NCBI RefSeq assembly: GCF_000423345.1
Contig: NZ_AUHU01000006.1
Location: 186,001-250,000, forward strand
Direction of reading: 5' to 3'
DNA from: Marinimicrobium agarilyticum DSM 16975
Lineage (GTDB): Bacteria; Pseudomonadota; Gammaproteobacteria; Pseudomonadales; Cellvibrionaceae
Length of the DNA stretch: 64,000 bases
Of the stretch, positions 1 to 64,000 are shown one piece after another; positions within the stretch are counted from its first letter, which is position 1, and each line of letters starts with the position of its first letter. The position numbers and the translations under genes are program-made. The notes under the pieces are model-generated. The model saw nothing but the letters and a program-made list of their open reading frames with translations, was not told the DNA's origin and did not search any database.

Positions 1-1
1 C

Positions 2-1048
2 GAAGCGGCGGAACTGCCGCAGGACGTCTGCGAAATCCACACGATGCGCATCGGCGGCAGCTTTGGTCGCCGCGCGGCCACGGACTATATACGACAGGCC
101 ACCCTGATCGCCAAGCAGATTCCCGACACGCCGATCAAGCTGATGTGGACGCGGGAAGAGGACATGCTGCAGGGCCGTTTCCATCCGGTGACCCAGTGTC
201 GTCTACGTGCGGCCATGGACGATGAAGGCAACGTCCAGGCACTGCATATGCGCATTTCCGGTCAGTCGATCATGGCCTACGCCATGCCCCAGGCGATGGG
301 CGACAATGGCGATCCGGTGGCGTACCAGGGTCTGGATCCCGAAGGCGACATGGCGCTCGGTTACTCGTTTCCCAACCTGCTGGTCGACCACGCCATGCAC
401 AACCCGCACATCCGCCCGGGCTTCTGGCGGGGCGTCAACCTGAATCAGAATGCCCTGTATCTGGAGAGCTTTATCGACGAGCTGGCTCACGCCGCCGGCC
501 AGGACCCGCTGGCGTTTCGTCGCAAGCTGATGGCCAACCACCCGAAGCACCTGGCGGTGCTCGAAGCCGCCGCCAAGGGTATCGGCTGGGACACCAAACC
601 ACCGGAAGGCATTTATCGCGGCATTGCCCAGGTGAAAGGTTTTGGCAGCTATGTGGCGGCCGCTGCGGAAGTGTCGGTTACCGATGGCGAAGTGAAGATG
701 CACCGCATTGTGGCCGCGACCGACCCGGGCCATGTCATCAACCCCCAACAGGTGGAAGCGCAAGTGGCCGGCTCGTTCGTCTACGGTTTATCGCCCCTGC
801 TCTATAGCGAAGCGACGGTGAAAGACGGGCGTATTGAGCAGCAGAACTTCAACACCTATAGAGTGATGACGCTCAAAGATATGCCCAAGGTGGAAGTGAT
901 CACCATGCCCTCCGGCGGCTTCTGGGGCGGTGTGGGCGAACCCACCATCGCGGTAGCGGCACCGGCGGTGTTGAACGCAATTTTCGCAGCAACCGGCAAG
1001 CGCATTCGCAATATCCCCCTCAAAAATACCGACCTGACAGTCAGTTAA
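2..1048 (+). CDS. Molybdopterin-binding oxidoreductase subunit, IorB-like (5'-truncated)
   Basis: This is the C-terminal part of the large molybdenum-cofactor subunit of an aldehyde/isoquinoline oxidoreductase of the xanthine oxidase family. The reading frame is open to the left edge, so the N-terminus lies outside. A GGSFGRR motif near the edge and a C-terminal GGVGEPTIAVAAPAV segment, with the glutamate expected to be catalytic in this family, are visible. Family members hydroxylate aldehydes or N-heterocycles with water as the oxygen source and pass electrons through a [2Fe-2S] partner subunit, which is not in the window. The substrate cannot be told. Its need for molybdopterin fits the nearby moeA and moaAB genes. 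Confidence 0.85.
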   Translation, partial: EAAELPQDVCEIHTMRIGGSFGRRAATDYIRQATLIAKQIPDTPIKLMWTREEDMLQGRFHPVTQCRLRAAMDDEGNVQALHMRISGQSIMAYAMPQAMGDNGDPVAYQGLDPEGDMALGYSFPNLLVDHAMHNPHIRPGFWRGVNLNQNALYLESFIDELAHAAGQDPLAFRRKLMANHPKHLAVLEAAAKGIGWDTKPPEGIYRGIAQVKGFGSYVAAAAEVSVTDGEVKMHRIVAATDPGHVINPQQVEAQVAGSFVYGLSPLLYSEATVKDGRIEQQNFNTYRVMTLKDMPKVEVITMPSGGFWGGVGEPTIAVAAPAVLNAIFAATGKRIRNIPLKNTDLTVS

Positions 1049-1090
1049 AAAAACAACGTCTCCTCTTGCGCACCAAGGGGAGACGTTGTT
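1047..1090 (-). terminator. Intrinsic terminator after narK
   Basis: A 12-bp perfect stem pairs 1052-1063 with 1079-1090. Read on the minus strand it is followed by seven T residues (A-run at 1047-1053), which fits the end of the narK transcript 29 nt past its stop codon. The same hairpin lies just after the plus-strand gene ending at 1048 but has no T-run in that direction. Confidence 0.85.
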
Positions 1091-1118
1091 GTGGGCCTCC
1101 TACGATAAACCCATCACC

Positions 1119-3779
1119 TCAACAGGGCACCTCGGCGCCACGCCGGGCGTAATACCACCAAGTGACCAACAGGCAGGTAACATAGAACACCACGAAACCG
1201 ATCAAGGCTGCAGCCACACCGCCGGTCATATCAAACGACGTACCGTAGGCCTTCGGGATAAAGAAGCCGCCGTAGGCCGCAATGGCGGAGATGAAACCGA
1301 GTACCGCGGCGGCTTCGCGATTACCCTCCGTTTCCGCCTGCTCATTATTGCCCAGCGCGCGCTGACGCAGGGTCATAAACATCACCGGCACCATGCGGAA
1401 GGTGGACCCATTGAGTACCCCGGAGGCGATAAACAGCACCAGAAACATCCCGAAGAATCCCCAGAAGTTGCCGGTACTGCCCTCGTCCGGCAAAAAGTGC
1501 ATCACGCCAAACACGCCGGCAATCATGACCGCAAACACCCACAAAGTAACCCGGGCGCCGCCGAGTTTGTCGGCAATCACCCCGCCGGCGGGTCGGGCCA
1601 AGGCGCCGAGCAGGGGGCCGATAAAGGCGTATTTAGTCGGGTCCACATCCTTGAACAACAGGCCTGACAACAAGGGGAACCCGGCGGCAAAGCCGATAAA
1701 GCTGCCGAAAGCGCCCAGATACAGCCAACACATCAACCAGGTGTGCTTGCGCTTGAAAATGATGGCCTGATCACTGAATGAGGATTTTGCCGAAGCGATG
1801 TCATTCATTCCAAACCACGCGGCAATGGCGGCGGCGATGATAAACGGCACCCAGATCAAGGCGGCGTTCTGAATCCAGAGAGACTCCCCCGCCGCATTGC
1901 CGGACTGAACCACCATGGGGTCGCCACCAAAAGGACCGAGCACGCTGGCGGCGATTGCCAGTGGTGCGATCAACTGCATTCCCGACACCCCAAGATTACC
2001 CAAACCGGCATTGAGCCCGAGCGCTCCCCCCTTCTCTGCCTTCGGGAAGAAGAAGCTGATGTTCGCCATACTGGACGCAAAGTTACCACCCCCAAACCCG
2101 CACAGCAGAGCGAGAATCAGCATGACCAGATAGGAGGTGTCGGTGTTCTGCAATGCAAAACCCAGCCACAGACAGGGAAGCAGCAAAGAAGCCGTGGAGA
2201 TGGCCGTCCAGCGTCGGCCGCCAAAAATCGGCACCATAAAGCTATAGAAAATACGCAACGTCGCACCGGACAACGCCGGCAGTGCCGCCAACCAGAATAA
2301 CTGGCTTGAAGTGTAAGGGAAGCCGAGCTGGGGCAGCTTCACCACCAGAATGGACCAGATAGACCAGACCGCAAAGGCGAGAAACAGGTTGGGAATGGAA
2401 ATCCACAAATTGCGCCGGGCAATTTTTTTACCTTTCTCCTCCCAAAAGGTTGTATCTTCCGGGCGCCAGTCTTCCAACACAAACGCATCGGGGGTGGAGA
2501 ACTCCGGCAAGTCGGTAACGTCCCGACCCGAACGCCACTCATGCCGCTCCGCCAGACGAATGGCGTAGTGCATCCAGACCAATGCCGCTGCGGCAATGAC
2601 AAACAACAACATAAAGGCACTTTGCCAGATACCGATCACATCATTGAGCATGCCGAAGGTCAACGGCAGAAAGAAACCACCCAGCCCCCCGATCATGCCG
2701 ACAATGCCACCCACCACCCCCACGTGTGTGGGATAGTAAACGGGAATGTGCTTGAACACCGCCGCCTTACCCAGCGACATGAAAAACCCGAGAATAAACG
2801 TGAGCGTCACAAAGGCAGGCAGAGTCAACTGAAAGCTGAATTCCACCGTGCGATCAACCCCAAGAATACGGTACTCGGTGGGCGGATAGCTGAGCAGGAA
2901 ACAACAGATCACCGACGCAATCAGCGTCCAGTACATCACCCGGCGAGCGCCGTAACGGTCGGACATCCAGCCGCCGAGAATACGAAACAATGACGCCGGA
3001 ATGGTGTAAAGCGCGGTAAGAATACCGGCCGCGGCAATGCCCAGCCCGTAGACTTCCATCAGGTAATGGGGCAACCACAACGCCAGGGCGACGAACGCGC
3101 CGAAGACGAAAAAGTAATACAGCGCAAAGCGCCAAACCCGAATGTCCCCCAAGGGGGCCAACTGCTGTCCGAGCGATGTGATATTGGCACGGCGCTTGGC
3201 CAGGCCCGGGTCGGCTTTGGCAAACAGAATAAAGCCGACGCCCATCAGGGCGATCACCACCGCATACACTTGCGCGGTGAGCTGCCACCCAAGCGCCAAC
3301 AGCAAAAAAGGCGCGCCAAAGTTGGTGATGGCCGAGCCCACATTACCGGCGCCGAAGATACCCAGCGCCGTGCCCTGCTTCCCCGCCGGGTACCAGGCCG
3401 AGGTGTAAGCCACCCCTACGATAAACGAGCCACCGGCCAAGCCCACGCCGAGCGCCGCCAACAACAGCAAGTAATAATTTTGCGCCATGCTCACCAGCAG
3501 GACCGCCACCCCGGTGGTGATCATCAGCAAGCCAAACACCCAGCGCCCATCAAAACGATCGGTCAGCACGCCGAGAAACAAGCGACTGATGGAACCGGAC
3601 AGAATCGGTGTGGCCATCAACAAACCGAGCTGGGTATCGCTCAACCCGAGCTCTTGCTTGATCTGAATACCAAGGATGGAAAAAATCGTCCAGACCGCAA
3701 AACACAACGTGAACGCAAAGGTGGAAAGAAAAAGCGCACGCCGCTGATCGCGGGGGGCAATGGCGCTGGCATCTAGCAT
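1119..3779 (-). CDS. narK: Fused NarK1-NarK2 nitrate/nitrite transporter
   Basis: This inner-membrane protein of 886 residues carries two complete MFS units of the nitrate/nitrite porter family. The N-terminal unit (about residues 10-410) resembles NarK1-type nitrate/proton symporters and the C-terminal unit (about 455-880) NarK2-type nitrate/nitrite exchangers. They are joined by a hydrophilic linker rich in acidic residues. Both units keep the glycine-rich nitrate signature (GLAGGSFIVG; GFGGGNFASSM). Such fusions are known from denitrifiers and couple nitrate uptake with nitrite export. A GGAG ribosome-binding site precedes the ATG. The 140 bp upstream holds a perfect NarL-type inverted heptamer pair. 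narGHJI is not in the window. Confidence 0.95.
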   Translation of the reverse strand: MLDASAIAPRDQRRALFLSTFAFTLCFAVWTIFSILGIQIKQELGLSDTQLGLLMATPILSGSISRLFLGVLTDRFDGRWVFGLLMITTGVAVLLVSMAQNYYLLLLAALGVGLAGGSFIVGVAYTSAWYPAGKQGTALGIFGAGNVGSAITNFGAPFLLLALGWQLTAQVYAVVIALMGVGFILFAKADPGLAKRRANITSLGQQLAPLGDIRVWRFALYYFFVFGAFVALALWLPHYLMEVYGLGIAAAGILTALYTIPASLFRILGGWMSDRYGARRVMYWTLIASVICCFLLSYPPTEYRILGVDRTVEFSFQLTLPAFVTLTFILGFFMSLGKAAVFKHIPVYYPTHVGVVGGIVGMIGGLGGFFLPLTFGMLNDVIGIWQSAFMLLFVIAAAALVWMHYAIRLAERHEWRSGRDVTDLPEFSTPDAFVLEDWRPEDTTFWEEKGKKIARRNLWISIPNLFLAFAVWSIWSILVVKLPQLGFPYTSSQLFWLAALPALSGATLRIFYSFMVPIFGGRRWTAISTASLLLPCLWLGFALQNTDTSYLVMLILALLCGFGGGNFASSMANISFFFPKAEKGGALGLNAGLGNLGVSGMQLIAPLAIAASVLGPFGGDPMVVQSGNAAGESLWIQNAALIWVPFIIAAAIAAWFGMNDIASAKSSFSDQAIIFKRKHTWLMCWLYLGAFGSFIGFAAGFPLLSGLLFKDVDPTKYAFIGPLLGALARPAGGVIADKLGGARVTLWVFAVMIAGVFGVMHFLPDEGSTGNFWGFFGMFLVLFIASGVLNGSTFRMVPVMFMTLRQRALGNNEQAETEGNREAAAVLGFISAIAAYGGFFIPKAYGTSFDMTGGVAAALIGFVVFYVTCLLVTWWYYARRGAEVPC

Positions 3780-3881
3780 GAGGCATCTCCAGTGAATTAA
3801 CCCGACAACTTATAGGGGTACACCGTTCATACTAGGAGTGATTGCGTGCCCTGCCTATTGAGCCGTTTAGGCACCACCTCC

Positions 3882-3897
3882 TACCCCTGAAGGGGTA
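3882..3897 (-). promoter_or_regulatory. NarL-type 7-2-7 site upstream of narK
   Basis: TACCCCT (3882-3888) and AGGGGTA (3891-3897) form an inverted repeat with a 2-bp spacer. Both halves match the NarL heptamer consensus TACYYMT at 7 of 7 positions. A further single heptamer AGGGGTA lies at 3814-3820, closer to narK. The site sits about 110 bp upstream of the narK start codon, so nitrate control of narK by the NarL encoded at 5710 is likely. Confidence 0.75.
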
Positions 3898-3920
3898 GCT
3901 TGAACCTGTGGCCTCAAGAC

Positions 3921-5462
3921 TTAAGGGTTATAGATGGAGGCGTGCCGACGAAGATAGAGAGCCGCCGCCACTAATGCGCAGAGGAAGTAATACAGCGCAA
4001 ACCCCAGAAATGCCTGGTGCACGGCGTCATTGCTCAAAGCGCGGACCAGGGCCAACGGAATGTATGCCATACCCAGGGTCGCCACCGACATCAACCAGAC
4101 GCTGGCACCGGGGCGCAACAAGGGCGGAAACACCTTGGGCAAGGCCTGGACCAGCGCCGCATGACTCAACCCCGCCGCCATAAACAGACCGGCCATTCCC
4201 AACAGATAAGCCGTCAACTCATCCGGTGGGTAATCCGAACGACCGATGCGCACCAGTACGGCGTACAACCAACCGGCCCACACCATCTGCAACAGTGTTC
4301 CGATCGCAGCGATCCGAACACCGCTCCAACGACGCGCCGCCCAGCTTCCCAGAGGACGCATCAGAATGGCCGCCATTGGGAGCATCCAGGCATACAGGAA
4401 TACCCCGGAGTAAAGCACCGCCCCCTCTCCCGGCAACCGGAACAGCATCGAGGTCAGCAAAGGAAAGACCAGGGTAAGCCCCAGAAAGGTACCCAGGCTG
4501 GCCACCCACAAGGCACTCATCACCCACAGGTGGCGATGGGCCAACAACTGGGTCACCCGAGAGCGCTGGGCGGGGGGCGTCAGGCCCAGAATGACCAAGA
4601 CACACAAAGCCAGTAGCACCGGCAGTATCACTTCAACCGGCACCGCGGGCGTCCGCCCACCGAGAGAGTCGGGCAAGATGACGGCCGCCCCCAGCGCCGA
4701 CACCAACAGGCCGAGTACCACGGCCAACAGAGCACCTCGCCATTGGGGCATCTTGAGAGACACGCCCCCGCGCCCCACCAGACACCAGAGACCGAGTAAC
4801 GCCGCACAGATGCCGGTCCAGAGCACGCCGGGCCAACCGAGCCATACCGGCGTGCCGGCGTCGAGCCGCCCCAAAAAATGACTCCCCCCCGACAGCAAGG
4901 GTACGCCGGGCACCCCCGCCAGGGGCCACATCAGGGCATAAGGCACCAACAGCAAGGTCAACACCAGCCCCAGGTGCCCCACCAGCGACGCGGTTTCCAG
5001 CTCATACTGGGTTTCCTCGTCGGGCAGCGCTCCCGGGCCGCTCAATGCCGCCAAACCTCCACCGCCAAGCCCCACCATGACGCTCAACCCGGCCAGCGCC
5101 ATTCCGGAGGCCTCGCCAAACGCCAATAGTCCAGCCACCCCGAGGCTGACCAACATCAGCACAATCAGCGCCCAGAACACCAGGGCGGGCCCGAACCGCG
5201 CCTGTAGCCAAAAACCCAAGGTCAGCCGCAATGCCGTCGCCGACATACCGGTGAGCGCCAGTAGAGTCAAAAGATCCGCCATACTCAGATCCGAACGGGT
5301 CTGGGCCAACACGACCATCACCACCGAAGGCAACATCCAGATTCCGAAGGCGCACAGCAGCGCTCCGGTCAGCCATCCGACCGGCAGGCGAATTGAGCCG
5401 GCACCGGGAGTCGCTTCCGACGGAGGACGGCTGGCTTGAACTGACAGCGGAGGGCTGCGCAT
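3921..5462 (-). CDS. Degenerate NarK-like MFS membrane protein
   Basis: This is a 513-residue polytopic membrane protein with about 12 hydrophobic segments. Its first segments resemble those of the nitrate/nitrite porter family (compare LTLLALTGMSATALRL here with the second half of the adjacent narK), but the expected nitrate signature is altered to LGGGGLAALSG, without the Asn and Ser residues. It may transport another anion or have lost transport. An ATG at 5462 lacks a clear ribosome-binding site; an upstream in-frame TTG at 5546 is preceded closely by AAGGGAG and would add 28 residues. It lies upstream of narK on the same strand and is divergent from narL. Function is uncertain. Confidence 0.7.
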   Translation of the reverse strand: MRSPPLSVQASRPPSEATPGAGSIRLPVGWLTGALLCAFGIWMLPSVVMVVLAQTRSDLSMADLLTLLALTGMSATALRLTLGFWLQARFGPALVFWALIVLMLVSLGVAGLLAFGEASGMALAGLSVMVGLGGGGLAALSGPGALPDEETQYELETASLVGHLGLVLTLLLVPYALMWPLAGVPGVPLLSGGSHFLGRLDAGTPVWLGWPGVLWTGICAALLGLWCLVGRGGVSLKMPQWRGALLAVVLGLLVSALGAAVILPDSLGGRTPAVPVEVILPVLLALCVLVILGLTPPAQRSRVTQLLAHRHLWVMSALWVASLGTFLGLTLVFPLLTSMLFRLPGEGAVLYSGVFLYAWMLPMAAILMRPLGSWAARRWSGVRIAAIGTLLQMVWAGWLYAVLVRIGRSDYPPDELTAYLLGMAGLFMAAGLSHAALVQALPKVFPPLLRPGASVWLMSVATLGMAYIPLALVRALSNDAVHQAFLGFALYYFLCALVAAALYLRRHASIYNP

Positions 5463-5709
5463 AAAATACGGCACCGATGCTCGGGTGTTGGCTCGCCTGG
5501 CGAACGTAATAGCGCCTACTATGCGTTTCGGTTGCGCTGGGCTCAATGCTCCCTTGGCAATACAAACCCCGGCTCACCCACCCCCATGTAGGTACCCCTG
5601 AGGAGCGCTTGCGCGCCCGGCCCCCATGCGCTAGGACCGGCCAGGCGCTTGCCAAAGCGACGACAGCCGCCGACAATGCCCCGACGTTAAACACTTGGGA
5701 GACACCACC
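5463..5709. promoter_or_regulatory. Divergent promoter region, NarK-like gene / narL
   Basis: This 247-bp spacer contains one perfect NarL heptamer, TACCCCT at 5593-5599. The position where an inverted partner would sit (GGAGCGC) does not match the consensus. NarL autoregulation is possible but rests on a single half-site. Confidence 0.35.
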
Positions 5710-6360
5710 ATGAACCAAGACGCGGCCAGTATCATGCTGGTGGATGACCACCCCCTGCTGCGCAAAGGGTTGCAACAACTGATCGAGCTGTCCGATGATC
5801 TGGAAATCGTCGCCCAGGCGGGAAGCGGCGCCGAAGCCCTGAAGCTGGGAGAAGCGCTGGACCCGGACCTGATTCTTCTGGATCTGAACATGCAGGGAAT
5901 GGATGGCTTGGAAACGTTGGAAAAACTGCGCGCCGTCGGCGTGACTTCCCGGATCGTGATGCTCACCGTCTCCGATGCGGACGAGGATGTGATCGCCGCC
6001 ATCTCCCGCGGCGCGGATGGCTATCTGCTTAAAGATATGGAGCCGGAAGAGCTACTCAATCAGATCGAGCGAGCCCTGCAAGGCAAAATGGTGATGAGCG
6101 AAGCGGTCACCCAGGCCCTGGCCACCGCCATCCGCAAACCCCAACCCAACAACGATGCCAAGCTTGAAAGCCTGACCGGACGCGAGCTGGAAATTCTCAA
6201 ACTGATCGCCAAAGGGTTGAGCAACAAACTCATCGCCCGCGAGCTGGATATTTCCGACGGCACCGTCAAAGTGCACGTCAAACACCTGCTGAAGAAACTG
6301 GGGCTGCGCTCGCGCGTGGAAGCCGCCGTGTGGATGATCAACCAGGAAAAGAGTGACTGA
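5710..6360 (+). CDS. narL: Nitrate/nitrite response regulator NarL
   Basis: This is a 216-residue cytoplasmic two-component regulator. It has an N-terminal receiver domain (phospho-acceptor Asp in DLILLDLNMQGMDG) and a C-terminal LuxR-type helix-turn-helix (about 150-210, SLTGRELEILKLIAKGLSNK). Length and sequence fit NarL. The ATG at 5710 has GGGA upstream and is preferred over a TTG at 5695. No histidine kinase gene is adjacent, so the usual NarX/NarQ partner must be elsewhere. The stop codon overlaps the moeA start (TGATG), which suggests translational coupling of nitrate response and molybdenum-cofactor insertion. NarL-type sites occur at several promoters of this window. Confidence 0.9.
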   Translation: MNQDAASIMLVDDHPLLRKGLQQLIELSDDLEIVAQAGSGAEALKLGEALDPDLILLDLNMQGMDGLETLEKLRAVGVTSRIVMLTVSDADEDVIAAISRGADGYLLKDMEPEELLNQIERALQGKMVMSEAVTQALATAIRKPQPNNDAKLESLTGRELEILKLIAKGLSNKLIARELDISDGTVKVHVKHLLKKLGLRSRVEAAVWMINQEKSD

Positions 6361-7583
6361 TGGCCTGCTGCGATGAACCTCAACTGATTCCGGTACAAGA
6401 TGCCATTGCCCGTATGCAAGTCGCGGTGCAGGCGGTAGCCGACACCGAGATCGTGCCGCTACCCGAACTGCTCGACCGGGTCACCGCCGAACCGGTACAC
6501 GCCGGTTTTAATGTGCCCGGCTACGACAACTCCGCGATGGACGGCTACGCCCTGCGCGCGGAAGATGCCGAACAACCACTTGAGTTGGTCGGCCAGTCCC
6601 TGGCCGGCCACCGGTTCGACGGCGAACTGCAACCGGGCCAATGCGTGCGCATCACCACCGGAGCCACAATTCCCGCCGGCGCCGACGCGGTGGTGATGCA
6701 GGAAAATACCGAGGTGAACGATCGCACCGTTCACGTGTTGAAAGCCCCATCAGAAGGCGAGAACATTCGCCGCGCGGGGGAAGACATCACCCAAGGCCAG
6801 GAAGTCTTTCCGTCAGGCTATCGTTTCGGCCCGGTGGATATCGCGCTACTGGCTTCCCTCGGCCTGGCGGAGGCGAGCGTCAAACGTCGGTTGAAAGTCG
6901 CCGTGCTGTCCACCGGCGATGAACTCACCCCGCCGGGGCAACCGTTAAAAGACGGCCACATCTACGACAGCAATCGCTATGGGCTGATCGCCATTCTCCA
7001 GCGTCTGAACGTGGAGATTCTGGACCTGGGCCTGATTCCCGACCAGCCCGATGTGATCCGGGCGTCGCTTGAGCGGGCCGGTTCCGAGGCGGACGCGGTG
7101 GTGTCCAGCGGCGGCGTCTCCGTGGGCGATGCGGATTATGTGAAAGACATTCTGGGCGAACTGGGCGAAATCGGTTTCTGGAAAGTGGCCATCAAACCCG
7201 GCAAACCCTTCGCCTTCGGTCACCTGGGCGAAGCGGTATTTTTCGGCCTGCCCGGCAACCCGGTGTCCTCCATGGTGACCCTGCACCAGCTGGCCCTACC
7301 AATCCTGCGCACCATGGCCGGCGAAGCACCGCAACCGCTTCTGCAGTTAACCGCCACTGCCGCCAGCGGCTACAAGAAACGCCCCGGCCGGCAGGACTTC
7401 CAACGCGCAACACTGCGCTACGTGGACGGCGAAAACCGGGTGGACAGCAACGGCGCCCAGGGCTCGGGCGTACTCACCTCCTTCCTCGGCGCCAACGCCT
7501 ATGCCGTTCTGGAAGCCGAGCGCGGCAAAGTGGAGGCCGGCGAGTCCGTGACCGTCATTCCCTTTGACCGATTCATGACCTGA
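6360..7583 (+). CDS. moeA: Molybdopterin molybdenumtransferase MoeA
   Basis: MoeA inserts molybdenum into adenylylated molybdopterin in the last step of Mo-cofactor synthesis. The 407-residue protein has the normal family length and motifs: NSAMDGYAL near the N-terminus, TTGATIPAGADAVVMQE, STGDEL, SGGVSVGDADYV in the MogA-like domain and GLPGNPVS. Its ATG overlaps the narL stop by one base, so the two are translated from one mRNA. Nitrate reductase and the hydroxylase at the left edge would need this product. The mogA role may be taken by moaB at 13173. Confidence 0.95.
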   Translation: MACCDEPQLIPVQDAIARMQVAVQAVADTEIVPLPELLDRVTAEPVHAGFNVPGYDNSAMDGYALRAEDAEQPLELVGQSLAGHRFDGELQPGQCVRITTGATIPAGADAVVMQENTEVNDRTVHVLKAPSEGENIRRAGEDITQGQEVFPSGYRFGPVDIALLASLGLAEASVKRRLKVAVLSTGDELTPPGQPLKDGHIYDSNRYGLIAILQRLNVEILDLGLIPDQPDVIRASLERAGSEADAVVSSGGVSVGDADYVKDILGELGEIGFWKVAIKPGKPFAFGHLGEAVFFGLPGNPVSSMVTLHQLALPILRTMAGEAPQPLLQLTATAASGYKKRPGRQDFQRATLRYVDGENRVDSNGAQGSGVLTSFLGANAYAVLEAERGKVEAGESVTVIPFDRFMT

Positions 7584-7586
7584 GAC

Positions 7587-7612
7587 AAAAAATCCCGGGG
7601 CTTGCCCCGGGA
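7587..7612 (-). terminator. Intrinsic terminator after the BlaR-like gene
   Basis: A GC-rich 9-bp stem (7593-7601 with 7604-7612, two-base loop as written) is followed on the minus strand by six T residues (A-run 7587-7592). It lies 25 nt past the stop of the minus-strand M56 peptidase gene. It also sits just after the moeA stop, but without a T-run on that strand. Confidence 0.8.
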
Positions 7613-7637
7613 AAAGCGCTAGGGTTTAGCCTTTGAA

Positions 7638-10049
7638 CTAACGAGCGACAAGATCGGAATGGTTTTCCACCAACTGATCAAAAACCCCCGGCCACTGCTC
7701 GCAGTGGGTTTCATAGCCATACAGCGACACCGGCTGCGTTACCACTTCATGGCCTTCCGGGAGTTCAATTCCCTCACATACTTCGGCGACCTGAGCGACT
7801 GCCTCAGTGACGGTCTGGTCCTCAACAATCAAATCAAACAGCTTTTCGGGATCGTCCTTGTGAAGGGGATAAATATTGACCCAACTTACCTCATTGGCCC
7901 AGACCGAGATGGACCTATGAGCCATCTCAAGCGCATCACGCTCCGAATCACGTACTGCATCCAGTAAAAACTCAACGCGAGCCTTTTGAAACACCGTACG
8001 ATATAGACGCTCCATGCGATCGCTCATTTCTACCCCGGTTTTTAAAGACCAGGCTTTAAAGTGACGTTTCAGATGTTCTTCTTGGTAAAGGTATTGATGC
8101 AAGTCGCTGGGCAGCTTGGAAAGCAGGTCCTCGAGCTCCCTGTCACGCTCTTCCACATGGGGCATTTTCTTGCTCTCCATAAAGTTCATCAACCGACTGT
8201 TCAGGTATTGCTCAGGCTTCGGGTCAAACGCGACTTCCAGCATGCCCTCGCGACTGACTCGATAACCGGACAGCGCGCTGAACCCTTTTGAATTCTCTCC
8301 CTTCAGCAAGGAATTGACGGCTTGTTGGCTCAGCCACATCTGGTAAAAATCATCCGTGGCGGCGAAAGACCAAACCTGGCCCATCTCAGGGTCGCCATTA
8401 AATGCGAAGTGCTGCATTTCTCCGGCAAGAGCGCCATTACCTGAGAAATCATCACTAGTAATCCGGCGCGCAGTGGCCAGCTCGCTCACCTGCTCCCCCA
8501 GTTTGAGAGTAAGGAGCAGGCTGCTGTCCTTCAAAGCGCGCAGTAAAAAAGGCCCAGCTTTCACGGCTTGACTCGGCTCTGCCAACAGGAATCGAACGGC
8601 ACTAACCGGAATTTCCGACTCCATTCGGCCACCCTCAAAGTGCGTGAAGCGTATCGGTTGAGACTCACCGGGAAGCCGTGCCTCTTGCGCTTCCAGTACT
8701 TTTAGCTCCCCCTTCAGGGCGCGAATAAAGTGGTCGAAATCCTCCTGGAACATCACTCGCCGCGCCTCCAACCACTCTTCCTCATTAAGGTGGTCATAGA
8801 ACGGCATCGGCTTTTTATCTCGGGAATGCCTCTCCCACAAAGAGGCTTTAAAGTGACGAATAAAAGCCTCCCGCTCCTCCTCCGATAGGGCCTGATAATC
8901 CGCTGTGGGAACCAAAGTGGTAACAAAGTGATTTTCGTCTTCGGAATCCATCAATTGTGACCGGAAGGTATCAATCAGGCTTTCCACCGACGCATCATCC
9001 AGGGTTTTAATATCGGGGTATTGGTCCTCAGCCTGGGAGTGCACGCTTAAAAACAGTCCCAGGACGACGAGAAGTACGCTCGATAGCAATCCCTCAAAGG
9101 GGCGAGCCGTTGAAACCGTCGGTTCGAACAAGCGCTGAATCCGGGCAAGCAGGTGATGGTGTTTTCCGTTTACAGCCATGATAAGTCCTCCATCATTGGA
9201 AGCCGAGGGGTCCATTGTCAGCGCGGAGAAGCGGGCCAGGGTCTCGGCGTAAAAGATCCGGCTTTTACAACCGTCAGCAGCGATATCGTCGCAGGCGTTT
9301 TCCCGCTCACGGTCAATCTGCGCGCTGATCCAAAGCACGGGCCAGTTAAAGAAGTACAGGGTTTTGATCAGGCTCTGAATCAGGCCTACGAGATAATCAT
9401 TGCGCCGAATGTGGGCCAATTCGTGCTGCACGATCGCCTCCAGCTCGTCGCGGCTCATTTGCGTCAATAGCGCCACCGGCAACAGAATCACCGGCTTGAG
9501 GTGACCGACCACACAGGGCCCCGCCAGGCGTCGACTGAGTTTTAATACCACGGCCCCGCGCACGCCGATGCTCCGTGCCAACCCATCGACTCGCGCCTGC
9601 CAGTACGACGGTGCGGGCTCGCTGAGCTGATTTTTCAGCCGGTGGCAGTAGAGTAAACCACCGCAATAGCGGGCCATAAACAGCGCGAAACCCAGCATCC
9701 AAAGTAGAACAATGGTCGACATATGACGATTGATCCAGCCGGCCCACACCGCCGGTGAGAATAGCGAGCCGGAGTCGGTCAGCACTGGCTCCGGCACCGT
9801 GGCCGACTCCGCCAGAGCCAGTTCGACCATCAGGTAATAGCGACTGTAAGTCAGCGCGCTCATTATCAGGACAACAGCCAGTGCCACCACCGCACTCAAG
9901 TAACGGGCATTGGAGGACCACCGGGGCCTGGCCGCCAGTAACAGCGCCAGCCCCGCCGCTACCAGGGCGCCCTGCCAAAGGGAATGCAACAAGGTCCACC
10001 CCAGGGCGAATACAAACGCTTCACCCAACCATTGGGTTAGCCAGTTCAT
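7638..10049 (-). CDS. BlaR1/MecR1-like M56 membrane metalloprotease with unusual C-terminal domain
   Basis: This 803-residue membrane protein has several N-terminal transmembrane segments and a cytoplasmic zinc-protease domain of peptidase family M56 (HELAH, about residue 210, and the downstream ERENACDD). A further membrane segment near 325 is followed by about 470 residues probably in the periplasm. In BlaR1 the C-terminal part is a penicillin-binding sensor; here I see no SxxK-type serine motif and do not recognise the domain, which is rich in charged helices. It overlaps the upstream blaI-like gene by 4 nt (ATGA). By analogy it would cleave the repressor when a signal is sensed. No beta-lactamase gene is nearby, so the signal is unknown. 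Confidence 0.8.
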   Translation of the reverse strand: MNWLTQWLGEAFVFALGWTLLHSLWQGALVAAGLALLLAARPRWSSNARYLSAVVALAVVLIMSALTYSRYYLMVELALAESATVPEPVLTDSGSLFSPAVWAGWINRHMSTIVLLWMLGFALFMARYCGGLLYCHRLKNQLSEPAPSYWQARVDGLARSIGVRGAVVLKLSRRLAGPCVVGHLKPVILLPVALLTQMSRDELEAIVQHELAHIRRNDYLVGLIQSLIKTLYFFNWPVLWISAQIDRERENACDDIAADGCKSRIFYAETLARFSALTMDPSASNDGGLIMAVNGKHHHLLARIQRLFEPTVSTARPFEGLLSSVLLVVLGLFLSVHSQAEDQYPDIKTLDDASVESLIDTFRSQLMDSEDENHFVTTLVPTADYQALSEEEREAFIRHFKASLWERHSRDKKPMPFYDHLNEEEWLEARRVMFQEDFDHFIRALKGELKVLEAQEARLPGESQPIRFTHFEGGRMESEIPVSAVRFLLAEPSQAVKAGPFLLRALKDSSLLLTLKLGEQVSELATARRITSDDFSGNGALAGEMQHFAFNGDPEMGQVWSFAATDDFYQMWLSQQAVNSLLKGENSKGFSALSGYRVSREGMLEVAFDPKPEQYLNSRLMNFMESKKMPHVEERDRELEDLLSKLPSDLHQYLYQEEHLKRHFKAWSLKTGVEMSDRMERLYRTVFQKARVEFLLDAVRDSERDALEMAHRSISVWANEVSWVNIYPLHKDDPEKLFDLIVEDQTVTEAVAQVAEVCEGIELPEGHEVVTQPVSLYGYETHCEQWPGVFDQLVENHSDLVAR

Positions 10050-10435
10050 GACTTGTCCTCCTCAATCCGATCGAGATAGTCCCGTATTTCATCCAGCTCT
10101 TCTCGGGACACTTTTTTATTGCCCAGCAGATGCATCAATAAGCTGCTCGCGGACCCCGAAAAGGTGGTGTCGATAAAGGTGCTCAGCAACGACGCTTTGG
10201 TGTTCTGCTCGTCCACCAGTGGGTAGTAAACGTGACTGCGACCTTCCCGGCGCCGCCCCAACAATCCTTTCTGGTGCATCAGCTGCATGAGCTTGAGCGT
10301 GCCGGTGTAGCCGACCGAGCGCTCGCCCCCCAACGCGTCGTGAATGGTCTGGGCCGTGGCTTCATGGCACTGCCAGAGCTGCTCCAATATCTGCATCTCT
10401 GAGCGGGTCGGCGTTGAACGGGTCGGCTTTGACAT
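10046..10435 (-). CDS. BlaI/MecI-family repressor
   Basis: This 129-residue protein has the winged-helix fold of BlaI/MecI/CopY repressors: helix-turn-helix about residues 15-65 (SEMQILEQLWQCHEATAQTI) and the wing GRRREGRSHVYYPLV, then a C-terminal dimerisation helix. The ATG at 10435 (MSKPTRS) is preferred to one at 10501, since the latter would place the operators inside the gene. It is translationally coupled to the M56 protease. Two palindromes directly upstream are its likely autoregulatory operators. Known family members are inactivated by cleavage by the partner protease. The controlled genes beyond this operon are unknown. Confidence 0.88.
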   Translation of the reverse strand: MSKPTRSTPTRSEMQILEQLWQCHEATAQTIHDALGGERSVGYTGTLKLMQLMHQKGLLGRRREGRSHVYYPLVDEQNTKASLLSTFIDTTFSGSASSLLMHLLGNKKVSREELDEIRDYLDRIEEDKS

Positions 10436-10448
10436 GGCGGCGCCCCTA

Positions 10449-10490
10449 ATTACGAAAGGTTTCGTAATTATTCTACGAAACTTTTCGTAA
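10449..10490. promoter_or_regulatory. Paired palindromic operators of the BlaI-like repressor
   Basis: Two inverted repeats share the core TACGAAA-NN-TTTCGTA. The first (10449-10468) is a perfect 9-2-9 palindrome and the second (10474-10489) a perfect 7-2-7. Their centres are 23 bp apart, close to two helical turns. They lie 14-54 bp upstream of the repressor start codon, as expected for autorepression. Confidence 0.8.
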
Positions 10491-10553
10491 TTTAAAAGCA
10501 AGCGTTTTTAATAGCGGTATTGAGAGGTCATTCGAAATGGTTATATGAGGTCG

Positions 10554-11840
10554 TCACACGTAAGGCGGATCGGTCAGGGTTTTCACCAACAAAGCGGTCT
10601 CCGGGTCGCAATCGACCGGGAGCTGCAGGCGGACGCGGTGGCCGGAGCCGGGGGCACGCGCTATCGGCCTCCCGGCGTTGTCTTCAAGGGCGGTCAATTC
10701 AAACGGGTACTTGCCTTCGGGGGTCAGCAAGTACAACCGCTCACCCACGGAAAAGCCATTCTTGGCTTCCACCTCATACCAGTCCCCAACCCGAGCCTTG
10801 GGCTCGGCGACCCACTGCTGAGCACCGTTGTGGTGCGCACGCTCCAGGTTCTGCAGGGATTCCGGACGCGCATGTCGGTCCAGCAGTCCGGCGGTGTACC
10901 CCCGATTGGCCAAACCTTCCAGCTCGCCCAGCAGCGACGGATCAAACGGCGTGCCCGCCGCCGCGTCATCGATGGCCCGCCGGTAGACCTGGGCCGTACG
11001 CGCTACATAGTAGGGTGACTTGGTACGCCCCTCGATCTTGAGCGAGTGCACACCCATTCGGGTGAGCTGCTCGACGTACTCCACAGCACGCAGGTCTTTG
11101 GAGTTCAGGATGTAGCTGCCGTGCTCGTCCTCGTCCATGGGCATCAGCTCTCCCGGGCGGGTTTTATCCTCCAGAACTACCGGCTCCCACTGCCCTATTT
11201 CGTTTTCCCGGGCGGGCGTGGCTTCGTATTTCCAGCGGCAGGCATTGGTGCAGGCTCCCTGATTCGGGTCCCGGTGGTTGAAGTAACCCGAGAGCATGCA
11301 ACGGCCGGAATAGGCCATGCAAAGCGCGCCGTGGACGAACACTTCCAGCTCCATCTCCGGCACCTGCTCACGAATTTCTCCGATCTCCTCGATCCCCAAC
11401 TCCCGGGATAGAATAATCCGCTCGATGCCCTGCTCCCGCCAGAATTCGACCGCCGCCCAGTTCACCGTGTTGGCCTGGACCGACAAATGCATGGGCATGT
11501 CGGGGAAGTGCTTCTTTACCAACCAGATGACGCCGGGGTCGGAGACGATCAGCGCGTCTGGCCCCATTTCGATCAACGGCGCCAGATGTTTGACTAGGGT
11601 GCGCACCTTGTTATTGTGCGGTGCGATATTGGTCACGGCGTAAAAGCGCTTCCCCTGGGCATGAGCCTCCCGAATGCCCAGGCCCAGGGCTTGCGGATCA
11701 AAGCTGTTGTTGCGCACGCGCAGGCTCATCCGGGGCAGCCCGGCATAGACGGCGTCGGCGCCATAGGCGAAAGCCAGACGCATCGCGCGCAGGCTACCAG
11801 CGGGGGACAGGAGTTCGGGAGCGGCGTTGGGCTGGCGCAT
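10554..11840 (-). CDS. trhP: tRNA 5-hydroxyuridine synthesis protein TrhP (U32 family)
   Basis: This 428-residue protein belongs to the peptidase-U32-like family and matches TrhP (YegQ), which contributes to prephenate-dependent 5-hydroxylation of uridine 34 in some tRNAs. It starts with the family hallmark ELLSPAGSLRAM and has four conserved cysteines (CMAYSGRCMLSGYF, then ACTNACRWKYE) expected to bind an iron-sulfur cluster. The ATG at 11840 has GAGGA upstream. It is divergent from moaA. It is a paralogue of ubiU and ubiV at 17276-19161, but its longer C-terminal beta domain separates it from them. Confidence 0.9.
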   Translation of the reverse strand: MRQPNAAPELLSPAGSLRAMRLAFAYGADAVYAGLPRMSLRVRNNSFDPQALGLGIREAHAQGKRFYAVTNIAPHNNKVRTLVKHLAPLIEMGPDALIVSDPGVIWLVKKHFPDMPMHLSVQANTVNWAAVEFWREQGIERIILSRELGIEEIGEIREQVPEMELEVFVHGALCMAYSGRCMLSGYFNHRDPNQGACTNACRWKYEATPARENEIGQWEPVVLEDKTRPGELMPMDEDEHGSYILNSKDLRAVEYVEQLTRMGVHSLKIEGRTKSPYYVARTAQVYRRAIDDAAAGTPFDPSLLGELEGLANRGYTAGLLDRHARPESLQNLERAHHNGAQQWVAEPKARVGDWYEVEAKNGFSVGERLYLLTPEGKYPFELTALEDNAGRPIARAPGSGHRVRLQLPVDCDPETALLVKTLTDPPYV

Positions 11841-11918
11841 TGAGCAAGAATCCTCTGGGAACGGGCGTATTCGTGGGTAAAAACGTAGGCATACTAACGA
11901 TACACTGAGAGTAAGTGC

Positions 11919-11932
11919 TTGATTTGGCTCAA
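11919..11932. promoter_or_regulatory. FNR/Anr-like box between trhP and moaA
   Basis: TTGAT-TTGG-CTCAA matches 9 of 10 specified bases of the FNR consensus TTGAT-N4-ATCAA. It lies 25 bp to the left of a NarL-type site. The two sites could together give oxygen- and nitrate-responsive expression of moaA-moaB. Confidence 0.55.
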
Positions 11933-11956
11933 CATCCGTGTATCAAATGGACGACG

Positions 11957-11972
11957 TACCCATAGGGAGGTA
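11957..11972. promoter_or_regulatory. NarL-type 7-2-7 site between trhP and moaA
   Basis: TACCCAT (11957-11963) and GGAGGTA (11966-11972) form an inverted pair with a 2-bp spacer and match 13 of 14 NarL consensus positions. The arrangement is the same as upstream of narK. Confidence 0.6.
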
Positions 11973-12061
11973 GCCGGGGTTATACCTAGGAGCCATAAAC
12001 AAACGGGGCACTTTTGCGCTAGACTTAACAACACACTCACACCGAGCCCGGCCACCTAAGG

Positions 12062-12160
12062 CATTTTGCTAAGGCCGTCGGGCCGTTGCCCCTCACCCCA
12101 CCGGGTGGATGGAGGTAACCAGGGTTGTTCGGGAAACCGGGCCGCCTCCCGTACTTGGAA
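12062..12160 (+). ncRNA. Probable molybdenum-cofactor (Moco) riboswitch in the moaA leader
   Basis: The leader just upstream of moaA holds nested hairpins: CACCC/GGGTG (12094-12107), GGAGG/CCTCC (12111-12115 with 12145-12149), and inside the latter a GNRA-capped stem CGG-GAAA-CCG (12130-12139). A GNRA tetraloop inside a multi-stem structure and a place upstream of moaA are features of the Moco RNA motif of gammaproteobacteria. The putative ribosome-binding site GGAAAGG follows directly, so ligand binding could close it. The assignment is from recall of the motif and was not tested with a covariance model. Confidence 0.6.
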
Positions 12161-12170
12161 AGGTGTTTCT

Positions 12171-13148
12171 ATGCTGACTGACACATTTGATCGGCGCTTC
12201 AGTTATCTGCGCCTGTCTATTACCGAAGTCTGCAACTTTCGTTGCGACTACTGCCTGCCCGAGGGCACCGACTGTGGCCCCGAGGCCCGGGCCCACGACC
12301 TGTCGCTGGATGAAATCCGCCGGCTGGTGACCGCCTTTGCCCGCTTGGGGATGCGCAAAATCCGCATTACCGGCGGCGAACCTTCCCTGCGCAAAGACCT
12401 GACGGACATCATCGCTCTGTGCAAACAGACCCCCGGGATCGAGACCGTCGCGCTGACAACCAATGGCTACCGCATGACGAAGGATGTGGACGACTGGTAT
12501 GCCGCCGGCCTGGATGCGGTCAACGTCAGTATTGATAGCCTGGACCACGCCAAATTCAAGATGATTACCGGGCACAACAAGCTTCAGAAAATCCTCGAAG
12601 GACTGGACCGGGCGGCTGAACTCGGCCTTCCCAGCATCAAAGTCAACAGTGTGCTGATGAAACACTACAACGACGATGCCATGGACGACTTTCTGGATTT
12701 TGTGCGCGAGCGGCCCATAACGCTTCGGATGATTGAGCTGATGCAAACCGGAGACAATCCCGAGTTCTTTGACCGGCATCATCTCAGCGGCGATGTCGTC
12801 ATCGATCGACTCCGCCGCGAAGGTTGGCAGGAGCGCCTGCGCGGTCGGGATTCGGGCCCCGCCCGGGAGTTCTGGCACCCGGACTACGCCGGGGGCATCG
12901 GCATGATCATGCCTTACAGCAAAGACTTCTGTGCCACCTGCAACCGTCTTCGGGTCTCGAGCCAGGGGCAGTTGTTCCTGTGCCTGTTTGTCGATGAACA
13001 CCAGAGCCTGCGTCACCTGTTGCAGTCGGATGACCCCGAGCCCGTCATGGCCTTCCTGCAAGAAGCCATCAAGGGCAAAGACTACAGCCACCACCTACAT
13101 GAACAGAACGCCGGCGCCACCAAGCATTTGGCGATGATCGGCGGCTAA
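12171..13148 (+). CDS. moaA: GTP 3',8-cyclase MoaA
   Basis: This radical-SAM enzyme makes 3',8-cyclo-GTP, the first step of molybdopterin synthesis. The 325-residue protein has the N-terminal SAM cluster motif CNFRCDYC, the second cluster ligands in CATCNRLRVSSQ and a later Cys, and the family's C-terminal Gly-Gly (ends AMIGG). The ATG at 12171 follows GGAAAGG; an upstream in-frame ATG at 12066 would translate the structured leader and is rejected. moaB follows after 24 nt. moaC, moaD and moaE are not in the window. Confidence 0.95.
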   Translation: MLTDTFDRRFSYLRLSITEVCNFRCDYCLPEGTDCGPEARAHDLSLDEIRRLVTAFARLGMRKIRITGGEPSLRKDLTDIIALCKQTPGIETVALTTNGYRMTKDVDDWYAAGLDAVNVSIDSLDHAKFKMITGHNKLQKILEGLDRAAELGLPSIKVNSVLMKHYNDDAMDDFLDFVRERPITLRMIELMQTGDNPEFFDRHHLSGDVVIDRLRREGWQERLRGRDSGPAREFWHPDYAGGIGMIMPYSKDFCATCNRLRVSSQGQLFLCLFVDEHQSLRHLLQSDDPEPVMAFLQEAIKGKDYSHHLHEQNAGATKHLAMIGG

Positions 13149-13172
13149 AAAACAGAGTTGGAGTAACACCGA

Positions 13173-13688
13173 ATGGCCCACGCCCTGCCCAAAGAGAAGG
13201 TACCCTTGAACATCGCGGTACTGACCGTGTCCGACACGCGTACCTTCGAGAACGACACCTCCGGCCAATACCTGGTCGACGCCCTGAAAGAGGACGGACA
13301 CCACCTGGCCGACCGGGCGTTGCTGAAAGACGACATCTATCAGATTCGCGCCCAGGTCTCCGCCTGGATCGCGGAGGCGGAGATCCAGGTGGTGCTGATT
13401 ACCGGCGGCACCGGCTTTACCGATCGGGATTCTACCCCGGAAGCGATGAAGCCCCTTTTCGATAAAGAAGTCGAAGGCTTTGGGGAAATGTTCCGGCAGA
13501 TTTCCTGGGAGGAAATTGGCACGTCCACCATTCAATCCCGAGCGCTGGCGGGGTTGGCCAACAATACCCTGATTGCCTGCCTACCGGGCTCAACAGGGGC
13601 CTGCCGGACGGGATGGACGAAGTTGTTGCAACCTCAGTTAGATGCTCGGCAAGGGCCCTGTAATTTTGTAGGGCACTTGGTTCGTTAA
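13173..13688 (+). CDS. moaB: Molybdenum cofactor biosynthesis protein MoaB
   Basis: MoaB belongs to the MogA/MoaB family that adenylylates molybdopterin before molybdenum insertion by MoeA. The 171-residue protein has the family core: LTVSDTRTFENDTSG, LITGGTGFTDRDSTPEA and LPGSTGACRTGW. GGAG precedes the ATG. It probably forms an operon with moaA. Whether it is active or, as in E. coli, dispensable beside a mogA elsewhere cannot be seen. Confidence 0.93.
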   Translation: MAHALPKEKVPLNIAVLTVSDTRTFENDTSGQYLVDALKEDGHHLADRALLKDDIYQIRAQVSAWIAEAEIQVVLITGGTGFTDRDSTPEAMKPLFDKEVEGFGEMFRQISWEEIGTSTIQSRALAGLANNTLIACLPGSTGACRTGWTKLLQPQLDARQGPCNFVGHLVR

Positions 13689-13768
13689 TTGACCGACGGA
13701 GGTTGGAAAAGCTAACACTTCGTCGAGTTGAGCTCCGCCTGGACAGCCCATTCGTATGAGTATCGCCC

Positions 13769-13877
13769 GGGCCGCGAAGCAGAAGGCCTTTCAAGACACG
13801 CCGTAAATACGTCCCTGTAGGCTCGAATCGCGGGTCCCCCGCTCCACGGTCTTGAAAGGCCTTCTGCTTCACGGCCC
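13769..13877. repeat. Intergenic long inverted repeat (REP-like element)
   Basis: The arms 13769-13797 and 13849-13877 are reverse complements with a single mismatch, including a perfect 22-bp core (13776-13797 with 13849-13870). They enclose about 50 bp containing CGCCGTAAATACGTCC. The element can fold into one large hairpin or cruciform. Its look recalls the palindromic intergenic repeats scattered in marine gammaproteobacterial genomes; that is recollection. I see only one copy in this window. It lies between the moaB end and the convergent DGC gene and has no T-run typical of a terminator. Confidence 0.75.
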
Positions 13878-13955
13878 TCTGTGCCACCAGCAAACTACGG
13901 CCGGGTCGGTCCGACGTTAGGAGCGAAGCGCATCCGCCGTTACTGTTGCTATCAG

Positions 13956-14330
13956 CTACTCCCCCGTGGCAATAATCCCCAGCTTGTTATAGACACTGCG
14001 CAAGACATCGTAATGCTCGCGAATGGAGCAGGCATCCCGGTTGCGCTTTTTAATACCCATCCGGGTCAGCTCGATATGCCACTTGGGCGTGACCCCGTGA
14101 CGGGCCAGGGAGTGTTTGACGCAAGCCAGAGGACAGCCATCAATGGCGCAGATATCCCGCCCCGACTTGGCCACCTTGACCAGACTGGGAACATCACCGC
14201 CCACCCCGGCGATACAAGACATCTCGGCATGTCCCTCACGGTCCATGACTACAGCGACGTCATTCGCCAACTGAGCGACATTGGATCGGCCCGAACAGGC
14301 GTATACCAGCGGTTTCTGTGTGTCGTCCAT
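13956..14330 (-). CDS. DGC-domain putative zinc-binding protein
   Basis: This 124-residue protein matches the DGC family of putative zinc-binding proteins. It has YACSGRSNVAQLAND at the N-terminus, the cysteine of EMSCIAGVGG, and ICAIDGCPLACVKH with the Asp-Gly-Cys signature. Function is not established; the conserved cysteines suggest metal binding. The ATG at 14330 is chosen because it gives the family N-terminus; an ATG at 14354 is also in frame. An FNR-like box lies 61-74 bp upstream, so anaerobic expression is likely. It lies downstream of nrdJab on the same strand. Confidence 0.75.
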   Translation of the reverse strand: MDDTQKPLVYACSGRSNVAQLANDVAVVMDREGHAEMSCIAGVGGDVPSLVKVAKSGRDICAIDGCPLACVKHSLARHGVTPKWHIELTRMGIKKRNRDACSIREHYDVLRSVYNKLGIIATGE

Positions 14331-14390
14331 AGTGTTACCCAAAACTGACAGCATGATAGGGTTACTTTACGCTCCCCTCAGCCCCTCGCT

Positions 14391-14404
14391 TTGACGCAAA
14401 TCAA
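14391..14404. promoter_or_regulatory. FNR/Anr-like box upstream of the DGC gene
   Basis: TTGAC-GCAA-ATCAA matches 9 of 10 specified positions of the FNR consensus. It sits between the end of nrdJb and the DGC gene on the minus strand, centred about 67 bp upstream of the DGC start codon, a fitting distance for a class II activator site plus a short leader. Confidence 0.6.
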
Positions 14405-14425
14405 CTGAAAGCGAGGCGCTGTCCT

Positions 14426-15088
14426 TTAGCCGCATTTCGACGCGCCACAGTTCAAGCAGGTTTTGCAGCCGTCCATAACAATCACCGCTTTGGTGTGGCA
14501 CTTCAAACACAGCGTCGCCGTGGGTGGAAACTCCTCGCTGGCGTGCTCAATGCGGTGCTTCTGCTCGTACTCGATCTGTTTTTCCCGCAAGACTTCTTTT
14601 TGCGTCTCTGACAGGGCGTCTTCCTGAATCAGACCGATGCGTTTCATATGGGTTTCGATGGCGTCACCGATCTCTGCCACCAGTGACGGCATAAAGCGGC
14701 CTCCGGATTTAAAATAGCCGCCCTGAGGATCAAAGACCGCCTTGAGCTCTTCCACCAGGAAGGTGACATCACCACCCTTGCGGAAGACCGCAGAGATCAC
14801 CCGCGTCAGCGCCACCACCCACTGAAAGTGTTCGAGGTTTTTTGAGTTGATAAACACCTCGAAGGGCCGGCGCACTTCATGGTCGGTACCGGGGTTCAAC
14901 ACCACATCGTTAATGGTGATGTACAGGGCATGATCGGACAGCGGCGTTTTGATTTTGTAGGTGCTGCCCTCAAGCGTTTCCGGACGTTCGAACTTCTCGT
15001 GCATGCGTTCAATGTCCGGCTCTTTCTCAGCCTCCGGCTTCTTGATAGAGAAGCCGGTGATCTTCTTGTCAATAACTTTGGCATTCAT
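14426..15088 (-). CDS. nrdJb: Class II ribonucleotide reductase, C-terminal subunit NrdJb
   Basis: This 220-residue protein corresponds to the separately encoded C-terminal part of adenosylcobalamin-dependent ribonucleotide reductase, as in pseudomonads. It carries a TSCPD-like domain (about 40-140) and a cysteine-rich tail (CLKCHTKAVIVMDGCKTC, then CGASKCG) that serves to re-reduce the active site. It starts 3 nt after the stop of nrdJa, so the two chains are co-translated. Confidence 0.9.
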   Translation of the reverse strand: MNAKVIDKKITGFSIKKPEAEKEPDIERMHEKFERPETLEGSTYKIKTPLSDHALYITINDVVLNPGTDHEVRRPFEVFINSKNLEHFQWVVALTRVISAVFRKGGDVTFLVEELKAVFDPQGGYFKSGGRFMPSLVAEIGDAIETHMKRIGLIQEDALSETQKEVLREKQIEYEQKHRIEHASEEFPPTATLCLKCHTKAVIVMDGCKTCLNCGASKCG

Positions 15089-15091
15089 AGT

Positions 15092-17230
15092 TTAAAACTT
15101 CCCGTAGTAACCTTCTTTCAACGCTTCGTATAAGTTGGCCGCGGTGTGCATTTCACCGTCATACTCCACTTCTTCATTGCCCTTGAACTCCAGCTTCCGA
15201 CCGTCTTCGAGCTCAAACACATAGGTGGTGTTTTCCAGATCCTGTTCTTTGACCAGAACCCCCTGGAACGCCTCCGGGTTAAAACGGAAGGTGGTACACC
15301 CCTTCAGCTCTTTTTCGTAAGCGTACAGATAAATATCCTTGAACCGCTCGTAGGCAATTTCCGTGGGTACGTTGATGGTCTTGGAAATGGAGGAGTCGAT
15401 CCACTTCTGCGCCGCGGCCTGCACATCCACATGCTGCTCCGGGGTAATCTGGTCGGAGACCACAAAGTACTCCGGCAGGCCGGTCTCCCCAGGTTGGGGA
15501 TACGGCTTGGCGTTGGGCTCCACCAGTTGGCGGTAGCGCAGCAGCTCATAGGAAAACACATCCACTTTTTCCTTGGATTTTTTGCCGCTACGAATGACAT
15601 TGCGCGCGTAATGGTGAGCAAAGCTCGGTTCAATCCCGTTGCTGGCATTATTCGCCAGAGACAGAGAAATGGTACCCGTGGGCGCGATCGATGAGTGGTG
15701 GGTGAAGCGTCCGCCGGTTTCAGCCAGTGCGTCCACCAGTGCCGGCTCCTCTTCGGCAATCTGTTGCATATAGCGGCCATACTGCGTCCAGAGCACCTTA
15801 CCGGGCACCTTGTCGCCCACCCGGTATCGCTCCGCCAGCTTCGGCTGCTTGGCCAACATGATAGGCGTGACCTCGAAGGTTTCTGCCATGATCGGTGCAG
15901 GCCCTTTTTCTTTCGCCAACGCCAGAGCTTCGCGCCAACCGGCCAGGGCAAGCTCCTTGCTCACCTGTTCGGTAAAGGCAACGGACGCCGGGCTTCCGTA
16001 AGGAATCGTCAACATGGTCAGCGCCGAACCCAGCCCCAGAAACCCCATACCGTGGCGGCGCTTGCGTTCAATCTCTCTCCGCTGCTCGGGCAACGCCAGG
16101 CCGTTGATTTCCACCACGTTGTCCAGCATTCGGGTAAAGATGGAAACCAGCTTTCGGAACTTTTCCCAATCGAACTCGGCGTTTTCAGTAAAAGGATGCT
16201 TGACGCACTGGGTCAGATTCACCGAACCAAGCAGGCAGCTACCGTAGGGCGGCAGGGGTTGCTCACCACAGGGATTAGTCGCGCGGATGTCTTCGCAGAA
16301 CCAGTTGTTGTTCCACTGGTTGACCCGGTCGATCAGAATAAAGCCCGGCTCGGCGAAGTCGTAGGTGGAGCGCATGATCTGGTTCCACAACTGGCGGGCG
16401 GGGACTTTTTTATACACCTTGCAGGCCACCTCCCCCTGCTCATTGCGCAGGTACTTGTCGGCCAGGTGGTCCAGACGGCGCCAGACCACCTGCTCAACGT
16501 TATCACCATTGAGGCCTTCGCGCTTGAGGTCTTTTTCGGTGATGGGAAAGCTCAGCGGCCAGGTGGCATCGGCTTTAACCGCCTGGATAAAGTCGTCGGT
16601 AATCAACAAAGAGAGATTGAACTGGCGCAGCCGCCCGGCTTCGCGCTTGGCGCGAATAAACTCGCTGACATCGGGGTGATGCACGTCGAACGTGGCCATC
16701 TGCGCGCCGCGCCGGCCCCCGGCGGAGGAGATGGTAAAGCACATCTTGTCGTAGATATCCATAAACGACAGAGGGCCGGAAGTATTGGCGCCCGCCCCAG
16801 CCACATAGGCTCCCTTGGGCCGCAGGGTCGAGAACTCATAGCCGATGCCACAACCGGCCTTTAACGTCAGCCCCGCCTCCAGGTTTTTCTGCAGTATGTC
16901 TTCCATGGAATCACCAATGGTGCCGGAAACCGTGCAGTTAATGGTGGAGGTGGCGGGCTTGTAGGCCTGGGCACCGGCATTGGAAATGATTCGCCCGGCG
17001 GGGATGGCCCCGTTCTGCAGCGCCCATAAAAACTGCTCGCGCCAATGCGCCTTTCGCTTGGGCTCGATCTCAGCCAACGCGTCGGCCACCCGCGCCCAGG
17101 TGCCGTCAATGTCTTGGTCCACCGGCTGATCCTGATGATCTTTCAGACGATATTTCTGGTCCCAGATATCCTGGGACGCCGGTTGAAGTTCGACGGCGGG
17201 TTCGGTGATGTCCTTGGATTGCTCTGTCAT
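15092..17230 (-). CDS. nrdJa: Class II (B12-dependent) ribonucleotide reductase, catalytic subunit NrdJa
   Basis: This 712-residue chain holds the ten-stranded barrel of class II ribonucleotide reductase, which makes deoxynucleotides with adenosylcobalamin and needs no oxygen. Visible motifs are STINCTVSGTIGDSMEDIL (first redox Cys), the active-site loop TNPCGEQPLPPYGSCLLGS, and APTGTISLSLANNASNGIEP. GAGG precedes the ATG. It is 45 nt downstream of ubiV and followed by nrdJb, so ubiU-ubiV-nrdJa-nrdJb probably form one operon for anoxic growth. Confidence 0.95.
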   Translation of the reverse strand: MTEQSKDITEPAVELQPASQDIWDQKYRLKDHQDQPVDQDIDGTWARVADALAEIEPKRKAHWREQFLWALQNGAIPAGRIISNAGAQAYKPATSTINCTVSGTIGDSMEDILQKNLEAGLTLKAGCGIGYEFSTLRPKGAYVAGAGANTSGPLSFMDIYDKMCFTISSAGGRRGAQMATFDVHHPDVSEFIRAKREAGRLRQFNLSLLITDDFIQAVKADATWPLSFPITEKDLKREGLNGDNVEQVVWRRLDHLADKYLRNEQGEVACKVYKKVPARQLWNQIMRSTYDFAEPGFILIDRVNQWNNNWFCEDIRATNPCGEQPLPPYGSCLLGSVNLTQCVKHPFTENAEFDWEKFRKLVSIFTRMLDNVVEINGLALPEQRREIERKRRHGMGFLGLGSALTMLTIPYGSPASVAFTEQVSKELALAGWREALALAKEKGPAPIMAETFEVTPIMLAKQPKLAERYRVGDKVPGKVLWTQYGRYMQQIAEEEPALVDALAETGGRFTHHSSIAPTGTISLSLANNASNGIEPSFAHHYARNVIRSGKKSKEKVDVFSYELLRYRQLVEPNAKPYPQPGETGLPEYFVVSDQITPEQHVDVQAAAQKWIDSSISKTINVPTEIAYERFKDIYLYAYEKELKGCTTFRFNPEAFQGVLVKEQDLENTTYVFELEDGRKLEFKGNEEVEYDGEMHTAANLYEALKEGYYGKF

Positions 17231-17275
17231 TCGTTGCCTCTACTTAAATGTCGTCACTCGTCTTGCGAATTCGCG

Positions 17276-18166
17276 CTATCGCCCGGTTGCCTCAACCTGC
17301 ACAATGCCGGCCATCTTGTGCCAGTACCCGTTGACATCGCCGGGGCTACGACCCTCGACCGACTCCCCCCGGCTGGCCGCGCGAAAGCGCGCTAACCACT
17401 CCAGCGTCCCCTCGGGCTCTGGACTGACGCGTAGCGCATCCACCAGCCGGTTCATTCCCGACACCTCATTGATCAGGTTATACCGGTCACCGGACTGGGT
17501 CTGTATACCGTTGAGCACAAACAACCGCTCACCCTCCTGATTGTAAACCGGTCGACCCGACGGGTATTTGATGCAGCACAAGTCGCACTGATCTTTCGGA
17601 CGGTTCTCCGAGCGAGCGGTAAAGCAGCGGGCCGACCACGCCAAGGGCAAATGCCCGAAGCCCAGCACTTCGACCTCAAAAGTGTGGCGGATATCCTCGA
17701 TGTCCGGATGGGACAGTATCTGAGACAACCACTCCCGGGACAGTTCCACCGGCATCAGCCAGCGCTGCATGCCAAATTGCACCAACTGGCGCAGGGTCTG
17801 GGGGTTGTAACAGTTAATCGCGGCACCGGCGACAAAAGGCAGACCCGCCTCGCGCAGCAGACCAATGGCCCCAACGTCATTCGCCTCAACGGTGAACTCG
17901 CCGTTATCGCAATATCGGCGCAGCTCGCGCAAGTCTGCCGGAGATTCCAACAAGGTCATGGTAGAGAGCACCACATCCTTGCCGGCTTCGCGTAACTGAT
18001 GGGCCTGCGCCAGATAATCGTCGAGACGCCACTCCCGCCGCTTGGGACAGACGGTCTCCCCCAAGTACACGATATCGGCCTCGGATTCCGCCACCTGGGT
18101 ATAAAAACGCTGCACTTGTTCTTTGGGCCAGAAGTACAAAATGGGCCCAACACTCATTTTCAACAT
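17276..18166 (-). CDS. ubiV: O2-independent ubiquinone hydroxylation factor UbiV
   Basis: UbiV (YhbV) acts with UbiU in oxygen-independent hydroxylation of the ubiquinone ring. The 296-residue U32-family protein has the family start (VGPILYFWP) and the cysteine-rich cluster segment CFTARSENRPKDQCDLCC, consistent with a [4Fe-4S] cluster. The ATG at 18166 is chosen because AGGAG lies at the right distance and it overlaps the ubiU stop codon by one base (TAATG); a TTG at 18175 is possible. Confidence 0.92.
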   Translation of the reverse strand: MLKMSVGPILYFWPKEQVQRFYTQVAESEADIVYLGETVCPKRREWRLDDYLAQAHQLREAGKDVVLSTMTLLESPADLRELRRYCDNGEFTVEANDVGAIGLLREAGLPFVAGAAINCYNPQTLRQLVQFGMQRWLMPVELSREWLSQILSHPDIEDIRHTFEVEVLGFGHLPLAWSARCFTARSENRPKDQCDLCCIKYPSGRPVYNQEGERLFVLNGIQTQSGDRYNLINEVSGMNRLVDALRVSPEPEGTLEWLARFRAASRGESVEGRSPGDVNGYWHKMAGIVQVEATGR

Positions 18167-19161
18167 TATCGCCAACTCCTGTGATAGGCCCCGATGGTGG
18201 TCTGATGGCCTTCGGAGAGCCCCGCCAGGGTGCTATCCCAGTCCCGGTTAACCCGGTAGCGCTCCGGGTCATTGAGCAGTCGGTCAATGGCCTGGCGCCA
18301 GACTCGCGTGACCTGTCCGACATAAGCCGGGCTGCGCTGACGGCCCTCGATCTTCACCGCCTTGATACCGTCTCCATAGAGCTCGGGCAACAGGCTCAGG
18401 GTGTTAAGGCTGGTGGGCTCCTCCAGGGCGTGATAGCGCTCTCCGTCCACCTCAAAGCGGCCCTTACACAGTGTGGGGTAACCCGCGTTCTCCCCGCCGG
18501 CGAAGCGATCAATCAGGTAGCCGTTCAGGCGTGACTCCAACACGCCCCGTTTTTCTTCCCAACGAACGAACTTGGCCGGTGAACAGGCGCCGGAGTTGTT
18601 GGGGGATTCGCCGGTCATGTAGGAGCTCAGGTAACATCGCCCCTCGGCCATAATGCACAGGCTGCCAAAGGCGAACACCTCCAACTCGGTACTGACGGTG
18701 TGCGCCAGTGCGGAGACCTGCTGCATGGACAGAACCCTTGGCAGTACTACCCGGGTCACGCCATAGACCTGACGATAAAACTCGATGGCAGCGGCATTGG
18801 TTGCCGAGGCCTGTACCGACAGGTGCCGCTCCACTTCGGGGTAGCGCTCAGCCGCGTAAGCCAGTACCGCCATATCCGCCAGAATCAACACATCCGCGCC
18901 CGCTTTCACCGCTTCGTCGACGGCCAGCTGCCAGCTTTCCCAGTCGGTGGGGTGGGCGAAGGTATTGATCGCCACGTGTAACCGTCGGCCCTGACGATGC
19001 ACTTCCCGAGCCGCGTCGCGCAGCCCCTGGGTATCCAGGTTAAGGCCGGCAAAGTGGCGGGCATTGGTATCGCCGCGCAAGCCGACGTAGATGGCATCGG
19101 CGCCTTCTTTCAGAGCCATTTTTAACGCAGGTAAACTGCCTGCCGGGCAAAGTAATTCCAC
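18166..19161 (-). CDS. ubiU: O2-independent ubiquinone hydroxylation factor UbiU
   Basis: UbiU (YhbU) forms a heterodimer with UbiV for anaerobic ubiquinone synthesis. The 331-residue protein begins MELLCPAGSLPALKMA, a hallmark of U32 proteins, and has the cysteines expected to bind a [4Fe-4S] cluster (CIMAEGRCYLSSYM, SGACSPAKF, TLCKGRF). It is divergent from ubiT across 88 bp. The clustering of ubiU, ubiV, ubiT and class II reductase marks a facultative anaerobe that respires with ubiquinone. Confidence 0.93.
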   Translation of the reverse strand: MELLCPAGSLPALKMALKEGADAIYVGLRGDTNARHFAGLNLDTQGLRDAAREVHRQGRRLHVAINTFAHPTDWESWQLAVDEAVKAGADVLILADMAVLAYAAERYPEVERHLSVQASATNAAAIEFYRQVYGVTRVVLPRVLSMQQVSALAHTVSTELEVFAFGSLCIMAEGRCYLSSYMTGESPNNSGACSPAKFVRWEEKRGVLESRLNGYLIDRFAGGENAGYPTLCKGRFEVDGERYHALEEPTSLNTLSLLPELYGDGIKAVKIEGRQRSPAYVGQVTRVWRQAIDRLLNDPERYRVNRDWDSTLAGLSEGHQTTIGAYHRSWR

Positions 19162-19249
19162 GATCTCGTACCTCCGATGTGTACCTCTTCAGGATAAGTG
19201 GCGCCGCCATCAGGCTTTGATAGCATGCTGATTCAGGAGGTGCTCCCCT
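19162..19249. promoter_or_regulatory. Divergent ubiUV/ubiT promoter region with NarL-like heptamers
   Basis: The 88-bp spacer holds a perfect NarL heptamer TACCTCT at 19182-19188, spaced by 2 bp from AGGATAA (5 of 7), and another near-heptamer TACCTCC at 19169-19175. No convincing FNR box is seen. The ubiT ribosome-binding site AGGAGG is at 19235-19240. Confidence 0.4.
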
Positions 19250-19735
19250 ATGACTGCCACTCAATCCCGCTCTACCACGTCTTCCACCCATCTTCATCGT
19301 TTTACCATTCTGGCTCGCTGGACTCATCAAACCCTTCCGGGGTTTGTACACCAACAGGCCTTATCAACGACCCTAAACCATGTTTTTGGCCGGGCCCTCA
19401 AGCAGGGTGAACTGGACTTTATGCGCGGCCGCCGTGTTCGCATTGTTGTGCCGGATATCCACCTGGACTTCTCCGTTACCCTACTCGCGCAACGGTTATA
19501 CGTTTCCATGAAAGCCATTACGACTGATGTAACTTTTCGCGCCAACTTGCACGATCTGTTACGCGTCATCGCCGGGCAGGTGGACCCCGACACCCTGTTT
19601 TTTCGTCGCAAACTCGCCATTGAGGGAAATACCGAATTGGGGTTGGCCTTGAAAAATTTTCTGGACGGCCAGGCTCCTGAAGAGCTGATGCCAACACCGG
19701 TCTACCGTCTGGTGACTCACTTGGCCTCGGCGTAA
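19250..19735 (+). CDS. ubiT: Ubiquinone biosynthesis accessory factor UbiT (SCP2 domain)
   Basis: UbiT (YhbT) is the lipid-binding SCP2-domain protein of the anaerobic ubiquinone pathway and probably presents the hydrophobic intermediates to UbiUV. The 161-residue length, the SCP2 core (about residues 45-150, DVTFRANLHDLLRVIAG, DPDTLFFRRKLAIEGNTELG) and the place divergent from ubiU support the call. AGGAGG lies upstream of the ATG. Confidence 0.92.
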   Translation: MTATQSRSTTSSTHLHRFTILARWTHQTLPGFVHQQALSTTLNHVFGRALKQGELDFMRGRRVRIVVPDIHLDFSVTLLAQRLYVSMKAITTDVTFRANLHDLLRVIAGQVDPDTLFFRRKLAIEGNTELGLALKNFLDGQAPEELMPTPVYRLVTHLASA

Positions 19736-19783
19736 GCCTTAGCCTACTGCCCGACGCCGTGTTCCGATATTCCCCCTAGGGCC

Positions 19784-19799
19784 TACCCCTTTGGGGGGA
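19784..19799. promoter_or_regulatory. Weak NarL-like inverted pair upstream of the small gene at 19876
   Basis: TACCCCT (7 of 7) is followed after 2 bp by GGGGGGA, a poor second half (5 of 7). The site is within a larger GC-rich inverted repeat (TCCCCC near 19771 with GGGGGGA). It lies about 80 bp upstream of the next gene. Confidence 0.35.
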
Positions 19800-19875
19800 T
19801 GACGGAAGGCCCACAAAGTATGCACAATGGGCAGGCAGTGACACACCCACTCCCCCTACCGAACGAGAGTCCGCA

Positions 19876-20295
19876 ATGACAACCTTCGAGCTCAGCCACT
19901 TTGATGACTTTCTGGCCATCGCCAGCCAGCAAAGCGAACCGCAAAAACTGCTTTTGGTGTTGGCCAAACGCGAGCTTCCTCACGGGCACACTGAGGAACA
20001 GGCCCGGGCTTTTGCCGAAGGCCATGGTGGTCACCTGGCGCCATTGGCAGGCATTGACAAGCAGCCATCGGAGTTGGAAGGATTTACAGCCTTTGTTGAA
20101 GAAGCGAAGCAGGTAGGCAGTGAGTGGGACGCTGTGTTCGTGGCGGCACTACCCGGTACAGGAGACAGACTGCCCTCTACCAAGGAAATTGACGATGCCA
20201 TCGAAAAAGTCATCCACGCCATCCGCAACGGCATGATCAATAACCTCTTGGTGTTTGATCGAAGCGGTACCCCATTGCAGATAAACCACGGCTGA
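19876..20295 (+). CDS. Small conserved protein often labelled 'ribonucleotide reductase subunit alpha'
   Basis: This soluble acidic protein of 139 residues resembles a small family in gammaproteobacteria often labelled ribonucleotide reductase subunit alpha. It has no reductase motif: no NPCGEQ loop and no active-site cysteines, in fact no cysteine at all. Features seen are LLLVLAKRELPHG, an acidic middle part and DAVFVAALPG. GAGAG precedes the ATG. The position next to ubiT and near nrdJ suggests a role in anoxic growth, but no function is known to me. Confidence 0.7.
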   Translation: MTTFELSHFDDFLAIASQQSEPQKLLLVLAKRELPHGHTEEQARAFAEGHGGHLAPLAGIDKQPSELEGFTAFVEEAKQVGSEWDAVFVAALPGTGDRLPSTKEIDDAIEKVIHAIRNGMINNLLVFDRSGTPLQINHG

Positions 20296-20329
20296 TACTC
20301 AATTTTTCAGCGCTCCCGTCCAAAGAAAA

Positions 20330-20352
20330 GCCAGTACACTCCCTGTACTGGC
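20330..20352 (+). terminator. Hairpin after the gene ending at 20295
   Basis: GCCAGTACA and TGTACTGGC form a perfect 9-bp stem around a 5-base loop. There is no T-run after it, so it may be a weak or Rho-assisted terminator. Confidence 0.4.
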
Positions 20353-20687
20353 AGCCTGCGTTTCAGCAAGCCAAGCAAAGGACAATACCTGGTCTCAGCG
20401 TTGTCCACGAACGACTAGCGTAACCGCTCTGCACCTGCCTCGACCATTCCCCAAAATCGGCAGCCCCCAGGCACTCAAATTCCCTACCCCTTCACACCTC
20501 CCCGACGGTATCCGATTACGCATCGTAAATACCCCGCCAGACTAATAGATTTTTTGACTATATGAGTTCATTTTGGGCCCTCTGCGCAGAGGTAGATCAA
20601 AGCACCGCGCAGACTCGTGCAATGAAGGACTTTTCCCAATTCGAGCACGATAAGCAATAACACTCGACAATAAAATTGGAGGATCCA
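20353..20687. promoter_or_regulatory. Leader/promoter region of the TonB receptor gene
   Basis: This stretch contains no gene. The most evident signal is a perfect 14-bp palindrome, CCTCTGCGCAGAGG at 20579-20592, about 96 bp before the start codon, a possible operator. A strong ribosome-binding site TTGGAGG lies at 20676-20682. The regulator is not known. Confidence 0.4.
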
Positions 20688-23600
20688 ATGAACACAAACC
20701 GCAGTTTGGTTAAGAAACGCTTACTATCGGCCAGCATCGCCACCCTAATGGGTGGCTCTCTCGGCGCCCCGGCACTGGCTCAGGACGCCGGTCAACTTGA
20801 GGAGATCGTCGTCACCGGTTTACGCGCTTCTCTCGATCGTGCCATGGATATCAAACGAGACTCTTCGGGCGTGGTGGATGCCATTTCCGCGGAAGATATT
20901 GGTAAGTTTCCCGACTCAAACCTCGCTGAGTCCCTACAACGCATTACCGGTGTTTCCATTGACCGGGTAAACGGAGAAGGCTCGCAAATTACCGTGCGCG
21001 GCTTCGGCGCCGCCAACAATATGGTGACCCTCAACGGCCGCACCCTGCCCGCTGGCTACACTTATGGTGGCGGTAGCGGCGCCGGGGGTACTTCTGGCGG
21101 CGCGACCCGAGCTTTTGACTTTTCCAATCTCGCATCGGAAAGTGTGGCCGGTGTGAGTGTTTACAAAACCGGCCGTGCCTCTGTACCCACCGGCGGCATC
21201 GGTGCCACTGTCAACATTACCACCACCAAGCCCTTGGAAAATGACCCGCTGGAGCTGTCCCTGAGTGCGAAGGGCATGCATGACACCACCGTGAGTGACA
21301 GTGGCGAGGATATTACCCCGGAAATTTCCGGCTTATTTAGTTGGAAAAACAGTGCCAACACCGTCGGTCTCGCCGTCACGGCCAGCTATTCCAAGCGCGA
21401 CTCCGCAACGGCTAACGCTGCCGAGAACAACTGGAACATGGCTTATTGGGACGCCGAGGCGCACGACGCCGGGGAAAACCAGGGCTTTAGCTGGATTCGA
21501 GACGGCGATGGAAACATCGCGGCGGAGATCAACGGCGAGCCCAAAGACGGCCAGTTATTTGCACGCCCCAACGACTTTCGGTGGGCCTACTCCGAGCGTC
21601 AGCGTGACCGAGCCAACGCGCAGATAACCGCTCAGTTTGCTCCCCGGGAGGATGTGACCGTTACGGTTGACTACACTTATGCGGATATGAAGATCTCCGA
21701 GCACCGCGGTGAGTGGGCGTTGTGGATCGGAAACGGCTCCAGCATTGAGCAAGTGGATTTCGACAGTTCCGCAGCGATCGCGGTGCCTTTGTATATTCAG
21801 GAAAAACTCAACAACAAGGATATGGGTTACGAACAACAATGGCGTGAGCAGCGCAACACCCTAAGTTCTTTGGGGGTCAATACCGAGTGGGACGTCAGCG
21901 ATTCATTGACTTTAAGGTTTGACGCGCACGATTCGAGTATGGACAACATGCCCGACGGCCCGGGCCAGGCCGGTGAGATTGCCATGAGTGTGGGCGCCCC
22001 CATCGGTGAACGTCAGTATTTCTGGTTCGGTAACGACCTCCCCCAGGGCGCCTTCGATTGGGATGATAGTAACACCAACGACAATGACCGCTTTGACGAG
22101 CCCGACTTCGGGACCCAGCAAGGGCGGGTTTTCTATGCTTCCCAGGAAATGGACATCGCCCAGGTCCAGTTCGGTGGTACTCAATCATTCGACCAAAGCA
22201 GCCTGGACTTCGGCCTGGAATACCGGGAAATGGAGATGCGCCAGCAAAACTCCAACCGCCAGGTACAACTGGGCAACTGGAATGTCAGTAACCCGGGGGA
22301 ACTGCACAACATTCTTCACCCCTTTAACTTTGCCGCTCAATACGACGACTACGACACCTCCAGAATGAGCACCGTCGGTATGCGGGCCATTGATGTATAT
22401 GGATTGTGCCAACAGTCGCTGGGTATTTATGGGGGCTACGATGGCGAATGGAATTGCGCGGCACTTGACCAGCACCCCAACGACAACCGAGTGACCGAGG
22501 AGATTACCGCAGCCTTTGTCGAATACCAAAATAACTTCACCTTGGCCGGACTGGAGACCGACCTGTTGCTCGGCTTGCGTTACGAAGAAACCGAGGTAAC
22601 CTCCTCCGCCTTGATGGAAGTTCCTCGGTATCGCCCTTGGGAGAGTGATAACGACTTCCAGACCACCGTATACGCAGATGACCAGAAATTTGTGGCCGAG
22701 GACCACAGCTATGACAACCTCCTGCCCAGCCTGGACTTGAGCGTTTCACTCACGCAGGACCTACTCGCGCGCTTCTCCGCCAGCCAAACCATCGCCCGCC
22801 CCAACTACGGCAACCTGTACGTTTCGGTCGGCAACTTCCAGCAGGACAACCCCACCTACCTCGGCGGGACGGCATCTGCCAGCAAGAACGATCCGAAACT
22901 CGACCCACTGGAGTCCACCAACATAGACCTGTCCCTCGAGTGGTACTTCGACGACAGCAGCTACGCCTCGGTCGGCTACTTCCGCAAGGACGTAGAGAAC
23001 TTTATCGGTTCGGGCGTACGCAATGAGCCGCACTTTGGTATGCGGGACCCGAGTGCCGGACCGTTGGTCGAGCAGGCCGAGCAAGAGCTTGAAAACCGAG
23101 GCATCTCCGTCAACGCGGAAAGCCTGTTCACCATGACCGCCATTTTGGACAATCCCGGTGACTTCCCGGACGGCCCGGATACCATTGAGGTGGACAGTAG
23201 TAACGCCTCACAGCTGGACCCGACCTTTGTTGCGGACATGATTCAGGCATACGACATCGCCCCGAATGAAGACAGTCCCCTCGTCCAGTGGCGGACGACC
23301 TTCCCCATCAACCAGCGAGAAGCGGCTATTGACGGGATGGAGTTTGCATTCCAACACTTCTTTGGTGACACGGGTTTTGGTCTGCAGGCAAACTACACCG
23401 TGGTGGATGGCGATATCGGCTTTGATGACACCGCTGACCCGACGGCCGAACAGTTCGCTCTGCTGGGCCTGAGCGACACCGCCAACCTGATAATGATGTA
23501 TGAAAATCGGGGCCTTCAGGCACGCCTGGCCTGGAACTGGCGCGACGAGTTCCTGCGCCAAACCAACCAGGGCGGTTCCAATAACCCGGTGTATGTGGAT

Positions 23601-23780
23601 GAGTACTTTCAGTGGGACATGAGTGTGTCGTACGACATCAACGAGCAGTTCAGTGTCTTCTTTGAAGGCCTGAACCTGACCGAAGAGAATGTACGCTGGC
23701 GTACCCGCGACGCCCGTTTGACTCAATACCTTGAGGATCTCGGTGCACGTTACCAAGTCGGCGTTCGTTACAACTTCTAG
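20688..23780 (+). CDS. Large TonB-dependent receptor
   Basis: This 1030-residue outer-membrane receptor takes up an unknown substrate with energy from TonB. It has a signal peptide ending near APALAQ, a TonB box-like segment ([12 protein letters not shown]), a plug domain (about 45-180, with [19 protein letters not shown] and QITVRGFG) and a beta-barrel ending in the aromatic terminus YQVGVRYNF. The plug sequence is typical of the long TonB receptors common in Xanthomonas, Caulobacter and Cellvibrio relatives, many of which transport oligosaccharides. No carbohydrate-active gene is adjacent, so substrate is open. Confidence 0.9.
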
Positions 23781-23792
23781 GGAGAAAAAAGC

Positions 23793-23814
23793 AGGGGCGG
23801 CAAGAGCCGCCCCT
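23793..23814 (+). terminator. Hairpin after the TonB receptor gene
   Basis: AGGGGCGGC and GCCGCCCCT form a 9-bp GC-rich stem with an AAGA loop, 12 nt past the stop codon. No T-run follows on the plus strand. Confidence 0.55.
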
Positions 23815-23867
23815 CAATGCGGTAGGTGGCAGACCAGGAAAATTCGCCTGCCGGGCTAGCTACCCGG

Positions 23868-24166
23868 GATGTGAAAATAGTGCAGAACGGCATCGAATAC
23901 AGTCTGATGCAGGCTTACGCGGAAGGCTTCGACATCATGAGAAACCGAGCGTCCGAGGCGCTGCCCTCCGGGGAGCGCTTTGCGTCTCAATCTGTCCGAT
24001 ATCGCCGAAGTTTGGCATCGTGGTCTCCTTCTGGTTGCTGGATCTGACGGCCCAGATACTGACCGGCGCCCCACACCTGGACGACTTCGCTGGCGAGGGA
24101 CGCTGGACGATTAACGCAGCCGTTGATCAGGGTGTGCAGGCACCGCCACTGTCCGCAGCACTCTGA
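23868..24166 (+). pseudogene. Decayed C-terminal fragment of 6-phosphogluconate dehydrogenase
   Basis: Reading in shifting frames gives pieces that match the decarboxylating 6-phosphogluconate dehydrogenase C-terminal region in order: [20 protein letters not shown], then in another frame [13 protein letters not shown], then [13 protein letters not shown] and [14 protein letters not shown], ending APPLSAAL and a stop. The first piece carries the conserved K-x3-NGIEY motif. Frameshifts and at least one internal deletion (between DDFAGE and GRWTI) break the gene, and the N-terminal two thirds are missing. It is a relic with no working product. Confidence 0.85.
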
Positions 24167-24181
24167 ATAGATCGCTACCGG

Positions 24182-24682
24182 CTACTCATAATTCAGGCGT
24201 TCATGAAGTGCCTGCAAGGCATCCATGGCAGTGATGACACCCATGATTTTATTATCTTCGGTGACAAACACACGATGAATATGATGGTCGACCAGAGTGG
24301 CTACCACCTCGCGCAGACCGGCTTGTTCATCCACGGTAATAACCTCGGGCACCATAATCTGGTGCACGGTGCAGTTCCTATCCGCCGTCTTTACCCAGGC
24401 TCTCAGGTCTGACTCGTTGATTTCCTGGCCGCAACTGTCGCGGTAGAGGTTGCGCAAGGCATCACTGCGCTTTTCCTCATCCATGGTGTTAAAACGCACA
24501 ATGTCACTCACGCTGACAACGCCCACCAGTTCGTGATCCGAGGCGATCACCGGTGCGGCGGAAATCTGTCGGTGAATAAAGAATTCCGCCAGGCGATGGA
24601 TTGTCCAGCCTTCATAAGCGGTCAGCAGGTTGCTATGCATAATGTCGCGCGCATGCAGGCCCGCGATTGATGAGAGGGGCAT
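24182..24682 (-). CDS. CBS-domain pair protein
   Basis: This 166-residue cytoplasmic protein consists of two CBS motifs (about 12-65 and 110-165), the adenine-nucleotide-sensing pair often found alone or attached to enzymes. Signature pieces are APVIASDHELVGVVSVSDIV and HRVFVTEDNKIMGVITAMDA. The ATG at 24682 follows GGAG; a longer ORF start at 24730 lacks such support. Its target is not evident from neighbours. Confidence 0.85.
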   Translation of the reverse strand: MPLSSIAGLHARDIMHSNLLTAYEGWTIHRLAEFFIHRQISAAPVIASDHELVGVVSVSDIVRFNTMDEEKRSDALRNLYRDSCGQEINESDLRAWVKTADRNCTVHQIMVPEVITVDEQAGLREVVATLVDHHIHRVFVTEDNKIMGVITAMDALQALHERLNYE

Positions 24683-24972
24683 AATACATTCTCCGGTTGC
24701 GTGGGCCCATAAAAGGACATTCAGTTCCAATCAGCGCAAACACTGCAAGTCCGATACCAGCTCCAGAAATACCCCACAAGCCCCATCATAGTGCCGAGAC
24801 CCCGGCCAGAACCGAACCAACCTGGTGCATGCGATATCCCACAGGCTTCTAACTGCGCATTTTTGGTGCGAAGGCCCGGGGGTGTCGATGAACAATGCGA
24901 ACGCCGAAGAACGCACACAACGTGCGTATAATACCCCCTCATCTGGCATCACCGTTTGAGAGTCTGCCCGCT

Positions 24973-25752
24973 ATGTGCGAACTGCTGGCCATGAGCGCCA
25001 ACACCCCTACCGACCTGTGTTTCAGCTTTACCGGCCTGACCCGCCGGGGCGGCGAAACCGGGCCCCACAAAGACGGCTGGGGCGTGGCCTTCTACGAGGG
25101 CAAAGGCGTGCGCTGTTTTCACGATGCCGGCGCCAGCGCTTCGTCGCGTATCGCCGAAGTGGTGCAGACTCACCCCATCAAAAGTGAAGTGGCCATTTGT
25201 CATATCCGTCAGGCCAATGTGGGCGCGGTCAGTCTGGCGAACACCCATCCGTTTACCCGGGAGCTCTGGGGCCGTTACTGGGTGTTTGCCCACAACGGCC
25301 AGCTGTCCGGTTTTTCACCCCAGCCCGGCTTCTACGAGCCGGTGGGTGACACCGACAGCGAAGCGCTGTTCTGCGATATGCTCAACCACTTGCGTCGGCA
25401 TTGCGACAGGCACGCCGCGACTGAAGACGTGATTCGCCAATTGGTCCAACTCGCCGGAAGTTACGCCCGTCGGGGCGTGTTCAACCTACTGTTGAGCAAT
25501 GGCGACTGGCTGTTCACCTACTGTTCCACCAAGATGGCCTGCATTACCCGCCGGGCGCCTTTCGGGCCCGCCCGATTGAAAGACGCGGATATGGTGGTGG
25601 ACTTCGAGTCGGAAACCACGCCCGATGACATTGTCAGCGTCATCGTAACCGAGCCGCTCACCAGCGATGAAATCTGGGACATCTACCGGCCCGGAGAATG
25701 GCGGTTGTGGCGCCGGGGCGAAGTGGTCATGGCACAAGCCCCCACTGAGTGA
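24973..25752 (+). CDS. Class II glutamine amidotransferase (YafJ-like)
   Basis: This 259-residue protein starts MCELLAMSA, so Cys2 can become the N-terminal nucleophile after removal of Met1, as in class II (Ntn) glutamine amidotransferases. GGETGPHKDGWGVAFYEG and the AHNGQLSG segment are further family motifs. Proteins of this YafJ type hydrolyse glutamine but their acceptor substrate is unknown. A TATAAT at 24927-24932 may be the -10 element. Confidence 0.85.
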   Translation: MCELLAMSANTPTDLCFSFTGLTRRGGETGPHKDGWGVAFYEGKGVRCFHDAGASASSRIAEVVQTHPIKSEVAICHIRQANVGAVSLANTHPFTRELWGRYWVFAHNGQLSGFSPQPGFYEPVGDTDSEALFCDMLNHLRRHCDRHAATEDVIRQLVQLAGSYARRGVFNLLLSNGDWLFTYCSTKMACITRRAPFGPARLKDADMVVDFESETTPDDIVSVIVTEPLTSDEIWDIYRPGEWRLWRRGEVVMAQAPTE

Positions 25753-25836
25753 GATTACCCACGGTGTCTTTCCGTCGATCACGCCGAAACAAGTGCTTAT
25801 ATCACTCAGCTCTTTACTTAAATCCAAACCATCTAA

Positions 25837-25859
25837 TAGATGTATTTTTAATACACCTT
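25837..25859. promoter_or_regulatory. NsrR-like box upstream of the SQR-like gene
   Basis: The 23-bp site matches 20 of 23 positions of the NsrR consensus AAGATG-YATTTNAAATR-CATCTT (I count N as a match). The inner part TGTATTTTTAATACA is an inverted repeat. It ends 43 bp before the start codon of the flavoprotein gene. Confidence 0.6.
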
Positions 25860-25902
25860 AATACTGATAAGCTTCCGTCTCGAATGGACAGGAGGCTGCC
25901 TC

Positions 25903-27132
25903 ATGACCCAACCCCGACATCACGACATTGTCATTATCGGCGGTGGCGCCGCCGGCACCAGCGTTGCCGCCTCGCTATTGCGCCAGCGTCCACAACTGGA
26001 CGTGGCGGTGATCGAACCGAGCGACACGCACTATTACCAGCCCGCCTTCACGCTGGTGGGCGGGGGCACCTATAAGCTGGAAGACACGGCCCGTCCGCAG
26101 GCCCAGACCCTGCCCGCAGGCGCCACCTGGATTCGCCAGGCGGTCAGTGCCCTGCACCCGGAGCAGCGGCGGGTCCGCCTGGACGATGGCGTTGACGTGC
26201 ACTATCAGACGCTGGTGGTCGCAGCGGGTATCGAGCTGAATTGGGCGGCTATTGAGGGGCTCCCAGAAGCACTCGGACACGGCGGTGTCTGCAGCAATTA
26301 CGCCCCCTCCCTCGCCCGTTACACCTGGCAGTGCATCGATACGCTCAAAGCAGGACGCGCCCTGTTCACGCAGCCGGCCACGCCGATCAAATGCGCCGGG
26401 GCACCGCAGAAAATTGCCTACCTGGCGGCGCATCAGTGGCAGAAACGTCAGCAGAGCCACCACATACTGGCCGAGTTCTACAGCGGCATGGGCGCGCTAT
26501 TCAGCGTACCGGACTTTGTTCCACATCTGCAGAATGTAGCCATTGACTACGGCATTGGTGTGAACCTAAAACACGACCTGATTCGGGTGGACGGCGAGCG
26601 ACATCTTGCGACCTTCAAGGTCACCGATCAGGACGATCAGTCCCATGAAATCGAAGTGCCCTACGACCTGTTGCACGTCACCCCGCCGCAGCGGGCGCCC
26701 CGGTTTGTGCGCGAAAGCGCACTGGCCAATGAGGGCGGCTGGCTGAGGGTGGACGCCCACACACTCCAGAACCCCGATTACCCGGAAGTGTTCTCTCTGG
26801 GCGATGCCAGCTCCCTGCCGACGTCGAAAACCGCCGCCGCGGTTCGCAAGCAGGCCCCGGTGCTGGTCGAAAATCTGCTGGCGCATCTGGACCACCAGCC
26901 TCGGAGCGCACACTATGACGGTTACACCTCCTGCCCGCTCGTGACCGGCTATGGCGAGGTGATGCTCGCCGAATTTACCTACGGCGGCACCGTTACCCCA
27001 ACGCTGCCACTGAATCCGTTCAAGCGCTCGCGCTTCTATTGGGTGGTAAAAAAGCACCTCCTACCGCCCTTCTACTGGGGTTATATGCTCAAGGGCAAAG
27101 AAGGCGACATTGCCCACAAAGTGCGGGCTTGA
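25903..27132 (+). CDS. SQR-like FAD-dependent oxidoreductase
   Basis: This 409-residue protein belongs to the sulfide:quinone oxidoreductase-like flavoproteins, which oxidise sulfide (or related sulfur compounds) and reduce quinone at the membrane. It has the FAD-binding DIVIIGGGAAGTSVAASL at the N-terminus, EPSDTHYYQPAFTLVGGG, a redox-type Cys in PIKCAGAPQK, and the second FAD motif VFSLGDASSLPTSKTAAAV. The C-terminal half ends in a hydrophobic/aromatic segment (FYWVVKKHLLPPFYWG) that could associate with the membrane. AGGAGG precedes the ATG. The NsrR-like box upstream suggests induction by NO. The sulfur reductase genes cysJI follow. Confidence 0.82.
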   Translation: MTQPRHHDIVIIGGGAAGTSVAASLLRQRPQLDVAVIEPSDTHYYQPAFTLVGGGTYKLEDTARPQAQTLPAGATWIRQAVSALHPEQRRVRLDDGVDVHYQTLVVAAGIELNWAAIEGLPEALGHGGVCSNYAPSLARYTWQCIDTLKAGRALFTQPATPIKCAGAPQKIAYLAAHQWQKRQQSHHILAEFYSGMGALFSVPDFVPHLQNVAIDYGIGVNLKHDLIRVDGERHLATFKVTDQDDQSHEIEVPYDLLHVTPPQRAPRFVRESALANEGGWLRVDAHTLQNPDYPEVFSLGDASSLPTSKTAAAVRKQAPVLVENLLAHLDHQPRSAHYDGYTSCPLVTGYGEVMLAEFTYGGTVTPTLPLNPFKRSRFYWVVKKHLLPPFYWGYMLKGKEGDIAHKVRA

Positions 27133-27274
27133 TCCGCGTCGCCCCCTGTTTCAGAGCCGTCGGTTCTTTGTTTAGTAAACATCGATCTAAGGACGGCGGT
27201 CTATATTCATTGAGTTTTTGTTAGCCTGCCCCACCATCAGTACCACGGGATTGAAAAAGGGAGCCCAACTGCGG

Positions 27275-29071
27275 ATGAATGCGTCCTTACCACCATCGCC
27301 ATTGAGCGATGCTCAACGACAACAGATCGACGCCCTGGCCCGGGAGCTCAATGAGCAGCAACTGGACTGGGTGCAAGGCTATCTGGCCGGGTACCGCGCC
27401 GCCCAGCAGTCCGCAGGAGCGGCGCCCTCGGCCACTCAGCCTCAGGGCGCCAAGCTGACGGTTCTGTTTGGTTCCCAGACCGGCAACGCCGAAACCCTGG
27501 CAGAGCGTCTGACCGAACAGGCGCGCGCAAAGGGGCTTGAGGTCGAATGCCTGGATATGAACGATTTTCCCGTCCGGCGTCTGAAAAAGGAGCAGCGCCT
27601 GGCGATCATCAGCTCCACCCACGGCGAAGGGGACCCACCGGACAATGCCCTGGGGCTGCACGAATACCTCCACGGCCGCAAAGCCCCCAAGCTACCCCAG
27701 CTTCAATACGCCGTCTTATCACTGGGTGACTCAAGCTATGAGCATTTCTGCCAGACCGGTATCGATTTCGATGAACGCCTGGCAGCGCTGGGTGGCAAAC
27801 GCCTCACGAAGCGGGTCGATTGCGATGTGGACTTTGACGAACCCGCGGACCAGTGGATCACCGCGTTGCTGGATCAGCTCTCCAGCGAACAGCCGGGGGG
27901 AGAACCCGGCCCATCACCAACAACTCCCCCCGCCAGTGTCTCCCAACCGCAAAGTCAGTACGACCGCAAGCACCCTTTTTCCGCACCGCTGTTGGACCGG
28001 GTGAGGTTGAATGGGCGGGGCTCGGGCAAGTCGGTGCACCACATTGAGCTGTCTTTGGAAGACTCGGGCCTGAGCTATACTCCAGGCGACTCTCTGGGCG
28101 TTTATGCCCAGAACGACCCCAGATTGGTGGAGCAGCTTCTGGCGCAAGCCGGCCTTGATGGCGAGCAAATCGTCACACTCAAAGACGAGTCCCTGACGCT
28201 TGCCCAGGCCCTGCAACATCATCTGGAGCTGACGCGCCTGACGCCACCGACGGTGCAACAATGGGCAAAACTGAGCGAGTCCTCCGAACTCCATACCTTG
28301 ACAGAAAACAAACGCGAACTGATTCAATGGCTGCACGGTCGGGACCTGCTGGATCTATTGCAGAGCTTTCCGATCGAGGGACTGGATGCGCAAACCCTGG
28401 TGGACCACCTGCGCCGGTTGCCGCCGCGCCTCTACTCCATCGCCTCCAGCCAGGCCGCGGTGGAAGATGAAGTGCACCTGACGGTCGCCGCTGTGCGTTA
28501 CGAGCAACGAGAGCGCGAACGCGAAGGCGTGGGGTCCACCTGGCTGGCGGACCGGCTGACACTGGACGACAATGCGCCGGTATTCATCGACCGGAACAAA
28601 AACTTCCGTCTGCCGGAGAACGGCGAGACACCCATCGTCATGATCGGTCCCGGCACGGGCATAGCGCCTTTCCGGGCGTTTATGCAGGAGCGTGAAGCGC
28701 TGGAGCAGCCGGGTAAAAACTGGTTGTTTTTCGGCGACCGCCGTTTTCGCACGGATTTTCTCTACCAGCGTGAATGGCTACAGTGGCGAAAGCAGGGGCT
28801 CCTCCACCGGCTGGATGTGGCCTTCTCGCGGGACGGCCCGGAGAAGGTGTACGTGCAACATCGCATTCGCGAAGCCGGCGGCGAACTCTGGCGCTGGCTG
28901 GAAGAAGGGGCGCACGTTTACGTCTGCGGTGATGCCAACGCCATGGCGCCGGATGTGCACGAAGCGCTGATCGATGTGGTGGCCAGCCAGGGCCACAGAA
29001 GTCGGGAAAACGCCGAGCAATACCTGCGTGAGATGACTCGAGACAAACGCTACCAACGGGATGTGTACTGA
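27275..29071 (+). CDS. cysJ: Sulfite reductase flavoprotein subunit CysJ
   Basis: CysJ moves electrons from NADPH through FAD and FMN to CysI for assimilatory sulfite reduction. The 598-residue chain has an N-terminal flavodoxin domain (about 60-200, LFGSQTGNAETLAERL), a linker, a FAD-binding domain (RLYSIASSQ) and the NADPH domain (MIGPGTGIAPFRAFMQER), ending in the typical Tyr. The ATG at 27275 gives the family N-terminus; an upstream start would add 19 residues. The stop overlaps the cysI start by one base. Confidence 0.94.
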   Translation: MNASLPPSPLSDAQRQQIDALARELNEQQLDWVQGYLAGYRAAQQSAGAAPSATQPQGAKLTVLFGSQTGNAETLAERLTEQARAKGLEVECLDMNDFPVRRLKKEQRLAIISSTHGEGDPPDNALGLHEYLHGRKAPKLPQLQYAVLSLGDSSYEHFCQTGIDFDERLAALGGKRLTKRVDCDVDFDEPADQWITALLDQLSSEQPGGEPGPSPTTPPASVSQPQSQYDRKHPFSAPLLDRVRLNGRGSGKSVHHIELSLEDSGLSYTPGDSLGVYAQNDPRLVEQLLAQAGLDGEQIVTLKDESLTLAQALQHHLELTRLTPPTVQQWAKLSESSELHTLTENKRELIQWLHGRDLLDLLQSFPIEGLDAQTLVDHLRRLPPRLYSIASSQAAVEDEVHLTVAAVRYEQREREREGVGSTWLADRLTLDDNAPVFIDRNKNFRLPENGETPIVMIGPGTGIAPFRAFMQEREALEQPGKNWLFFGDRRFRTDFLYQREWLQWRKQGLLHRLDVAFSRDGPEKVYVQHRIREAGGELWRWLEEGAHVYVCGDANAMAPDVHEALIDVVASQGHRSRENAEQYLREMTRDKRYQRDVY

Positions 29072-30774
29072 TGAGTGAATCACTACCGGAAGCCGAACAG
29101 ATCAAACGCGAGAGCCGTTACCTGCGGGGCAGCCTGCGCGAATCTCTGGCCGACAAAGCCACAGGCGCGCTGCGCGAGGAAGATACCCACCTGAGCAAGT
29201 TCCACGGTCTCTACCAGCAGGACGACCGGGACCTGCGCGAAGAGCGGCGCCAGCAGAAGCTCGAACCGCACTTTCAGTTTATGCTGCGCCTGCGTCTGCC
29301 CGGCGGCGTGGTCACCCCCCAACAGTGGTGGGGACTGGACCGCATCGCGGACGAGTACGCCGACGGCAGCCTGCGCTTAACGACCCGACAGACGTTTCAG
29401 TTTCACCGCGTCTTTAAAGAGGACCTGCCGTCCCTGATTCAGGACCTCGATGTACTCGGGCTGGACAGTCGCGGTGCCTGTGGCGATGTGAATCGCAACG
29501 TCGTGACCAACGTCAACCCGCACCTGTCCGCCAGCCACCAGACCGTGTATGAGGCTGCCGTACAGATCAGCGAACGCTTGAACTGGCGCTCGGCCGCCTA
29601 TGAAGAGGTCTGGCTGAACCAGCCGGCAAAGCAGACCGACGACGAAGAGGAGCCCTTCTACACGCACCGCTACCTGCCCCGGAAATTTAAAGTGGCCATC
29701 GCTCTGCCCCCGCACAACGACTGCGATGTGCTGGCCAACGACATCGGCCTGATCGCGATTGAGGAAAACGGCAAGGTCATCGGCTACAACATTGCTGTAG
29801 GCGGCGGCATGGGCATGACCTACGGCGACCGGGCCACCTATCCACGCCTGGCCACCCCCGTCGGGTTTGTACCCGCCGATCAGGTGGTGGACGCCTGTGA
29901 AGCCATTGTCGCCATTCAGCGCGATCACGGTTGCCGTACCAACCGGGCTCACGCGCGCTTCAAGTACACTCTGGACGACCATGGGCTGGACTGGTTCAAG
30001 GAACAGTTTGCGCAGGTCCACGGCCAGCCCCTCGAAGACCTGCGGGATTACACTCTGACCGACAGCGGCGATCGCTTTGGCTGGACCGAAGACGACAAGG
30101 GCTTCCACCACCTCACCCTGTGCATTCCCAGCGGGCGCATTCGCGACTTCGAGCATCTCAAACTGCGCACGGCTCTACACGACATCGCCAAAATTCACTC
30201 GGGCGAGTTCCGCATTACCTGCAACCAGAACCTGATCATTGCCCGGGTCAGCGCCGAAGAGCGCGCGGCCATTCAGGAACGGGTGGATCATTACGCACTG
30301 GATGACGGAAGCCGGAGCACACCGCTGGCCCGCAACGCCATCTCTTGCGTGGCCTTTCCCACCTGCGGGCTGGCCATGGCCGAATCCGAACGCTACCTGC
30401 CCGAGCTGACCGGGAAAATCCACGCACTGATGGAAGCGGCCGGCATTGGGCAGGACACCATTCATCTGCGCGTCTCCGGTTGCCCCAACGGCTGCGCCCG
30501 CCCCTACCTGGGGGAGATCGCGCTCACGGGCAAAGCGCCGGGCAAGTACAACCTTTTTCTGGGCGCCGACACCGGAGGCCAACGCCTGAACCGACTCTAC
30601 CGGGAGAATATTGATGAAAGCCAGATTCTGACCGACCTGAAACCGCTACTGGAACGTTATGCCCAAGAGCGGGAAGCCGACGAGGGCTTTGGCGATTTTC
30701 TGTATCGAGACGGCGTTCTGAGCGCCCACGCCGGCTCTGAGGACTTTCACCAGCCGCTGATTGCCCAGGGTTAA
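29071..30774 (+). CDS. cysI: Sulfite reductase hemoprotein subunit CysI
   Basis: CysI reduces sulfite to sulfide at a coupled siroheme-[4Fe-4S] centre. The 567-residue length is usual. The four cluster cysteines are present in CVAFPTCGLAMAESE and SGCPNGCARPYLGE, together with the siroheme repeats (RLTTRQTFQFHRV). It is translationally coupled to cysJ. The sulfide made here is used for cysteine synthesis; the SQR-like gene just upstream may deal with excess sulfide. Confidence 0.95.
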   Translation: MSESLPEAEQIKRESRYLRGSLRESLADKATGALREEDTHLSKFHGLYQQDDRDLREERRQQKLEPHFQFMLRLRLPGGVVTPQQWWGLDRIADEYADGSLRLTTRQTFQFHRVFKEDLPSLIQDLDVLGLDSRGACGDVNRNVVTNVNPHLSASHQTVYEAAVQISERLNWRSAAYEEVWLNQPAKQTDDEEEPFYTHRYLPRKFKVAIALPPHNDCDVLANDIGLIAIEENGKVIGYNIAVGGGMGMTYGDRATYPRLATPVGFVPADQVVDACEAIVAIQRDHGCRTNRAHARFKYTLDDHGLDWFKEQFAQVHGQPLEDLRDYTLTDSGDRFGWTEDDKGFHHLTLCIPSGRIRDFEHLKLRTALHDIAKIHSGEFRITCNQNLIIARVSAEERAAIQERVDHYALDDGSRSTPLARNAISCVAFPTCGLAMAESERYLPELTGKIHALMEAAGIGQDTIHLRVSGCPNGCARPYLGEIALTGKAPGKYNLFLGADTGGQRLNRLYRENIDESQILTDLKPLLERYAQEREADEGFGDFLYRDGVLSAHAGSEDFHQPLIAQG

Positions 30775-30843
30775 ACCCCGGGCCTCCTTCGGGCGCAGTG
30801 AGTAAAGCGCTCACCCGTCGACAGGACTTGAGGCGCATTGGCG

Positions 30844-32442
30844 TCACTGGGGTTTGGCCTCCCCCTCTGAGCCCTGGTCCGCATCCAGTGATGCCTCCCG
30901 CTCACTGTTGTCCAGCAGGCGCTGTATACGTTCGCGCATAATCGCTTCGTGCAGTTCCATCTGGCGCTGTTCGTTGCGAAGGGACTTGAGCAGCGAGGCG
31001 GCCATAAACACCATCAAAATCATGAAAGGAAAGGCCGCCACAATCGATACAGTCTGCAGGGCACTCAAGCCGCCGCTGAGCAGAAGCACGCCCGCCACCA
31101 ATACTTGAATGACACCCCAGGTAAGACGCATCGGTCGACTCGGAGAAAGCACACCCCGACTGGTAAACATGCCCAAGACAAAGGTGGCGGAGTTGGCTGA
31201 GGTAATCACAAACAACACAATCAGTACCAACATCAACGCACTGATCCAGCCGACCGCCGGCAAGTGCTCCAGCATCTGAAACAGTGCCGAACTCATTTCC
31301 CGACTGACGGCATCCCCCAGGGCGGCCCCTTCGAAGAGCTCAAAATAAAGCGAGGCGCCGCCGAACGTGGCAAACCAGACCGTGCTCAGCAGCACCGGCA
31401 TACCGATGACACCCACCACAAATTCCCGAATCGTCCGCCCGCGAGAAATACGGGCAATAAAGCTGCCCACAAACGGCGCCCAGGAAAGCCCCCACGCCCA
31501 ATAGAAAATCGTCCAGCGCGCGACCCAGTCCTCTCCGGTGTAGGGGGACATGACCAGGCTCATACCGATCATGTTGGAGAAGTAGTCGCCGATGGCATTG
31601 GTCATTGCCGCCGTAATAAAGTCCGTGGGCCCCGCAAAGAAAACAAACACCAGGATCACGGCCGCGAGGAGCATATTGGCGTCGCTTACGTAGCGTACGC
31701 CACTCTCCAACGGCGCCAGGGCGCAGAGCAGAAAAATGATTGCCACGCCCCCCAAAATGGCTAGCTGAGGTGCTACACCGAAACTCACCCCAAACACTGA
31801 GCCCAAACCGCTGTTGATCTGAATAATGCCCAGGCCGAGCGTAGTCGCCACACCAAACACCGTAGAAACCACCGCCAATACATTGATGGCATGCCCCCAA
31901 CCACCATCGACATGGCCACCCAGACTGGAGCGGAAGGTTTCACTGATCAGCCCGGGGCGCTGTTGGCGAAAGCGCACATAGGCAATGGCAAGGCCCACCA
32001 CGGCAAAGTTGGCCCATTGATGAAACCCCCAGTGAAACAACGAATACTGCATGGCCAGTTCCGCCGCCTGGGGCGTGCGGCCCTCAACCATCCCGAGGGG
32101 CGGGCTGACATAGTGAGTCATGGGTTCGGCAACCCCCCAAAACACGAGCCCGACCCCCATGCCAGCGGAGAAGATCATTCCGAGCCACGTCGGATATGAG
32201 AATTCCGGCGCCTCACCATCGGCCCCCAGGCGAATACGTCCGCTGTCGCTGACTCCAAGCGCCAGACAGAACACCAAGAAACCGGTGGTCACAAACAGGT
32301 AAAGCCAGCCGAAATGACGGGTGGTAAAGTCGAGAGCCCACCGGGAGCCCGCGGCAAGCTGCTCCGGCCAAAAAATACCGAGCGCCACAAAGGCCCCGAG
32401 CAGGAGCACTGACAGATAAAAAACCCAACCCGGTCTGTTCAT
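30844..32442 (-). CDS. BCCT-family betaine/choline/carnitine transporter
   Basis: This 532-residue inner-membrane protein has the 12 membrane segments of the BCCT family, which import quaternary ammonium compatible solutes with sodium or protons. The glycine stretch GMGVGLVFWGVAEPM and the tryptophan-rich WTIFYWAWGLSWAPFVG are family hallmarks. The ATG at 32442 has CAGGAG upstream, though 12 bases away; a GTG at 32490 would extend the protein. The C-terminal hydrophilic tail is charged, as in osmosensing members. It converges with cysI. Confidence 0.9.
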   Translation of the reverse strand: MNRPGWVFYLSVLLLGAFVALGIFWPEQLAAGSRWALDFTTRHFGWLYLFVTTGFLVFCLALGVSDSGRIRLGADGEAPEFSYPTWLGMIFSAGMGVGLVFWGVAEPMTHYVSPPLGMVEGRTPQAAELAMQYSLFHWGFHQWANFAVVGLAIAYVRFRQQRPGLISETFRSSLGGHVDGGWGHAINVLAVVSTVFGVATTLGLGIIQINSGLGSVFGVSFGVAPQLAILGGVAIIFLLCALAPLESGVRYVSDANMLLAAVILVFVFFAGPTDFITAAMTNAIGDYFSNMIGMSLVMSPYTGEDWVARWTIFYWAWGLSWAPFVGSFIARISRGRTIREFVVGVIGMPVLLSTVWFATFGGASLYFELFEGAALGDAVSREMSSALFQMLEHLPAVGWISALMLVLIVLFVITSANSATFVLGMFTSRGVLSPSRPMRLTWGVIQVLVAGVLLLSGGLSALQTVSIVAAFPFMILMVFMAASLLKSLRNEQRQMELHEAIMRERIQRLLDNSEREASLDADQGSEGEAKPQ

Positions 32443-32644
32443 ATGAAATAGCCACTCCTGTTCGCCATTGTTTGAGACCCAAGGACTCACTTTCGCAAGC
32501 CTTTAAGCCAAGTGGTTGATTCCAGAACAAAAATACAACAAGACAAAGTGCATCAGGGCTCTCACTCTGGAACCCTGAGAGTGCCAGCAGTCTCACGTCA
32601 TCTCAACCACAATGAATATTCGCGCAAACAGCAAAAGAAATGCA

Positions 32645-32672
32645 TTGACAGTCGGTTTAAAGCCTGTACTAT
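32645..32672 (+). promoter_or_regulatory. Sigma-70-type promoter of the cold-shock gene
   Basis: TTGACA (32645-32650) and TACTAT (32667-32672) are spaced by 16 bp. Transcription from here would give a 5' leader of about 160 nt, as usual for cold-shock genes whose long leader mediates temperature control. The rest of the 396-bp spacer to the BCCT gene shows nothing else I can name. Confidence 0.65.
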
Positions 32673-32838
32673 AGGTCGTGTTAGGAAGTTCTGATTTATA
32701 TTGTAAAAACCTGTTCGATCCCTGCCAGTAGTTAGCCACTCAGTAGCACGTAATCGTCCTGTCTTTTTAAGTAATAGAATCTTTCCAGCAGCACCGGTCC
32801 ATCTGGACCAACATCAATAGTTTATTATAGGTACGATT

Positions 32839-33039
32839 ATGTCTACAGGCACAGTTAAGTGGTTTAACGAAGCAAAAGGTTTTGGTTTTATTGAGCAAGA
32901 GTCTGGTGCAGACGTTTTTGCTCACTTCAGCGCCATTGTCGGTTCAGGCTTCAAAACCCTGGCCGAAGGCCAAGCGGTCAGCTTCGATGTGACTCAAGGC
33001 CAGAAAGGTCTTCAGGCCGAGAACATTCAAGCTATCTAA
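32839..33039 (+). CDS. Cold-shock protein (CspA family)
   Basis: This 66-residue protein is a single cold-shock domain that binds single-stranded RNA and DNA. It has RNP1 KGFGFI and RNP2 DVFAHFS motifs in [15 protein letters not shown] and [12 protein letters not shown]. Length is slightly below E. coli CspA (70). A long leader and a strong intrinsic terminator bracket the gene, so it is monocistronic. Confidence 0.95.
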
Positions 33040-33092
33040 GCAATTATTTGCCCGCATAGTTTTGAATTCAGCGCTCCGGCGCTGAGGTTCTG

Positions 33093-33125
33093 AAAAAGCG
33101 GCTCCCTAAGGGAGCCGCTTTTTTT
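33093..33125 (+). terminator. Intrinsic terminator after the cold-shock gene
   Basis: A 10-bp stem (33097-33106 with 33110-33119) with a 3-base loop is flanked by an A-run and followed by seven T residues (33119-33125). It can act in both directions, since A-rich sequence precedes the stem. Confidence 0.92.
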
Positions 33126-33164
33126 ATGTGTGAAGCGCTTGAAACAAACTTTGGTCTGGACGGC

Positions 33165-33371
33165 TCATGGGTTGTCTCGCGGCTCCCCCCGATCGCACTT
33201 TTTACAATCGAGTGGTTCGCCGAGCATAGCCACTCGTCCCATTTCGGTGAGCACCCAGGGGCGTTCCACCCAAGGCGGTTTGTGACGCACGTGCTGATTG
33301 TGGCCACAGCTCAGCTCCGCCACCCAGTGATCTTCTTCGTCTTTGTGATATCCGGTAATCGGCTGTTGCAC
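33165..33371 (-). CDS. DUF3565 small cysteine-rich protein
   Basis: This 68-residue protein resembles the DUF3565 family, with QQPITGYHKDEEDHWVAEL, SCGHNQHVRHKPPW and RPWVLTEMGR and a final CKKC pair. The Cys-Gly-His and Cys-x2-Cys groups could bind zinc. A GTG at 33371 is the likely start, with GGGGAGGA about 12 nt upstream. The longer open frame upstream overlaps nothing recognisable. It lies 139 nt after the FG-GAP cytochrome on the same strand. The function of the family is not known to me. Confidence 0.78.
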   Translation of the reverse strand: MQQPITGYHKDEEDHWVAELSCGHNQHVRHKPPWVERPWVLTEMGRVAMLGEPLDCKKCDRGEPRDNP

Positions 33372-33510
33372 GTTCCGCTTTATCCTCCCCGCATTTTTCC
33401 ATACGCCAATTGTGAGCCGTTCGGCGCCCGATGTGATTGAACGCCTCAATGGGATGGAGCCCTCAATGCCGACTCGCGCGGTCGCCGGTTCTGTCGAACG
33501 GCCCGTTACT

Positions 33511-35145
33511 TCAACGCTCTTTGGTGGAGAGCTGCTCAAACCAGAACAATCTCGAATGCGCCTCATCACCAAGCGACTGGGGTGCCGGATTGGCGGTCTC
33601 TCCGGTCATCAGCTCTCGTAGCAGGTCCATACGAAACGCGCCGGACAATACATCCATCCGGCCATTCCCGTCGAGATCGGCCACCACCATGGGAACCATA
33701 CCACGGTGATTGCCGGCAAGGGTCCGCGGCCGGAAATTCTGCTTGCCATCATTCTCGTACCAGATCATGGATTGGCGCTCGGGATCGTCCCAGTGATTAA
33801 CCCAACTGCTGGCGATGACATCTTGATAACCATCACCATTGATGTCGGCCACCGTCGCCTTGGCGGCACCGTAATAGCGTCCAATGTCGTGATAATCAAA
33901 CTTCAGGTTACCCCGATTGCGCAGCCACTGTACCCCATGATAAGGCTTGGGGTCGTTTTGTGTATCGAAAGCATCACCGTTGGTCATTATCAGGTCCGGC
34001 CGGCCATCCTGGTCCAGGTCCGCCGCCTGCAGTTGGGTAAAACCGTACATGGGGTGGGGCGCCCGGGCAATTTCCAAGGGGCGGTACTGGCCCTCCCCCG
34101 CGTTGATAAAGGCCATCACCACTTCGTGCTCCTGGGCGATAAGAGTGACCAGGTCCTGTCGGCCATTGCCATTGAGGTCCACGGGGACCACATTCAGAGC
34201 GCCACTCAAGCTTATCAAATCGTGCCGCTCAAACCGCCCGTCACCTCGATTTTCGAGCCACAGCACACCCCCCAGGTTATCCCCCCCAAACACCGCCACA
34301 GCCAGATCCAACCGTCCGTCATCATTCATATCCAGCACCTGCACATCGGCGATTCGACCAAGGCCTTCGTAGAGTAGCTGTTTGTCCAGATTCCCCGCCT
34401 CATCCTGCGCCAGTAGATACAGTTTGCCCTTCAGGCGGCCGCTCGGGGGCAACTCCCCGAGGTCTGCCACCACGATATCCATCCGGCCATTGCCCGTGTA
34501 ATCCAGCACCCGCGTTTGAATCGGCAGCGTAAAAGTGGCCAGAGGCGTTTCCCGCCAACGTATCCGATCATTGCCCTCAGCCTCCAGCAAGGTCAGTTGC
34601 TTTCGCTCGCCATCACACACCAGAAAAGCGTGCGCTGAGCGGCGACCAAAATCCTTCGGTGCCACCGGCTGAATATTGAGTATTTGGGGTACGGCGGAAC
34701 GCCCGCCAATACGCTGAACAGTCCACTGGCGTTCGTCTTCGGAGCGCGTAAGGGTAGGAAGCACGGGTAGCGCTTCGGGGCTTGAGCCGTAGTAAAGCGC
34801 TTTGATATGAGGGACGGCCTCGGAGGGAATCGCCTCCCCGCCAATACGCTTCTGCGCCAAGTCCACCATAGTATCGATAACGCCCGGCCAGCTGCGCTTG
34901 GGCAACAAGGAGGGGGAAGGTAGAGCGTGACAACCACCACAGAAACGCTCGGCCAGCTGGACAACGTCTTCCGCGGACTTGGGCTCTGACGGGGCGGCCG
35001 CATCCGACGCCTGGGCGGGTGAACCCAATGCATCCAGAAGTACCGCGCCCGACAGTAGCACAACGGCAAGAGTGTGGCGCCAGCGGACCGAAAAGACACA
35101 GGTCAATCGGCTTAAAAAAACTGAATTTCGATTCGATACGTTCAT
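33511..35145 (-). CDS. c-type cytochrome with FG-GAP/VCBS repeats (paralogue 1, nirK operon)
   Basis: This secreted protein of 544 residues has an N-terminal signal segment ending near SPAQA, a single c-heme motif CGGCH (about residue 69) in a short cytochrome-like domain, and then repeated FG-GAP/VCBS blades with acidic calcium-loop sequences such as DLNGNGRQD, DLDQDGRPD and DINGDGYQD. The repeats should form a beta-propeller. It shares long near-identical stretches with the protein at 39945 (HIKALYYGSSPEALP; GDAFDTQNDPKPYHGVQWL). AAGGAG precedes the ATG. It follows sco, nirV and nirK on the same strand, so a periplasmic part in nitrite respiration is inferred. No function is known to me for this architecture. 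Confidence 0.8.
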   Translation of the reverse strand: MNVSNRNSVFLSRLTCVFSVRWRHTLAVVLLSGAVLLDALGSPAQASDAAAPSEPKSAEDVVQLAERFCGGCHALPSPSLLPKRSWPGVIDTMVDLAQKRIGGEAIPSEAVPHIKALYYGSSPEALPVLPTLTRSEDERQWTVQRIGGRSAVPQILNIQPVAPKDFGRRSAHAFLVCDGERKQLTLLEAEGNDRIRWRETPLATFTLPIQTRVLDYTGNGRMDIVVADLGELPPSGRLKGKLYLLAQDEAGNLDKQLLYEGLGRIADVQVLDMNDDGRLDLAVAVFGGDNLGGVLWLENRGDGRFERHDLISLSGALNVVPVDLNGNGRQDLVTLIAQEHEVVMAFINAGEGQYRPLEIARAPHPMYGFTQLQAADLDQDGRPDLIMTNGDAFDTQNDPKPYHGVQWLRNRGNLKFDYHDIGRYYGAAKATVADINGDGYQDVIASSWVNHWDDPERQSMIWYENDGKQNFRPRTLAGNHRGMVPMVVADLDGNGRMDVLSGAFRMDLLRELMTGETANPAPQSLGDEAHSRLFWFEQLSTKER

Positions 35146-35218
35146 GCTCACTCCTTGAGCGCAGCTAACCATAATACGCCCGGGCAAGCACTACCCCAAA
35201 CAGAGTAACGGAGTAAGG

Positions 35219-35866
35219 TCAGGCCCCACCGTCGAGGCTCACAGCCTTCACAGCGCCAGTCACCGGCTGATTCAGCCCCTCCTGTCGGTGAACCACCTCA
35301 CCCTTGGCATTGAGCACAGCAATCACATTGCTGTGGTCGTAGCCGCCACTGGGGTTCTTGCGGTAGCGAACGCCCAGCAAAGCCGCCAGCGTGCGCACAT
35401 CCGCCGCCGAGCCTGTCGCGAAATGCCAAGCCTCGCCATCGGCGCGCACACTCTGAGCGTACTGGTTCAACGCCTCGGGAGTGTCGCCTTCGGTGTCAAA
35501 ACTCACCAGCAACAACGCCGCTTGCGAACGCCGCGCTTCGGGCAACGCTTGATAGATACGCTTCACATCCTGCACGAGCACCGGGCAAGCGGTCGTGCAA
35601 CTGGCGTATAACATCGTGATAATGACGGGCCGCCCCGCCAAATCTGCCAGCGTCAAAGCGTCACCACGATGGGTCTGCCATACGGCATCCAATTGGTGAA
35701 GCGATCCCTCCGGGACCCGGGAGGTCATGGGCAGCGGCGTGTGCGGCATGCCACTGTGCTGGTCGTGACCGTGATGTTCGCGCCCGGTCTGATCAAACCC
35801 CAAGGCACTCATGCCAGTGAGACCCAAGAGTGCAAAAAGCAGCCCCTTCAACATCGACGATTTCAT
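35219..35866 (-). CDS. SCO1/SenC-family copper chaperone
   Basis: This 215-residue exported thioredoxin-fold protein belongs to the SCO family, which delivers copper to cytochrome oxidases and other copper enzymes. It has an N-terminal hydrophobic signal, a His-rich stretch (REHHGHDQHSG), the metal-binding Cys pair in YASCTTACPVLV and a conserved His in GYDHSNVIAV. The ATG at 35866 has GGAG at good distance; an ATG at 35878 overlapping the nirV stop is also possible. In this operon its likely client is the copper enzyme NirK. Confidence 0.88.
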   Translation of the reverse strand: MKSSMLKGLLFALLGLTGMSALGFDQTGREHHGHDQHSGMPHTPLPMTSRVPEGSLHQLDAVWQTHRGDALTLADLAGRPVIITMLYASCTTACPVLVQDVKRIYQALPEARRSQAALLLVSFDTEGDTPEALNQYAQSVRADGEAWHFATGSAADVRTLAALLGVRYRKNPSGGYDHSNVIAVLNAKGEVVHRQEGLNQPVTGAVKAVSLDGGA

Positions 35867-35877
35867 AATAATCTCCA

Positions 35878-36618
35878 TCAAGGGTAGACGCAGCGGAAAC
35901 CCTGGTTGCTTGCGGTGGTCTCCGGGGAAAGATTGCTGCGCATCTGGTAGCGCAAAAGTGTGGCGTAATGGGCACTGTCGTAGCGGACAATCAAACGGCC
36001 GGTATCCCCGCAAGAGCCGCCACCGAAGTCGACTTGATCTCCATTGCCCAATAACAGCTGATAGTCCTCCAGCCATTCATTGACCGGTCCGATAAACCCG
36101 CTGAGACCGAGAGCCTTGTCCTCCAGGGTCGCTACCCGTTGCTCGCCGTACCAGGCAAAGACTGCATTGGCGTAATCCTGATCGCTGTGGCCGTTTAACC
36201 GCCGGCGCAAGTTCACAAGATATTCCCACTGCGCCAACGTCGGTAAGGCACCGCCTCGGGCTTCGCAGTAGGCCCGGGCGGCGTACCAGGAGACGTGTAC
36301 CACCGGCTCGCCCGGTTCACCATCAGGCTCCAGATCCGAGTGCCAGTGCTTGAGATACCCACCATCCTGAAACAACCCGGTTAGCGCCGAGCGTCGCCAA
36401 CCCGGGTGGGCCTGAACAAAGCCCGCATAGTCGGCTCGGGAGACCGGGTGCGGATCTACCCGAAAAGACTTTATCCATTCGGTCTGGACATCCCGGTCCA
36501 GCAGCACCGCGTGCTCAAACGTACCCTCTGGCACGGTCACCGGTGGCTCGGCCGCGTGGGCGCCCATCGCCCACGCCAACCCCACGATTCCGAGAAACTG
36601 AACGGCTTTCAGACCCAT
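35878..36618 (-). CDS. nirV: NirV-like protein (formylglycine-generating-enzyme fold)
   Basis: This 246-residue exported protein has a signal peptide ending near GAHAAEP and an FGE-sulfatase-type domain (PVSRADYAGFVQAHPGW, PVVHVSWYAARAYCEARGG, LPTLAQWEY and the C-terminal NQGFRCVYP). nirV genes next to copper nitrite reductase genes are known from several denitrifiers; their biochemical role is not settled. The stop overlaps the upstream start choice of sco. It sits 15 nt after nirK. Confidence 0.88.
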   Translation of the reverse strand: MGLKAVQFLGIVGLAWAMGAHAAEPPVTVPEGTFEHAVLLDRDVQTEWIKSFRVDPHPVSRADYAGFVQAHPGWRRSALTGLFQDGGYLKHWHSDLEPDGEPGEPVVHVSWYAARAYCEARGGALPTLAQWEYLVNLRRRLNGHSDQDYANAVFAWYGEQRVATLEDKALGLSGFIGPVNEWLEDYQLLLGNGDQVDFGGGSCGDTGRLIVRYDSAHYATLLRYQMRSNLSPETTASNQGFRCVYP

Positions 36619-36633
36619 GATGTTTACGCCCTA

Positions 36634-37770
36634 TTATTGAGCCGGTGCGGCAATCAAGGCGCCAGCCGCGCCGCGCTCGGCGTCGTGGAACTCGTGATCC
36701 ACCAGCTTGTACAGGCCGTCTTCTGGCACGATAAACTCCACCACAGCGCCATTACTGGCCCCAAGCAACACGGTCTGCATGCCCCGCCACTCGTTTTCCA
36801 GGTTGCCCTCATACCACACCCGATCGAAGATCGCTCCGATCACATGGAAACTGGAAGTGCCATTGGGGCCAGCGTTCAACACGTAGAGGCGCACACGATC
36901 ACCCTTGCTGGCTTTCAGTGGTTGGTCCATCAGTGCGGAAACGTGACCATTGAAAGTGACGTGGCTCGGGTTGTTTGCCATGGCGGCCTGGTGATCGTAG
37001 ATGTAGGAGTCACCCATTTTCTGGAGGTAAAACTCCGACTGAGTGATCACATATTCGTGGTCGGCCTCAGTGGGATAACCCTCTTTGGGCGACACCACGA
37101 CCGCGCCGTATTGGCCCATAGCGGTATGCATCAGCACACTGGAAGTGCCGCAGTGGTACATGTACACGCCCGGGTAGTTGGCGACCCATTCGAACTGGAT
37201 GGTTTCCCCGGGGGAGATGCTGCGCCATTTATCATCCGCGGCCACGGTTCCGCTGTGGAAGTCCATGGAGTGTGGCATGGGGGAAATGGCCGAGACGGGC
37301 TTCTGATAGGGGTTGTCGGCTAACTGACGGTAAAACGGAGCCGCATCTTTCGCAGGGCTGGTGACCACGACAGGCTCATCCGAGCGGTTCTTCATAGTAA
37401 AGATCACCCGGTCCCCCTCGCGTACATGCAGCACCGGACCCGGTACACTGCCACCGAAGGTCCAGGCGTTATAACTCACCCCCGGCGCCACTTCCACTTT
37501 CTGAGACAGAGTGTCCAGGCGCACATGGTGGGTTTTATTGCCTTTGTAATCGAGCTTCGCCAGGTGTGGGGAAGCGGTCATATATTCCCCGACCACGGCA
37601 TCACCCAGATAGTCTTCCCGATACACTTTGGCGTCGGGCATACCGTAGACTCGACCGTCCACGACAAACTCCTCCGCCGAAGAGACCGACGCAGTTTGGG
37701 AACAACCGGCCAACCACAAGGCCGACGCCACGCCTACTCCGACCGCTACTGATTTCATGACTGCTTTCAT
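36634..37770 (-). CDS. nirK: Copper-containing nitrite reductase NirK
   Basis: NirK reduces nitrite to nitric oxide in the periplasm. The 378-residue protein has a lipobox LAGC (20-23), so it is probably membrane anchored. Two cupredoxin domains follow. Type-2 copper ligands His172, His206 and His359 and the catalytic Asp170 and His309 are in place by motif (PHSMDFH, YHC, SSFHVIG, KLVDH). Type-1 ligands His167, Cys207 and His215 are present with the 8-residue Cys-His spacing of AniA-type enzymes. The residue five after His215, normally the axial Met, is Gln220; Met218 is near. About 30 residues (about 137-165) look inserted before PHSMDFH. It is downstream of a cytochrome c gene. Confidence 0.92.
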   Translation of the reverse strand: MKAVMKSVAVGVGVASALWLAGCSQTASVSSAEEFVVDGRVYGMPDAKVYREDYLGDAVVGEYMTASPHLAKLDYKGNKTHHVRLDTLSQKVEVAPGVSYNAWTFGGSVPGPVLHVREGDRVIFTMKNRSDEPVVVTSPAKDAAPFYRQLADNPYQKPVSAISPMPHSMDFHSGTVAADDKWRSISPGETIQFEWVANYPGVYMYHCGTSSVLMHTAMGQYGAVVVSPKEGYPTEADHEYVITQSEFYLQKMGDSYIYDHQAAMANNPSHVTFNGHVSALMDQPLKASKGDRVRLYVLNAGPNGTSSFHVIGAIFDRVWYEGNLENEWRGMQTVLLGASNGAVVEFIVPEDGLYKLVDHEFHDAERGAAGALIAAPAQ

Positions 37771-37811
37771 CGCTTTACTCTCTTTCTCTGAGGACCAAAA
37801 ATTTCAACGAA

Positions 37812-38204
37812 CTACCGCAACGCCTGAACAGACGCCTCGGAGATTTCACCGCCACTGCTGTTCAATTCCGAAAGGATATAAGCCACCAGATCCACCACTT
37901 TCTGGTTGTCGATATGACCCATGGGGGGCATGGCGCCGTTGTAATGGTTACCGTTCACCTCCAGGGGTCCGGATACGCCTTTAATAATGACCTTGGCGAG
38001 GTAGTCAGGGTTGCCGGCAATATTGGGGTTGTCGGCCAGCGGGGGGAAGGCCCCCTGTATTCCTGCGCCTTCAGCCTGATGGCAGGCCTGACAATTCTGC
38101 TGGTATACCGCTTTTCCGTTGGCGGGATCGGCGGCCCAAGCGTTGCCTGCCAGCGCCAACACCGCGCCGATGCCGAGTAAACATGACCTAATACACTGAG
38201 TCAT
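37812..38204 (-). CDS. Small c-type cytochrome upstream of nirK
   Basis: This 130-residue periplasmic class I cytochrome c has a signal peptide ending near GNAWAA and a heme motif CQACH with a distal Met in MPPMGH. The ATG at 38204 follows AGAGG; a longer frame to 38414 runs through a terminator and is not a gene start. It is 41 nt upstream of nirK and probably passes electrons to it, beside the azurin encoded at 49142. Confidence 0.9.
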   Translation of the reverse strand: MTQCIRSCLLGIGAVLALAGNAWAADPANGKAVYQQNCQACHQAEGAGIQGAFPPLADNPNIAGNPDYLAKVIIKGVSGPLEVNGNHYNGAMPPMGHIDNQKVVDLVAYILSELNSSGGEISEASVQALR

Positions 38205-38282
38205 AAGACACCTCTTTCTGCGATAAGAAGAAGGACAACGTGAGGCGCGGATAAGCCATGACTCCACCGCTTCCGACCGAAC

Positions 38283-38318
38283 AAAAAAAGGCCCGAAGAT
38301 GAAACCATCTTCGAGCCT
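38283..38318 (-). terminator. Intrinsic terminator in the leader of the nirK operon
   Basis: On the minus strand a 13-bp stem (38289-38301 with 38306-38318, one G-U pair) with a four-base loop is followed by seven T residues (38283-38289). It lies 79 bp before the cytochrome start codon, and no protein gene on this strand lies upstream of it within the 470 bp before the P450 gene. It must end either a small RNA or a leader transcript of the nirK operon. Confidence 0.8.
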
Positions 38319-38790
38319 GTTCAATGGAGATCTGGCATCGGCGTGAATAACAGCACTACTCCATGGTTTACCATGGGGATAGGCATACTCTCTGGCACAA
38401 TTGTTCATTCGCATCTCAGTCTGTTACGGGGAGGTCCAAAGCTGTTACGATCTCACCCACAACTCGATATAAACAGAAATTATTGCGCCGGAGTATTCCT
38501 CCGAATAGCTACCTCCCATGAATACCTCAACTACCTACTTTTAGACGCTAGAAAAAAGGTCGAAAGACCACTACTCAACAAGGAGTAGCCGGGAAGATCT
38601 TTGGCGGTAGCCCCGTGGAAACGTTTATGCCCGGCGCTGTACCATGAACTCCGGGAACCGTTACCGATTTAGCCCTTCCTGCTAAAGCCGTAAAACCACG
38701 AGCACACAATAACAACGTCACCGCCTCGCCTTGTGCTCTCCCTCACGGAGGGGTGCCGGCGCGCGCGCACGTTGTTCCGGGAGATCAGCA
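38319..38790. promoter_or_regulatory. Divergent nirK-operon/P450 control region
   Basis: This stretch has no convincing protein gene. It holds a NarL-type pair at 38572-38587, a small hairpin GGTC-GAAA-GACC (38558-38569), an inverted repeat CCATGG-TTTA-CCATGG (38361-38376), a TTTAGC/GCTAAA hairpin near 38677-38695, and arms AACAACGT (38711-38718) and ACGTTGTT (38769-38776) just before the P450 ribosome-binding site. No FNR box is seen. Confidence 0.5.
38572..38587. promoter_or_regulatory. NarL-type 7-2-7 site between nirK operon and P450
   Basis: TACTCAA (6 of 7) and AGGAGTA (7 of 7) with a 2-bp spacer match 13 of 14 NarL consensus positions. The site could serve either direction. Confidence 0.55.
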
Positions 38791-39948
38791 ATGACCGATG
38801 TGAAAAAAGAATACGACTGGGACCCCAGATCCGAGGAGGTTCTGCATCACCCTCTCGCCGCGTTCGATCAAATGCGAACCGAATGTCCGGTCGCCCATAG
38901 CGAGTATATGGGTTGGTCGGTGTTCCGGCACAAGGATGTACTCAGAGTGGTTGAGGATCATGAGACCTTCAGCAACCAGGTTTCCCAGCACCGGTCAGTG
39001 CCAAACGGGCTGGACAAGCCCGAGCATACTCCTTACAGAGCACTGATCGAGCCTTACTTTTCACAGGCGCGCATGGCGGGCTTCGAACCATTGTGCCGCG
39101 AGCTATCGGAAAATCTGATTCGTACCGTGCTCGGGCGGCAAGCCGTCGACATTATCCCGGAACTGGCCGAGAACTTTGCCCTGGAGATTCAGTGTGCCTT
39201 TCTTGGATGGCCCAACCATTTGCAAGAACCGCTTCGGCAGTGGGCTCATGAAAATCAGGAAGCCACACTTGCCGGTAACCGCGAGGCCATGAACGAGATT
39301 GCCCAGCGCTTCAGCCGCTATATTCACGACCTGCTGGAAAGCCGCCGCGAGCAGGGCGAATGGGCACCGGACGACGTGACCACGGAAATAATGAACAGCC
39401 GCATCAACGGTAACCCGATTTCTGAGAACGATATTGTCAGCATTCTCAGAAACTGGACCGTGGGGGAAATCGGCACTATCGCTGCGTCAATCGGACTGCT
39501 ATTGCAATACCTGTCGGAGCATTTGGATTTGCAGGATACCCTTCGTCGGGAGCCGGAACGAATTCCCGAAGCGGTGGAGGAGATTTTGCGTATTCACGGC
39601 CCGCTGGTTACCAACCGCCGCCGAACCACCCGGCCGGTCACCCTGGGGAGTCGTTCTGTCGGCTCCGACGAGCGCGTCACCGTCAACTGGGTATCGGCCA
39701 ACCGGGATGAGAGGGTATTCCCTGAGCCCGATCGTTTTCGCTGGGGGCGGGATCAGAGCCAGAACCTGCTGTATGGCGCTGGCCTGCATGTATGCCCTGG
39801 GGCGCCCCTGGCACGCCTGGAGCTTCGAGTGTTTCTTGAGGAGCTTCTTGCCGCCACCAATCGGGTCACGCCGAGTATCGGTAAAACACCGGTCAATGCC
39901 CACTATCCAGCCAGTGGCTACCAGCATTTGTGGCTGGACTTTTCTTAG
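38791..39948 (+). CDS. Cytochrome P450 with atypical I-helix
   Basis: This 385-residue soluble heme protein is a bacterial cytochrome P450: K-helix ExxR in EEILRIHG, and heme-ligand loop YGAGLHVCPGAPLARLE with the Cys thiolate. In the I-helix the usual (A/G)GxD/ET oxygen-activation motif reads GEIGT, so the acidic partner of the Thr is missing. The ATG at 38791 follows GGGAG. No ferredoxin or reductase gene is adjacent. The gene diverges from the nirK operon and its 3' end overlaps that of the NsrR-linked FG-GAP cytochrome by 4 nt. A role in NO chemistry is a guess from context. Confidence 0.88.
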   Translation: MTDVKKEYDWDPRSEEVLHHPLAAFDQMRTECPVAHSEYMGWSVFRHKDVLRVVEDHETFSNQVSQHRSVPNGLDKPEHTPYRALIEPYFSQARMAGFEPLCRELSENLIRTVLGRQAVDIIPELAENFALEIQCAFLGWPNHLQEPLRQWAHENQEATLAGNREAMNEIAQRFSRYIHDLLESRREQGEWAPDDVTTEIMNSRINGNPISENDIVSILRNWTVGEIGTIAASIGLLLQYLSEHLDLQDTLRREPERIPEAVEEILRIHGPLVTNRRRTTRPVTLGSRSVGSDERVTVNWVSANRDERVFPEPDRFRWGRDQSQNLLYGAGLHVCPGAPLARLELRVFLEELLAATNRVTPSIGKTPVNAHYPASGYQHLWLDFS

Positions 39949-41495
39949 GGAGTCGTCGCCTCATTCTTGAACAACAGCAGGCGAGCGGAGGGCTCGCGCT
40001 TGTCTTCTCGCATTGCCTCTGTGTCGAGGGCGATCCGATTATCCTCTCGCGAGAAGAACTCGGTAAGAATATCCATGCGAAAGGCGCCGGTCACAATATC
40101 CAGGCGGCCGTTGCCCGTGATATCCACCAGCTCCAGAGACACCAGACCGCGATGCTTACCGCTGACCGGCCGAGGCTGAAATTGCTGTCGGCCATTGTTC
40201 TCAAACCAGATGAGTGACTGACGTTTCGGGTCTTCCCAGTAGTTGGCCCAACTACTGGCCACCACATCCAGGTCCCCATCGCCGTCCATATCGCCAGCGG
40301 TGGCGTTGGCCGCGCCATAAAACCGGCCAATGTCGTGAACGGCGAACTTCAGATCGCCTTTGTTCTCCAGCCACTGGACGCCGTGATAGGGCTTGGGCTC
40401 GGTCTGGGTGTCAAAGGCATCGCCGTTGGTAAACAGAACGTCCGGGTCGCCGTCCCGGTCAAAATCGACGACTTCCATTCTGGTAGAGCCAAACAATGGA
40501 TGCCCGGCACTGACAAGATCCTTTCGCTCGAAACGGCCTTTGCCCTGGTTGATAAAGGCGACCAGCGTTTCATGCTCTTGGGCCACAAGGGTGAGGAGAT
40601 CGATTTTCCCGTCGCTGTTCAAATCGGCGGGCGTAATGTTCAGCGCGCCGCTCAACCCCAGCAGGTCGTGTTTTTTGTGGGAGCCGTCGGCCTCGCGTTC
40701 CAGCCAGAAGACCTCTCCCACATCGCCACCGCCGAAGACCGCCACGGCCAGGTCCAGATCGCCGTCCTGATCCAGGTCCAACGCCTGCACGTCGCTGACT
40801 CGCCCAAGCTGGTGCATCAGCCGTCGCTTTTCAAAGTCGCCGTTTTCATGCTGCTCCAGCAGGAACAGCTTCCCGGCGAGCATGCCGTTGGGCGGGAACT
40901 CTCCCAGATCCGCCACCAGGATGTCCTCGCGCCCGTCCCCGGTGTAGTCCAGTACCCGGGCGGTAATGGGAATATCGATCTCGGCCAGCACGGTTTCCCG
41001 CCACTCGGGGGCCTTTCCGCCCTCGGTTTCGAGCAGGAGCAGCTGATGCCCCTCGCCGTCACTCACCAGGAAGCTGTGGCGGGCCTCTCCCAGCGAGGTT
41101 GACTGAATGTTGAGTATCTGGGGAATGCGGGAAGGGGCACCGATCCCGCCCGGTGAGAAATGCACCGTCGGATGGGATTGATCAATGTAGGGCAGTTTGG
41201 GGAGGGCCTCGGGGCTGCTGCCAAAATACAGTGCCTTGATGTGCTTGACGGCCTCCGCCGGAATGAAGTCCTGCCCGGTACGGTTTTTGGCCAGTGTCAC
41301 CATGGAGTCGATCACGTAGGGCCAGCTGTTTTTCGGCAACAAGGCCGGCGACGGCACGGCGTGGCAGGACCCACAGTACTGCTGAACCAGGGGGAGAATG
41401 TCCTCGACGGTCTTGGGCTCGGCTGCTTGGACAACGGTTACCGCGCCGCACAACAAAGCCACGACTATCGCTTTTATTCCGGCTTGCACTTGCAT
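39945..41495 (-). CDS. c-type cytochrome with FG-GAP/VCBS repeats (paralogue 2, NsrR-linked)
   Basis: This exported protein of 516 residues is a paralogue of the product at 33511. It has a signal peptide (ending near VVQAAEP), one c-heme motif CGSCH (about residue 41) in YCGSCHAVPSPALLPKNSW, and FG-GAP repeats with loops such as DLDQDGDLD, DLNSDGKID, DFDRDGDPD and DMDGDGDLD. It lies 73 nt downstream of a small membrane-protein gene that has a near-consensus NsrR box, so the two are probably co-transcribed and NO-induced. The ATG at 41495 has GGAG very close; a GTG two codons later would have better spacing. Function unknown. Confidence 0.8.
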   Translation of the reverse strand: MQVQAGIKAIVVALLCGAVTVVQAAEPKTVEDILPLVQQYCGSCHAVPSPALLPKNSWPYVIDSMVTLAKNRTGQDFIPAEAVKHIKALYFGSSPEALPKLPYIDQSHPTVHFSPGGIGAPSRIPQILNIQSTSLGEARHSFLVSDGEGHQLLLLETEGGKAPEWRETVLAEIDIPITARVLDYTGDGREDILVADLGEFPPNGMLAGKLFLLEQHENGDFEKRRLMHQLGRVSDVQALDLDQDGDLDLAVAVFGGGDVGEVFWLEREADGSHKKHDLLGLSGALNITPADLNSDGKIDLLTLVAQEHETLVAFINQGKGRFERKDLVSAGHPLFGSTRMEVVDFDRDGDPDVLFTNGDAFDTQTEPKPYHGVQWLENKGDLKFAVHDIGRFYGAANATAGDMDGDGDLDVVASSWANYWEDPKRQSLIWFENNGRQQFQPRPVSGKHRGLVSLELVDITGNGRLDIVTGAFRMDILTEFFSREDNRIALDTEAMREDKREPSARLLLFKNEATTP

Positions 41496-41568
41496 CTCCG
41501 CTCGGGGAATGAACGCCGATTATAGAGTGGAATGACGCCGGATAAAACGCCAGGCTTTCCCGGCCCGC

Positions 41569-41790
41569 TCAGTCGACCGCACGCCCCAACTGCTTGAGGG
41601 CGGTCAAACGCAGCACATAACCCAGCTTGAAGAAGGCTGGAAAGACTATCAGCGCAATATGGGACGCCACTTGAGTGGCCAACCCGAGCGAGTGCGAAAA
41701 CATATACGCCAGTGAAAGCGCGCCGAGTGATAACACCAAACTCAGAAGCATGCCAGCGTGGGCGACGTGGAGCAGTTTGAGCGGGTTCAT
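41569..41790 (-). CDS. Small two-helix membrane protein behind an NsrR box
   Basis: This 73-residue protein has two hydrophobic segments (about 10-32 and 38-60) joined by a short turn, with His residues near both (LLHVAHAGM, SHSLGL, SHIALIVF). I do not recognise the family with certainty. A good ribosome-binding site (GGGGAGGG) precedes the ATG. It has a 21-of-23 NsrR site 30-52 bp upstream and is followed by the FG-GAP cytochrome, so a part in NO handling is inferred. Confidence 0.7.
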   Translation of the reverse strand: MNPLKLLHVAHAGMLLSLVLSLGALSLAYMFSHSLGLATQVASHIALIVFPAFFKLGYVLRLTALKQLGRAVD

Positions 41791-41819
41791 GGTGGCCCTC
41801 CCCGGATCTCGTTTGCCAT

Positions 41820-41842
41820 AAGATGTAATTTATATACATCTT
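41820..41842. promoter_or_regulatory. NsrR box upstream of the small membrane protein gene
   Basis: AAGATGTA and TACATCTT arms flank an AT-rich centre; 21 of 23 consensus positions match (N counted). It is the best NsrR-like site in the window. Confidence 0.75.
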
Positions 41843-42041
41843 AATAAAAAGGCAAGCCCTGGAGGCAGAAATTGCGCTCAATTCGATATGCATTCCCGCT
41901 ATAGGTTATGCGAATTCGTGATTTAACGGGCCCCTTTCATTTCTATAAGATAACCCCACTTTACAGCCATAGGGTTGCAAAGCGTCAATCTCACCCGCAT
42001 CTCAACGCTTCAATCAGCAAATCCGCTAAGGAGGTAAGCTT

Positions 42042-42701
42042 ATGGCCCTGCGAATCGGTAGCACCGCGCCGGACTTCACCGCACAGACCACCGAAGGCCA
42101 GCTCAATTTTCACGACTGGATTGGTGACTCTTGGGCGATCCTGTTCTCCCACCCCAAGGACTTCACCCCGGTGTGCACCACGGAGCTGGGCTACATGGCC
42201 AAGCTGAAGCCGGAGTTTGACAAACGCAACACAAAAATCATTGGTCTGTCCGTTGATCCTGTTGAGAATCATGCCAAATGGGGGAAGGATATCGAAGAAA
42301 CTCAGGGCACGGCGCCAAACTATCCGATGATTGGCGACACGGACCTGAACGTGGCCAAACTATACGACATGTTGCCGGCAGACGAAGACGGCAGTGCCGA
42401 GGGTCGTACTCCAGCGGACAACGCCACCGTGCGAGCGGTGTTTATCATCGGGCCGGACAAGAAGATCAAAGCGCAGCTGATCTACCCCATGACCAGCGGG
42501 CGGAACTTCAACGAAATCCTGCGTTTGCTCGATTCCATGCAACTGACCGGCAAGCATACTGTGGCCACGCCGGTGAACTGGGAGCCGGGTGATGACATTA
42601 TCATTCCGCCCTCAGTGAGCGATGAAGACGCCAAGAAGAAATTCCCGGAAGGTTGGAAAACGCTCAAACCTTACCTTCGGGTGGCGAAGCAACCGAAATA
42701 A
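42042..42701 (+). CDS. 1-Cys peroxiredoxin (Prx6 type)
   Basis: This 219-residue cytoplasmic peroxidase reduces hydrogen peroxide, organic peroxides or peroxynitrite. The peroxidatic Cys is in FSHPKDFTPVCTTELGY, and the Arg of the active site in DNATVRAVFIIGPD. Length and the C-terminal domain (NWEPGDDIIIPPSVSDED) fit the Prx6 group. A perfect AAGGAGGT lies upstream of the ATG. It stands alone between the NsrR-linked gene and the kinase gene. Confidence 0.93.
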   Translation: MALRIGSTAPDFTAQTTEGQLNFHDWIGDSWAILFSHPKDFTPVCTTELGYMAKLKPEFDKRNTKIIGLSVDPVENHAKWGKDIEETQGTAPNYPMIGDTDLNVAKLYDMLPADEDGSAEGRTPADNATVRAVFIIGPDKKIKAQLIYPMTSGRNFNEILRLLDSMQLTGKHTVATPVNWEPGDDIIIPPSVSDEDAKKKFPEGWKTLKPYLRVAKQPK

Positions 42702-42715
42702 GCCGTTGCCCTTGA

Positions 42716-42739
42716 AGCCGGCGGGCCCCGCCCCCGGCT
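42716..42739. terminator. Hairpin between convergent peroxiredoxin and kinase genes
   Basis: AGCCGG and CCGGCT with further G-C pairs form a GC-rich hairpin between two convergent genes. The T-run is poor, so it may be a weak bidirectional terminator. Confidence 0.4.
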
Positions 42740-42748
42740 GCCTTTGGG

Positions 42749-44758
42749 TTAATCGTCCCACTCCAGCTCACACTCCCCCAGCACCCGGTTAAACACCCGC
42801 ACCAGTTGCCCGACCTCAATGGGCTTGGTCAGGTACCCGGAAAAGCCCGAGCGGTACCCCCGATCAATGTCGCTTGCCAGGGCATTGGCCGACAGCGCCA
42901 CGACTGGAATATCACAGGTGGCTGGGTCGCGCTTCAAGACCTTCAACACCTCAAAGCCATCCATATCCGGAAGATTGATGTCGAGCAGTATCAGGTCAGG
43001 CAGCTGCGTGCGCGCCTGATAAATACCCAGCATGGGCTCTGCGGCAATGTCCAACTCCAACGGCTTGAAGCGCTCCACAATTTTGGCGAGCAACTTGGCG
43101 TTGGCGGGGTTGTCTTCGATATACAGTATTCGGTGGTGATCCTCTACCTCCAACACTCCCACCTCCTCTTCCAGAGTCCGGGAGGGCCGCTCTGACGCGG
43201 AGGTTTCGGCCAGTGGCAATTCGAACCAGAAACCGCTGCCTTGTCCTTCCACGCTGGTAAAATCCAGGTGGCCGTTCATCATGTTGATCAACTGTCGGGT
43301 AATCACCAGCCCCACGCCGCTGCCTTCCACGTGAGCCGAGTGTTCGTGTAAACGACTGAAGGGTTCAAACACCTGATCCAACCGGTTTTTGGGAATACCG
43401 ACACCGGTATCTTCCACCAAGATACGCAAGGTATTCCGGTCGGTGGCGTGAAAGGACACATCCACACGCCCACCGGGACGGTTGTATTTGATGGCGTTGC
43501 TAACGAGATTCAGGAACACCTGTTTGAGTCGGGTGAAATCGGCCTCGACCGCCACCGACTCAAGCGCATTCAGTTGGCAATGGAGCTGTATCTGGTGGTC
43601 ATCTGCCAGAGGGGCCATCAGGCGAAGGCACTCGGTCACCAGCCGGGAGGGCACCACTGAATCGAGCGTCAGGCTCATGTGCCCCGCCTCGATTTTGGCC
43701 AGATCCAGCACTTCGTTGATCAACTGCAGCAGATGTTTGCCCGCCCGGTGTATTTCATCCACGTTATCCCGGCTTCCACCGCTGAGGTTCGCATCGTAGG
43801 TGAGCAACTGTGAGTACCCGAGAATGGCATTGAGCGGCGTGCGCAGCTCGTGGCTCATACTGGAGAGGAACTCGGATTTGGCCTGGTTGGCTTTTTCCGC
43901 GGACGTTTTCGCCTCCAGGAGCGCCTCCTGAGTGCTTTTCAGTTCCGTGGTGTCCATATTGCTGCCAGAGATGCGCACCGCCCGCCCGTGTTCGTTATAC
44001 GTGGCCTCGGCGCGGGCGCGAATCCAGCGCAAGGAGCCGTCTTTCGCGGTGACCTGGTATTCCACATCAAACGGCACCCGATCGATGATGTGGCGGCGCA
44101 AGGCCTGGTCAAAACGCTGAATGTCCCGGTCAGACATGCGCGCTTTCCAATCCTCTATACGATATAGCTGAAATTCGCGCACCTCTTGCGGGGTAAAACC
44201 CAACTGCTCCCAACAGATGTCGGTAAAGCTGACCTCGTCAGTGCTCAAATCCCACTCCCAGACGCCGTCACGGGTGCCTGCGATCATGCGGGAGTGTCGG
44301 GCCTCGCTGGCCCGGAGTGCTTCCTCCGTGCGCTTGAGTTCCGATATATCGTAATTAACACCCGCCATGTAGTAGGTCCAACCGGATTCGTCCCGGTAAC
44401 CCTGACCGTTGACCCGGACCCAGAGGTAATCGCCCCGCTTGCTTTGCAGCCGGTAGCAGTAATCCAGTGGGGAGCCCTTTTTGATGGTCTCTTCGATGGC
44501 AAGACGGAAGCCCTGACGATCATCCGGGTGAATAAAATCCAGAAGAATTTCCGGGGTGGTCATACGTTGAGCGTCCCGCTCATCGTAACCAAGCTCCCGC
44601 CAGAAGGTGCCATACCAACGCATGCGGTTGGTACTCAGGTTCCAGTCCCAGAAGCCGTGGTTGCTGCCCAGCATGCTGCGCTGGTAGCTGGCCATCTCCT
44701 CGCCCAGAATGGTTTTATCGACATCACAGGACTCGGGGTTCCATATTACATCCAACAT
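42749..44758 (-). CDS. Hybrid sensor histidine kinase (PAS-PAS-HisKA-HATPase-REC)
   Basis: This 669-residue protein has no clear membrane segment, so it is probably cytoplasmic. Domains in order are two PAS/PAC modules (about 28-150 and 155-280; [28 protein letters not shown]), a dimerisation domain with the phospho-His in [16 protein letters not shown] (about 310), the ATPase domain ([32 protein letters not shown]) and a C-terminal receiver ([14 protein letters not shown], phospho-Asp). The ligand of the PAS domains is unknown. A separate output protein is not adjacent. Confidence 0.92.
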
Positions 44759-44941
44759 GACCTGTCCTTATCATTGGTACACGGAATAAGCGTATCGAAA
44801 CGCAATTTTGCCTGATATCACCCCAACACGCAGGGCTCCGTGTGCAACGCTGTGATTCCTTTCACAGAGGAAACGGCATCAATGACGCCCAATGTCGCAA
44901 TGGCGTCCGTTTGCGCTCGTCTGAACCGCCGTGTCAATCAT

Positions 44942-44967
44942 AAAAAAGCCGCCTCGAGGGGCGGCTT
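44942..44967 (-). terminator. Intrinsic terminator after the FadL-like gene
   Basis: AAGCCGCC (44946-44953) pairs with GGCGGCTT (44960-44967); on the minus strand a run of T residues follows (44942-44947). It lies 27 nt past the stop codon at 44994. Confidence 0.85.
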
Positions 44968-44993
44968 AACAAAACACATCTTTTCAGGAAGGC

Positions 44994-46349
44994 CTAAAAG
45001 TGCCAATTCAACTGGGCCCCGACAATGTTGACGCTGTTGTCGAAGTGACCTTCAAGGTTATAAGTGCCGCCGGTAGCCGTCGCGTCCTGCCGGTTCAGTT
45101 GAGCGTCATCCACCATCAGATGGGCGTAGCTCACATCCAGAGACAAAGCGTCAGAAAGCATCATGTTAGCGCCCACGGCCAGCCAAGTGCGATCCTCATC
45201 CGGGATGCGGGGACTGACATATGCCGGATCGGTTTGTGGCGCCTCATCCTTGGCAACGCCAAACCGCCAGGTCATGGTATCGGAGAACGCGTAGCTGGCA
45301 CCGAGGGCGAAACGCAGCGTGTCGTCGTAATTCAGATGCAGCTCGGTCACGTTCTCCCCGCTCTCAACATTGTCGACCGCAATGGTCTGAATGCTGCTCC
45401 AGCGGGTCTGAGCGAGGTCGGCATGCACGGTCCAGCGCTCACCAAGCTGCTGAGAGGCGCTCAGGGTGAGGGTATCCGGAAGGTCTGCATTCGCCGTCAC
45501 GCCGCCCTCGCGCGCCGCCAGAGCGCCTGCGCACAGAGTGCCCGTCGTCGGGGCGGGCGGCGCGCCGGTGGGCAGCCCCGCTCCCGGAGCACAGGCGGCA
45601 TTGAGATCAAAGCTTGCCGTCCCCTCCAGGGTGAAGTCGCCCCCCTGGCGCCATACCAGACCGATATCGGTCCCCGGCGCGGGCGTCCACAGCACGCTGG
45701 CATCCAGGACAAAGTCATCATCGTCGCCCTCAATGCGGGCGCCGGTATCGGTTTCTGGGTTGGGGTTGAGCCCCAGCGTGGAGTCGAACTGGCTTTCCAG
45801 CGTCACATCCATCCGTTGATAATTGACGCCCAGCCCCACAGCGATCTGGTCGGTCAGCTCCCAGGCCGTGGTGGCATTCAGGTTCATGACCTCCAGCTCA
45901 CTGAAGGTGGCCGAGTAGCGACCAGGCCAAGTATCGTCAAAGTCACTGGACAACCCGAACGGCCCTCCAGCACCGACCCCCACGGTCAGCCGCTCAGTCA
46001 GTGGCGCCACCCAATAGACGTTGGGAATAAAGCCGGTTTCATCAGTGTTGCCGCCACCACTAACCGGCACGGTATTTCCGCCCACCGTATAGCTGGAGCC
46101 GTCATTGACGAAGTCCGCCTCGGTGAATACCGCATTGCCGCCTAGAGTGACATGGCTGCCTTCAAGGCGGGACATGCCGGCGGGGTTGTAATAAACCGTG
46201 GAAGCGTCGGTAATATCCGACGCCGTGCCGGCGAAGGCCTTACCCAGGTGAGCGGGGCTTTGCTCCAATAGCTGGAACGATGATGCCAGCGCGGTTGAGG
46301 GCAATGCCACCGTCAGAGATAGGGCAACGCTAAGCGCTTTTTTATCCAT
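44994..46349 (-). CDS. FadL/OmpP1-family outer-membrane porin
   Basis: This 451-residue outer-membrane protein belongs to the FadL/TodX family that takes up long-chain fatty acids or other hydrophobic compounds. A signal peptide ends near TALAS, followed by the family start SFQLLEQSPAHLGKAFAG and ASTVYYNPAGMSRL, and the chain ends in a beta-strand with terminal Phe. The ATG at 46349 follows GGAG. A loop around 260-295 carries two cysteines (CAPGAG, LCAGAL). Flanking genes give no hint of the substrate. Confidence 0.9.
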   Translation of the reverse strand: MDKKALSVALSLTVALPSTALASSFQLLEQSPAHLGKAFAGTASDITDASTVYYNPAGMSRLEGSHVTLGGNAVFTEADFVNDGSSYTVGGNTVPVSGGGNTDETGFIPNVYWVAPLTERLTVGVGAGGPFGLSSDFDDTWPGRYSATFSELEVMNLNATTAWELTDQIAVGLGVNYQRMDVTLESQFDSTLGLNPNPETDTGARIEGDDDDFVLDASVLWTPAPGTDIGLVWRQGGDFTLEGTASFDLNAACAPGAGLPTGAPPAPTTGTLCAGALAAREGGVTANADLPDTLTLSASQQLGERWTVHADLAQTRWSSIQTIAVDNVESGENVTELHLNYDDTLRFALGASYAFSDTMTWRFGVAKDEAPQTDPAYVSPRIPDEDRTWLAVGANMMLSDALSLDVSYAHLMVDDAQLNRQDATATGGTYNLEGHFDNSVNIVGAQLNWHF

Positions 46350-46473
46350 GATGCTCTCCTCGTGCACAAAATGATGAGACTGCAATACGGATGAGACAAA
46401 ACACACGCTGTAGTGTAGTTGACTAAAGCGTTGAATGCCTTGAGCTGCGGCTTATAGATGTCAGCGAACGAGG

Positions 46474-47316
46474 CTAGAAGAACATTCCGGTTTCGAGCTG
46501 CGCCTCTTCGCTCATCATGGTGCGATCCCAGGGCGGGTCGAATACCAGATCAACATCGGTGGAAGCCACATTCGGCACTTCCGCCAGTCGGCGTTTGACG
46601 TCGTCCACCAGCACATCGCCCATGCCGCAACCGGGAGCGGTGAGCGTCATTTCCACATCGACGTGACCGCGCTCCTGATCCACATTCATCTTATAGACCA
46701 GCCCAAGGCTGACAATGTTCACTGGAATTTCCGGGTCATAGACCATCGACAAGGCTTTCCAGACCTGCTCTTCGTCAATCTGGCCGTCTTCGCGCGCTTC
46801 GAACTCCAGGCCGTTGGCGGTCAGACCGATGGCATCGGCGTCTTTCCCATCAATACGGATCAGGTTGCCGTGGTACAAAAGGGTGTAACTCGCCCCGAGC
46901 GCCTGGGTAATGGCCGCCTCCGCCCCTTTGGGAATCATCAGATCATCGCCGGACGGAACCAATTTGGCAGGGGTTTCACGCTCGAACACCACTTCACGCC
47001 CTTGGGCACTCTGGGGTTTTTTGGCGTTCGGCGCGCGAATGGTGATCTGCTTCTGATCGCCCTGCTCCTGCAGGTCGACCTCCAGCCCTTTCAGGTAGGG
47101 CAGGCTGCGTTTGTCCAGGTAGAGTTTGAGATCGCCCTCATAGACTTCCAGGTCGCTTTCGGACTCCTCGCCGGGGCGGCAGTAAGCCAGGCAGGTCTCG
47201 GCTCGGGGAGTGCCCGCTTCTACGACAAAAATTCGGGCGGCGTCCACGCCCTGCCGGTCGAGCAGTTCGATCAGGTAATCTCGGGCGGGGGCGGATATAT
47301 GGAAGCTGGGCGTCAT
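46474..47316 (-). CDS. Fusion of an A-type carrier-like domain with SufT
   Basis: This 280-residue protein joins two iron-sulfur assembly modules. Residues 1-105 resemble the A-type carrier fold found in HesB/IscA and at the N-terminus of NfuA (FHISAPARDYLIELLDRQG; cysteines in ETCLAYCRPGEE). Residues about 115-280 match the long form of SufT with LMIPKGAEAAITQALGAS and the DUF59 domain (DPEIPVNIVSLGLVYKM, TLTAPGCGMGDVL with the conserved Cys). It probably helps to mature or repair Fe-S proteins. A weak NsrR-like site abuts the start codon. No other isc or suf genes are near. Confidence 0.8.
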   Translation of the reverse strand: MTPSFHISAPARDYLIELLDRQGVDAARIFVVEAGTPRAETCLAYCRPGEESESDLEVYEGDLKLYLDKRSLPYLKGLEVDLQEQGDQKQITIRAPNAKKPQSAQGREVVFERETPAKLVPSGDDLMIPKGAEAAITQALGASYTLLYHGNLIRIDGKDADAIGLTANGLEFEAREDGQIDEEQVWKALSMVYDPEIPVNIVSLGLVYKMNVDQERGHVDVEMTLTAPGCGMGDVLVDDVKRRLAEVPNVASTDVDLVFDPPWDRTMMSEEAQLETGMFF

Positions 47317-47339
47317 AAGATGCTCTCTGAATACACTTT
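47317..47339. promoter_or_regulatory. Weak NsrR-like site at the start of the SufT fusion gene
   Basis: The left half AAGATGC is perfect but the right half (ATACACTTT) is partial; about 17 of 23 consensus positions match (N counted). The site overlaps the ribosome-binding site, where a repressor could block expression. Confidence 0.3.
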
Positions 47340-47469
47340 ATCTTACAACGCTATGCTACCATTATTCCTCGGCAACCTGAATACCCAAGTGTTTTAGTCG
47401 GGTATTCAGTGGCTCGCTCGATATTTCAATAACAACAGCCGCTCACACTCCCGGGCGTTTGGAGTTGTC

Positions 47470-49056
47470 ATGCGCTTTTACCATCCCGTTGCGTTCTGGC
47501 TTGGGTGCCTCGCCATTACGTTGGGCGTTCTGTCGCACATTCCCATGTTTCTGCACGCCGCTCCCATGGGGTATCAGATGGCGGGGATGCCGATGAGTAC
47601 CACCATGCTGGTCGGCATGGCGTTGATCCCCGTCGGGCTTCTGCTATCCGCCTACGGTGTTGTGCCCAGAATGGCGGCGCTGGCCCAGCACGAGGAAATC
47701 CATTTACAGTTTCACGTCGCCGACCAGGTGCCGCTCAATCGGGAGCACTGGAAGCTGGTGGCGGTGCTGATGGTCGCCGTAACGGTGGATGTAATGAAGC
47801 CCGCCACTCTGGGCTTTGTCATGCCCGGCATGGCGGCCGAATACCAACTGAGCAGTCAGTCGGCCGGCGTGCTGGCGGTAGTGGCGCTCACCGGCACCAC
47901 ACTGGGCTCCGTTTTATGGGGTATGGCCTCAGACCGGTTCGGCCGACGCGCCACTATCCTCCTATCGGCCCTCATGTTCATTGGCACCGCCATTTGCGGT
48001 GCCATGCCTTCCTACACCTGGAACCTGGTCATGTGTTTCCTGATGGGCTTGTCAGCCGGTGGTCTTTTGCCCATTACATTTGCCCTGATGGCGGAGTCCG
48101 TGCCCGCCCGGCAACGGGGCTGGCTGCTGGTGGCACTGGGCGGTCTGGGTACCGCTGCGGGTTACCTCGCCGCCGCCGGCTCTGCCACGGTGCTGGAGCC
48201 CATCTTCAGTTGGCGAATACTCTGGTTGCTGGGCTTGCCGACCGGCCTGCTGGTGATCATTCTCAACCGATACATCCCCGAGTCCCCGCGGTACTTGGCA
48301 AGCAAAGGGATGCTCCGAGAAGCTCGCCATGTGTTGGCCCGGTTTGCGGGCGATGCACATCGCGATCAGGATGTCATGGTAGAGCCCGAACCGTCTCAGG
48401 GAGGGTTCAGGGAGTTGTTCCACCCCCCCTACGCCGGCATCACCTGGGGGTTGATTACGGCGGGTCTGGCCTGGGGCCTGGTCAACTTTGGGTTTCTGTT
48501 GTGGCTGCCCACCAACCTGCACAGCCTCGGCCTGTCGGAGTACGCAAACTCTCTGGTGGCCCAGTCCGCGCTGTTGGCTTTGCCGGGTGTGGCGCTGGTA
48601 ATTGCCCTGTATCACTGGTGGAGCTCCATCTACACACTGACGCTGTTTACCACACTGACGGCCCTCACAATGCTGGCTTTCGCCCTGTGCAGTGCTATGG
48701 GAGTTCTCACGGTCACCACGTTGACGGCGTGCACCGCCCTGCTGCTTGTCAGCGCCAGTGGCGTGATCGCCATGTTGATTCCCTACGCCTCGGAAATCTA
48801 CCCCGTGCATCTTCGAGGCACCGGGGCAGGGATCGTCGCTGCCAGTTCGAAACTCGGCGGAATTGCGGGAACGTTGCTGGGTGTTTCAGGCCTGCTGGAC
48901 TCTCTGACCGCCTCGGCGCTTGTCATTGTCATACCCTTGGCGGGCGCGGCCGTGCTACTGATTCGCAGCGGTATCGACACCCGTGGTCTGCGCCTGGAAG
49001 ATATCCGGCACGCCATGCAGCACAAAGCCAAGCGAGAAGCGGCCCCAGAACGTTGA
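47470..49056 (+). CDS. MFS transporter with two extra N-terminal membrane segments
   Basis: This 528-residue inner-membrane protein has an MFS core (about 90-515) of the sugar-porter/metabolite type, with the loop motif GMASDRFGRRATILL between segments 2 and 3 and PESPRYLASKGML after segment 6. Two extra membrane helices with many methionines (residues 1-65, MGYQMAGMPMSTTMLVGM) precede the core. The Met-rich segment could contact copper, but this is a guess. Substrate unknown. It lies upstream of azurin in convergent orientation. Confidence 0.8.
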   Translation: MRFYHPVAFWLGCLAITLGVLSHIPMFLHAAPMGYQMAGMPMSTTMLVGMALIPVGLLLSAYGVVPRMAALAQHEEIHLQFHVADQVPLNREHWKLVAVLMVAVTVDVMKPATLGFVMPGMAAEYQLSSQSAGVLAVVALTGTTLGSVLWGMASDRFGRRATILLSALMFIGTAICGAMPSYTWNLVMCFLMGLSAGGLLPITFALMAESVPARQRGWLLVALGGLGTAAGYLAAAGSATVLEPIFSWRILWLLGLPTGLLVIILNRYIPESPRYLASKGMLREARHVLARFAGDAHRDQDVMVEPEPSQGGFRELFHPPYAGITWGLITAGLAWGLVNFGFLLWLPTNLHSLGLSEYANSLVAQSALLALPGVALVIALYHWWSSIYTLTLFTTLTALTMLAFALCSAMGVLTVTTLTACTALLLVSASGVIAMLIPYASEIYPVHLRGTGAGIVAASSKLGGIAGTLLGVSGLLDSLTASALVIVIPLAGAAVLLIRSGIDTRGLRLEDIRHAMQHKAKREAAPER

Positions 49057-49141
49057 TGTGACCAACCCATCAATACCCGGTGTCACGCGGCCGTTGGCGT
49101 AACCGAGCGCGCCGCTTGGCGACGCACCCGCCATTGCGCGT

Positions 49142-49594
49142 TCACTTGACGACGAACTCGCCCTTCATGAGTGAGGAGTGTCCGGGGAAAGAGCAAAAGA
49201 ACTGGTAGTTGGCACCCTGCTCCAGTCCACTGGCATCAAAGGTGATCGAGGTTTCCTCACCGCCGCCAATGATTTCTGTGTGGGCAATCACACGCTCATC
49301 GCCCGGCTTCACGTAGTTGTTTTCCAGCCCGGCCGACATGCCATCCTGCACCACTCCCTGCATGTCCTCATTCAGGGTCAACACCCAGTTGTGCCCCATG
49401 ACGTTTTCCGCCATTGAGCCCGAATGCGTCAGCTTGACCGTGAACTCTTCACAACTCGCATCCATTTCAATGCGGTCGGTGTCATAACGCATCTTGTCGT
49501 TGCTATCAACGGTCACCTCACAGTCAGCGGCCTGAGCGCCAGTGGCGGCACAAGCGGCAAGGGACAACACAAATACTTTCATGGAAAACTTCAT
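49142..49594 (-). CDS. azu: Azurin
   Basis: Azurin is a periplasmic type-1 copper protein that carries electrons, here probably to NirK. The 150-residue precursor has a signal peptide ending near TGAQAAD, and the mature chain keeps the copper ligands: His in MGHNWVL, and Cys, His and Met in [14 protein letters not shown]. Two adjacent ATGs exist (49597 and 49594); the second has better spacing to AGGAGG. Confidence 0.95.
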
Positions 49595-49766
49595 CATAAC
49601 CTCCTATAAAGAGAGTAAAGACCCAGAGCCAAGTTAAAAGCTCTCGTATCATTCTGTGCTAGCTAGCGCACCGAAAAACTGGCAGAAAGCGCATCATACC
49701 ACCCATCGTAACGAGCTTGCCGCCGGGGAGGCGTTCTCCAGGTTCCGGGCAATGGTATCAATGCGC

Positions 49767-50123
49767 TCAGTGATCCATCTTTTTAAGATACTCGCGCAGC
49801 ACACGAGCGTGATTATGCTCCCTGTCTTTGGCAGCATAAACCAGTGTCAGCCGTCCGTTTTGGTTTTTCCCGAGAAGCTCCCTTGCTGTCTGCTTGTGGT
49901 CCTTCAACTCTTCCAAGTAATCGGTTCGAAACTCCTTCCATTTATCGGGGTCGTGATTGAACCACTTGCGTAGGGCTTCACTGGGAGCCACCTCTTTACA
50001 CCAGTCATCGAGTTCAAGCGCTTCTTTTTTGATGCCCCTCGGCCAGAGGCCATCCACAAGCACTCGGGCGCCATCGTCTTTTTCAACATGGTCATGGGCG
50101 CGCTTAAGAAATACGTCCACCAT
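49767..50123 (-). CDS. DUF488 family protein (copy 1)
   Basis: This 118-residue soluble protein belongs to the DUF488 (YeaO-like) family of unknown function. It has the family start VFLKRAHDHVEKDDGARVLV, the DGLWPRG motif and the C-terminal LVYAAKDREHNHA. The ATG at 50123 follows GGAGG; an ATG at 50135 is less likely. A second copy lies at 63188. It stands between azurin and gdhA. Confidence 0.85.
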   Translation of the reverse strand: MVDVFLKRAHDHVEKDDGARVLVDGLWPRGIKKEALELDDWCKEVAPSEALRKWFNHDPDKWKEFRTDYLEELKDHKQTARELLGKNQNGRLTLVYAAKDREHNHARVLREYLKKMDH

Positions 50124-50232
50124 AGTGACCTCCATACCGTTTCGATTTCAATGCTCGTACCGGACACAGAGATGACCAGCCACGCTCTATCGTAGACCAG
50201 CGTCGTCCTATAACCATAGGACAGCAGTGCCG

Positions 50233-51597
<1,365 letters not shown>

Positions 51598-51603
51598 TTA
51601 ACG

Positions 51604-51630
51604 CCGAGGGCGGAGCGAGCCCGCCCTCGG
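51604..51630 (-). terminator. Hairpin between norZ and gdhA
   Basis: CCGAGGGCGG (51604-51613) pairs perfectly with CCGCCCTCGG (51621-51630), six bases past the norZ stop. There is no T-run on the minus strand, so read-through into gdhA is possible. Confidence 0.5.
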
Positions 51631-51636
51631 TCTGGG

Positions 51637-54003
51637 TTACTTGTTGCCGCCGCAGTGACCGCAGCAGACGCTGTCACCCTGATGGGCTTCGGCCATGGCG
51701 GCGTCGGACTCAGCATAGGCGGGGGGCCAGGCTTTTTCCAGGCGCCCCGCCGCCGGCTTGCCCGATGCGTCGGGAAAGAGTACGCCCTTAACCACCTGCC
51801 AGCTCACTGCCAGAGCACCGACAATGAAAATCACATCACCAATAGTACGTATCCAGCGCAGGGTTTCCAGCAGCGGTTGCTGCAAAAAGGCTTCACTGCG
51901 AGCGTACCACAGCCCCTCGGAAGCGCTTGCCACGAACTGGATGATGCCCACCGGCAACAGGCTGGTAAACAGCATCAACACCAGTCCGCCGTTCATCCAC
52001 CAGAAGGCGGTTTTCATGAGTCGCTCGCTAAACACCATGTTGGGGCGAATGTAACGCAGGATCAACAGACCAAACCCCAGCGCCAGGAAGCCATAAACGC
52101 CGAACAACGCCGCATGAGCATGGGTGGGCGTGGTATTCAGCCCCTGTACGTAGTACAGCGAGATGGGAGGGTTGATCATAAAGCCCAGCACGCCCGCTCC
52201 CAGCATGTTCCAGAAGGCAACGGCTACGAAGAACAGCAGTGGCCACTTGATGTTCTGCATCCAGGGCGCACGGAACTTCAACCGCCAGTTCTCCCAGGCC
52301 TCATAGCCCAGAACCACCAGAGGGACCACCTCCAGCGCGCTGAAGGAAGCGCCCACCGCCATCACCGGTGTGGTGGTGCCGGAAAAGTACAGGTGGTGGA
52401 AGGTACCGGGCACGCCCCCGAGCATAAACAGTGAGGCCGAGGCCAGCGACGCGGCGGTGGCCATGGGCCGGGACACCAGCCCCATGCTGCAGAAAATGAA
52501 GGCCAGGGCGGCAGTGGCGAACACTTCGAAGAAGCCTTCTACCCACAGGTGCACCACCCACCAACGCCAGTATTCCATGATGGAAATGTGTGTGCGTTCT
52601 CCATAGGCCAGACCCGCGCCGTAGAACAGGCCAATGGCCACCACCGAAGCCGTTAACAGTACCAGCAGGTTCTTATCCCCACCCTGCTTGAGGGCCGGCA
52701 CGATGCCGCGCATCATCAGGAACAGCCAGAAAGCAATGCCGGCGACTTTCAGGATCTGCCAGAACCGGCCGAGGTCGACGTACTCATAGCCCTGATGACC
52801 CAGCCAGAAGCTCCACTCGGCAGGCATGATCTGGTTGATGGCGAAGAAGTTACCGACGAAAGACCCGACCACGACCGCAATCAATGCCCAGAACAGAATG
52901 TCCACCCCCAACTTTTGATACTTGGGATCTTTGCCGCCATTGATCACCGGCGCAAGGAACAGTCCCGCCGCCAGGAAGCCGGTAGCGATCCAGAACATGG
53001 CCGACTGAATGTGCCAGGTGCGCATCAACGAATACGGAAACCAGTCCGACGTCTGAATGCCGTAAAAACCCTGGCCTTCAATGGTGTAGTGCGCGACGAA
53101 CCCGCCCAGAAACACCTGGAAGGTAAACAGTCCCACCACGGCCAGAAGATACTTACCCAGCGCTTTTTGAGAGGGCGTAAGCGCAAAGGTGGTGATCGGG
53201 TCCTGCTTGGGTGCCTCGGGCTCTTCTTCGTCTTCTTTGCGCAGGAACGCCCAACCCCAGACCAGCCCGCCCACGCCGGCAATCAGCAAGACCACACTGG
53301 CGATGGACCAGACGATGTTCTCCGCCGTGGGCTTGTTGCCGATCAAGGGCTCATGGGGCCAGTTGTTGGTGTAGGTCGCCTCACCGGGATAGCGCTCGGT
53401 GGCGGCCGCCCAGGCCGTCCAGAAGAAAAAGTCGGTCAACTGTTCGCGCCGCTCCGCGCTGGGCATCGTGACTTCTTTCATGGCATAACTTTCGCGGGTC
53501 GGCTGAAGCGCAGGATCGCCTCCAAACAGGCGGTTGTAGTAATCCGCCGTCTGCGCCATGGCCTGAACGCGCCGCTCGGAAACGACCAGCGTATCGGTCT
53601 CGGCATTCCAGGTATTGGTGCGATAGGCCTGCTTCAATTCATATTGGAGCGCATTCTGCTCACTCCCAGTCAGTTCTTCATAACCGGCGCCGTAGGTGTC
53701 CTTTGCGGCCAGCTCCAGCCAGGCAAGCAATTCCCGGTGCAACCAGTCCGCTGTCCAGTCCGGGGCCTGGTAGGCACCGTGCCCCCAAATGGAACCCAGT
53801 TGCATACCGCCCACGGATTGCCAGGCCGTCTGACCGTCCAGAATGCTGGTCTCGGTCATGATTGTCTGGCCAGAGGCCGTTACCACCTGATCGGGGATCG
53901 GTGGCGCCTTGCGATACACCTCCATCCCGAAATACCCCAACAAGCCAAAGGTCACAGCCAGTGTGCCAATCAGCGTCCACCACAGTTTCTTGTACTTACC
54001 CAT
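51637..54003 (-). CDS. norZ: Quinol-dependent nitric oxide reductase (qNOR)
   Basis: This 788-residue inner-membrane enzyme reduces two NO to nitrous oxide with electrons from quinol. The N-terminal part (about 1-230) is the NorC-like domain without heme c that marks the quinol type; the C-terminal part is the heme-copper-oxidase-like NorB domain, with histidine-bearing segments such as WRWWVVHLWVEGFFEVFA and THAHAALFGVYGF. The C-terminus ends in an unusual cysteine cluster, VCCGHCGGNK. The ATG at 54003 overlaps the ytfE stop by 8 nt, so both are made from one NsrR-controlled mRNA. Confidence 0.94.
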   Translation of the reverse strand: MGKYKKLWWTLIGTLAVTFGLLGYFGMEVYRKAPPIPDQVVTASGQTIMTETSILDGQTAWQSVGGMQLGSIWGHGAYQAPDWTADWLHRELLAWLELAAKDTYGAGYEELTGSEQNALQYELKQAYRTNTWNAETDTLVVSERRVQAMAQTADYYNRLFGGDPALQPTRESYAMKEVTMPSAERREQLTDFFFWTAWAAATERYPGEATYTNNWPHEPLIGNKPTAENIVWSIASVVLLIAGVGGLVWGWAFLRKEDEEEPEAPKQDPITTFALTPSQKALGKYLLAVVGLFTFQVFLGGFVAHYTIEGQGFYGIQTSDWFPYSLMRTWHIQSAMFWIATGFLAAGLFLAPVINGGKDPKYQKLGVDILFWALIAVVVGSFVGNFFAINQIMPAEWSFWLGHQGYEYVDLGRFWQILKVAGIAFWLFLMMRGIVPALKQGGDKNLLVLLTASVVAIGLFYGAGLAYGERTHISIMEYWRWWVVHLWVEGFFEVFATAALAFIFCSMGLVSRPMATAASLASASLFMLGGVPGTFHHLYFSGTTTPVMAVGASFSALEVVPLVVLGYEAWENWRLKFRAPWMQNIKWPLLFFVAVAFWNMLGAGVLGFMINPPISLYYVQGLNTTPTHAHAALFGVYGFLALGFGLLILRYIRPNMVFSERLMKTAFWWMNGGLVLMLFTSLLPVGIIQFVASASEGLWYARSEAFLQQPLLETLRWIRTIGDVIFIVGALAVSWQVVKGVLFPDASGKPAAGRLEKAWPPAYAESDAAMAEAHQGDSVCCGHCGGNK

Positions 54004-54679
54004 TTGCCGCAGCCCCCAGCCCGTCAATACGATCAAATAAAATGTTGTTTTCCAGATGGATGTGGTCCATTAAGTCGACCTCGAGCGATGCCAATCCCAC
54101 GTAAAGCGCTCGCCAGGTGTTACAGGCCCCGACGGGGAGGTTGATGCCCCGAGTCAGCTCATGGATTCGGCGCAGCCCTTGGGCGTGCTCATCGTGTTCG
54201 TGGCGCATCATGTTCACCGGCCCCGTGGCCATCCCCAGCATGCCCCGGGCAATCATGGGGAAGAGAATCTGCTCTTCTTTATCCATATGGCTCTCCAGCT
54301 CGGCAACCATCGCTTCCAGATGATTCGCCAAGCCGCTGGGGCACTCGGGGTGGCCGCCGTGAACCAGCTCAACCCGCTGACTGAGACGAATCAGTTCCGG
54401 CAGCTGTTGGCGATGCACGTCGTGATAACGAGTCAAGATATGCTCAATCAGTTCGCTATCGCCCGCCTCCGCCCAGTTGCCTCGGGCACCCTTCGCCTGG
54501 GCGTGTAAAAGGTCCAGTTCAGCAACCAGTGCGCCCGGATCCACCCCCTTGCGCTCAAGTGCATGGGAAAGCGTCTGTTTCCCCCCACAACAAAAATCCA
54601 GGCCGTAGCCATGAAATACGCCAGTGGCGCCGGGTAACTCCCGGGCAATATCACCGACCGATTGCGTCAGCCAACTCAT
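53996..54679 (-). CDS. ytfE: Iron-sulfur cluster repair di-iron protein YtfE/DnrN (RIC)
   Basis: This 227-residue cytoplasmic protein repairs Fe-S clusters damaged by NO. An N-terminal ScdA-type domain with LDFCCGGKQTLSHAL precedes the hemerythrin-like di-iron domain (about 80-220) with histidines in HILTRYHDVHRQQLP, MDKEEQILFP and RHEHDEHAQGLRRIH and HIHLENNILFD. The ATG at 54679 follows GGGGGAG. It is first in an operon with norZ and has an NsrR-like box 47-69 bp upstream. Confidence 0.94.
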   Translation of the reverse strand: MSWLTQSVGDIARELPGATGVFHGYGLDFCCGGKQTLSHALERKGVDPGALVAELDLLHAQAKGARGNWAEAGDSELIEHILTRYHDVHRQQLPELIRLSQRVELVHGGHPECPSGLANHLEAMVAELESHMDKEEQILFPMIARGMLGMATGPVNMMRHEHDEHAQGLRRIHELTRGINLPVGACNTWRALYVGLASLEVDLMDHIHLENNILFDRIDGLGAAANG

Positions 54680-54725
54680 AGGCGGCTCCCCCTTCCGGTT
54701 GCAGCACATCATCGAAGCATCCCTT

Positions 54726-54748
54726 AAGATGCATAAACTTTACATCTT
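54726..54748. promoter_or_regulatory. NsrR-like box upstream of ytfE-norZ
   Basis: Perfect outer arms AAGATG and CATCTT with the 11-bp centre of NsrR sites; 18 of 23 consensus positions match. It ends 47 bp before the ytfE start codon. Confidence 0.7.
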
Positions 54749-54808
54749 TACAAAGAATACCGCCCCAAGAAAAAGAAGTAAAACAAATTCATCTTTAAAT
54801 ACCCCTAT

Positions 54809-54824
54809 TACCCCATCAGAGGTA
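54809..54824. promoter_or_regulatory. NarL-type 7-2-7 site in the ytfE/ybaN spacer
   Basis: TACCCCA (6 of 7) and AGAGGTA (7 of 7) with a 2-bp spacer match 13 of 14 NarL positions. A further perfect heptamer TACCCCT is at 54800-54806. Nitrate control may add to NsrR control in this divergent region. Confidence 0.55.
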
Positions 54825-54893
54825 GCGGGGCATCGCCCGCGCGGGAGAGGGAGCCACCCTTTAGTGGAAATAGACGTTGAAGAGGCTCTTTAA

Positions 54894-54916
54894 AAGATAT
54901 ATTATTTTTACATGTT
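54894..54916. promoter_or_regulatory. NsrR-like box upstream of ybaN-nnrS-nsrR
   Basis: The site AAGATATAT...ACATGTT matches 17 of 23 NsrR consensus positions. It ends 56 bp before the ybaN start, giving NsrR autoregulation of its own operon. Confidence 0.5.
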
Positions 54917-54972
54917 TAAATCCCTTGTTGGTGGTACCCTGCGGGATCCACTGGACATCGTCAGGAGCCGGT

Positions 54973-55356
54973 ATGAGCGGAACACAATGGTGGCAGAACA
55001 CCCGCCGACTACCCTGGTTGCTGGTAGCCTGGCTCAGCATTGGACTGGGAGCTGTCGGCGCCCTGCTGCCGGTACTGCCCACGACGCCATTCCTGCTGGT
55101 AGCCGCCTGGGCGGCTCCCAAAGGTTCCCCCAGGCTGCATGGCTGGCTGAGTAGCCACCGGCAATTTGGACCGCTACTGCGTGCCTGGCATACCCGGCGC
55201 GCGGTCCCCAGGCGAGCCAAGTGGTTCGCACCGGCATTAATGCTCGGCAGCCTGATCTTGATGGCGCTGACAGGGGTAGCTCCGGTAGTACTGCTTGCGC
55301 TGGTAGGCCTGTTCTGCGCCGTAACAATTTATCTGTTCAGCCGCCCCGACGCCTGA
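54973..55356 (+). CDS. ybaN: YbaN-family (DUF454) membrane protein
   Basis: This 127-residue inner-membrane protein has the DUF454 pattern: GAVGALLPVLPTTPFLLVAA after a first membrane segment, HSWL-type motif as LHGWLSSHRQFG, and two C-terminal membrane helices. Function is unknown. The ATG at 54973 follows CAGGAG; the longer open frame starting at 54877 would overlap the NsrR-like box. It heads an operon with nnrS and nsrR. Confidence 0.85.
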   Translation: MSGTQWWQNTRRLPWLLVAWLSIGLGAVGALLPVLPTTPFLLVAAWAAPKGSPRLHGWLSSHRQFGPLLRAWHTRRAVPRRAKWFAPALMLGSLILMALTGVAPVVLLALVGLFCAVTIYLFSRPDA

Positions 55357-55386
55357 TGGCTCGGGGACGAAACCGAGGAGCTATTC

Positions 55387-56565
55387 ATGCCCCAACGCAA
55401 CGCCCTGCTCTGCTACCCTTTTCGTCCGTTTTTTATTCTGACGGGCCTGTACGCCATAGTGGTGGTGTTGGCCTGGGTCGGGTTTCTGTTTGGCGGCTGG
55501 CCTCTGCCGCTGGGCTGGTCACCCCTGCAATGGCACAGCCATGAAATGATCTACGGCTTCGTTACGGCCGCCACCGCCGGGTTTCTACTCACGGCCATGT
55601 GCAATTGGACGGGCGCTCCCCCACTTCAAGGTAAAGGCCTGTTAGCACTGGTAATGCTCTGGCTGGCCGGGCGCCTTGTCTTCTGGTTCGCCGGTTGGCT
55701 GCCCGGTTGGCTGGTGGCCGCGGTGGATCTGGCTTTTCTACCGGTGGTTGCAATCTATGCCGCTCGTGTGTTGTTACGCTACGGCAACAAGCGCAACCTG
55801 ATTTTAGTGGCGGTGCTAGCCGCGCTGACCGTCGGCAACCTGCTCATGCACCTGGGGTTTTCCGGCGGCAGCATGCATTGGTTAAAGCTCGGGCAGGGCC
55901 TGGGACTCGATATCATAACGTTAATGATTGTGGTCATTGCCGGGCGCATTACGCCGGCGTTCACGGCCAACTGGTTAAGAGGCCAGGGGGAACCGGCTGA
56001 ACGGGTTGTTAAATCCACAACCGTCACTGGCCTGGCAATGGCCAGCGTGGCCTTACTGGCCGTATTGGCGTTGTTGCCACTACCCGCTTGGTGCGAAGCG
56101 CTGGCTGCTCTGTTTGCGGGGGGAGTGAACGCTCTGAGACTATACCAGTGGCGGGGGTGGCTGGCGTGGCGTGAGCCACTGCTGTGGATCCTGCACTTGG
56201 CCTACGGATGGGTGGTCCTCGCGCTGCTGCTGCGCGGGGTCAGCGGTTTTTATCCGGCCATACCCGACACGCTGTGGCAGCACTCGCTGGCCTTGGGGGG
56301 CATTGGAACACTGATCCTCGGGGTGATGAGCCGGGTCGCCGTCGGCCATACAGGGCGACCCATGAAGTTGCCGCCTTATGGCCGTTTGATGATTTGGGCC
56401 ATTATTGCCGCCACCGTTTTGCGTCTGTTGGCAGCCAACCAGTGGATTGATTACCGCATTGGGGTAACCTTGTCCGCGCTGAGCTGGATTTTGGCCTTCA
56501 GCTTGTTTGTCGTGCTTTACGCACCCATGTTAACTCAACCCCGGGCCGACAACCGCCCAGGCTAA
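55387..56565 (+). CDS. nnrS: NnrS family heme-copper membrane protein
   Basis: NnrS is an inner-membrane protein linked to tolerance of NO and nitrosative stress and found in many NsrR regulons. The 392-residue chain has about 12 membrane segments, the start CYPFRPFFILTGLYA and the motifs WHSHEMIYGFVTAATAGFLL and GVMSRVAVGHTGRP. GAGGAG precedes the ATG. It is 30 nt after ybaN and 12 nt before nsrR. Confidence 0.93.
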   Translation: MPQRNALLCYPFRPFFILTGLYAIVVVLAWVGFLFGGWPLPLGWSPLQWHSHEMIYGFVTAATAGFLLTAMCNWTGAPPLQGKGLLALVMLWLAGRLVFWFAGWLPGWLVAAVDLAFLPVVAIYAARVLLRYGNKRNLILVAVLAALTVGNLLMHLGFSGGSMHWLKLGQGLGLDIITLMIVVIAGRITPAFTANWLRGQGEPAERVVKSTTVTGLAMASVALLAVLALLPLPAWCEALAALFAGGVNALRLYQWRGWLAWREPLLWILHLAYGWVVLALLLRGVSGFYPAIPDTLWQHSLALGGIGTLILGVMSRVAVGHTGRPMKLPPYGRLMIWAIIAATVLRLLAANQWIDYRIGVTLSALSWILAFSLFVVLYAPMLTQPRADNRPG

Positions 56566-56577
56566 CCGAGGTCATTC

Positions 56578-57015
56578 ATGCACATTACCCGTTACACCGA
56601 CTACTCTTTACGGGTGCTGATGTACGTGGCCCTGAAGGGCGAGGCGCTATCCACTATTCGCGAAATCGCCGAGAGCTACGATATTTCCAAAAACCATTTG
56701 ATGAAAGTGGTGCAGGAGTTGAACAGTAAGGGCTACCTGCACGCCATTCGGGGCAAAAACGGGGGGCTGCGCTTACGTGGCACGCCAGAGGAAATTAACC
56801 TCGGTGAGCTCATTCGAAGCACCGAACAGGATCTCACCCTGGTGGAGTGCTTTGGCAGTGGAAGCCAGTGCGCCCTGACACCGGCCTGCCGGCTCAAAGG
56901 GGTCTTGGCCGAGTCGCTGGAGGCGTTTTTCCGAGTACTGGACAGCTACACCCTGGCAGACCTGGTTTACCCCGAAAACGCTCGGGAAATGAAACAGTTA
57001 CTGCGTATGCCCTGA
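56578..57015 (+). CDS. nsrR: NO-responsive Rrf2-family repressor NsrR
   Basis: NsrR is an Fe-S-cluster repressor that loses DNA binding on reaction with NO. The 145-residue protein starts MHITRYTDYSLRVLMYVAL, has the winged helix (ISKNHLMKVVQELNSKGYL, IRGKNGGLRL) and three cluster cysteines in ECFGSGSQCALTPACRLK with the C-x5-C-x5-C spacing of NsrR. It ends an operon with ybaN and nnrS, and NsrR-like boxes occur at several promoters in the window. Its 3' end overlaps the convergent gene at 56998 by 18 nt. Confidence 0.94.
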   Translation: MHITRYTDYSLRVLMYVALKGEALSTIREIAESYDISKNHLMKVVQELNSKGYLHAIRGKNGGLRLRGTPEEINLGELIRSTEQDLTLVECFGSGSQCALTPACRLKGVLAESLEAFFRVLDSYTLADLVYPENAREMKQLLRMP

Positions 57016-57897
57016 ACGGGCCACACCAAAACGCAGCCGCCGCGGGCGCTCCCCCGCCGGCAAGTGGCTGCCGCCGAGCTTGTCCCACAGCGTCAGGCAG
57101 GTACCAAAATTGCGGTCTCGGTGCTCCGGCGCCGCGCTGTGGTGCAACTGGTGCTGGGCCGGGCTGATCAGCCAGCGCTCCAACGGCCCGAAAGTAAACC
57201 AGATGTGGCTATGGCGCAGATTGGCGCCCAGGAAATTAAACGCGAAGCCGAGAACATCCACACCAAGAACATCCAGGCCACTCAACCGCCCGCCGAACAG
57301 ATAGACAAAAACCCCACTGACGCCTCCAAAGACCACCAACCCACGGAGGTAATAGGCGGTCATTTCCAGCGGATGCACCCGAAACAGAGTCAAAGGCGTC
57401 AGTCGCCGGGCGCTATGATGGACACGGTGAAAACGCCACAGCCAGGGCACTCGGTGCATGGTCCGGTGCAAGGCGAAGCGGCTGAGGTCTTCCACCAGAA
57501 AGAACACCAGGGTGTAGCTCAGGGCAATCGCCAGCCAGTGCCAGTGGAATGTAGGGGCGTTCCCCAAATGCGTCTGCAGAGTGCGGGCCACCCAGAGCGT
57601 GGCCATCAGGTGACTACCCAGCAAGGGGACAATCAGTAGCAGCCGCAGCACGCCGTTACCCACCATCAGCCCCAGATCAGTGGCAGTGGAACGGTTGAAC
57701 CAGTGGCGACGGGAAAAGAGAGTCCGGCGCAGGCTGCGCCAAAAGCTTCCCTGCCGTTGGCGGCGATACTGAAGATAGAGCGCGACCAACGCCATCGCAC
57801 CCGCCGAAACCCAGAACAACCAATACATACGACTGGCCGGGTTCAGCGGGTAGTTCAGGGGCGCGGTCAGCGCCTGCCACCACTGCATCTCAAGCAC
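56998..57897 (-). CDS. Fatty-acid-hydroxylase/sterol-desaturase family protein
   Basis: This 299-residue membrane protein has several hydrophobic segments and the histidine boxes of the fatty acid hydroxylase superfamily: LHRTMH, HRVHHS and HQLHHS, expected to bind a di-iron centre that hydroxylates or desaturates lipids with O2. The start may be GTG at 57897 or ATG at 57888. It lies 16 nt downstream of the TonB receptor gene, so it is probably last in that operon. Substrate unknown. Confidence 0.85.
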   Translation of the reverse strand: MLEMQWWQALTAPLNYPLNPASRMYWLFWVSAGAMALVALYLQYRRQRQGSFWRSLRRTLFSRRHWFNRSTATDLGLMVGNGVLRLLLIVPLLGSHLMATLWVARTLQTHLGNAPTFHWHWLAIALSYTLVFFLVEDLSRFALHRTMHRVPWLWRFHRVHHSARRLTPLTLFRVHPLEMTAYYLRGLVVFGGVSGVFVYLFGGRLSGLDVLGVDVLGFAFNFLGANLRHSHIWFTFGPLERWLISPAQHQLHHSAAPEHRDRNFGTCLTLWDKLGGSHLPAGERPRRLRFGVARSGHTQ

Positions 57898-57913
57898 GCC
57901 GATCAGCCCTCAC

Positions 57914-60127
57914 TCAGAATCGGTAGGTCACACCCGCCTGCACCGTGCGCGGGGCATTGGGGCGGGCGCCGAAGGGGCGGCGAGAGACCAGCTCACGCTC
58001 ATCGGTGAGGTTGTCCACCACCAGTTGCAGACTCAGATCCGAAGACCAATCGTAGCGTGCGGACACATCGACGGTGGTGTAAGCCGAGAGGCGGTCGCGC
58101 CCGGTCGGCTCGCCTTGCCCGGGCCGGTCACGCATTTCGCCAGAGTACTTCAGCGCAAGATCGACCTGCCAATCCAACGCCATCAGACCGATGCCGATGC
58201 GGGCCTGATGATCGGGCGTGTATGGCAGCTCATCTCCGGCTCGCACCGCGCCCCACTGGGAAAAGCCCGAGGTAAACTCACTCTGAAAAGCGGTTTCGGT
58301 ATAGGTGTAGGCCAGGCTCAGGGGTACGCCAACCCGGTCGCTGAGCGAAAGCATCCAGTCCCCGGTCAACTCCAGACCGGCAATTTCCACTCGCCCACCG
58401 TTGAACTCCTCCCCCGGCTCGCAACCGGCATCGGACACCCGGCAGCGACCGAGCAGATTATCGTAGTCGCTGAAAAAGCCGATGGCGTCCAGGGTCAACT
58501 CCCCGGCCTGATAGCGAAAGCCATATTCGAGGTTTAGGCTCTCTTCCGGTTCAACCGAATCGTCGGCGCCGGGTCCCGTGGGAGAAAACCCTTTGTTGAC
58601 CCCCACGAGCAGCCCCAGGTTATCCGTCCACTCATAAAAGACGCCGGCACCGGGAATGACAATCTCCTGGGTGTTGCCGCGGCGGCCGCCATCGACGCGA
58701 CTTTCCACCTCCCCTTCAATGTGCTCGGCGCGCAGACCCAGATTGATTTTCCAGGGGCCGCGGCGCAGTTCGTCGCTCACAAACAGGGCCCAGGCATCGG
58801 TTTCCGCCCGGTTATCGGTTTTCAGGGGCCGGTCACTTTCACCATCAAACACCAGCGTGCCGTCTTGTACCCGGTAGCCAAAAGGTTGATGACTCCGGTC
58901 GACATAATCGTGATGGAAGCGCAGACCTATGGCCATTTCGTGCTGCCACTGACCCAGGCCCAATTGGTGCTGGATTTCAGTTTCCAGCCCTTGGGATCCG
59001 TACTCACGGGCGTTGTCGGTCACATCGAGCCGATCTGACAGACGATCGCTGGAGTTGATCTGCCCCCGCAACAGGGACAGTTGCCGACCAAAGATCTCGG
59101 GACGCTCGAAAACGCTGCCCGCACTCAGGTTCGAGGAGTAATCACCCTCATCCGCGGGGGCGGCAAAAAAGCCGTCCACCTTTTTCCAGGAACGATCAAA
59201 GCGGTTTAGGTACAGCTTGTTGATCCACTGCCAACCGGAAAGGAAACGGGCTTGGTGCAGCAGGTGCGCCTGAGTGTGCTCGGATTCGAACCGGTCGGCG
59301 GCACTTCCCAGGTAGCGACGATCCGGGTTGATTTCAAAGTCCTCATCGGTCAACCCCAGATAGGTTTCATTGGAGTCCTCATCCGCATAACCCAGTTTCA
59401 GAACCACGCTCTGCGCAATAGGAACGCCGGGGCGGGACTCCCACCCCAGTTTGACGTTGAGATCGTTGCGCTCAAACCCCGTATCGTCGCCGCTATCCAA
59501 CGCCTTGAAGCCGTCGGCGCCATAATTGAGAAAGTCCACTCGGTAGCTGAACTGCTCTTGGCGATCGGCGTAGACCAGCCGCCCTTTCCGATAGCCATCG
59601 GTGCCAGCACTGAGCGACACCTGACCTTCGCGCTCAGAAGGCAGCGGCGCGGTGACCAGGTTGATGGCACCGCCCACGGTATGGGGGCCATAGTGAATCG
59701 CCGCGGGGCCCTTGAATACCTCCACCGCGCTCATCCGATTGACGTTCGGCACGTAGTAGGCCGCCGGCGCCGAGTATGGCGCCGGCGCGATCAGGATGCC
59801 GTCTTCCATCAGCGTGATTTTCTGACTGCGCTCGGCGGTGGCGCCGCGAATGCCGATATTGGGCCGCAAGCCATAGCCGTCTTCGGTGCGGATATAAACA
59901 CCGGGCACTTGGGTCAGCAGTTCATTGATATCGGTCTGGTCAAACCGGGCAATTGCCTCCTCGTCGAGAAAGCTCGCGGAACCCGCCGTCGAACGCACGG
60001 CGTCAGCACCGCCCGTGACCAGTATTTCCTGATAGACCAGTTGGGGAAGCTCAATGTCCTGAGCGCTGGCCAAGCCGCCAACCAGGGTCAATAACAAAGG
60101 CGTATATTTCAGTGGAGTCATGTTCAT
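57914..60127 (-). CDS. TonB-dependent iron-type receptor
   Basis: This 737-residue outer-membrane receptor has a signal peptide ending near LASAQ, a plug domain (about 30-160, with EVFKGPAAIHYGPHTVGGAINL) and a barrel ending in AGVTYRF. The pattern is that of FecA-like or siderophore receptors. It lies 8 nt downstream of the imelysin gene. With the DUF4856 and imelysin lipoproteins and a Fur-like site upstream of the operon, iron uptake is the likely role. Confidence 0.9.
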   Translation of the reverse strand: MNMTPLKYTPLLLTLVGGLASAQDIELPQLVYQEILVTGGADAVRSTAGSASFLDEEAIARFDQTDINELLTQVPGVYIRTEDGYGLRPNIGIRGATAERSQKITLMEDGILIAPAPYSAPAAYYVPNVNRMSAVEVFKGPAAIHYGPHTVGGAINLVTAPLPSEREGQVSLSAGTDGYRKGRLVYADRQEQFSYRVDFLNYGADGFKALDSGDDTGFERNDLNVKLGWESRPGVPIAQSVVLKLGYADEDSNETYLGLTDEDFEINPDRRYLGSAADRFESEHTQAHLLHQARFLSGWQWINKLYLNRFDRSWKKVDGFFAAPADEGDYSSNLSAGSVFERPEIFGRQLSLLRGQINSSDRLSDRLDVTDNAREYGSQGLETEIQHQLGLGQWQHEMAIGLRFHHDYVDRSHQPFGYRVQDGTLVFDGESDRPLKTDNRAETDAWALFVSDELRRGPWKINLGLRAEHIEGEVESRVDGGRRGNTQEIVIPGAGVFYEWTDNLGLLVGVNKGFSPTGPGADDSVEPEESLNLEYGFRYQAGELTLDAIGFFSDYDNLLGRCRVSDAGCEPGEEFNGGRVEIAGLELTGDWMLSLSDRVGVPLSLAYTYTETAFQSEFTSGFSQWGAVRAGDELPYTPDHQARIGIGLMALDWQVDLALKYSGEMRDRPGQGEPTGRDRLSAYTTVDVSARYDWSSDLSLQLVVDNLTDERELVSRRPFGARPNAPRTVQAGVTYRF

Positions 60128-60135
60128 TCCCGCGA

Positions 60136-61368
60136 TCAGTCGTTATCGGACTGCCCGCGCTCGGGCAAGTCGAGGTTGACGATGGTAATGAAGTCCGTGC
60201 GCAGCCGGTCGGTTACCCGCTTGAGATAAGCGTGGGCGGCACAGGCACCGGGATAATTGTCCGCCGGATTGGCGGCGGCGTTCAGGCAATTCTGGGCGCT
60301 GCCGGAGGCCAGCTGTTCGCGCATTTCTTGCAACAACGAGGGGCTTGAATAGCCGGCGCGAACCTGGGCGTCGATGACGGCATCCTCGAAGGCTTCTTTG
60401 ACATCCGGGAAGCCTTCGTAGACGAAGATGTCATCAAAACCCAGGCCATTGCCGCCCTTGAAGCCGACCAGAAACGCCTCCGCATTCGCGGCGACATTGT
60501 CCATGGAGGTCTCACTGTAGGGGGACTCCACGGCCTCCGGGCAGGCGACTGCGTTGCAATTGGAGTGAAGGCCAGTAGGTACGCCAAGCTTGCGGTCTTT
60601 GGTTTGAAGCTCAATGTAGAACAGCGCATCCGATAAGGCTTTGAGATTGACCTCCTGGTTAGCGGGGTTCACCCACTCAAAACGGTAATCGTTCCCTTCC
60701 GGCTGCCAGGCTTGGACCAGTGTCTGTGAGGCGTCCACGAGGTCATCGGCCAGACGCTGGGCATAAGCGCAACGCTGCTCGCGACGAGTCTGTTCCGGTA
60801 GATCATTCCATCCCTGAGTTTCACTGATCTGGGACGGACAATGATGAGTAAGGTCCTCAGAAAACAGCAAGTACTCCAACGCATCAAGGCCGCGCGCGTT
60901 AACCGAACGCGAACTCAGGTCGAAACCTTCATCCTGGGCAAGCACCACACTCTGATCCACGGCGCATTCGCTCAGCGGCGCCGAGCTGCCAAAGGAATAA
61001 ATCCGGTTGCGCAAAGCGCCGCCGTTGGCCGCGAGAGGTCCGACCTGGAACAGCTCCACCCGCTGCCACTGGTCCATCGCCCTGCGCCACTGGTCACGCA
61101 CCCGCTCCGGGGTAGTCGCGCGGTCGGGGTCAGTCAGCGCTTCGCAGTAAAATTGCACCGAATTGAGCCCTTCGGCGAGCTCCTCGGCTTGCTCAGCGAA
61201 TGCCCGGTATTCGGGCAAGAACACGTTGTCTGCATAATTCGCCATCATGCCCTGATAATCAAAGCCGCGAGCGGCATTCTCCGACTCGGCGCCACCAGAT
61301 TGATCGTCACCGACGCAGCCGCCAACGACCAACACCAGCAACGGAATGGCCCAGCGATTAATTCGCAT
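60136..61368 (-). CDS. Imelysin-family lipoprotein
   Basis: This 410-residue protein has a lipobox signal (LLVLVVGGC) and an imelysin domain with two helical bundles; ARGLDALEYLLFSED carries the conserved Gly-Leu-Asp-Ala-Leu-Glu-Tyr signature. Imelysins (IrpA/EfeO relatives) are linked to iron uptake in the periplasm. The ATG at 61368 follows GGAG; the longer ORF start at 61407 is not needed. It lies between the DUF4856 gene and the TonB receptor. Confidence 0.9.
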   Translation of the reverse strand: MRINRWAIPLLVLVVGGCVGDDQSGGAESENAARGFDYQGMMANYADNVFLPEYRAFAEQAEELAEGLNSVQFYCEALTDPDRATTPERVRDQWRRAMDQWQRVELFQVGPLAANGGALRNRIYSFGSSAPLSECAVDQSVVLAQDEGFDLSSRSVNARGLDALEYLLFSEDLTHHCPSQISETQGWNDLPEQTRREQRCAYAQRLADDLVDASQTLVQAWQPEGNDYRFEWVNPANQEVNLKALSDALFYIELQTKDRKLGVPTGLHSNCNAVACPEAVESPYSETSMDNVAANAEAFLVGFKGGNGLGFDDIFVYEGFPDVKEAFEDAVIDAQVRAGYSSPSLLQEMREQLASGSAQNCLNAAANPADNYPGACAAHAYLKRVTDRLRTDFITIVNLDLPERGQSDND

Positions 61369-61409
61369 CACACTTGAACTCCTAATTCGCTCGTTCTCCC
61401 AACGCACAA

Positions 61410-61440
61410 CAGGCGAGCCCCCGAAACGGGAGCTCGCCTG
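61410..61440. other. Intercistronic hairpin between DUF4856 and imelysin genes
   Basis: A 12-bp stem with one mismatch (61411-61422 with 61428-61439) lies in the 93-bp spacer. Without a T-run on the minus strand it could stabilise the upstream mRNA or attenuate rather than end transcription. Confidence 0.5.
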
Positions 61441-61461
61441 TTCGCCTGGGTCAATTAAGGC

Positions 61462-62988
61462 TTACCAGTTTTCAACGTTTTCAGTATCAAAACCGTAGGC
61501 GTCCTGCATCAGCGCGCGGGCCGCCAGCAGGTCGGCAACGTACTGATCCACGCCGCCCTCAAAATCCACACCCGCCTGTGTGCCGTCAGCCAGCACGGGA
61601 GCATCACCCATGGCCGCGAGAATCTCTTTCAAATCAGCCAGCGAATCGGCATCCGCACGGAACGGCGATACGGGGCTGAATTGCAGATTCAGGGCAAAGC
61701 CTTTCATTTCGCTCCAGTGCTTGGCCAAATCTTTGAAGTGAGCCAGGTCCTGGAACTTACCGTCTTCCACCGCTTCCAGATCGGCCACGGTATCGTTGAT
61801 ATAGTGCACCACGGTCGCCGCCACACACTGCTCCCAGGTCAGCGCCGCCACTTCAATTTGCTCATCGAGCTCGGCCTGGCGCGCTTCGGTCAGCTCGCCC
61901 GCTTCTGCTGCTTCGCGCAGAATGGCGCGACCGGTCAGGAAGGCCTGGAACACGTCGGTGGTGTAGTCGGTAGGATTGCTGTTATCGGCGGTACCCGCGT
62001 CGCGCTTGGCGCAGTTAGTGGAGTTGCCGAAATTGAATTCGCTACGGATGTCGATGGCATCGTCGTTATTGCTATCCATGTAGCCGACGTTGCGGATTTC
62101 ATCAAGGGTGTAATCACCGTAGTCGCGCGCCGCACCGAAGTACCCAAATGCTTCATCCCAATTGTGCTCCCCTTCGGTATAGGCATTGTCGCCTTCCCGT
62201 TCGAGCATAGCGGCAAAATCGGCCTGCAAATAATCGTTGGTTCCCTGCGAAAAGGCCACGGCGCCCAGCAGAAACTTTTGCGTCAATTGCCGGAAATCCC
62301 GACCGTGAGCATCGACGGTTACGGTATCCAGCGGCACTGGCCCATCGACCGTTTCAATCAGCGGAGCGACACCGTCGGTGGCCTGTTCAGCCAAGGCCGC
62401 GAAGTAGTAATCCACCAGGTCCACCGGCAGGGCGTCGGTATCCAGCCCATCTTCCCATCCGAAAAAGTCATCGTCGATCAGCTTGTCGGCTTCGCCATTG
62501 CCCTGGCCGTCGCCCCCCGCAATCTTGCCGATCAGGTCCTTGCCGTCGGCAATGGCGCCGTAAGTCAGCTCACCGGAGTCTTCAGGCAGAATATCCATGC
62601 CGCCGAGATCCCGAGCATTAAATTCGGTGGTAATGTCATCGGAGGTCGCGGAATCGAAGCGGAAATAGAAGTTCAGGCGGGCTTCAACGCTCTCCTGACC
62701 GGCGTCTTCTTCCAGACCGTTCATTTCAACGGTCAGGTCCTCGATGAGAATGTGGCGCTTGGTCTGGCCGGTGTAAGAAACCGTGCTCTCATCGTCGGCG
62801 TTGGGGAAAGCATAGGTGGTGGGTACCTCCAGGCTATCACTACCGTCATCACCGTCATCGTTATCCTCATTCTCACCGGGTTGCTCTTCAGCGGGGGGCT
62901 CGTCATCATTATTGTCACTGCCACCACAAGCGGTCAGCGTGACGGTGGCCAGTATCGCCAGAAACAAGACATACCATCGAAAATTCAC
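61462..62988 (-). CDS. DUF4856 lipoprotein
   Basis: This 508-residue protein has a lipobox (VTLTACGG), an acidic low-complexity linker rich in Glu, Asp and Gly (about residues 22-50), and the DUF4856 domain, seen as TTYAFPNADDESTVSYTGQT and a long helical part. DUF4856 proteins occur beside imelysin and TonB genes. A GTG at 62988 with AAGGAG at ideal distance is the likely start. It heads the minus-strand operon. The exact role in iron acquisition is unknown. Confidence 0.85.
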   Translation of the reverse strand: MNFRWYVLFLAILATVTLTACGGSDNNDDEPPAEEQPGENEDNDDGDDGSDSLEVPTTYAFPNADDESTVSYTGQTKRHILIEDLTVEMNGLEEDAGQESVEARLNFYFRFDSATSDDITTEFNARDLGGMDILPEDSGELTYGAIADGKDLIGKIAGGDGQGNGEADKLIDDDFFGWEDGLDTDALPVDLVDYYFAALAEQATDGVAPLIETVDGPVPLDTVTVDAHGRDFRQLTQKFLLGAVAFSQGTNDYLQADFAAMLEREGDNAYTEGEHNWDEAFGYFGAARDYGDYTLDEIRNVGYMDSNNDDAIDIRSEFNFGNSTNCAKRDAGTADNSNPTDYTTDVFQAFLTGRAILREAAEAGELTEARQAELDEQIEVAALTWEQCVAATVVHYINDTVADLEAVEDGKFQDLAHFKDLAKHWSEMKGFALNLQFSPVSPFRADADSLADLKEILAAMGDAPVLADGTQAGVDFEGGVDQYVADLLAARALMQDAYGFDTENVENW

Positions 62989-63091
62989 AGGTTTCTCCTT
63001 GGTAAAATATAAACAACGATGAGGAAGGGCCTGGAGCACTCAGTTGACACTGATTCCCACCCTTCAGTTAATCTTAATAGTACTTTAAAAT

Positions 63092-63110
63092 AAGATTGAT
63101 TATCAAACAC
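63092..63110. promoter_or_regulatory. Fur-like site upstream of the DUF4856-imelysin-TonB operon
   Basis: On the minus strand the core GATAATCA (63097-63104) matches the middle of the 19-bp Fur box GATAATGATAATCATTATC; in all about 12 of 19 positions match, within a very AT-rich stretch (63070-63120). It lies about 105-120 bp upstream of the GTG start. It may also touch the DUF488 promoter on the other strand. Confidence 0.4.
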
Positions 63111-63187
63111 AATATCATTAGAGGTGATTGCTCCCATACAGCGAAGCGAAGTCTCTGCCCCTTTCAATCAATGCTATGATGGCTTCC

Positions 63188-63604
63188 ATGAACTACGATA
63201 TTGCCTTCAAACGTGTCTACGAACCCACGGATAGCGCTGATGGTGCCCGAGTGTTGGTGGATCGCCTATGGCCTCGGGGCAAGCGCCACGAGGACCTGCA
63301 ACTGGCAGAATGGTATCGGGACGCCTCCCCCTCTTCGGCCCTGAGGCGAGCCTGGCACCAGAACGACATTGATGAGCAGCGCTTTACCGACAACTACCGC
63401 AAGGAGCTGCAAGCCCACCCCGAGGTGTTAACCCCCCTGATGCGACATGCCCGCGAGGGCCGGCTGAGCCTGCTCACTGCCACCCGCAACCCGGATCACT
63501 CTCACCTACCGGTGCTTCGAGACGCCCTGCTGGATCACCTGGCCCGCGAGGACGAGCAGGCCGATGGCCGCGAGCCCAGTTCCCCTACTTGCTACGAAGG
63601 TTAG
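63188..63604 (+). CDS. DUF488 family protein (copy 2)
   Basis: This 138-residue protein is a second DUF488 (YeaO-like) member with IAFKRVYEPTDSADGARVLV, DRLWPRG and LLTATRNPDHSH. ATGs at 63176, 63179 and 63188 are in frame; the last gives the usual family N-terminus, and no clear ribosome-binding site decides between them. Function unknown. It precedes kdkA by 19 nt. Confidence 0.82.
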   Translation: MNYDIAFKRVYEPTDSADGARVLVDRLWPRGKRHEDLQLAEWYRDASPSSALRRAWHQNDIDEQRFTDNYRKELQAHPEVLTPLMRHAREGRLSLLTATRNPDHSHLPVLRDALLDHLAREDEQADGREPSSPTCYEG

Positions 63605-63623
63605 CTAGCGCTCACCCACAACA

Positions 63624-64000
63624 ATGACTTCTCGCATGACTGACTCCACCACCCGGACGATTTCCGACGGTTCCCAGCACGCCTGGGTGCGCCAGGACCT
63701 GGCCTCCTCTTTCCAATTTCAGTGGTTTGACCCGCAGGCCTGGGGCGCCTCGGCCGAACCGGTCAACGCAGGCGGCCGCGGAGCCGCCTGGTTTCTGAAA
63801 GACACGCAAGGTCGTTGGGTTCTTCGCCACTACCGCCGCGGAGGCCTTCCCGGAAAACTGTTGACTGACCGCTACCTCTATCTCGGGCAACACCGTGTAC
63901 GCTCGGTAAAAGAGTTCCTGCTGCTAGAGTCTCTCCTCAAGCAGGGTTTGCCAGTCCCCGCCCCCATCGCCGCCTGGTACCAACGGCAGGGCCTTACTTA
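63624..64000 (+). CDS. kdkA: 3-deoxy-D-manno-octulosonic acid kinase KdkA (3'-truncated)
   Basis: The frame is open to the right edge and gives the first 125 residues of a protein resembling Kdo kinase, which phosphorylates the Kdo of lipid A core at the inner membrane. Recognisable are WFDPQAW, GGRGAAWFL, WVLRHYRRGGLPGKLL, DRYLYLGQHRVRS and GLPVPAPIAAWY. The C-terminal catalytic half is outside the window. ATGs at 63624 and 63636 are both possible. Confidence 0.82.
   Translation, partial: MTSRMTDSTTRTISDGSQHAWVRQDLASSFQFQWFDPQAWGASAEPVNAGGRGAAWFLKDTQGRWVLRHYRRGGLPGKLLTDRYLYLGQHRVRSVKEFLLLESLLKQGLPVPAPIAAWYQRQGLT

Follow-up and report, generated by a model that had tools for sequence, protein, structure and literature searches.

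A c-type heme domain joined to a propeller is an arrangement known from periplasmic nitrogen and redox metabolism, as in NirS (cytochrome cd1) and the PQQ quinohemoproteins. The electron donor of the copper nitrite reductase NirK is usually thought to be just a cupredoxin or a small cytochrome. Heme c domains fused to NirK have been discussed as electron routes to this enzyme (PMC4770552). A further enzyme combining c-heme and propeller, hydrazine synthase alpha, is described in PMC12758564, which also places FG-GAP genes of the CRTAC1 family beside hydrazine-synthase homologues, among multiheme cytochrome genes related to nitrogen-compound enzymes. In the literature outside subscription journals, this was the only paper found on FG-GAP or VCBS together with nirK, nitrite reductase or denitrification, and its available part has a different subject; within the same coverage, c-heme FG-GAP proteins were nowhere found described in connection with nitrite metabolism. 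Here, we relate two such proteins, A and B, to their genomic surroundings. Both are encoded in the window, by which we mean the whole stretch of 64,000 nucleotides that was analysed, from the 4.5-Mb genome of a marine bacterium of the Cellvibrionaceae, in a group whose named relatives are Gilvimarinus and Marinimicrobium (Table 1).

Table 1. Features of the window discussed in the text, with positions counted from its first nucleotide
Feature	Position	Strand	Basis or remark
Protein A: N-terminal c-heme domain and FG-GAP propeller	33511..35145	-	Last gene of the nirK run; 76-nt gap to sco
SCO1/SenC-type copper chaperone	35222..35884	-	Pfam PF02630, E 4e-19
NirV-like FGE-sulfatase domain protein	35878..36618	-	Pfam PF03781, E 3.6e-21
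Copper nitrite reductase-like NirK	36634..37770	-	TIGR02376 under cut-off; phmmer E 5.7e-65 to 3wkq
Small c-type cytochrome, heads the nirK run	37812..38204	-	Pfam PF00034, E 2.7e-14
Protein B: N-terminal c-heme domain and FG-GAP propeller	39945..41495	-	Pfam; AlphaFold mean pLDDT 84.5, pTM 0.83
Weak terminator-like hairpin	41549..41564	-	In the 73-nt gap that separates the 73-aa gene from B
Small membrane protein of 73 aa, encoded by a NO-regulon gene in relatives	41569..41790	-	Homologue contexts
NsrR-like operator (palindrome)	41820..41842	+	2 mismatches of 23
Rrf2-family regulator adjoining NnrS	56578..57015	+	NsrR is the best NCBIfam match (132 bits, short of the 182 cut-off)

A and B are paralogues (55% identity over 491 aa), and a search of the whole genome found them to be the only full-length copies of the family in the host. 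Each has a single CxxCH motif and FG-GAP_3/FG-GAP repeats (Pfam E about 1e-35; PF13517/PF01839 at 122 bits against a cut-off of 26.9, in six stretches each), together with a signal peptide recognised by eye, and in this both the paralogy and the shared design proposed in the initial annotation were borne out. All 28 aligned gammaproteobacterial homologues share C41, C44, H45 and M65 (numbered as in B). M65, situated 20 residues C-terminal to the heme histidine and missing from the planctomycete homologue, is probably the axial ligand that completes a His/Met pair in A and B. Both proteins are most likely exported, periplasmic monoheme c-type cytochromes. The curated cytochrome c profiles of Pfam stayed below threshold on A and B (DHC at 14.6-20.1 bits, under its cut-off of 22.2; Cytochrome_CBB3 far under cut-off), and no NCBIfam model matched either protein. 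In the AlphaFold model of B, three N-terminal helices (30-93) are followed by strands throughout 111-513 that form an all-beta propeller, which from the strand pattern and the fold matches we read as seven-bladed. Foldseek against the PDB returned CRTAC1 (9etn), aldos-2-ulose dehydratase and integrin alpha heads at the top. Membership in the CRTAC1, NirS or PQQ-enzyme families was ruled out on domain content: the UnbV_ASPIC domain (PF07593) is absent from the Pfam matches of A and B, the Cytochrom_D1 propeller (PF02239) matched neither of them nor anything in genome G000, and neither protein had a PQQ-type Pfam match.

The most conserved part of the propeller is formed by the loops at one end of every inner strand, with a mean entropy of 0.93 bits against 1.75 bits in the rest of the propeller; the calcium loops have a mean of 1.05 bits. 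This face carries the invariant set R232, Q306, E309, D359, D362, K368-H371, N418, W420 and R425, and includes the stretch TNGDAxDxQxxPKPYHGVQWLEN. Its residues are largely kept in heme-less relatives from Acidobacteria, Planctomycetota and Opitutales, relatives that were themselves found via two peptide patterns inside this stretch. Since the face is conserved with and without a heme, the propeller probably has a heme-independent binding or catalytic role. It is possible, if less than probable, that A and B are cytochrome-linked enzymes, in which an organic ligand such as a sugar derivative would be oxidised or otherwise transformed at the face, with the heme handing electrons on to the pool of c-cytochromes in the periplasm; anaerobic-respiration loci would have recruited the family as a feeder of this pool. 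This close rival of the redox-partner role that we favour below would account for the entropy difference, for the invariant residues and for their retention in heme-less relatives; it also fits the first ranks of CRTAC1 and aldos-2-ulose dehydratase in the fold search and the TonB receptors and tryptophan halogenases found as neighbours in other genera. However, the nirK and moa contexts are without substrate-metabolism genes, the match to aldos-2-ulose dehydratase, one of overall fold, has only 14% identity, and no cofactor site was identified.

Open reading frames and Pfam confirmed the gene order cytochrome c, nirK, nirV/FGE-like gene, sco and A, so that A indeed closes this run. The NirK product scored 154 bits (genome) and 196 bits (protein) against TIGR02376, both under the cut-off of 296.3; its closest solved relative is the Geobacillus NirK (3wkq), and in the alignment to it the HxxDxH, HC...H....M and catalytic His regions are all in place. 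Azurin, the iron-sulfur repair protein Ric and an NsrR-like Rrf2 gene lie within the window, as do NnrS and a quinol NO reductase-like (qNor-like) gene, the last two named from sequence and homologues and both without an NCBIfam match. Further left are ubiUVT, moa and nar-type genes, named by sequence similarity and order. Together with the nirK run, these genes identify the window as a nitrate/nitrite/NO island. A neighbouring P450 was considered as P450nor and rejected, as no PDB or NCBIfam match backed this assignment and the protein resembles ordinary bacterial hydroxylases. FNR/DNR-type sites (TTGATnnnnATCAA) are in mild excess in the window (31 against 16.6) and there is none in the nirK promoter; no NsrR-like site was found upstream of the nirK run at up to six mismatches, and Rfam returned no RNA at gathering level between 30000 and 58000. 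The position of A after nirV and sco could be taken to mean that the family, together with NirV and Sco, assembles or repairs periplasmic metalloenzymes such as NirK, a view to which some weight is lent by G709 and G721, where a molybdenum-cofactor operon ends with the family gene. We regard this as very unlikely, as the cytochrome c-nirK-nirV-sco run also exists without a family gene, no chaperone domain is present and the contexts share no metalloenzyme.

The 21-of-23 NsrR site reported earlier before the small membrane protein gene was likewise recovered. At up to three mismatches the window holds two NsrR-like sites where 0.01 would be expected, and the pattern read backward, as a control, gave zero sites in six whole genomes. 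Genome-wide, matches to the forward pattern are sparse and absent from G002, and several lie ahead of nnrS/nsrR or ric/qNor genes in relatives; given this sparseness, this company and the empty control, the site is credible. It lies about 30 nt upstream of the 73-aa gene, which is its direct target. Of 58 relatives, 12 carry a homologue of that gene, and most of these lack A and B homologues; its neighbours there are NsrR-like sites, nnrS, ric, nsrR, azurin or flavohaemoglobin- and NorR-like genes (named by sequence reading). The 73-aa gene is therefore a NO-regulon gene in its own right, and its NsrR-linked membrane protein represents a second uncharacterised NO-response gene. As the site belongs to this gene, the links of A and B to nitrite and NO are not the two independent ones within a single genome that the initial annotation had supposed. 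The NsrR link of B is indirect: B starts 73 nt after the 73-aa gene, across a gap that contains the weak hairpin and, over its full length, is no more stably folded than shuffled sequences, and is possibly transcribed by read-through. A heme protein binding NO or nitrite for scavenging or sensing would suit the place of B behind an NsrR-controlled gene and the nearby Ric and NsrR-like genes. Nevertheless, the invariant Met speaks for six-coordination of the heme and thus for poor NO binding, no signalling domain is present, and read-through to B would have to pass a gap with a weak terminator-like hairpin, all of which makes such a function highly improbable.

The family is rare. It was found in 1 of 369 genomes of a class sample (the host itself only), in 3 of 295 of an order sample and in 21 of 144 of the host family, the relatives having surfaced in an alignment-based scan of genome contigs where a single-protein scan gave none. 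In two congeners (G001 and G002) a B-type gene closes the same nirK run, and in G001 a single transporter gene separates the A-type gene from it. In the tree, host A is sister to the A-type gene of G001 (support 100/100) and the A-type is separate from the B-type; thus, with A at the tail of the run in the window and B-type genes in the congeners, the same operon slot has been filled by either lineage. Elsewhere, a moa operon within a NarX/NarL/NarK/ubiUV island ends with the family gene (G709, G721); in G720 the gene lies between nnrS/ric and nrdD/ubiTUV, with narJI (named by sequence) further upstream; and in the MAG KatS3mg121, which has nirS in its genome, it is followed by a MerR gene and then ubiUVT. 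With these contexts scored as nitrogen-oxide, the tree needs five changes, and its well-supported branches force at least four, a change being a gain or a loss. Such placement beside nitrate, nitrite and NO genes, several separate times, suggests a side role in that respiration.

Other members of the family are found in different company. TonB-receptor/tryptophan-halogenase surroundings occur in G024, G319, G712, G721 (copy 1), G797 (copy 2) and Gilvimarinus gilvus, and cydAB adjoins the family gene in several Gilvimarinus, with mixed surroundings in others. In G026 and G021 the cytochrome c-nirK-nirV-sco run ends without a family gene, and in the genome of a Pseudoxanthomonas carrier nirK, nirV and sco lie away from the family gene. 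NirK, NirS or qNor is present in 11 of 18 carrier genomes, the remaining carriers being without these, and NirK or qNor in 10 of 52 non-carrier relatives. Among the relatives counted by genome, 4 of 6 carriers against 5 of 52 non-carriers have NirK (Fisher p 0.004) and 4 of 6 against 8 of 52 have qNor (Fisher p 0.014); counted by genus, the figures are 2 of 4 against 5 of 49 (p 0.08) and 2 of 4 against 8 of 49 (p 0.16), and at this level the co-occurrence is weak. With 11 of 18, homologues are not found mostly in genomes without denitrification genes, yet exclusivity fails. Of the role in nitrite/NO metabolism first proposed, the link to nitrate, nitrite and NO has emerged stronger than it had seemed, through the B-type genes at the end of the nirK run in two congeners and the separate placements forced by the tree, while a dedicated denitrification protein is not supported, given the conserved nirK runs without it in other genera and the many TonB/halogenase or cydAB contexts. 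One could go further and regard the family as general periplasmic proteins, their position by nitrogen-oxide genes reflecting locus mixing and not function, in keeping with the widely scattered neighbours, the carriers without NirK, NirS or qNor, and the rarity of the family. We find this rather doubtful in view of the placements on well-supported branches, the two paralogous lineages at one operon slot, and the probability, roughly 2e-4, that four of some 20 neighbourhoods would by chance lie in an island of 65 kb when the genome measures 4.5 Mb (our own arithmetic, on a gene list picked post hoc).

The c-heme, the conserved binding face and the repeated recruitment to anaerobic nitrogen-oxide loci make a redox-partner role the most likely of those considered, and we tentatively propose that A and B are periplasmic monoheme redox partners repeatedly recruited to nitrate/nitrite respiration. 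The heme would swap electrons with the c-cytochrome/azurin pool and NirK, and the FG-GAP propeller with its calcium loops would provide a docking or ligand-binding platform whose conserved face takes a partner or a small ligand. In this genus, A and B may serve as accessory redox partners for nitrite reduction in the periplasm. Both lineages have been drawn into this region, where A is under the nirK promoter and B is possibly reached by read-through from the NsrR-controlled gene. In favour of this proposal we count the architecture, fold and invariant CxxCH/Met, the presence of either lineage at the tail of the nirK run, the four or more nitrogen-context placements, the NirK/qNor enrichment in carriers, and azurin, Ric and the NsrR-like gene in the same window. 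Against it, we count the genus-level statistics, the runs without the gene in G026 and G021, the many other contexts, the face residues kept by heme-less relatives, which a mere electron carrier would not need, and the donors already present as a separate cytochrome c and azurin. A more ambitious version, in which the family would be a novel redox enzyme acting in the periplasm in nitrate/nitrite respiration, with a new active site on the propeller face, a heme that couples this site to NirK, and different paralogues for the supply of nitrite and for NO stress, appears unlikely. A rare heme-propeller family that joined nirK, moa/nar and ubiquinone-UVT loci separately would be a sign that nitrate/nitrite respiration has an accessory step so far overlooked.

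Set against known systems, A and B have FG-GAP repeats and calcium loops in common with the seven-bladed FG-GAP/VCBS propellers (integrin alpha head, CRTAC1), but add an N-terminal c-heme domain and have a sequence identity of 17% or less; they are also without the ASPIC/UnbV domain of CRTAC1, which a CRTAC1-like neighbour has. Aldos-2-ulose dehydratase (4a7k) shows the same propeller fold (E 1.8e-11) and a weak sequence match over 41 residues, but has no heme domain, is larger (about 880-900 residues) and, as noted above, shares only 14% identity. In contrast to NirS, the PQQ quinohemoproteins and hydrazine synthase alpha, A and B have FG-GAP blades, one heme and no Cytochrom_D1 or PQQ match. 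The CRTAC1-family genes beside hydrazine-synthase homologues belong to another operon and other phyla, and the available part of PMC12758564 describes no c-heme in the FG-GAP protein. NirK with a fused cytochrome c domain (PMC4770552) resembles our case in that an extra c-heme is a possible electron route, whereas A and B carry the heme on a separate propeller protein. Every part of A and B has precedents; their combination and its recurrent placement are, to our knowledge, new.

The 73-aa membrane protein encoded ahead of the second c-heme FG-GAP propeller gene has homologues in 12 of the 58 relatives, where its genes adjoin NsrR-like sites, nnrS, ric, nsrR/qNor, azurin or Hmp/NorR-like genes, and it looks like an uncharacterised NO-response gene. 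The quinol NO reductase-like and NnrS-like proteins of the window gave no NCBIfam match at 1e-5, and annotation pipelines may therefore overlook them. A second NsrR-like site precedes a sulfide:quinone reductase-like gene (at 25903); both site and gene are kept in the congener genome G001.

Upstream of the nirK run, a direct repeat conserved in G001 and a second congener, G002, is a possible regulator site. The strong terminator-like hairpin in the leader is absent at the corresponding place in both. The adjoining P450 gene is retained next to the run in all three congeners, and Marinimicrobium clean655 carries a further P450 close to a propeller family gene.

Features of the window and of loci (L) in relatives
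Feature	Position or loci	Strand	Remark
NsrR-like site, second	25837-25859		3 mismatches
Terminator-like hairpin	38289-38318	minus	long leader upstream of cytochrome c
Direct repeat CTGTTAC-N-CTGTTACGAT	38420-38465		spacer between nirK run and divergent P450 gene
Cytochrome P450 gene	38800-39948		
73-aa membrane protein gene	41569-41790	minus	homologues at L061-L072
Quinol NO reductase-like protein	51637-54036		
NnrS-like protein	55387-56565		
Family gene, TonB receptor, tryptophan halogenase	L013, L019, L110, L112, L121, L125		
Small cytochromes, C-terminal CxxCH	L010:5402-5938, L023:11657-12109		

In several Cellvibrionaceae, the propeller family gene recurs in a cluster with a TonB receptor and a tryptophan halogenase. 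Small cytochromes are encoded close to it in G001 and Paraglaciecola; they found no match in Pfam and, judged by eye, resemble c'-type four-helix cytochromes.
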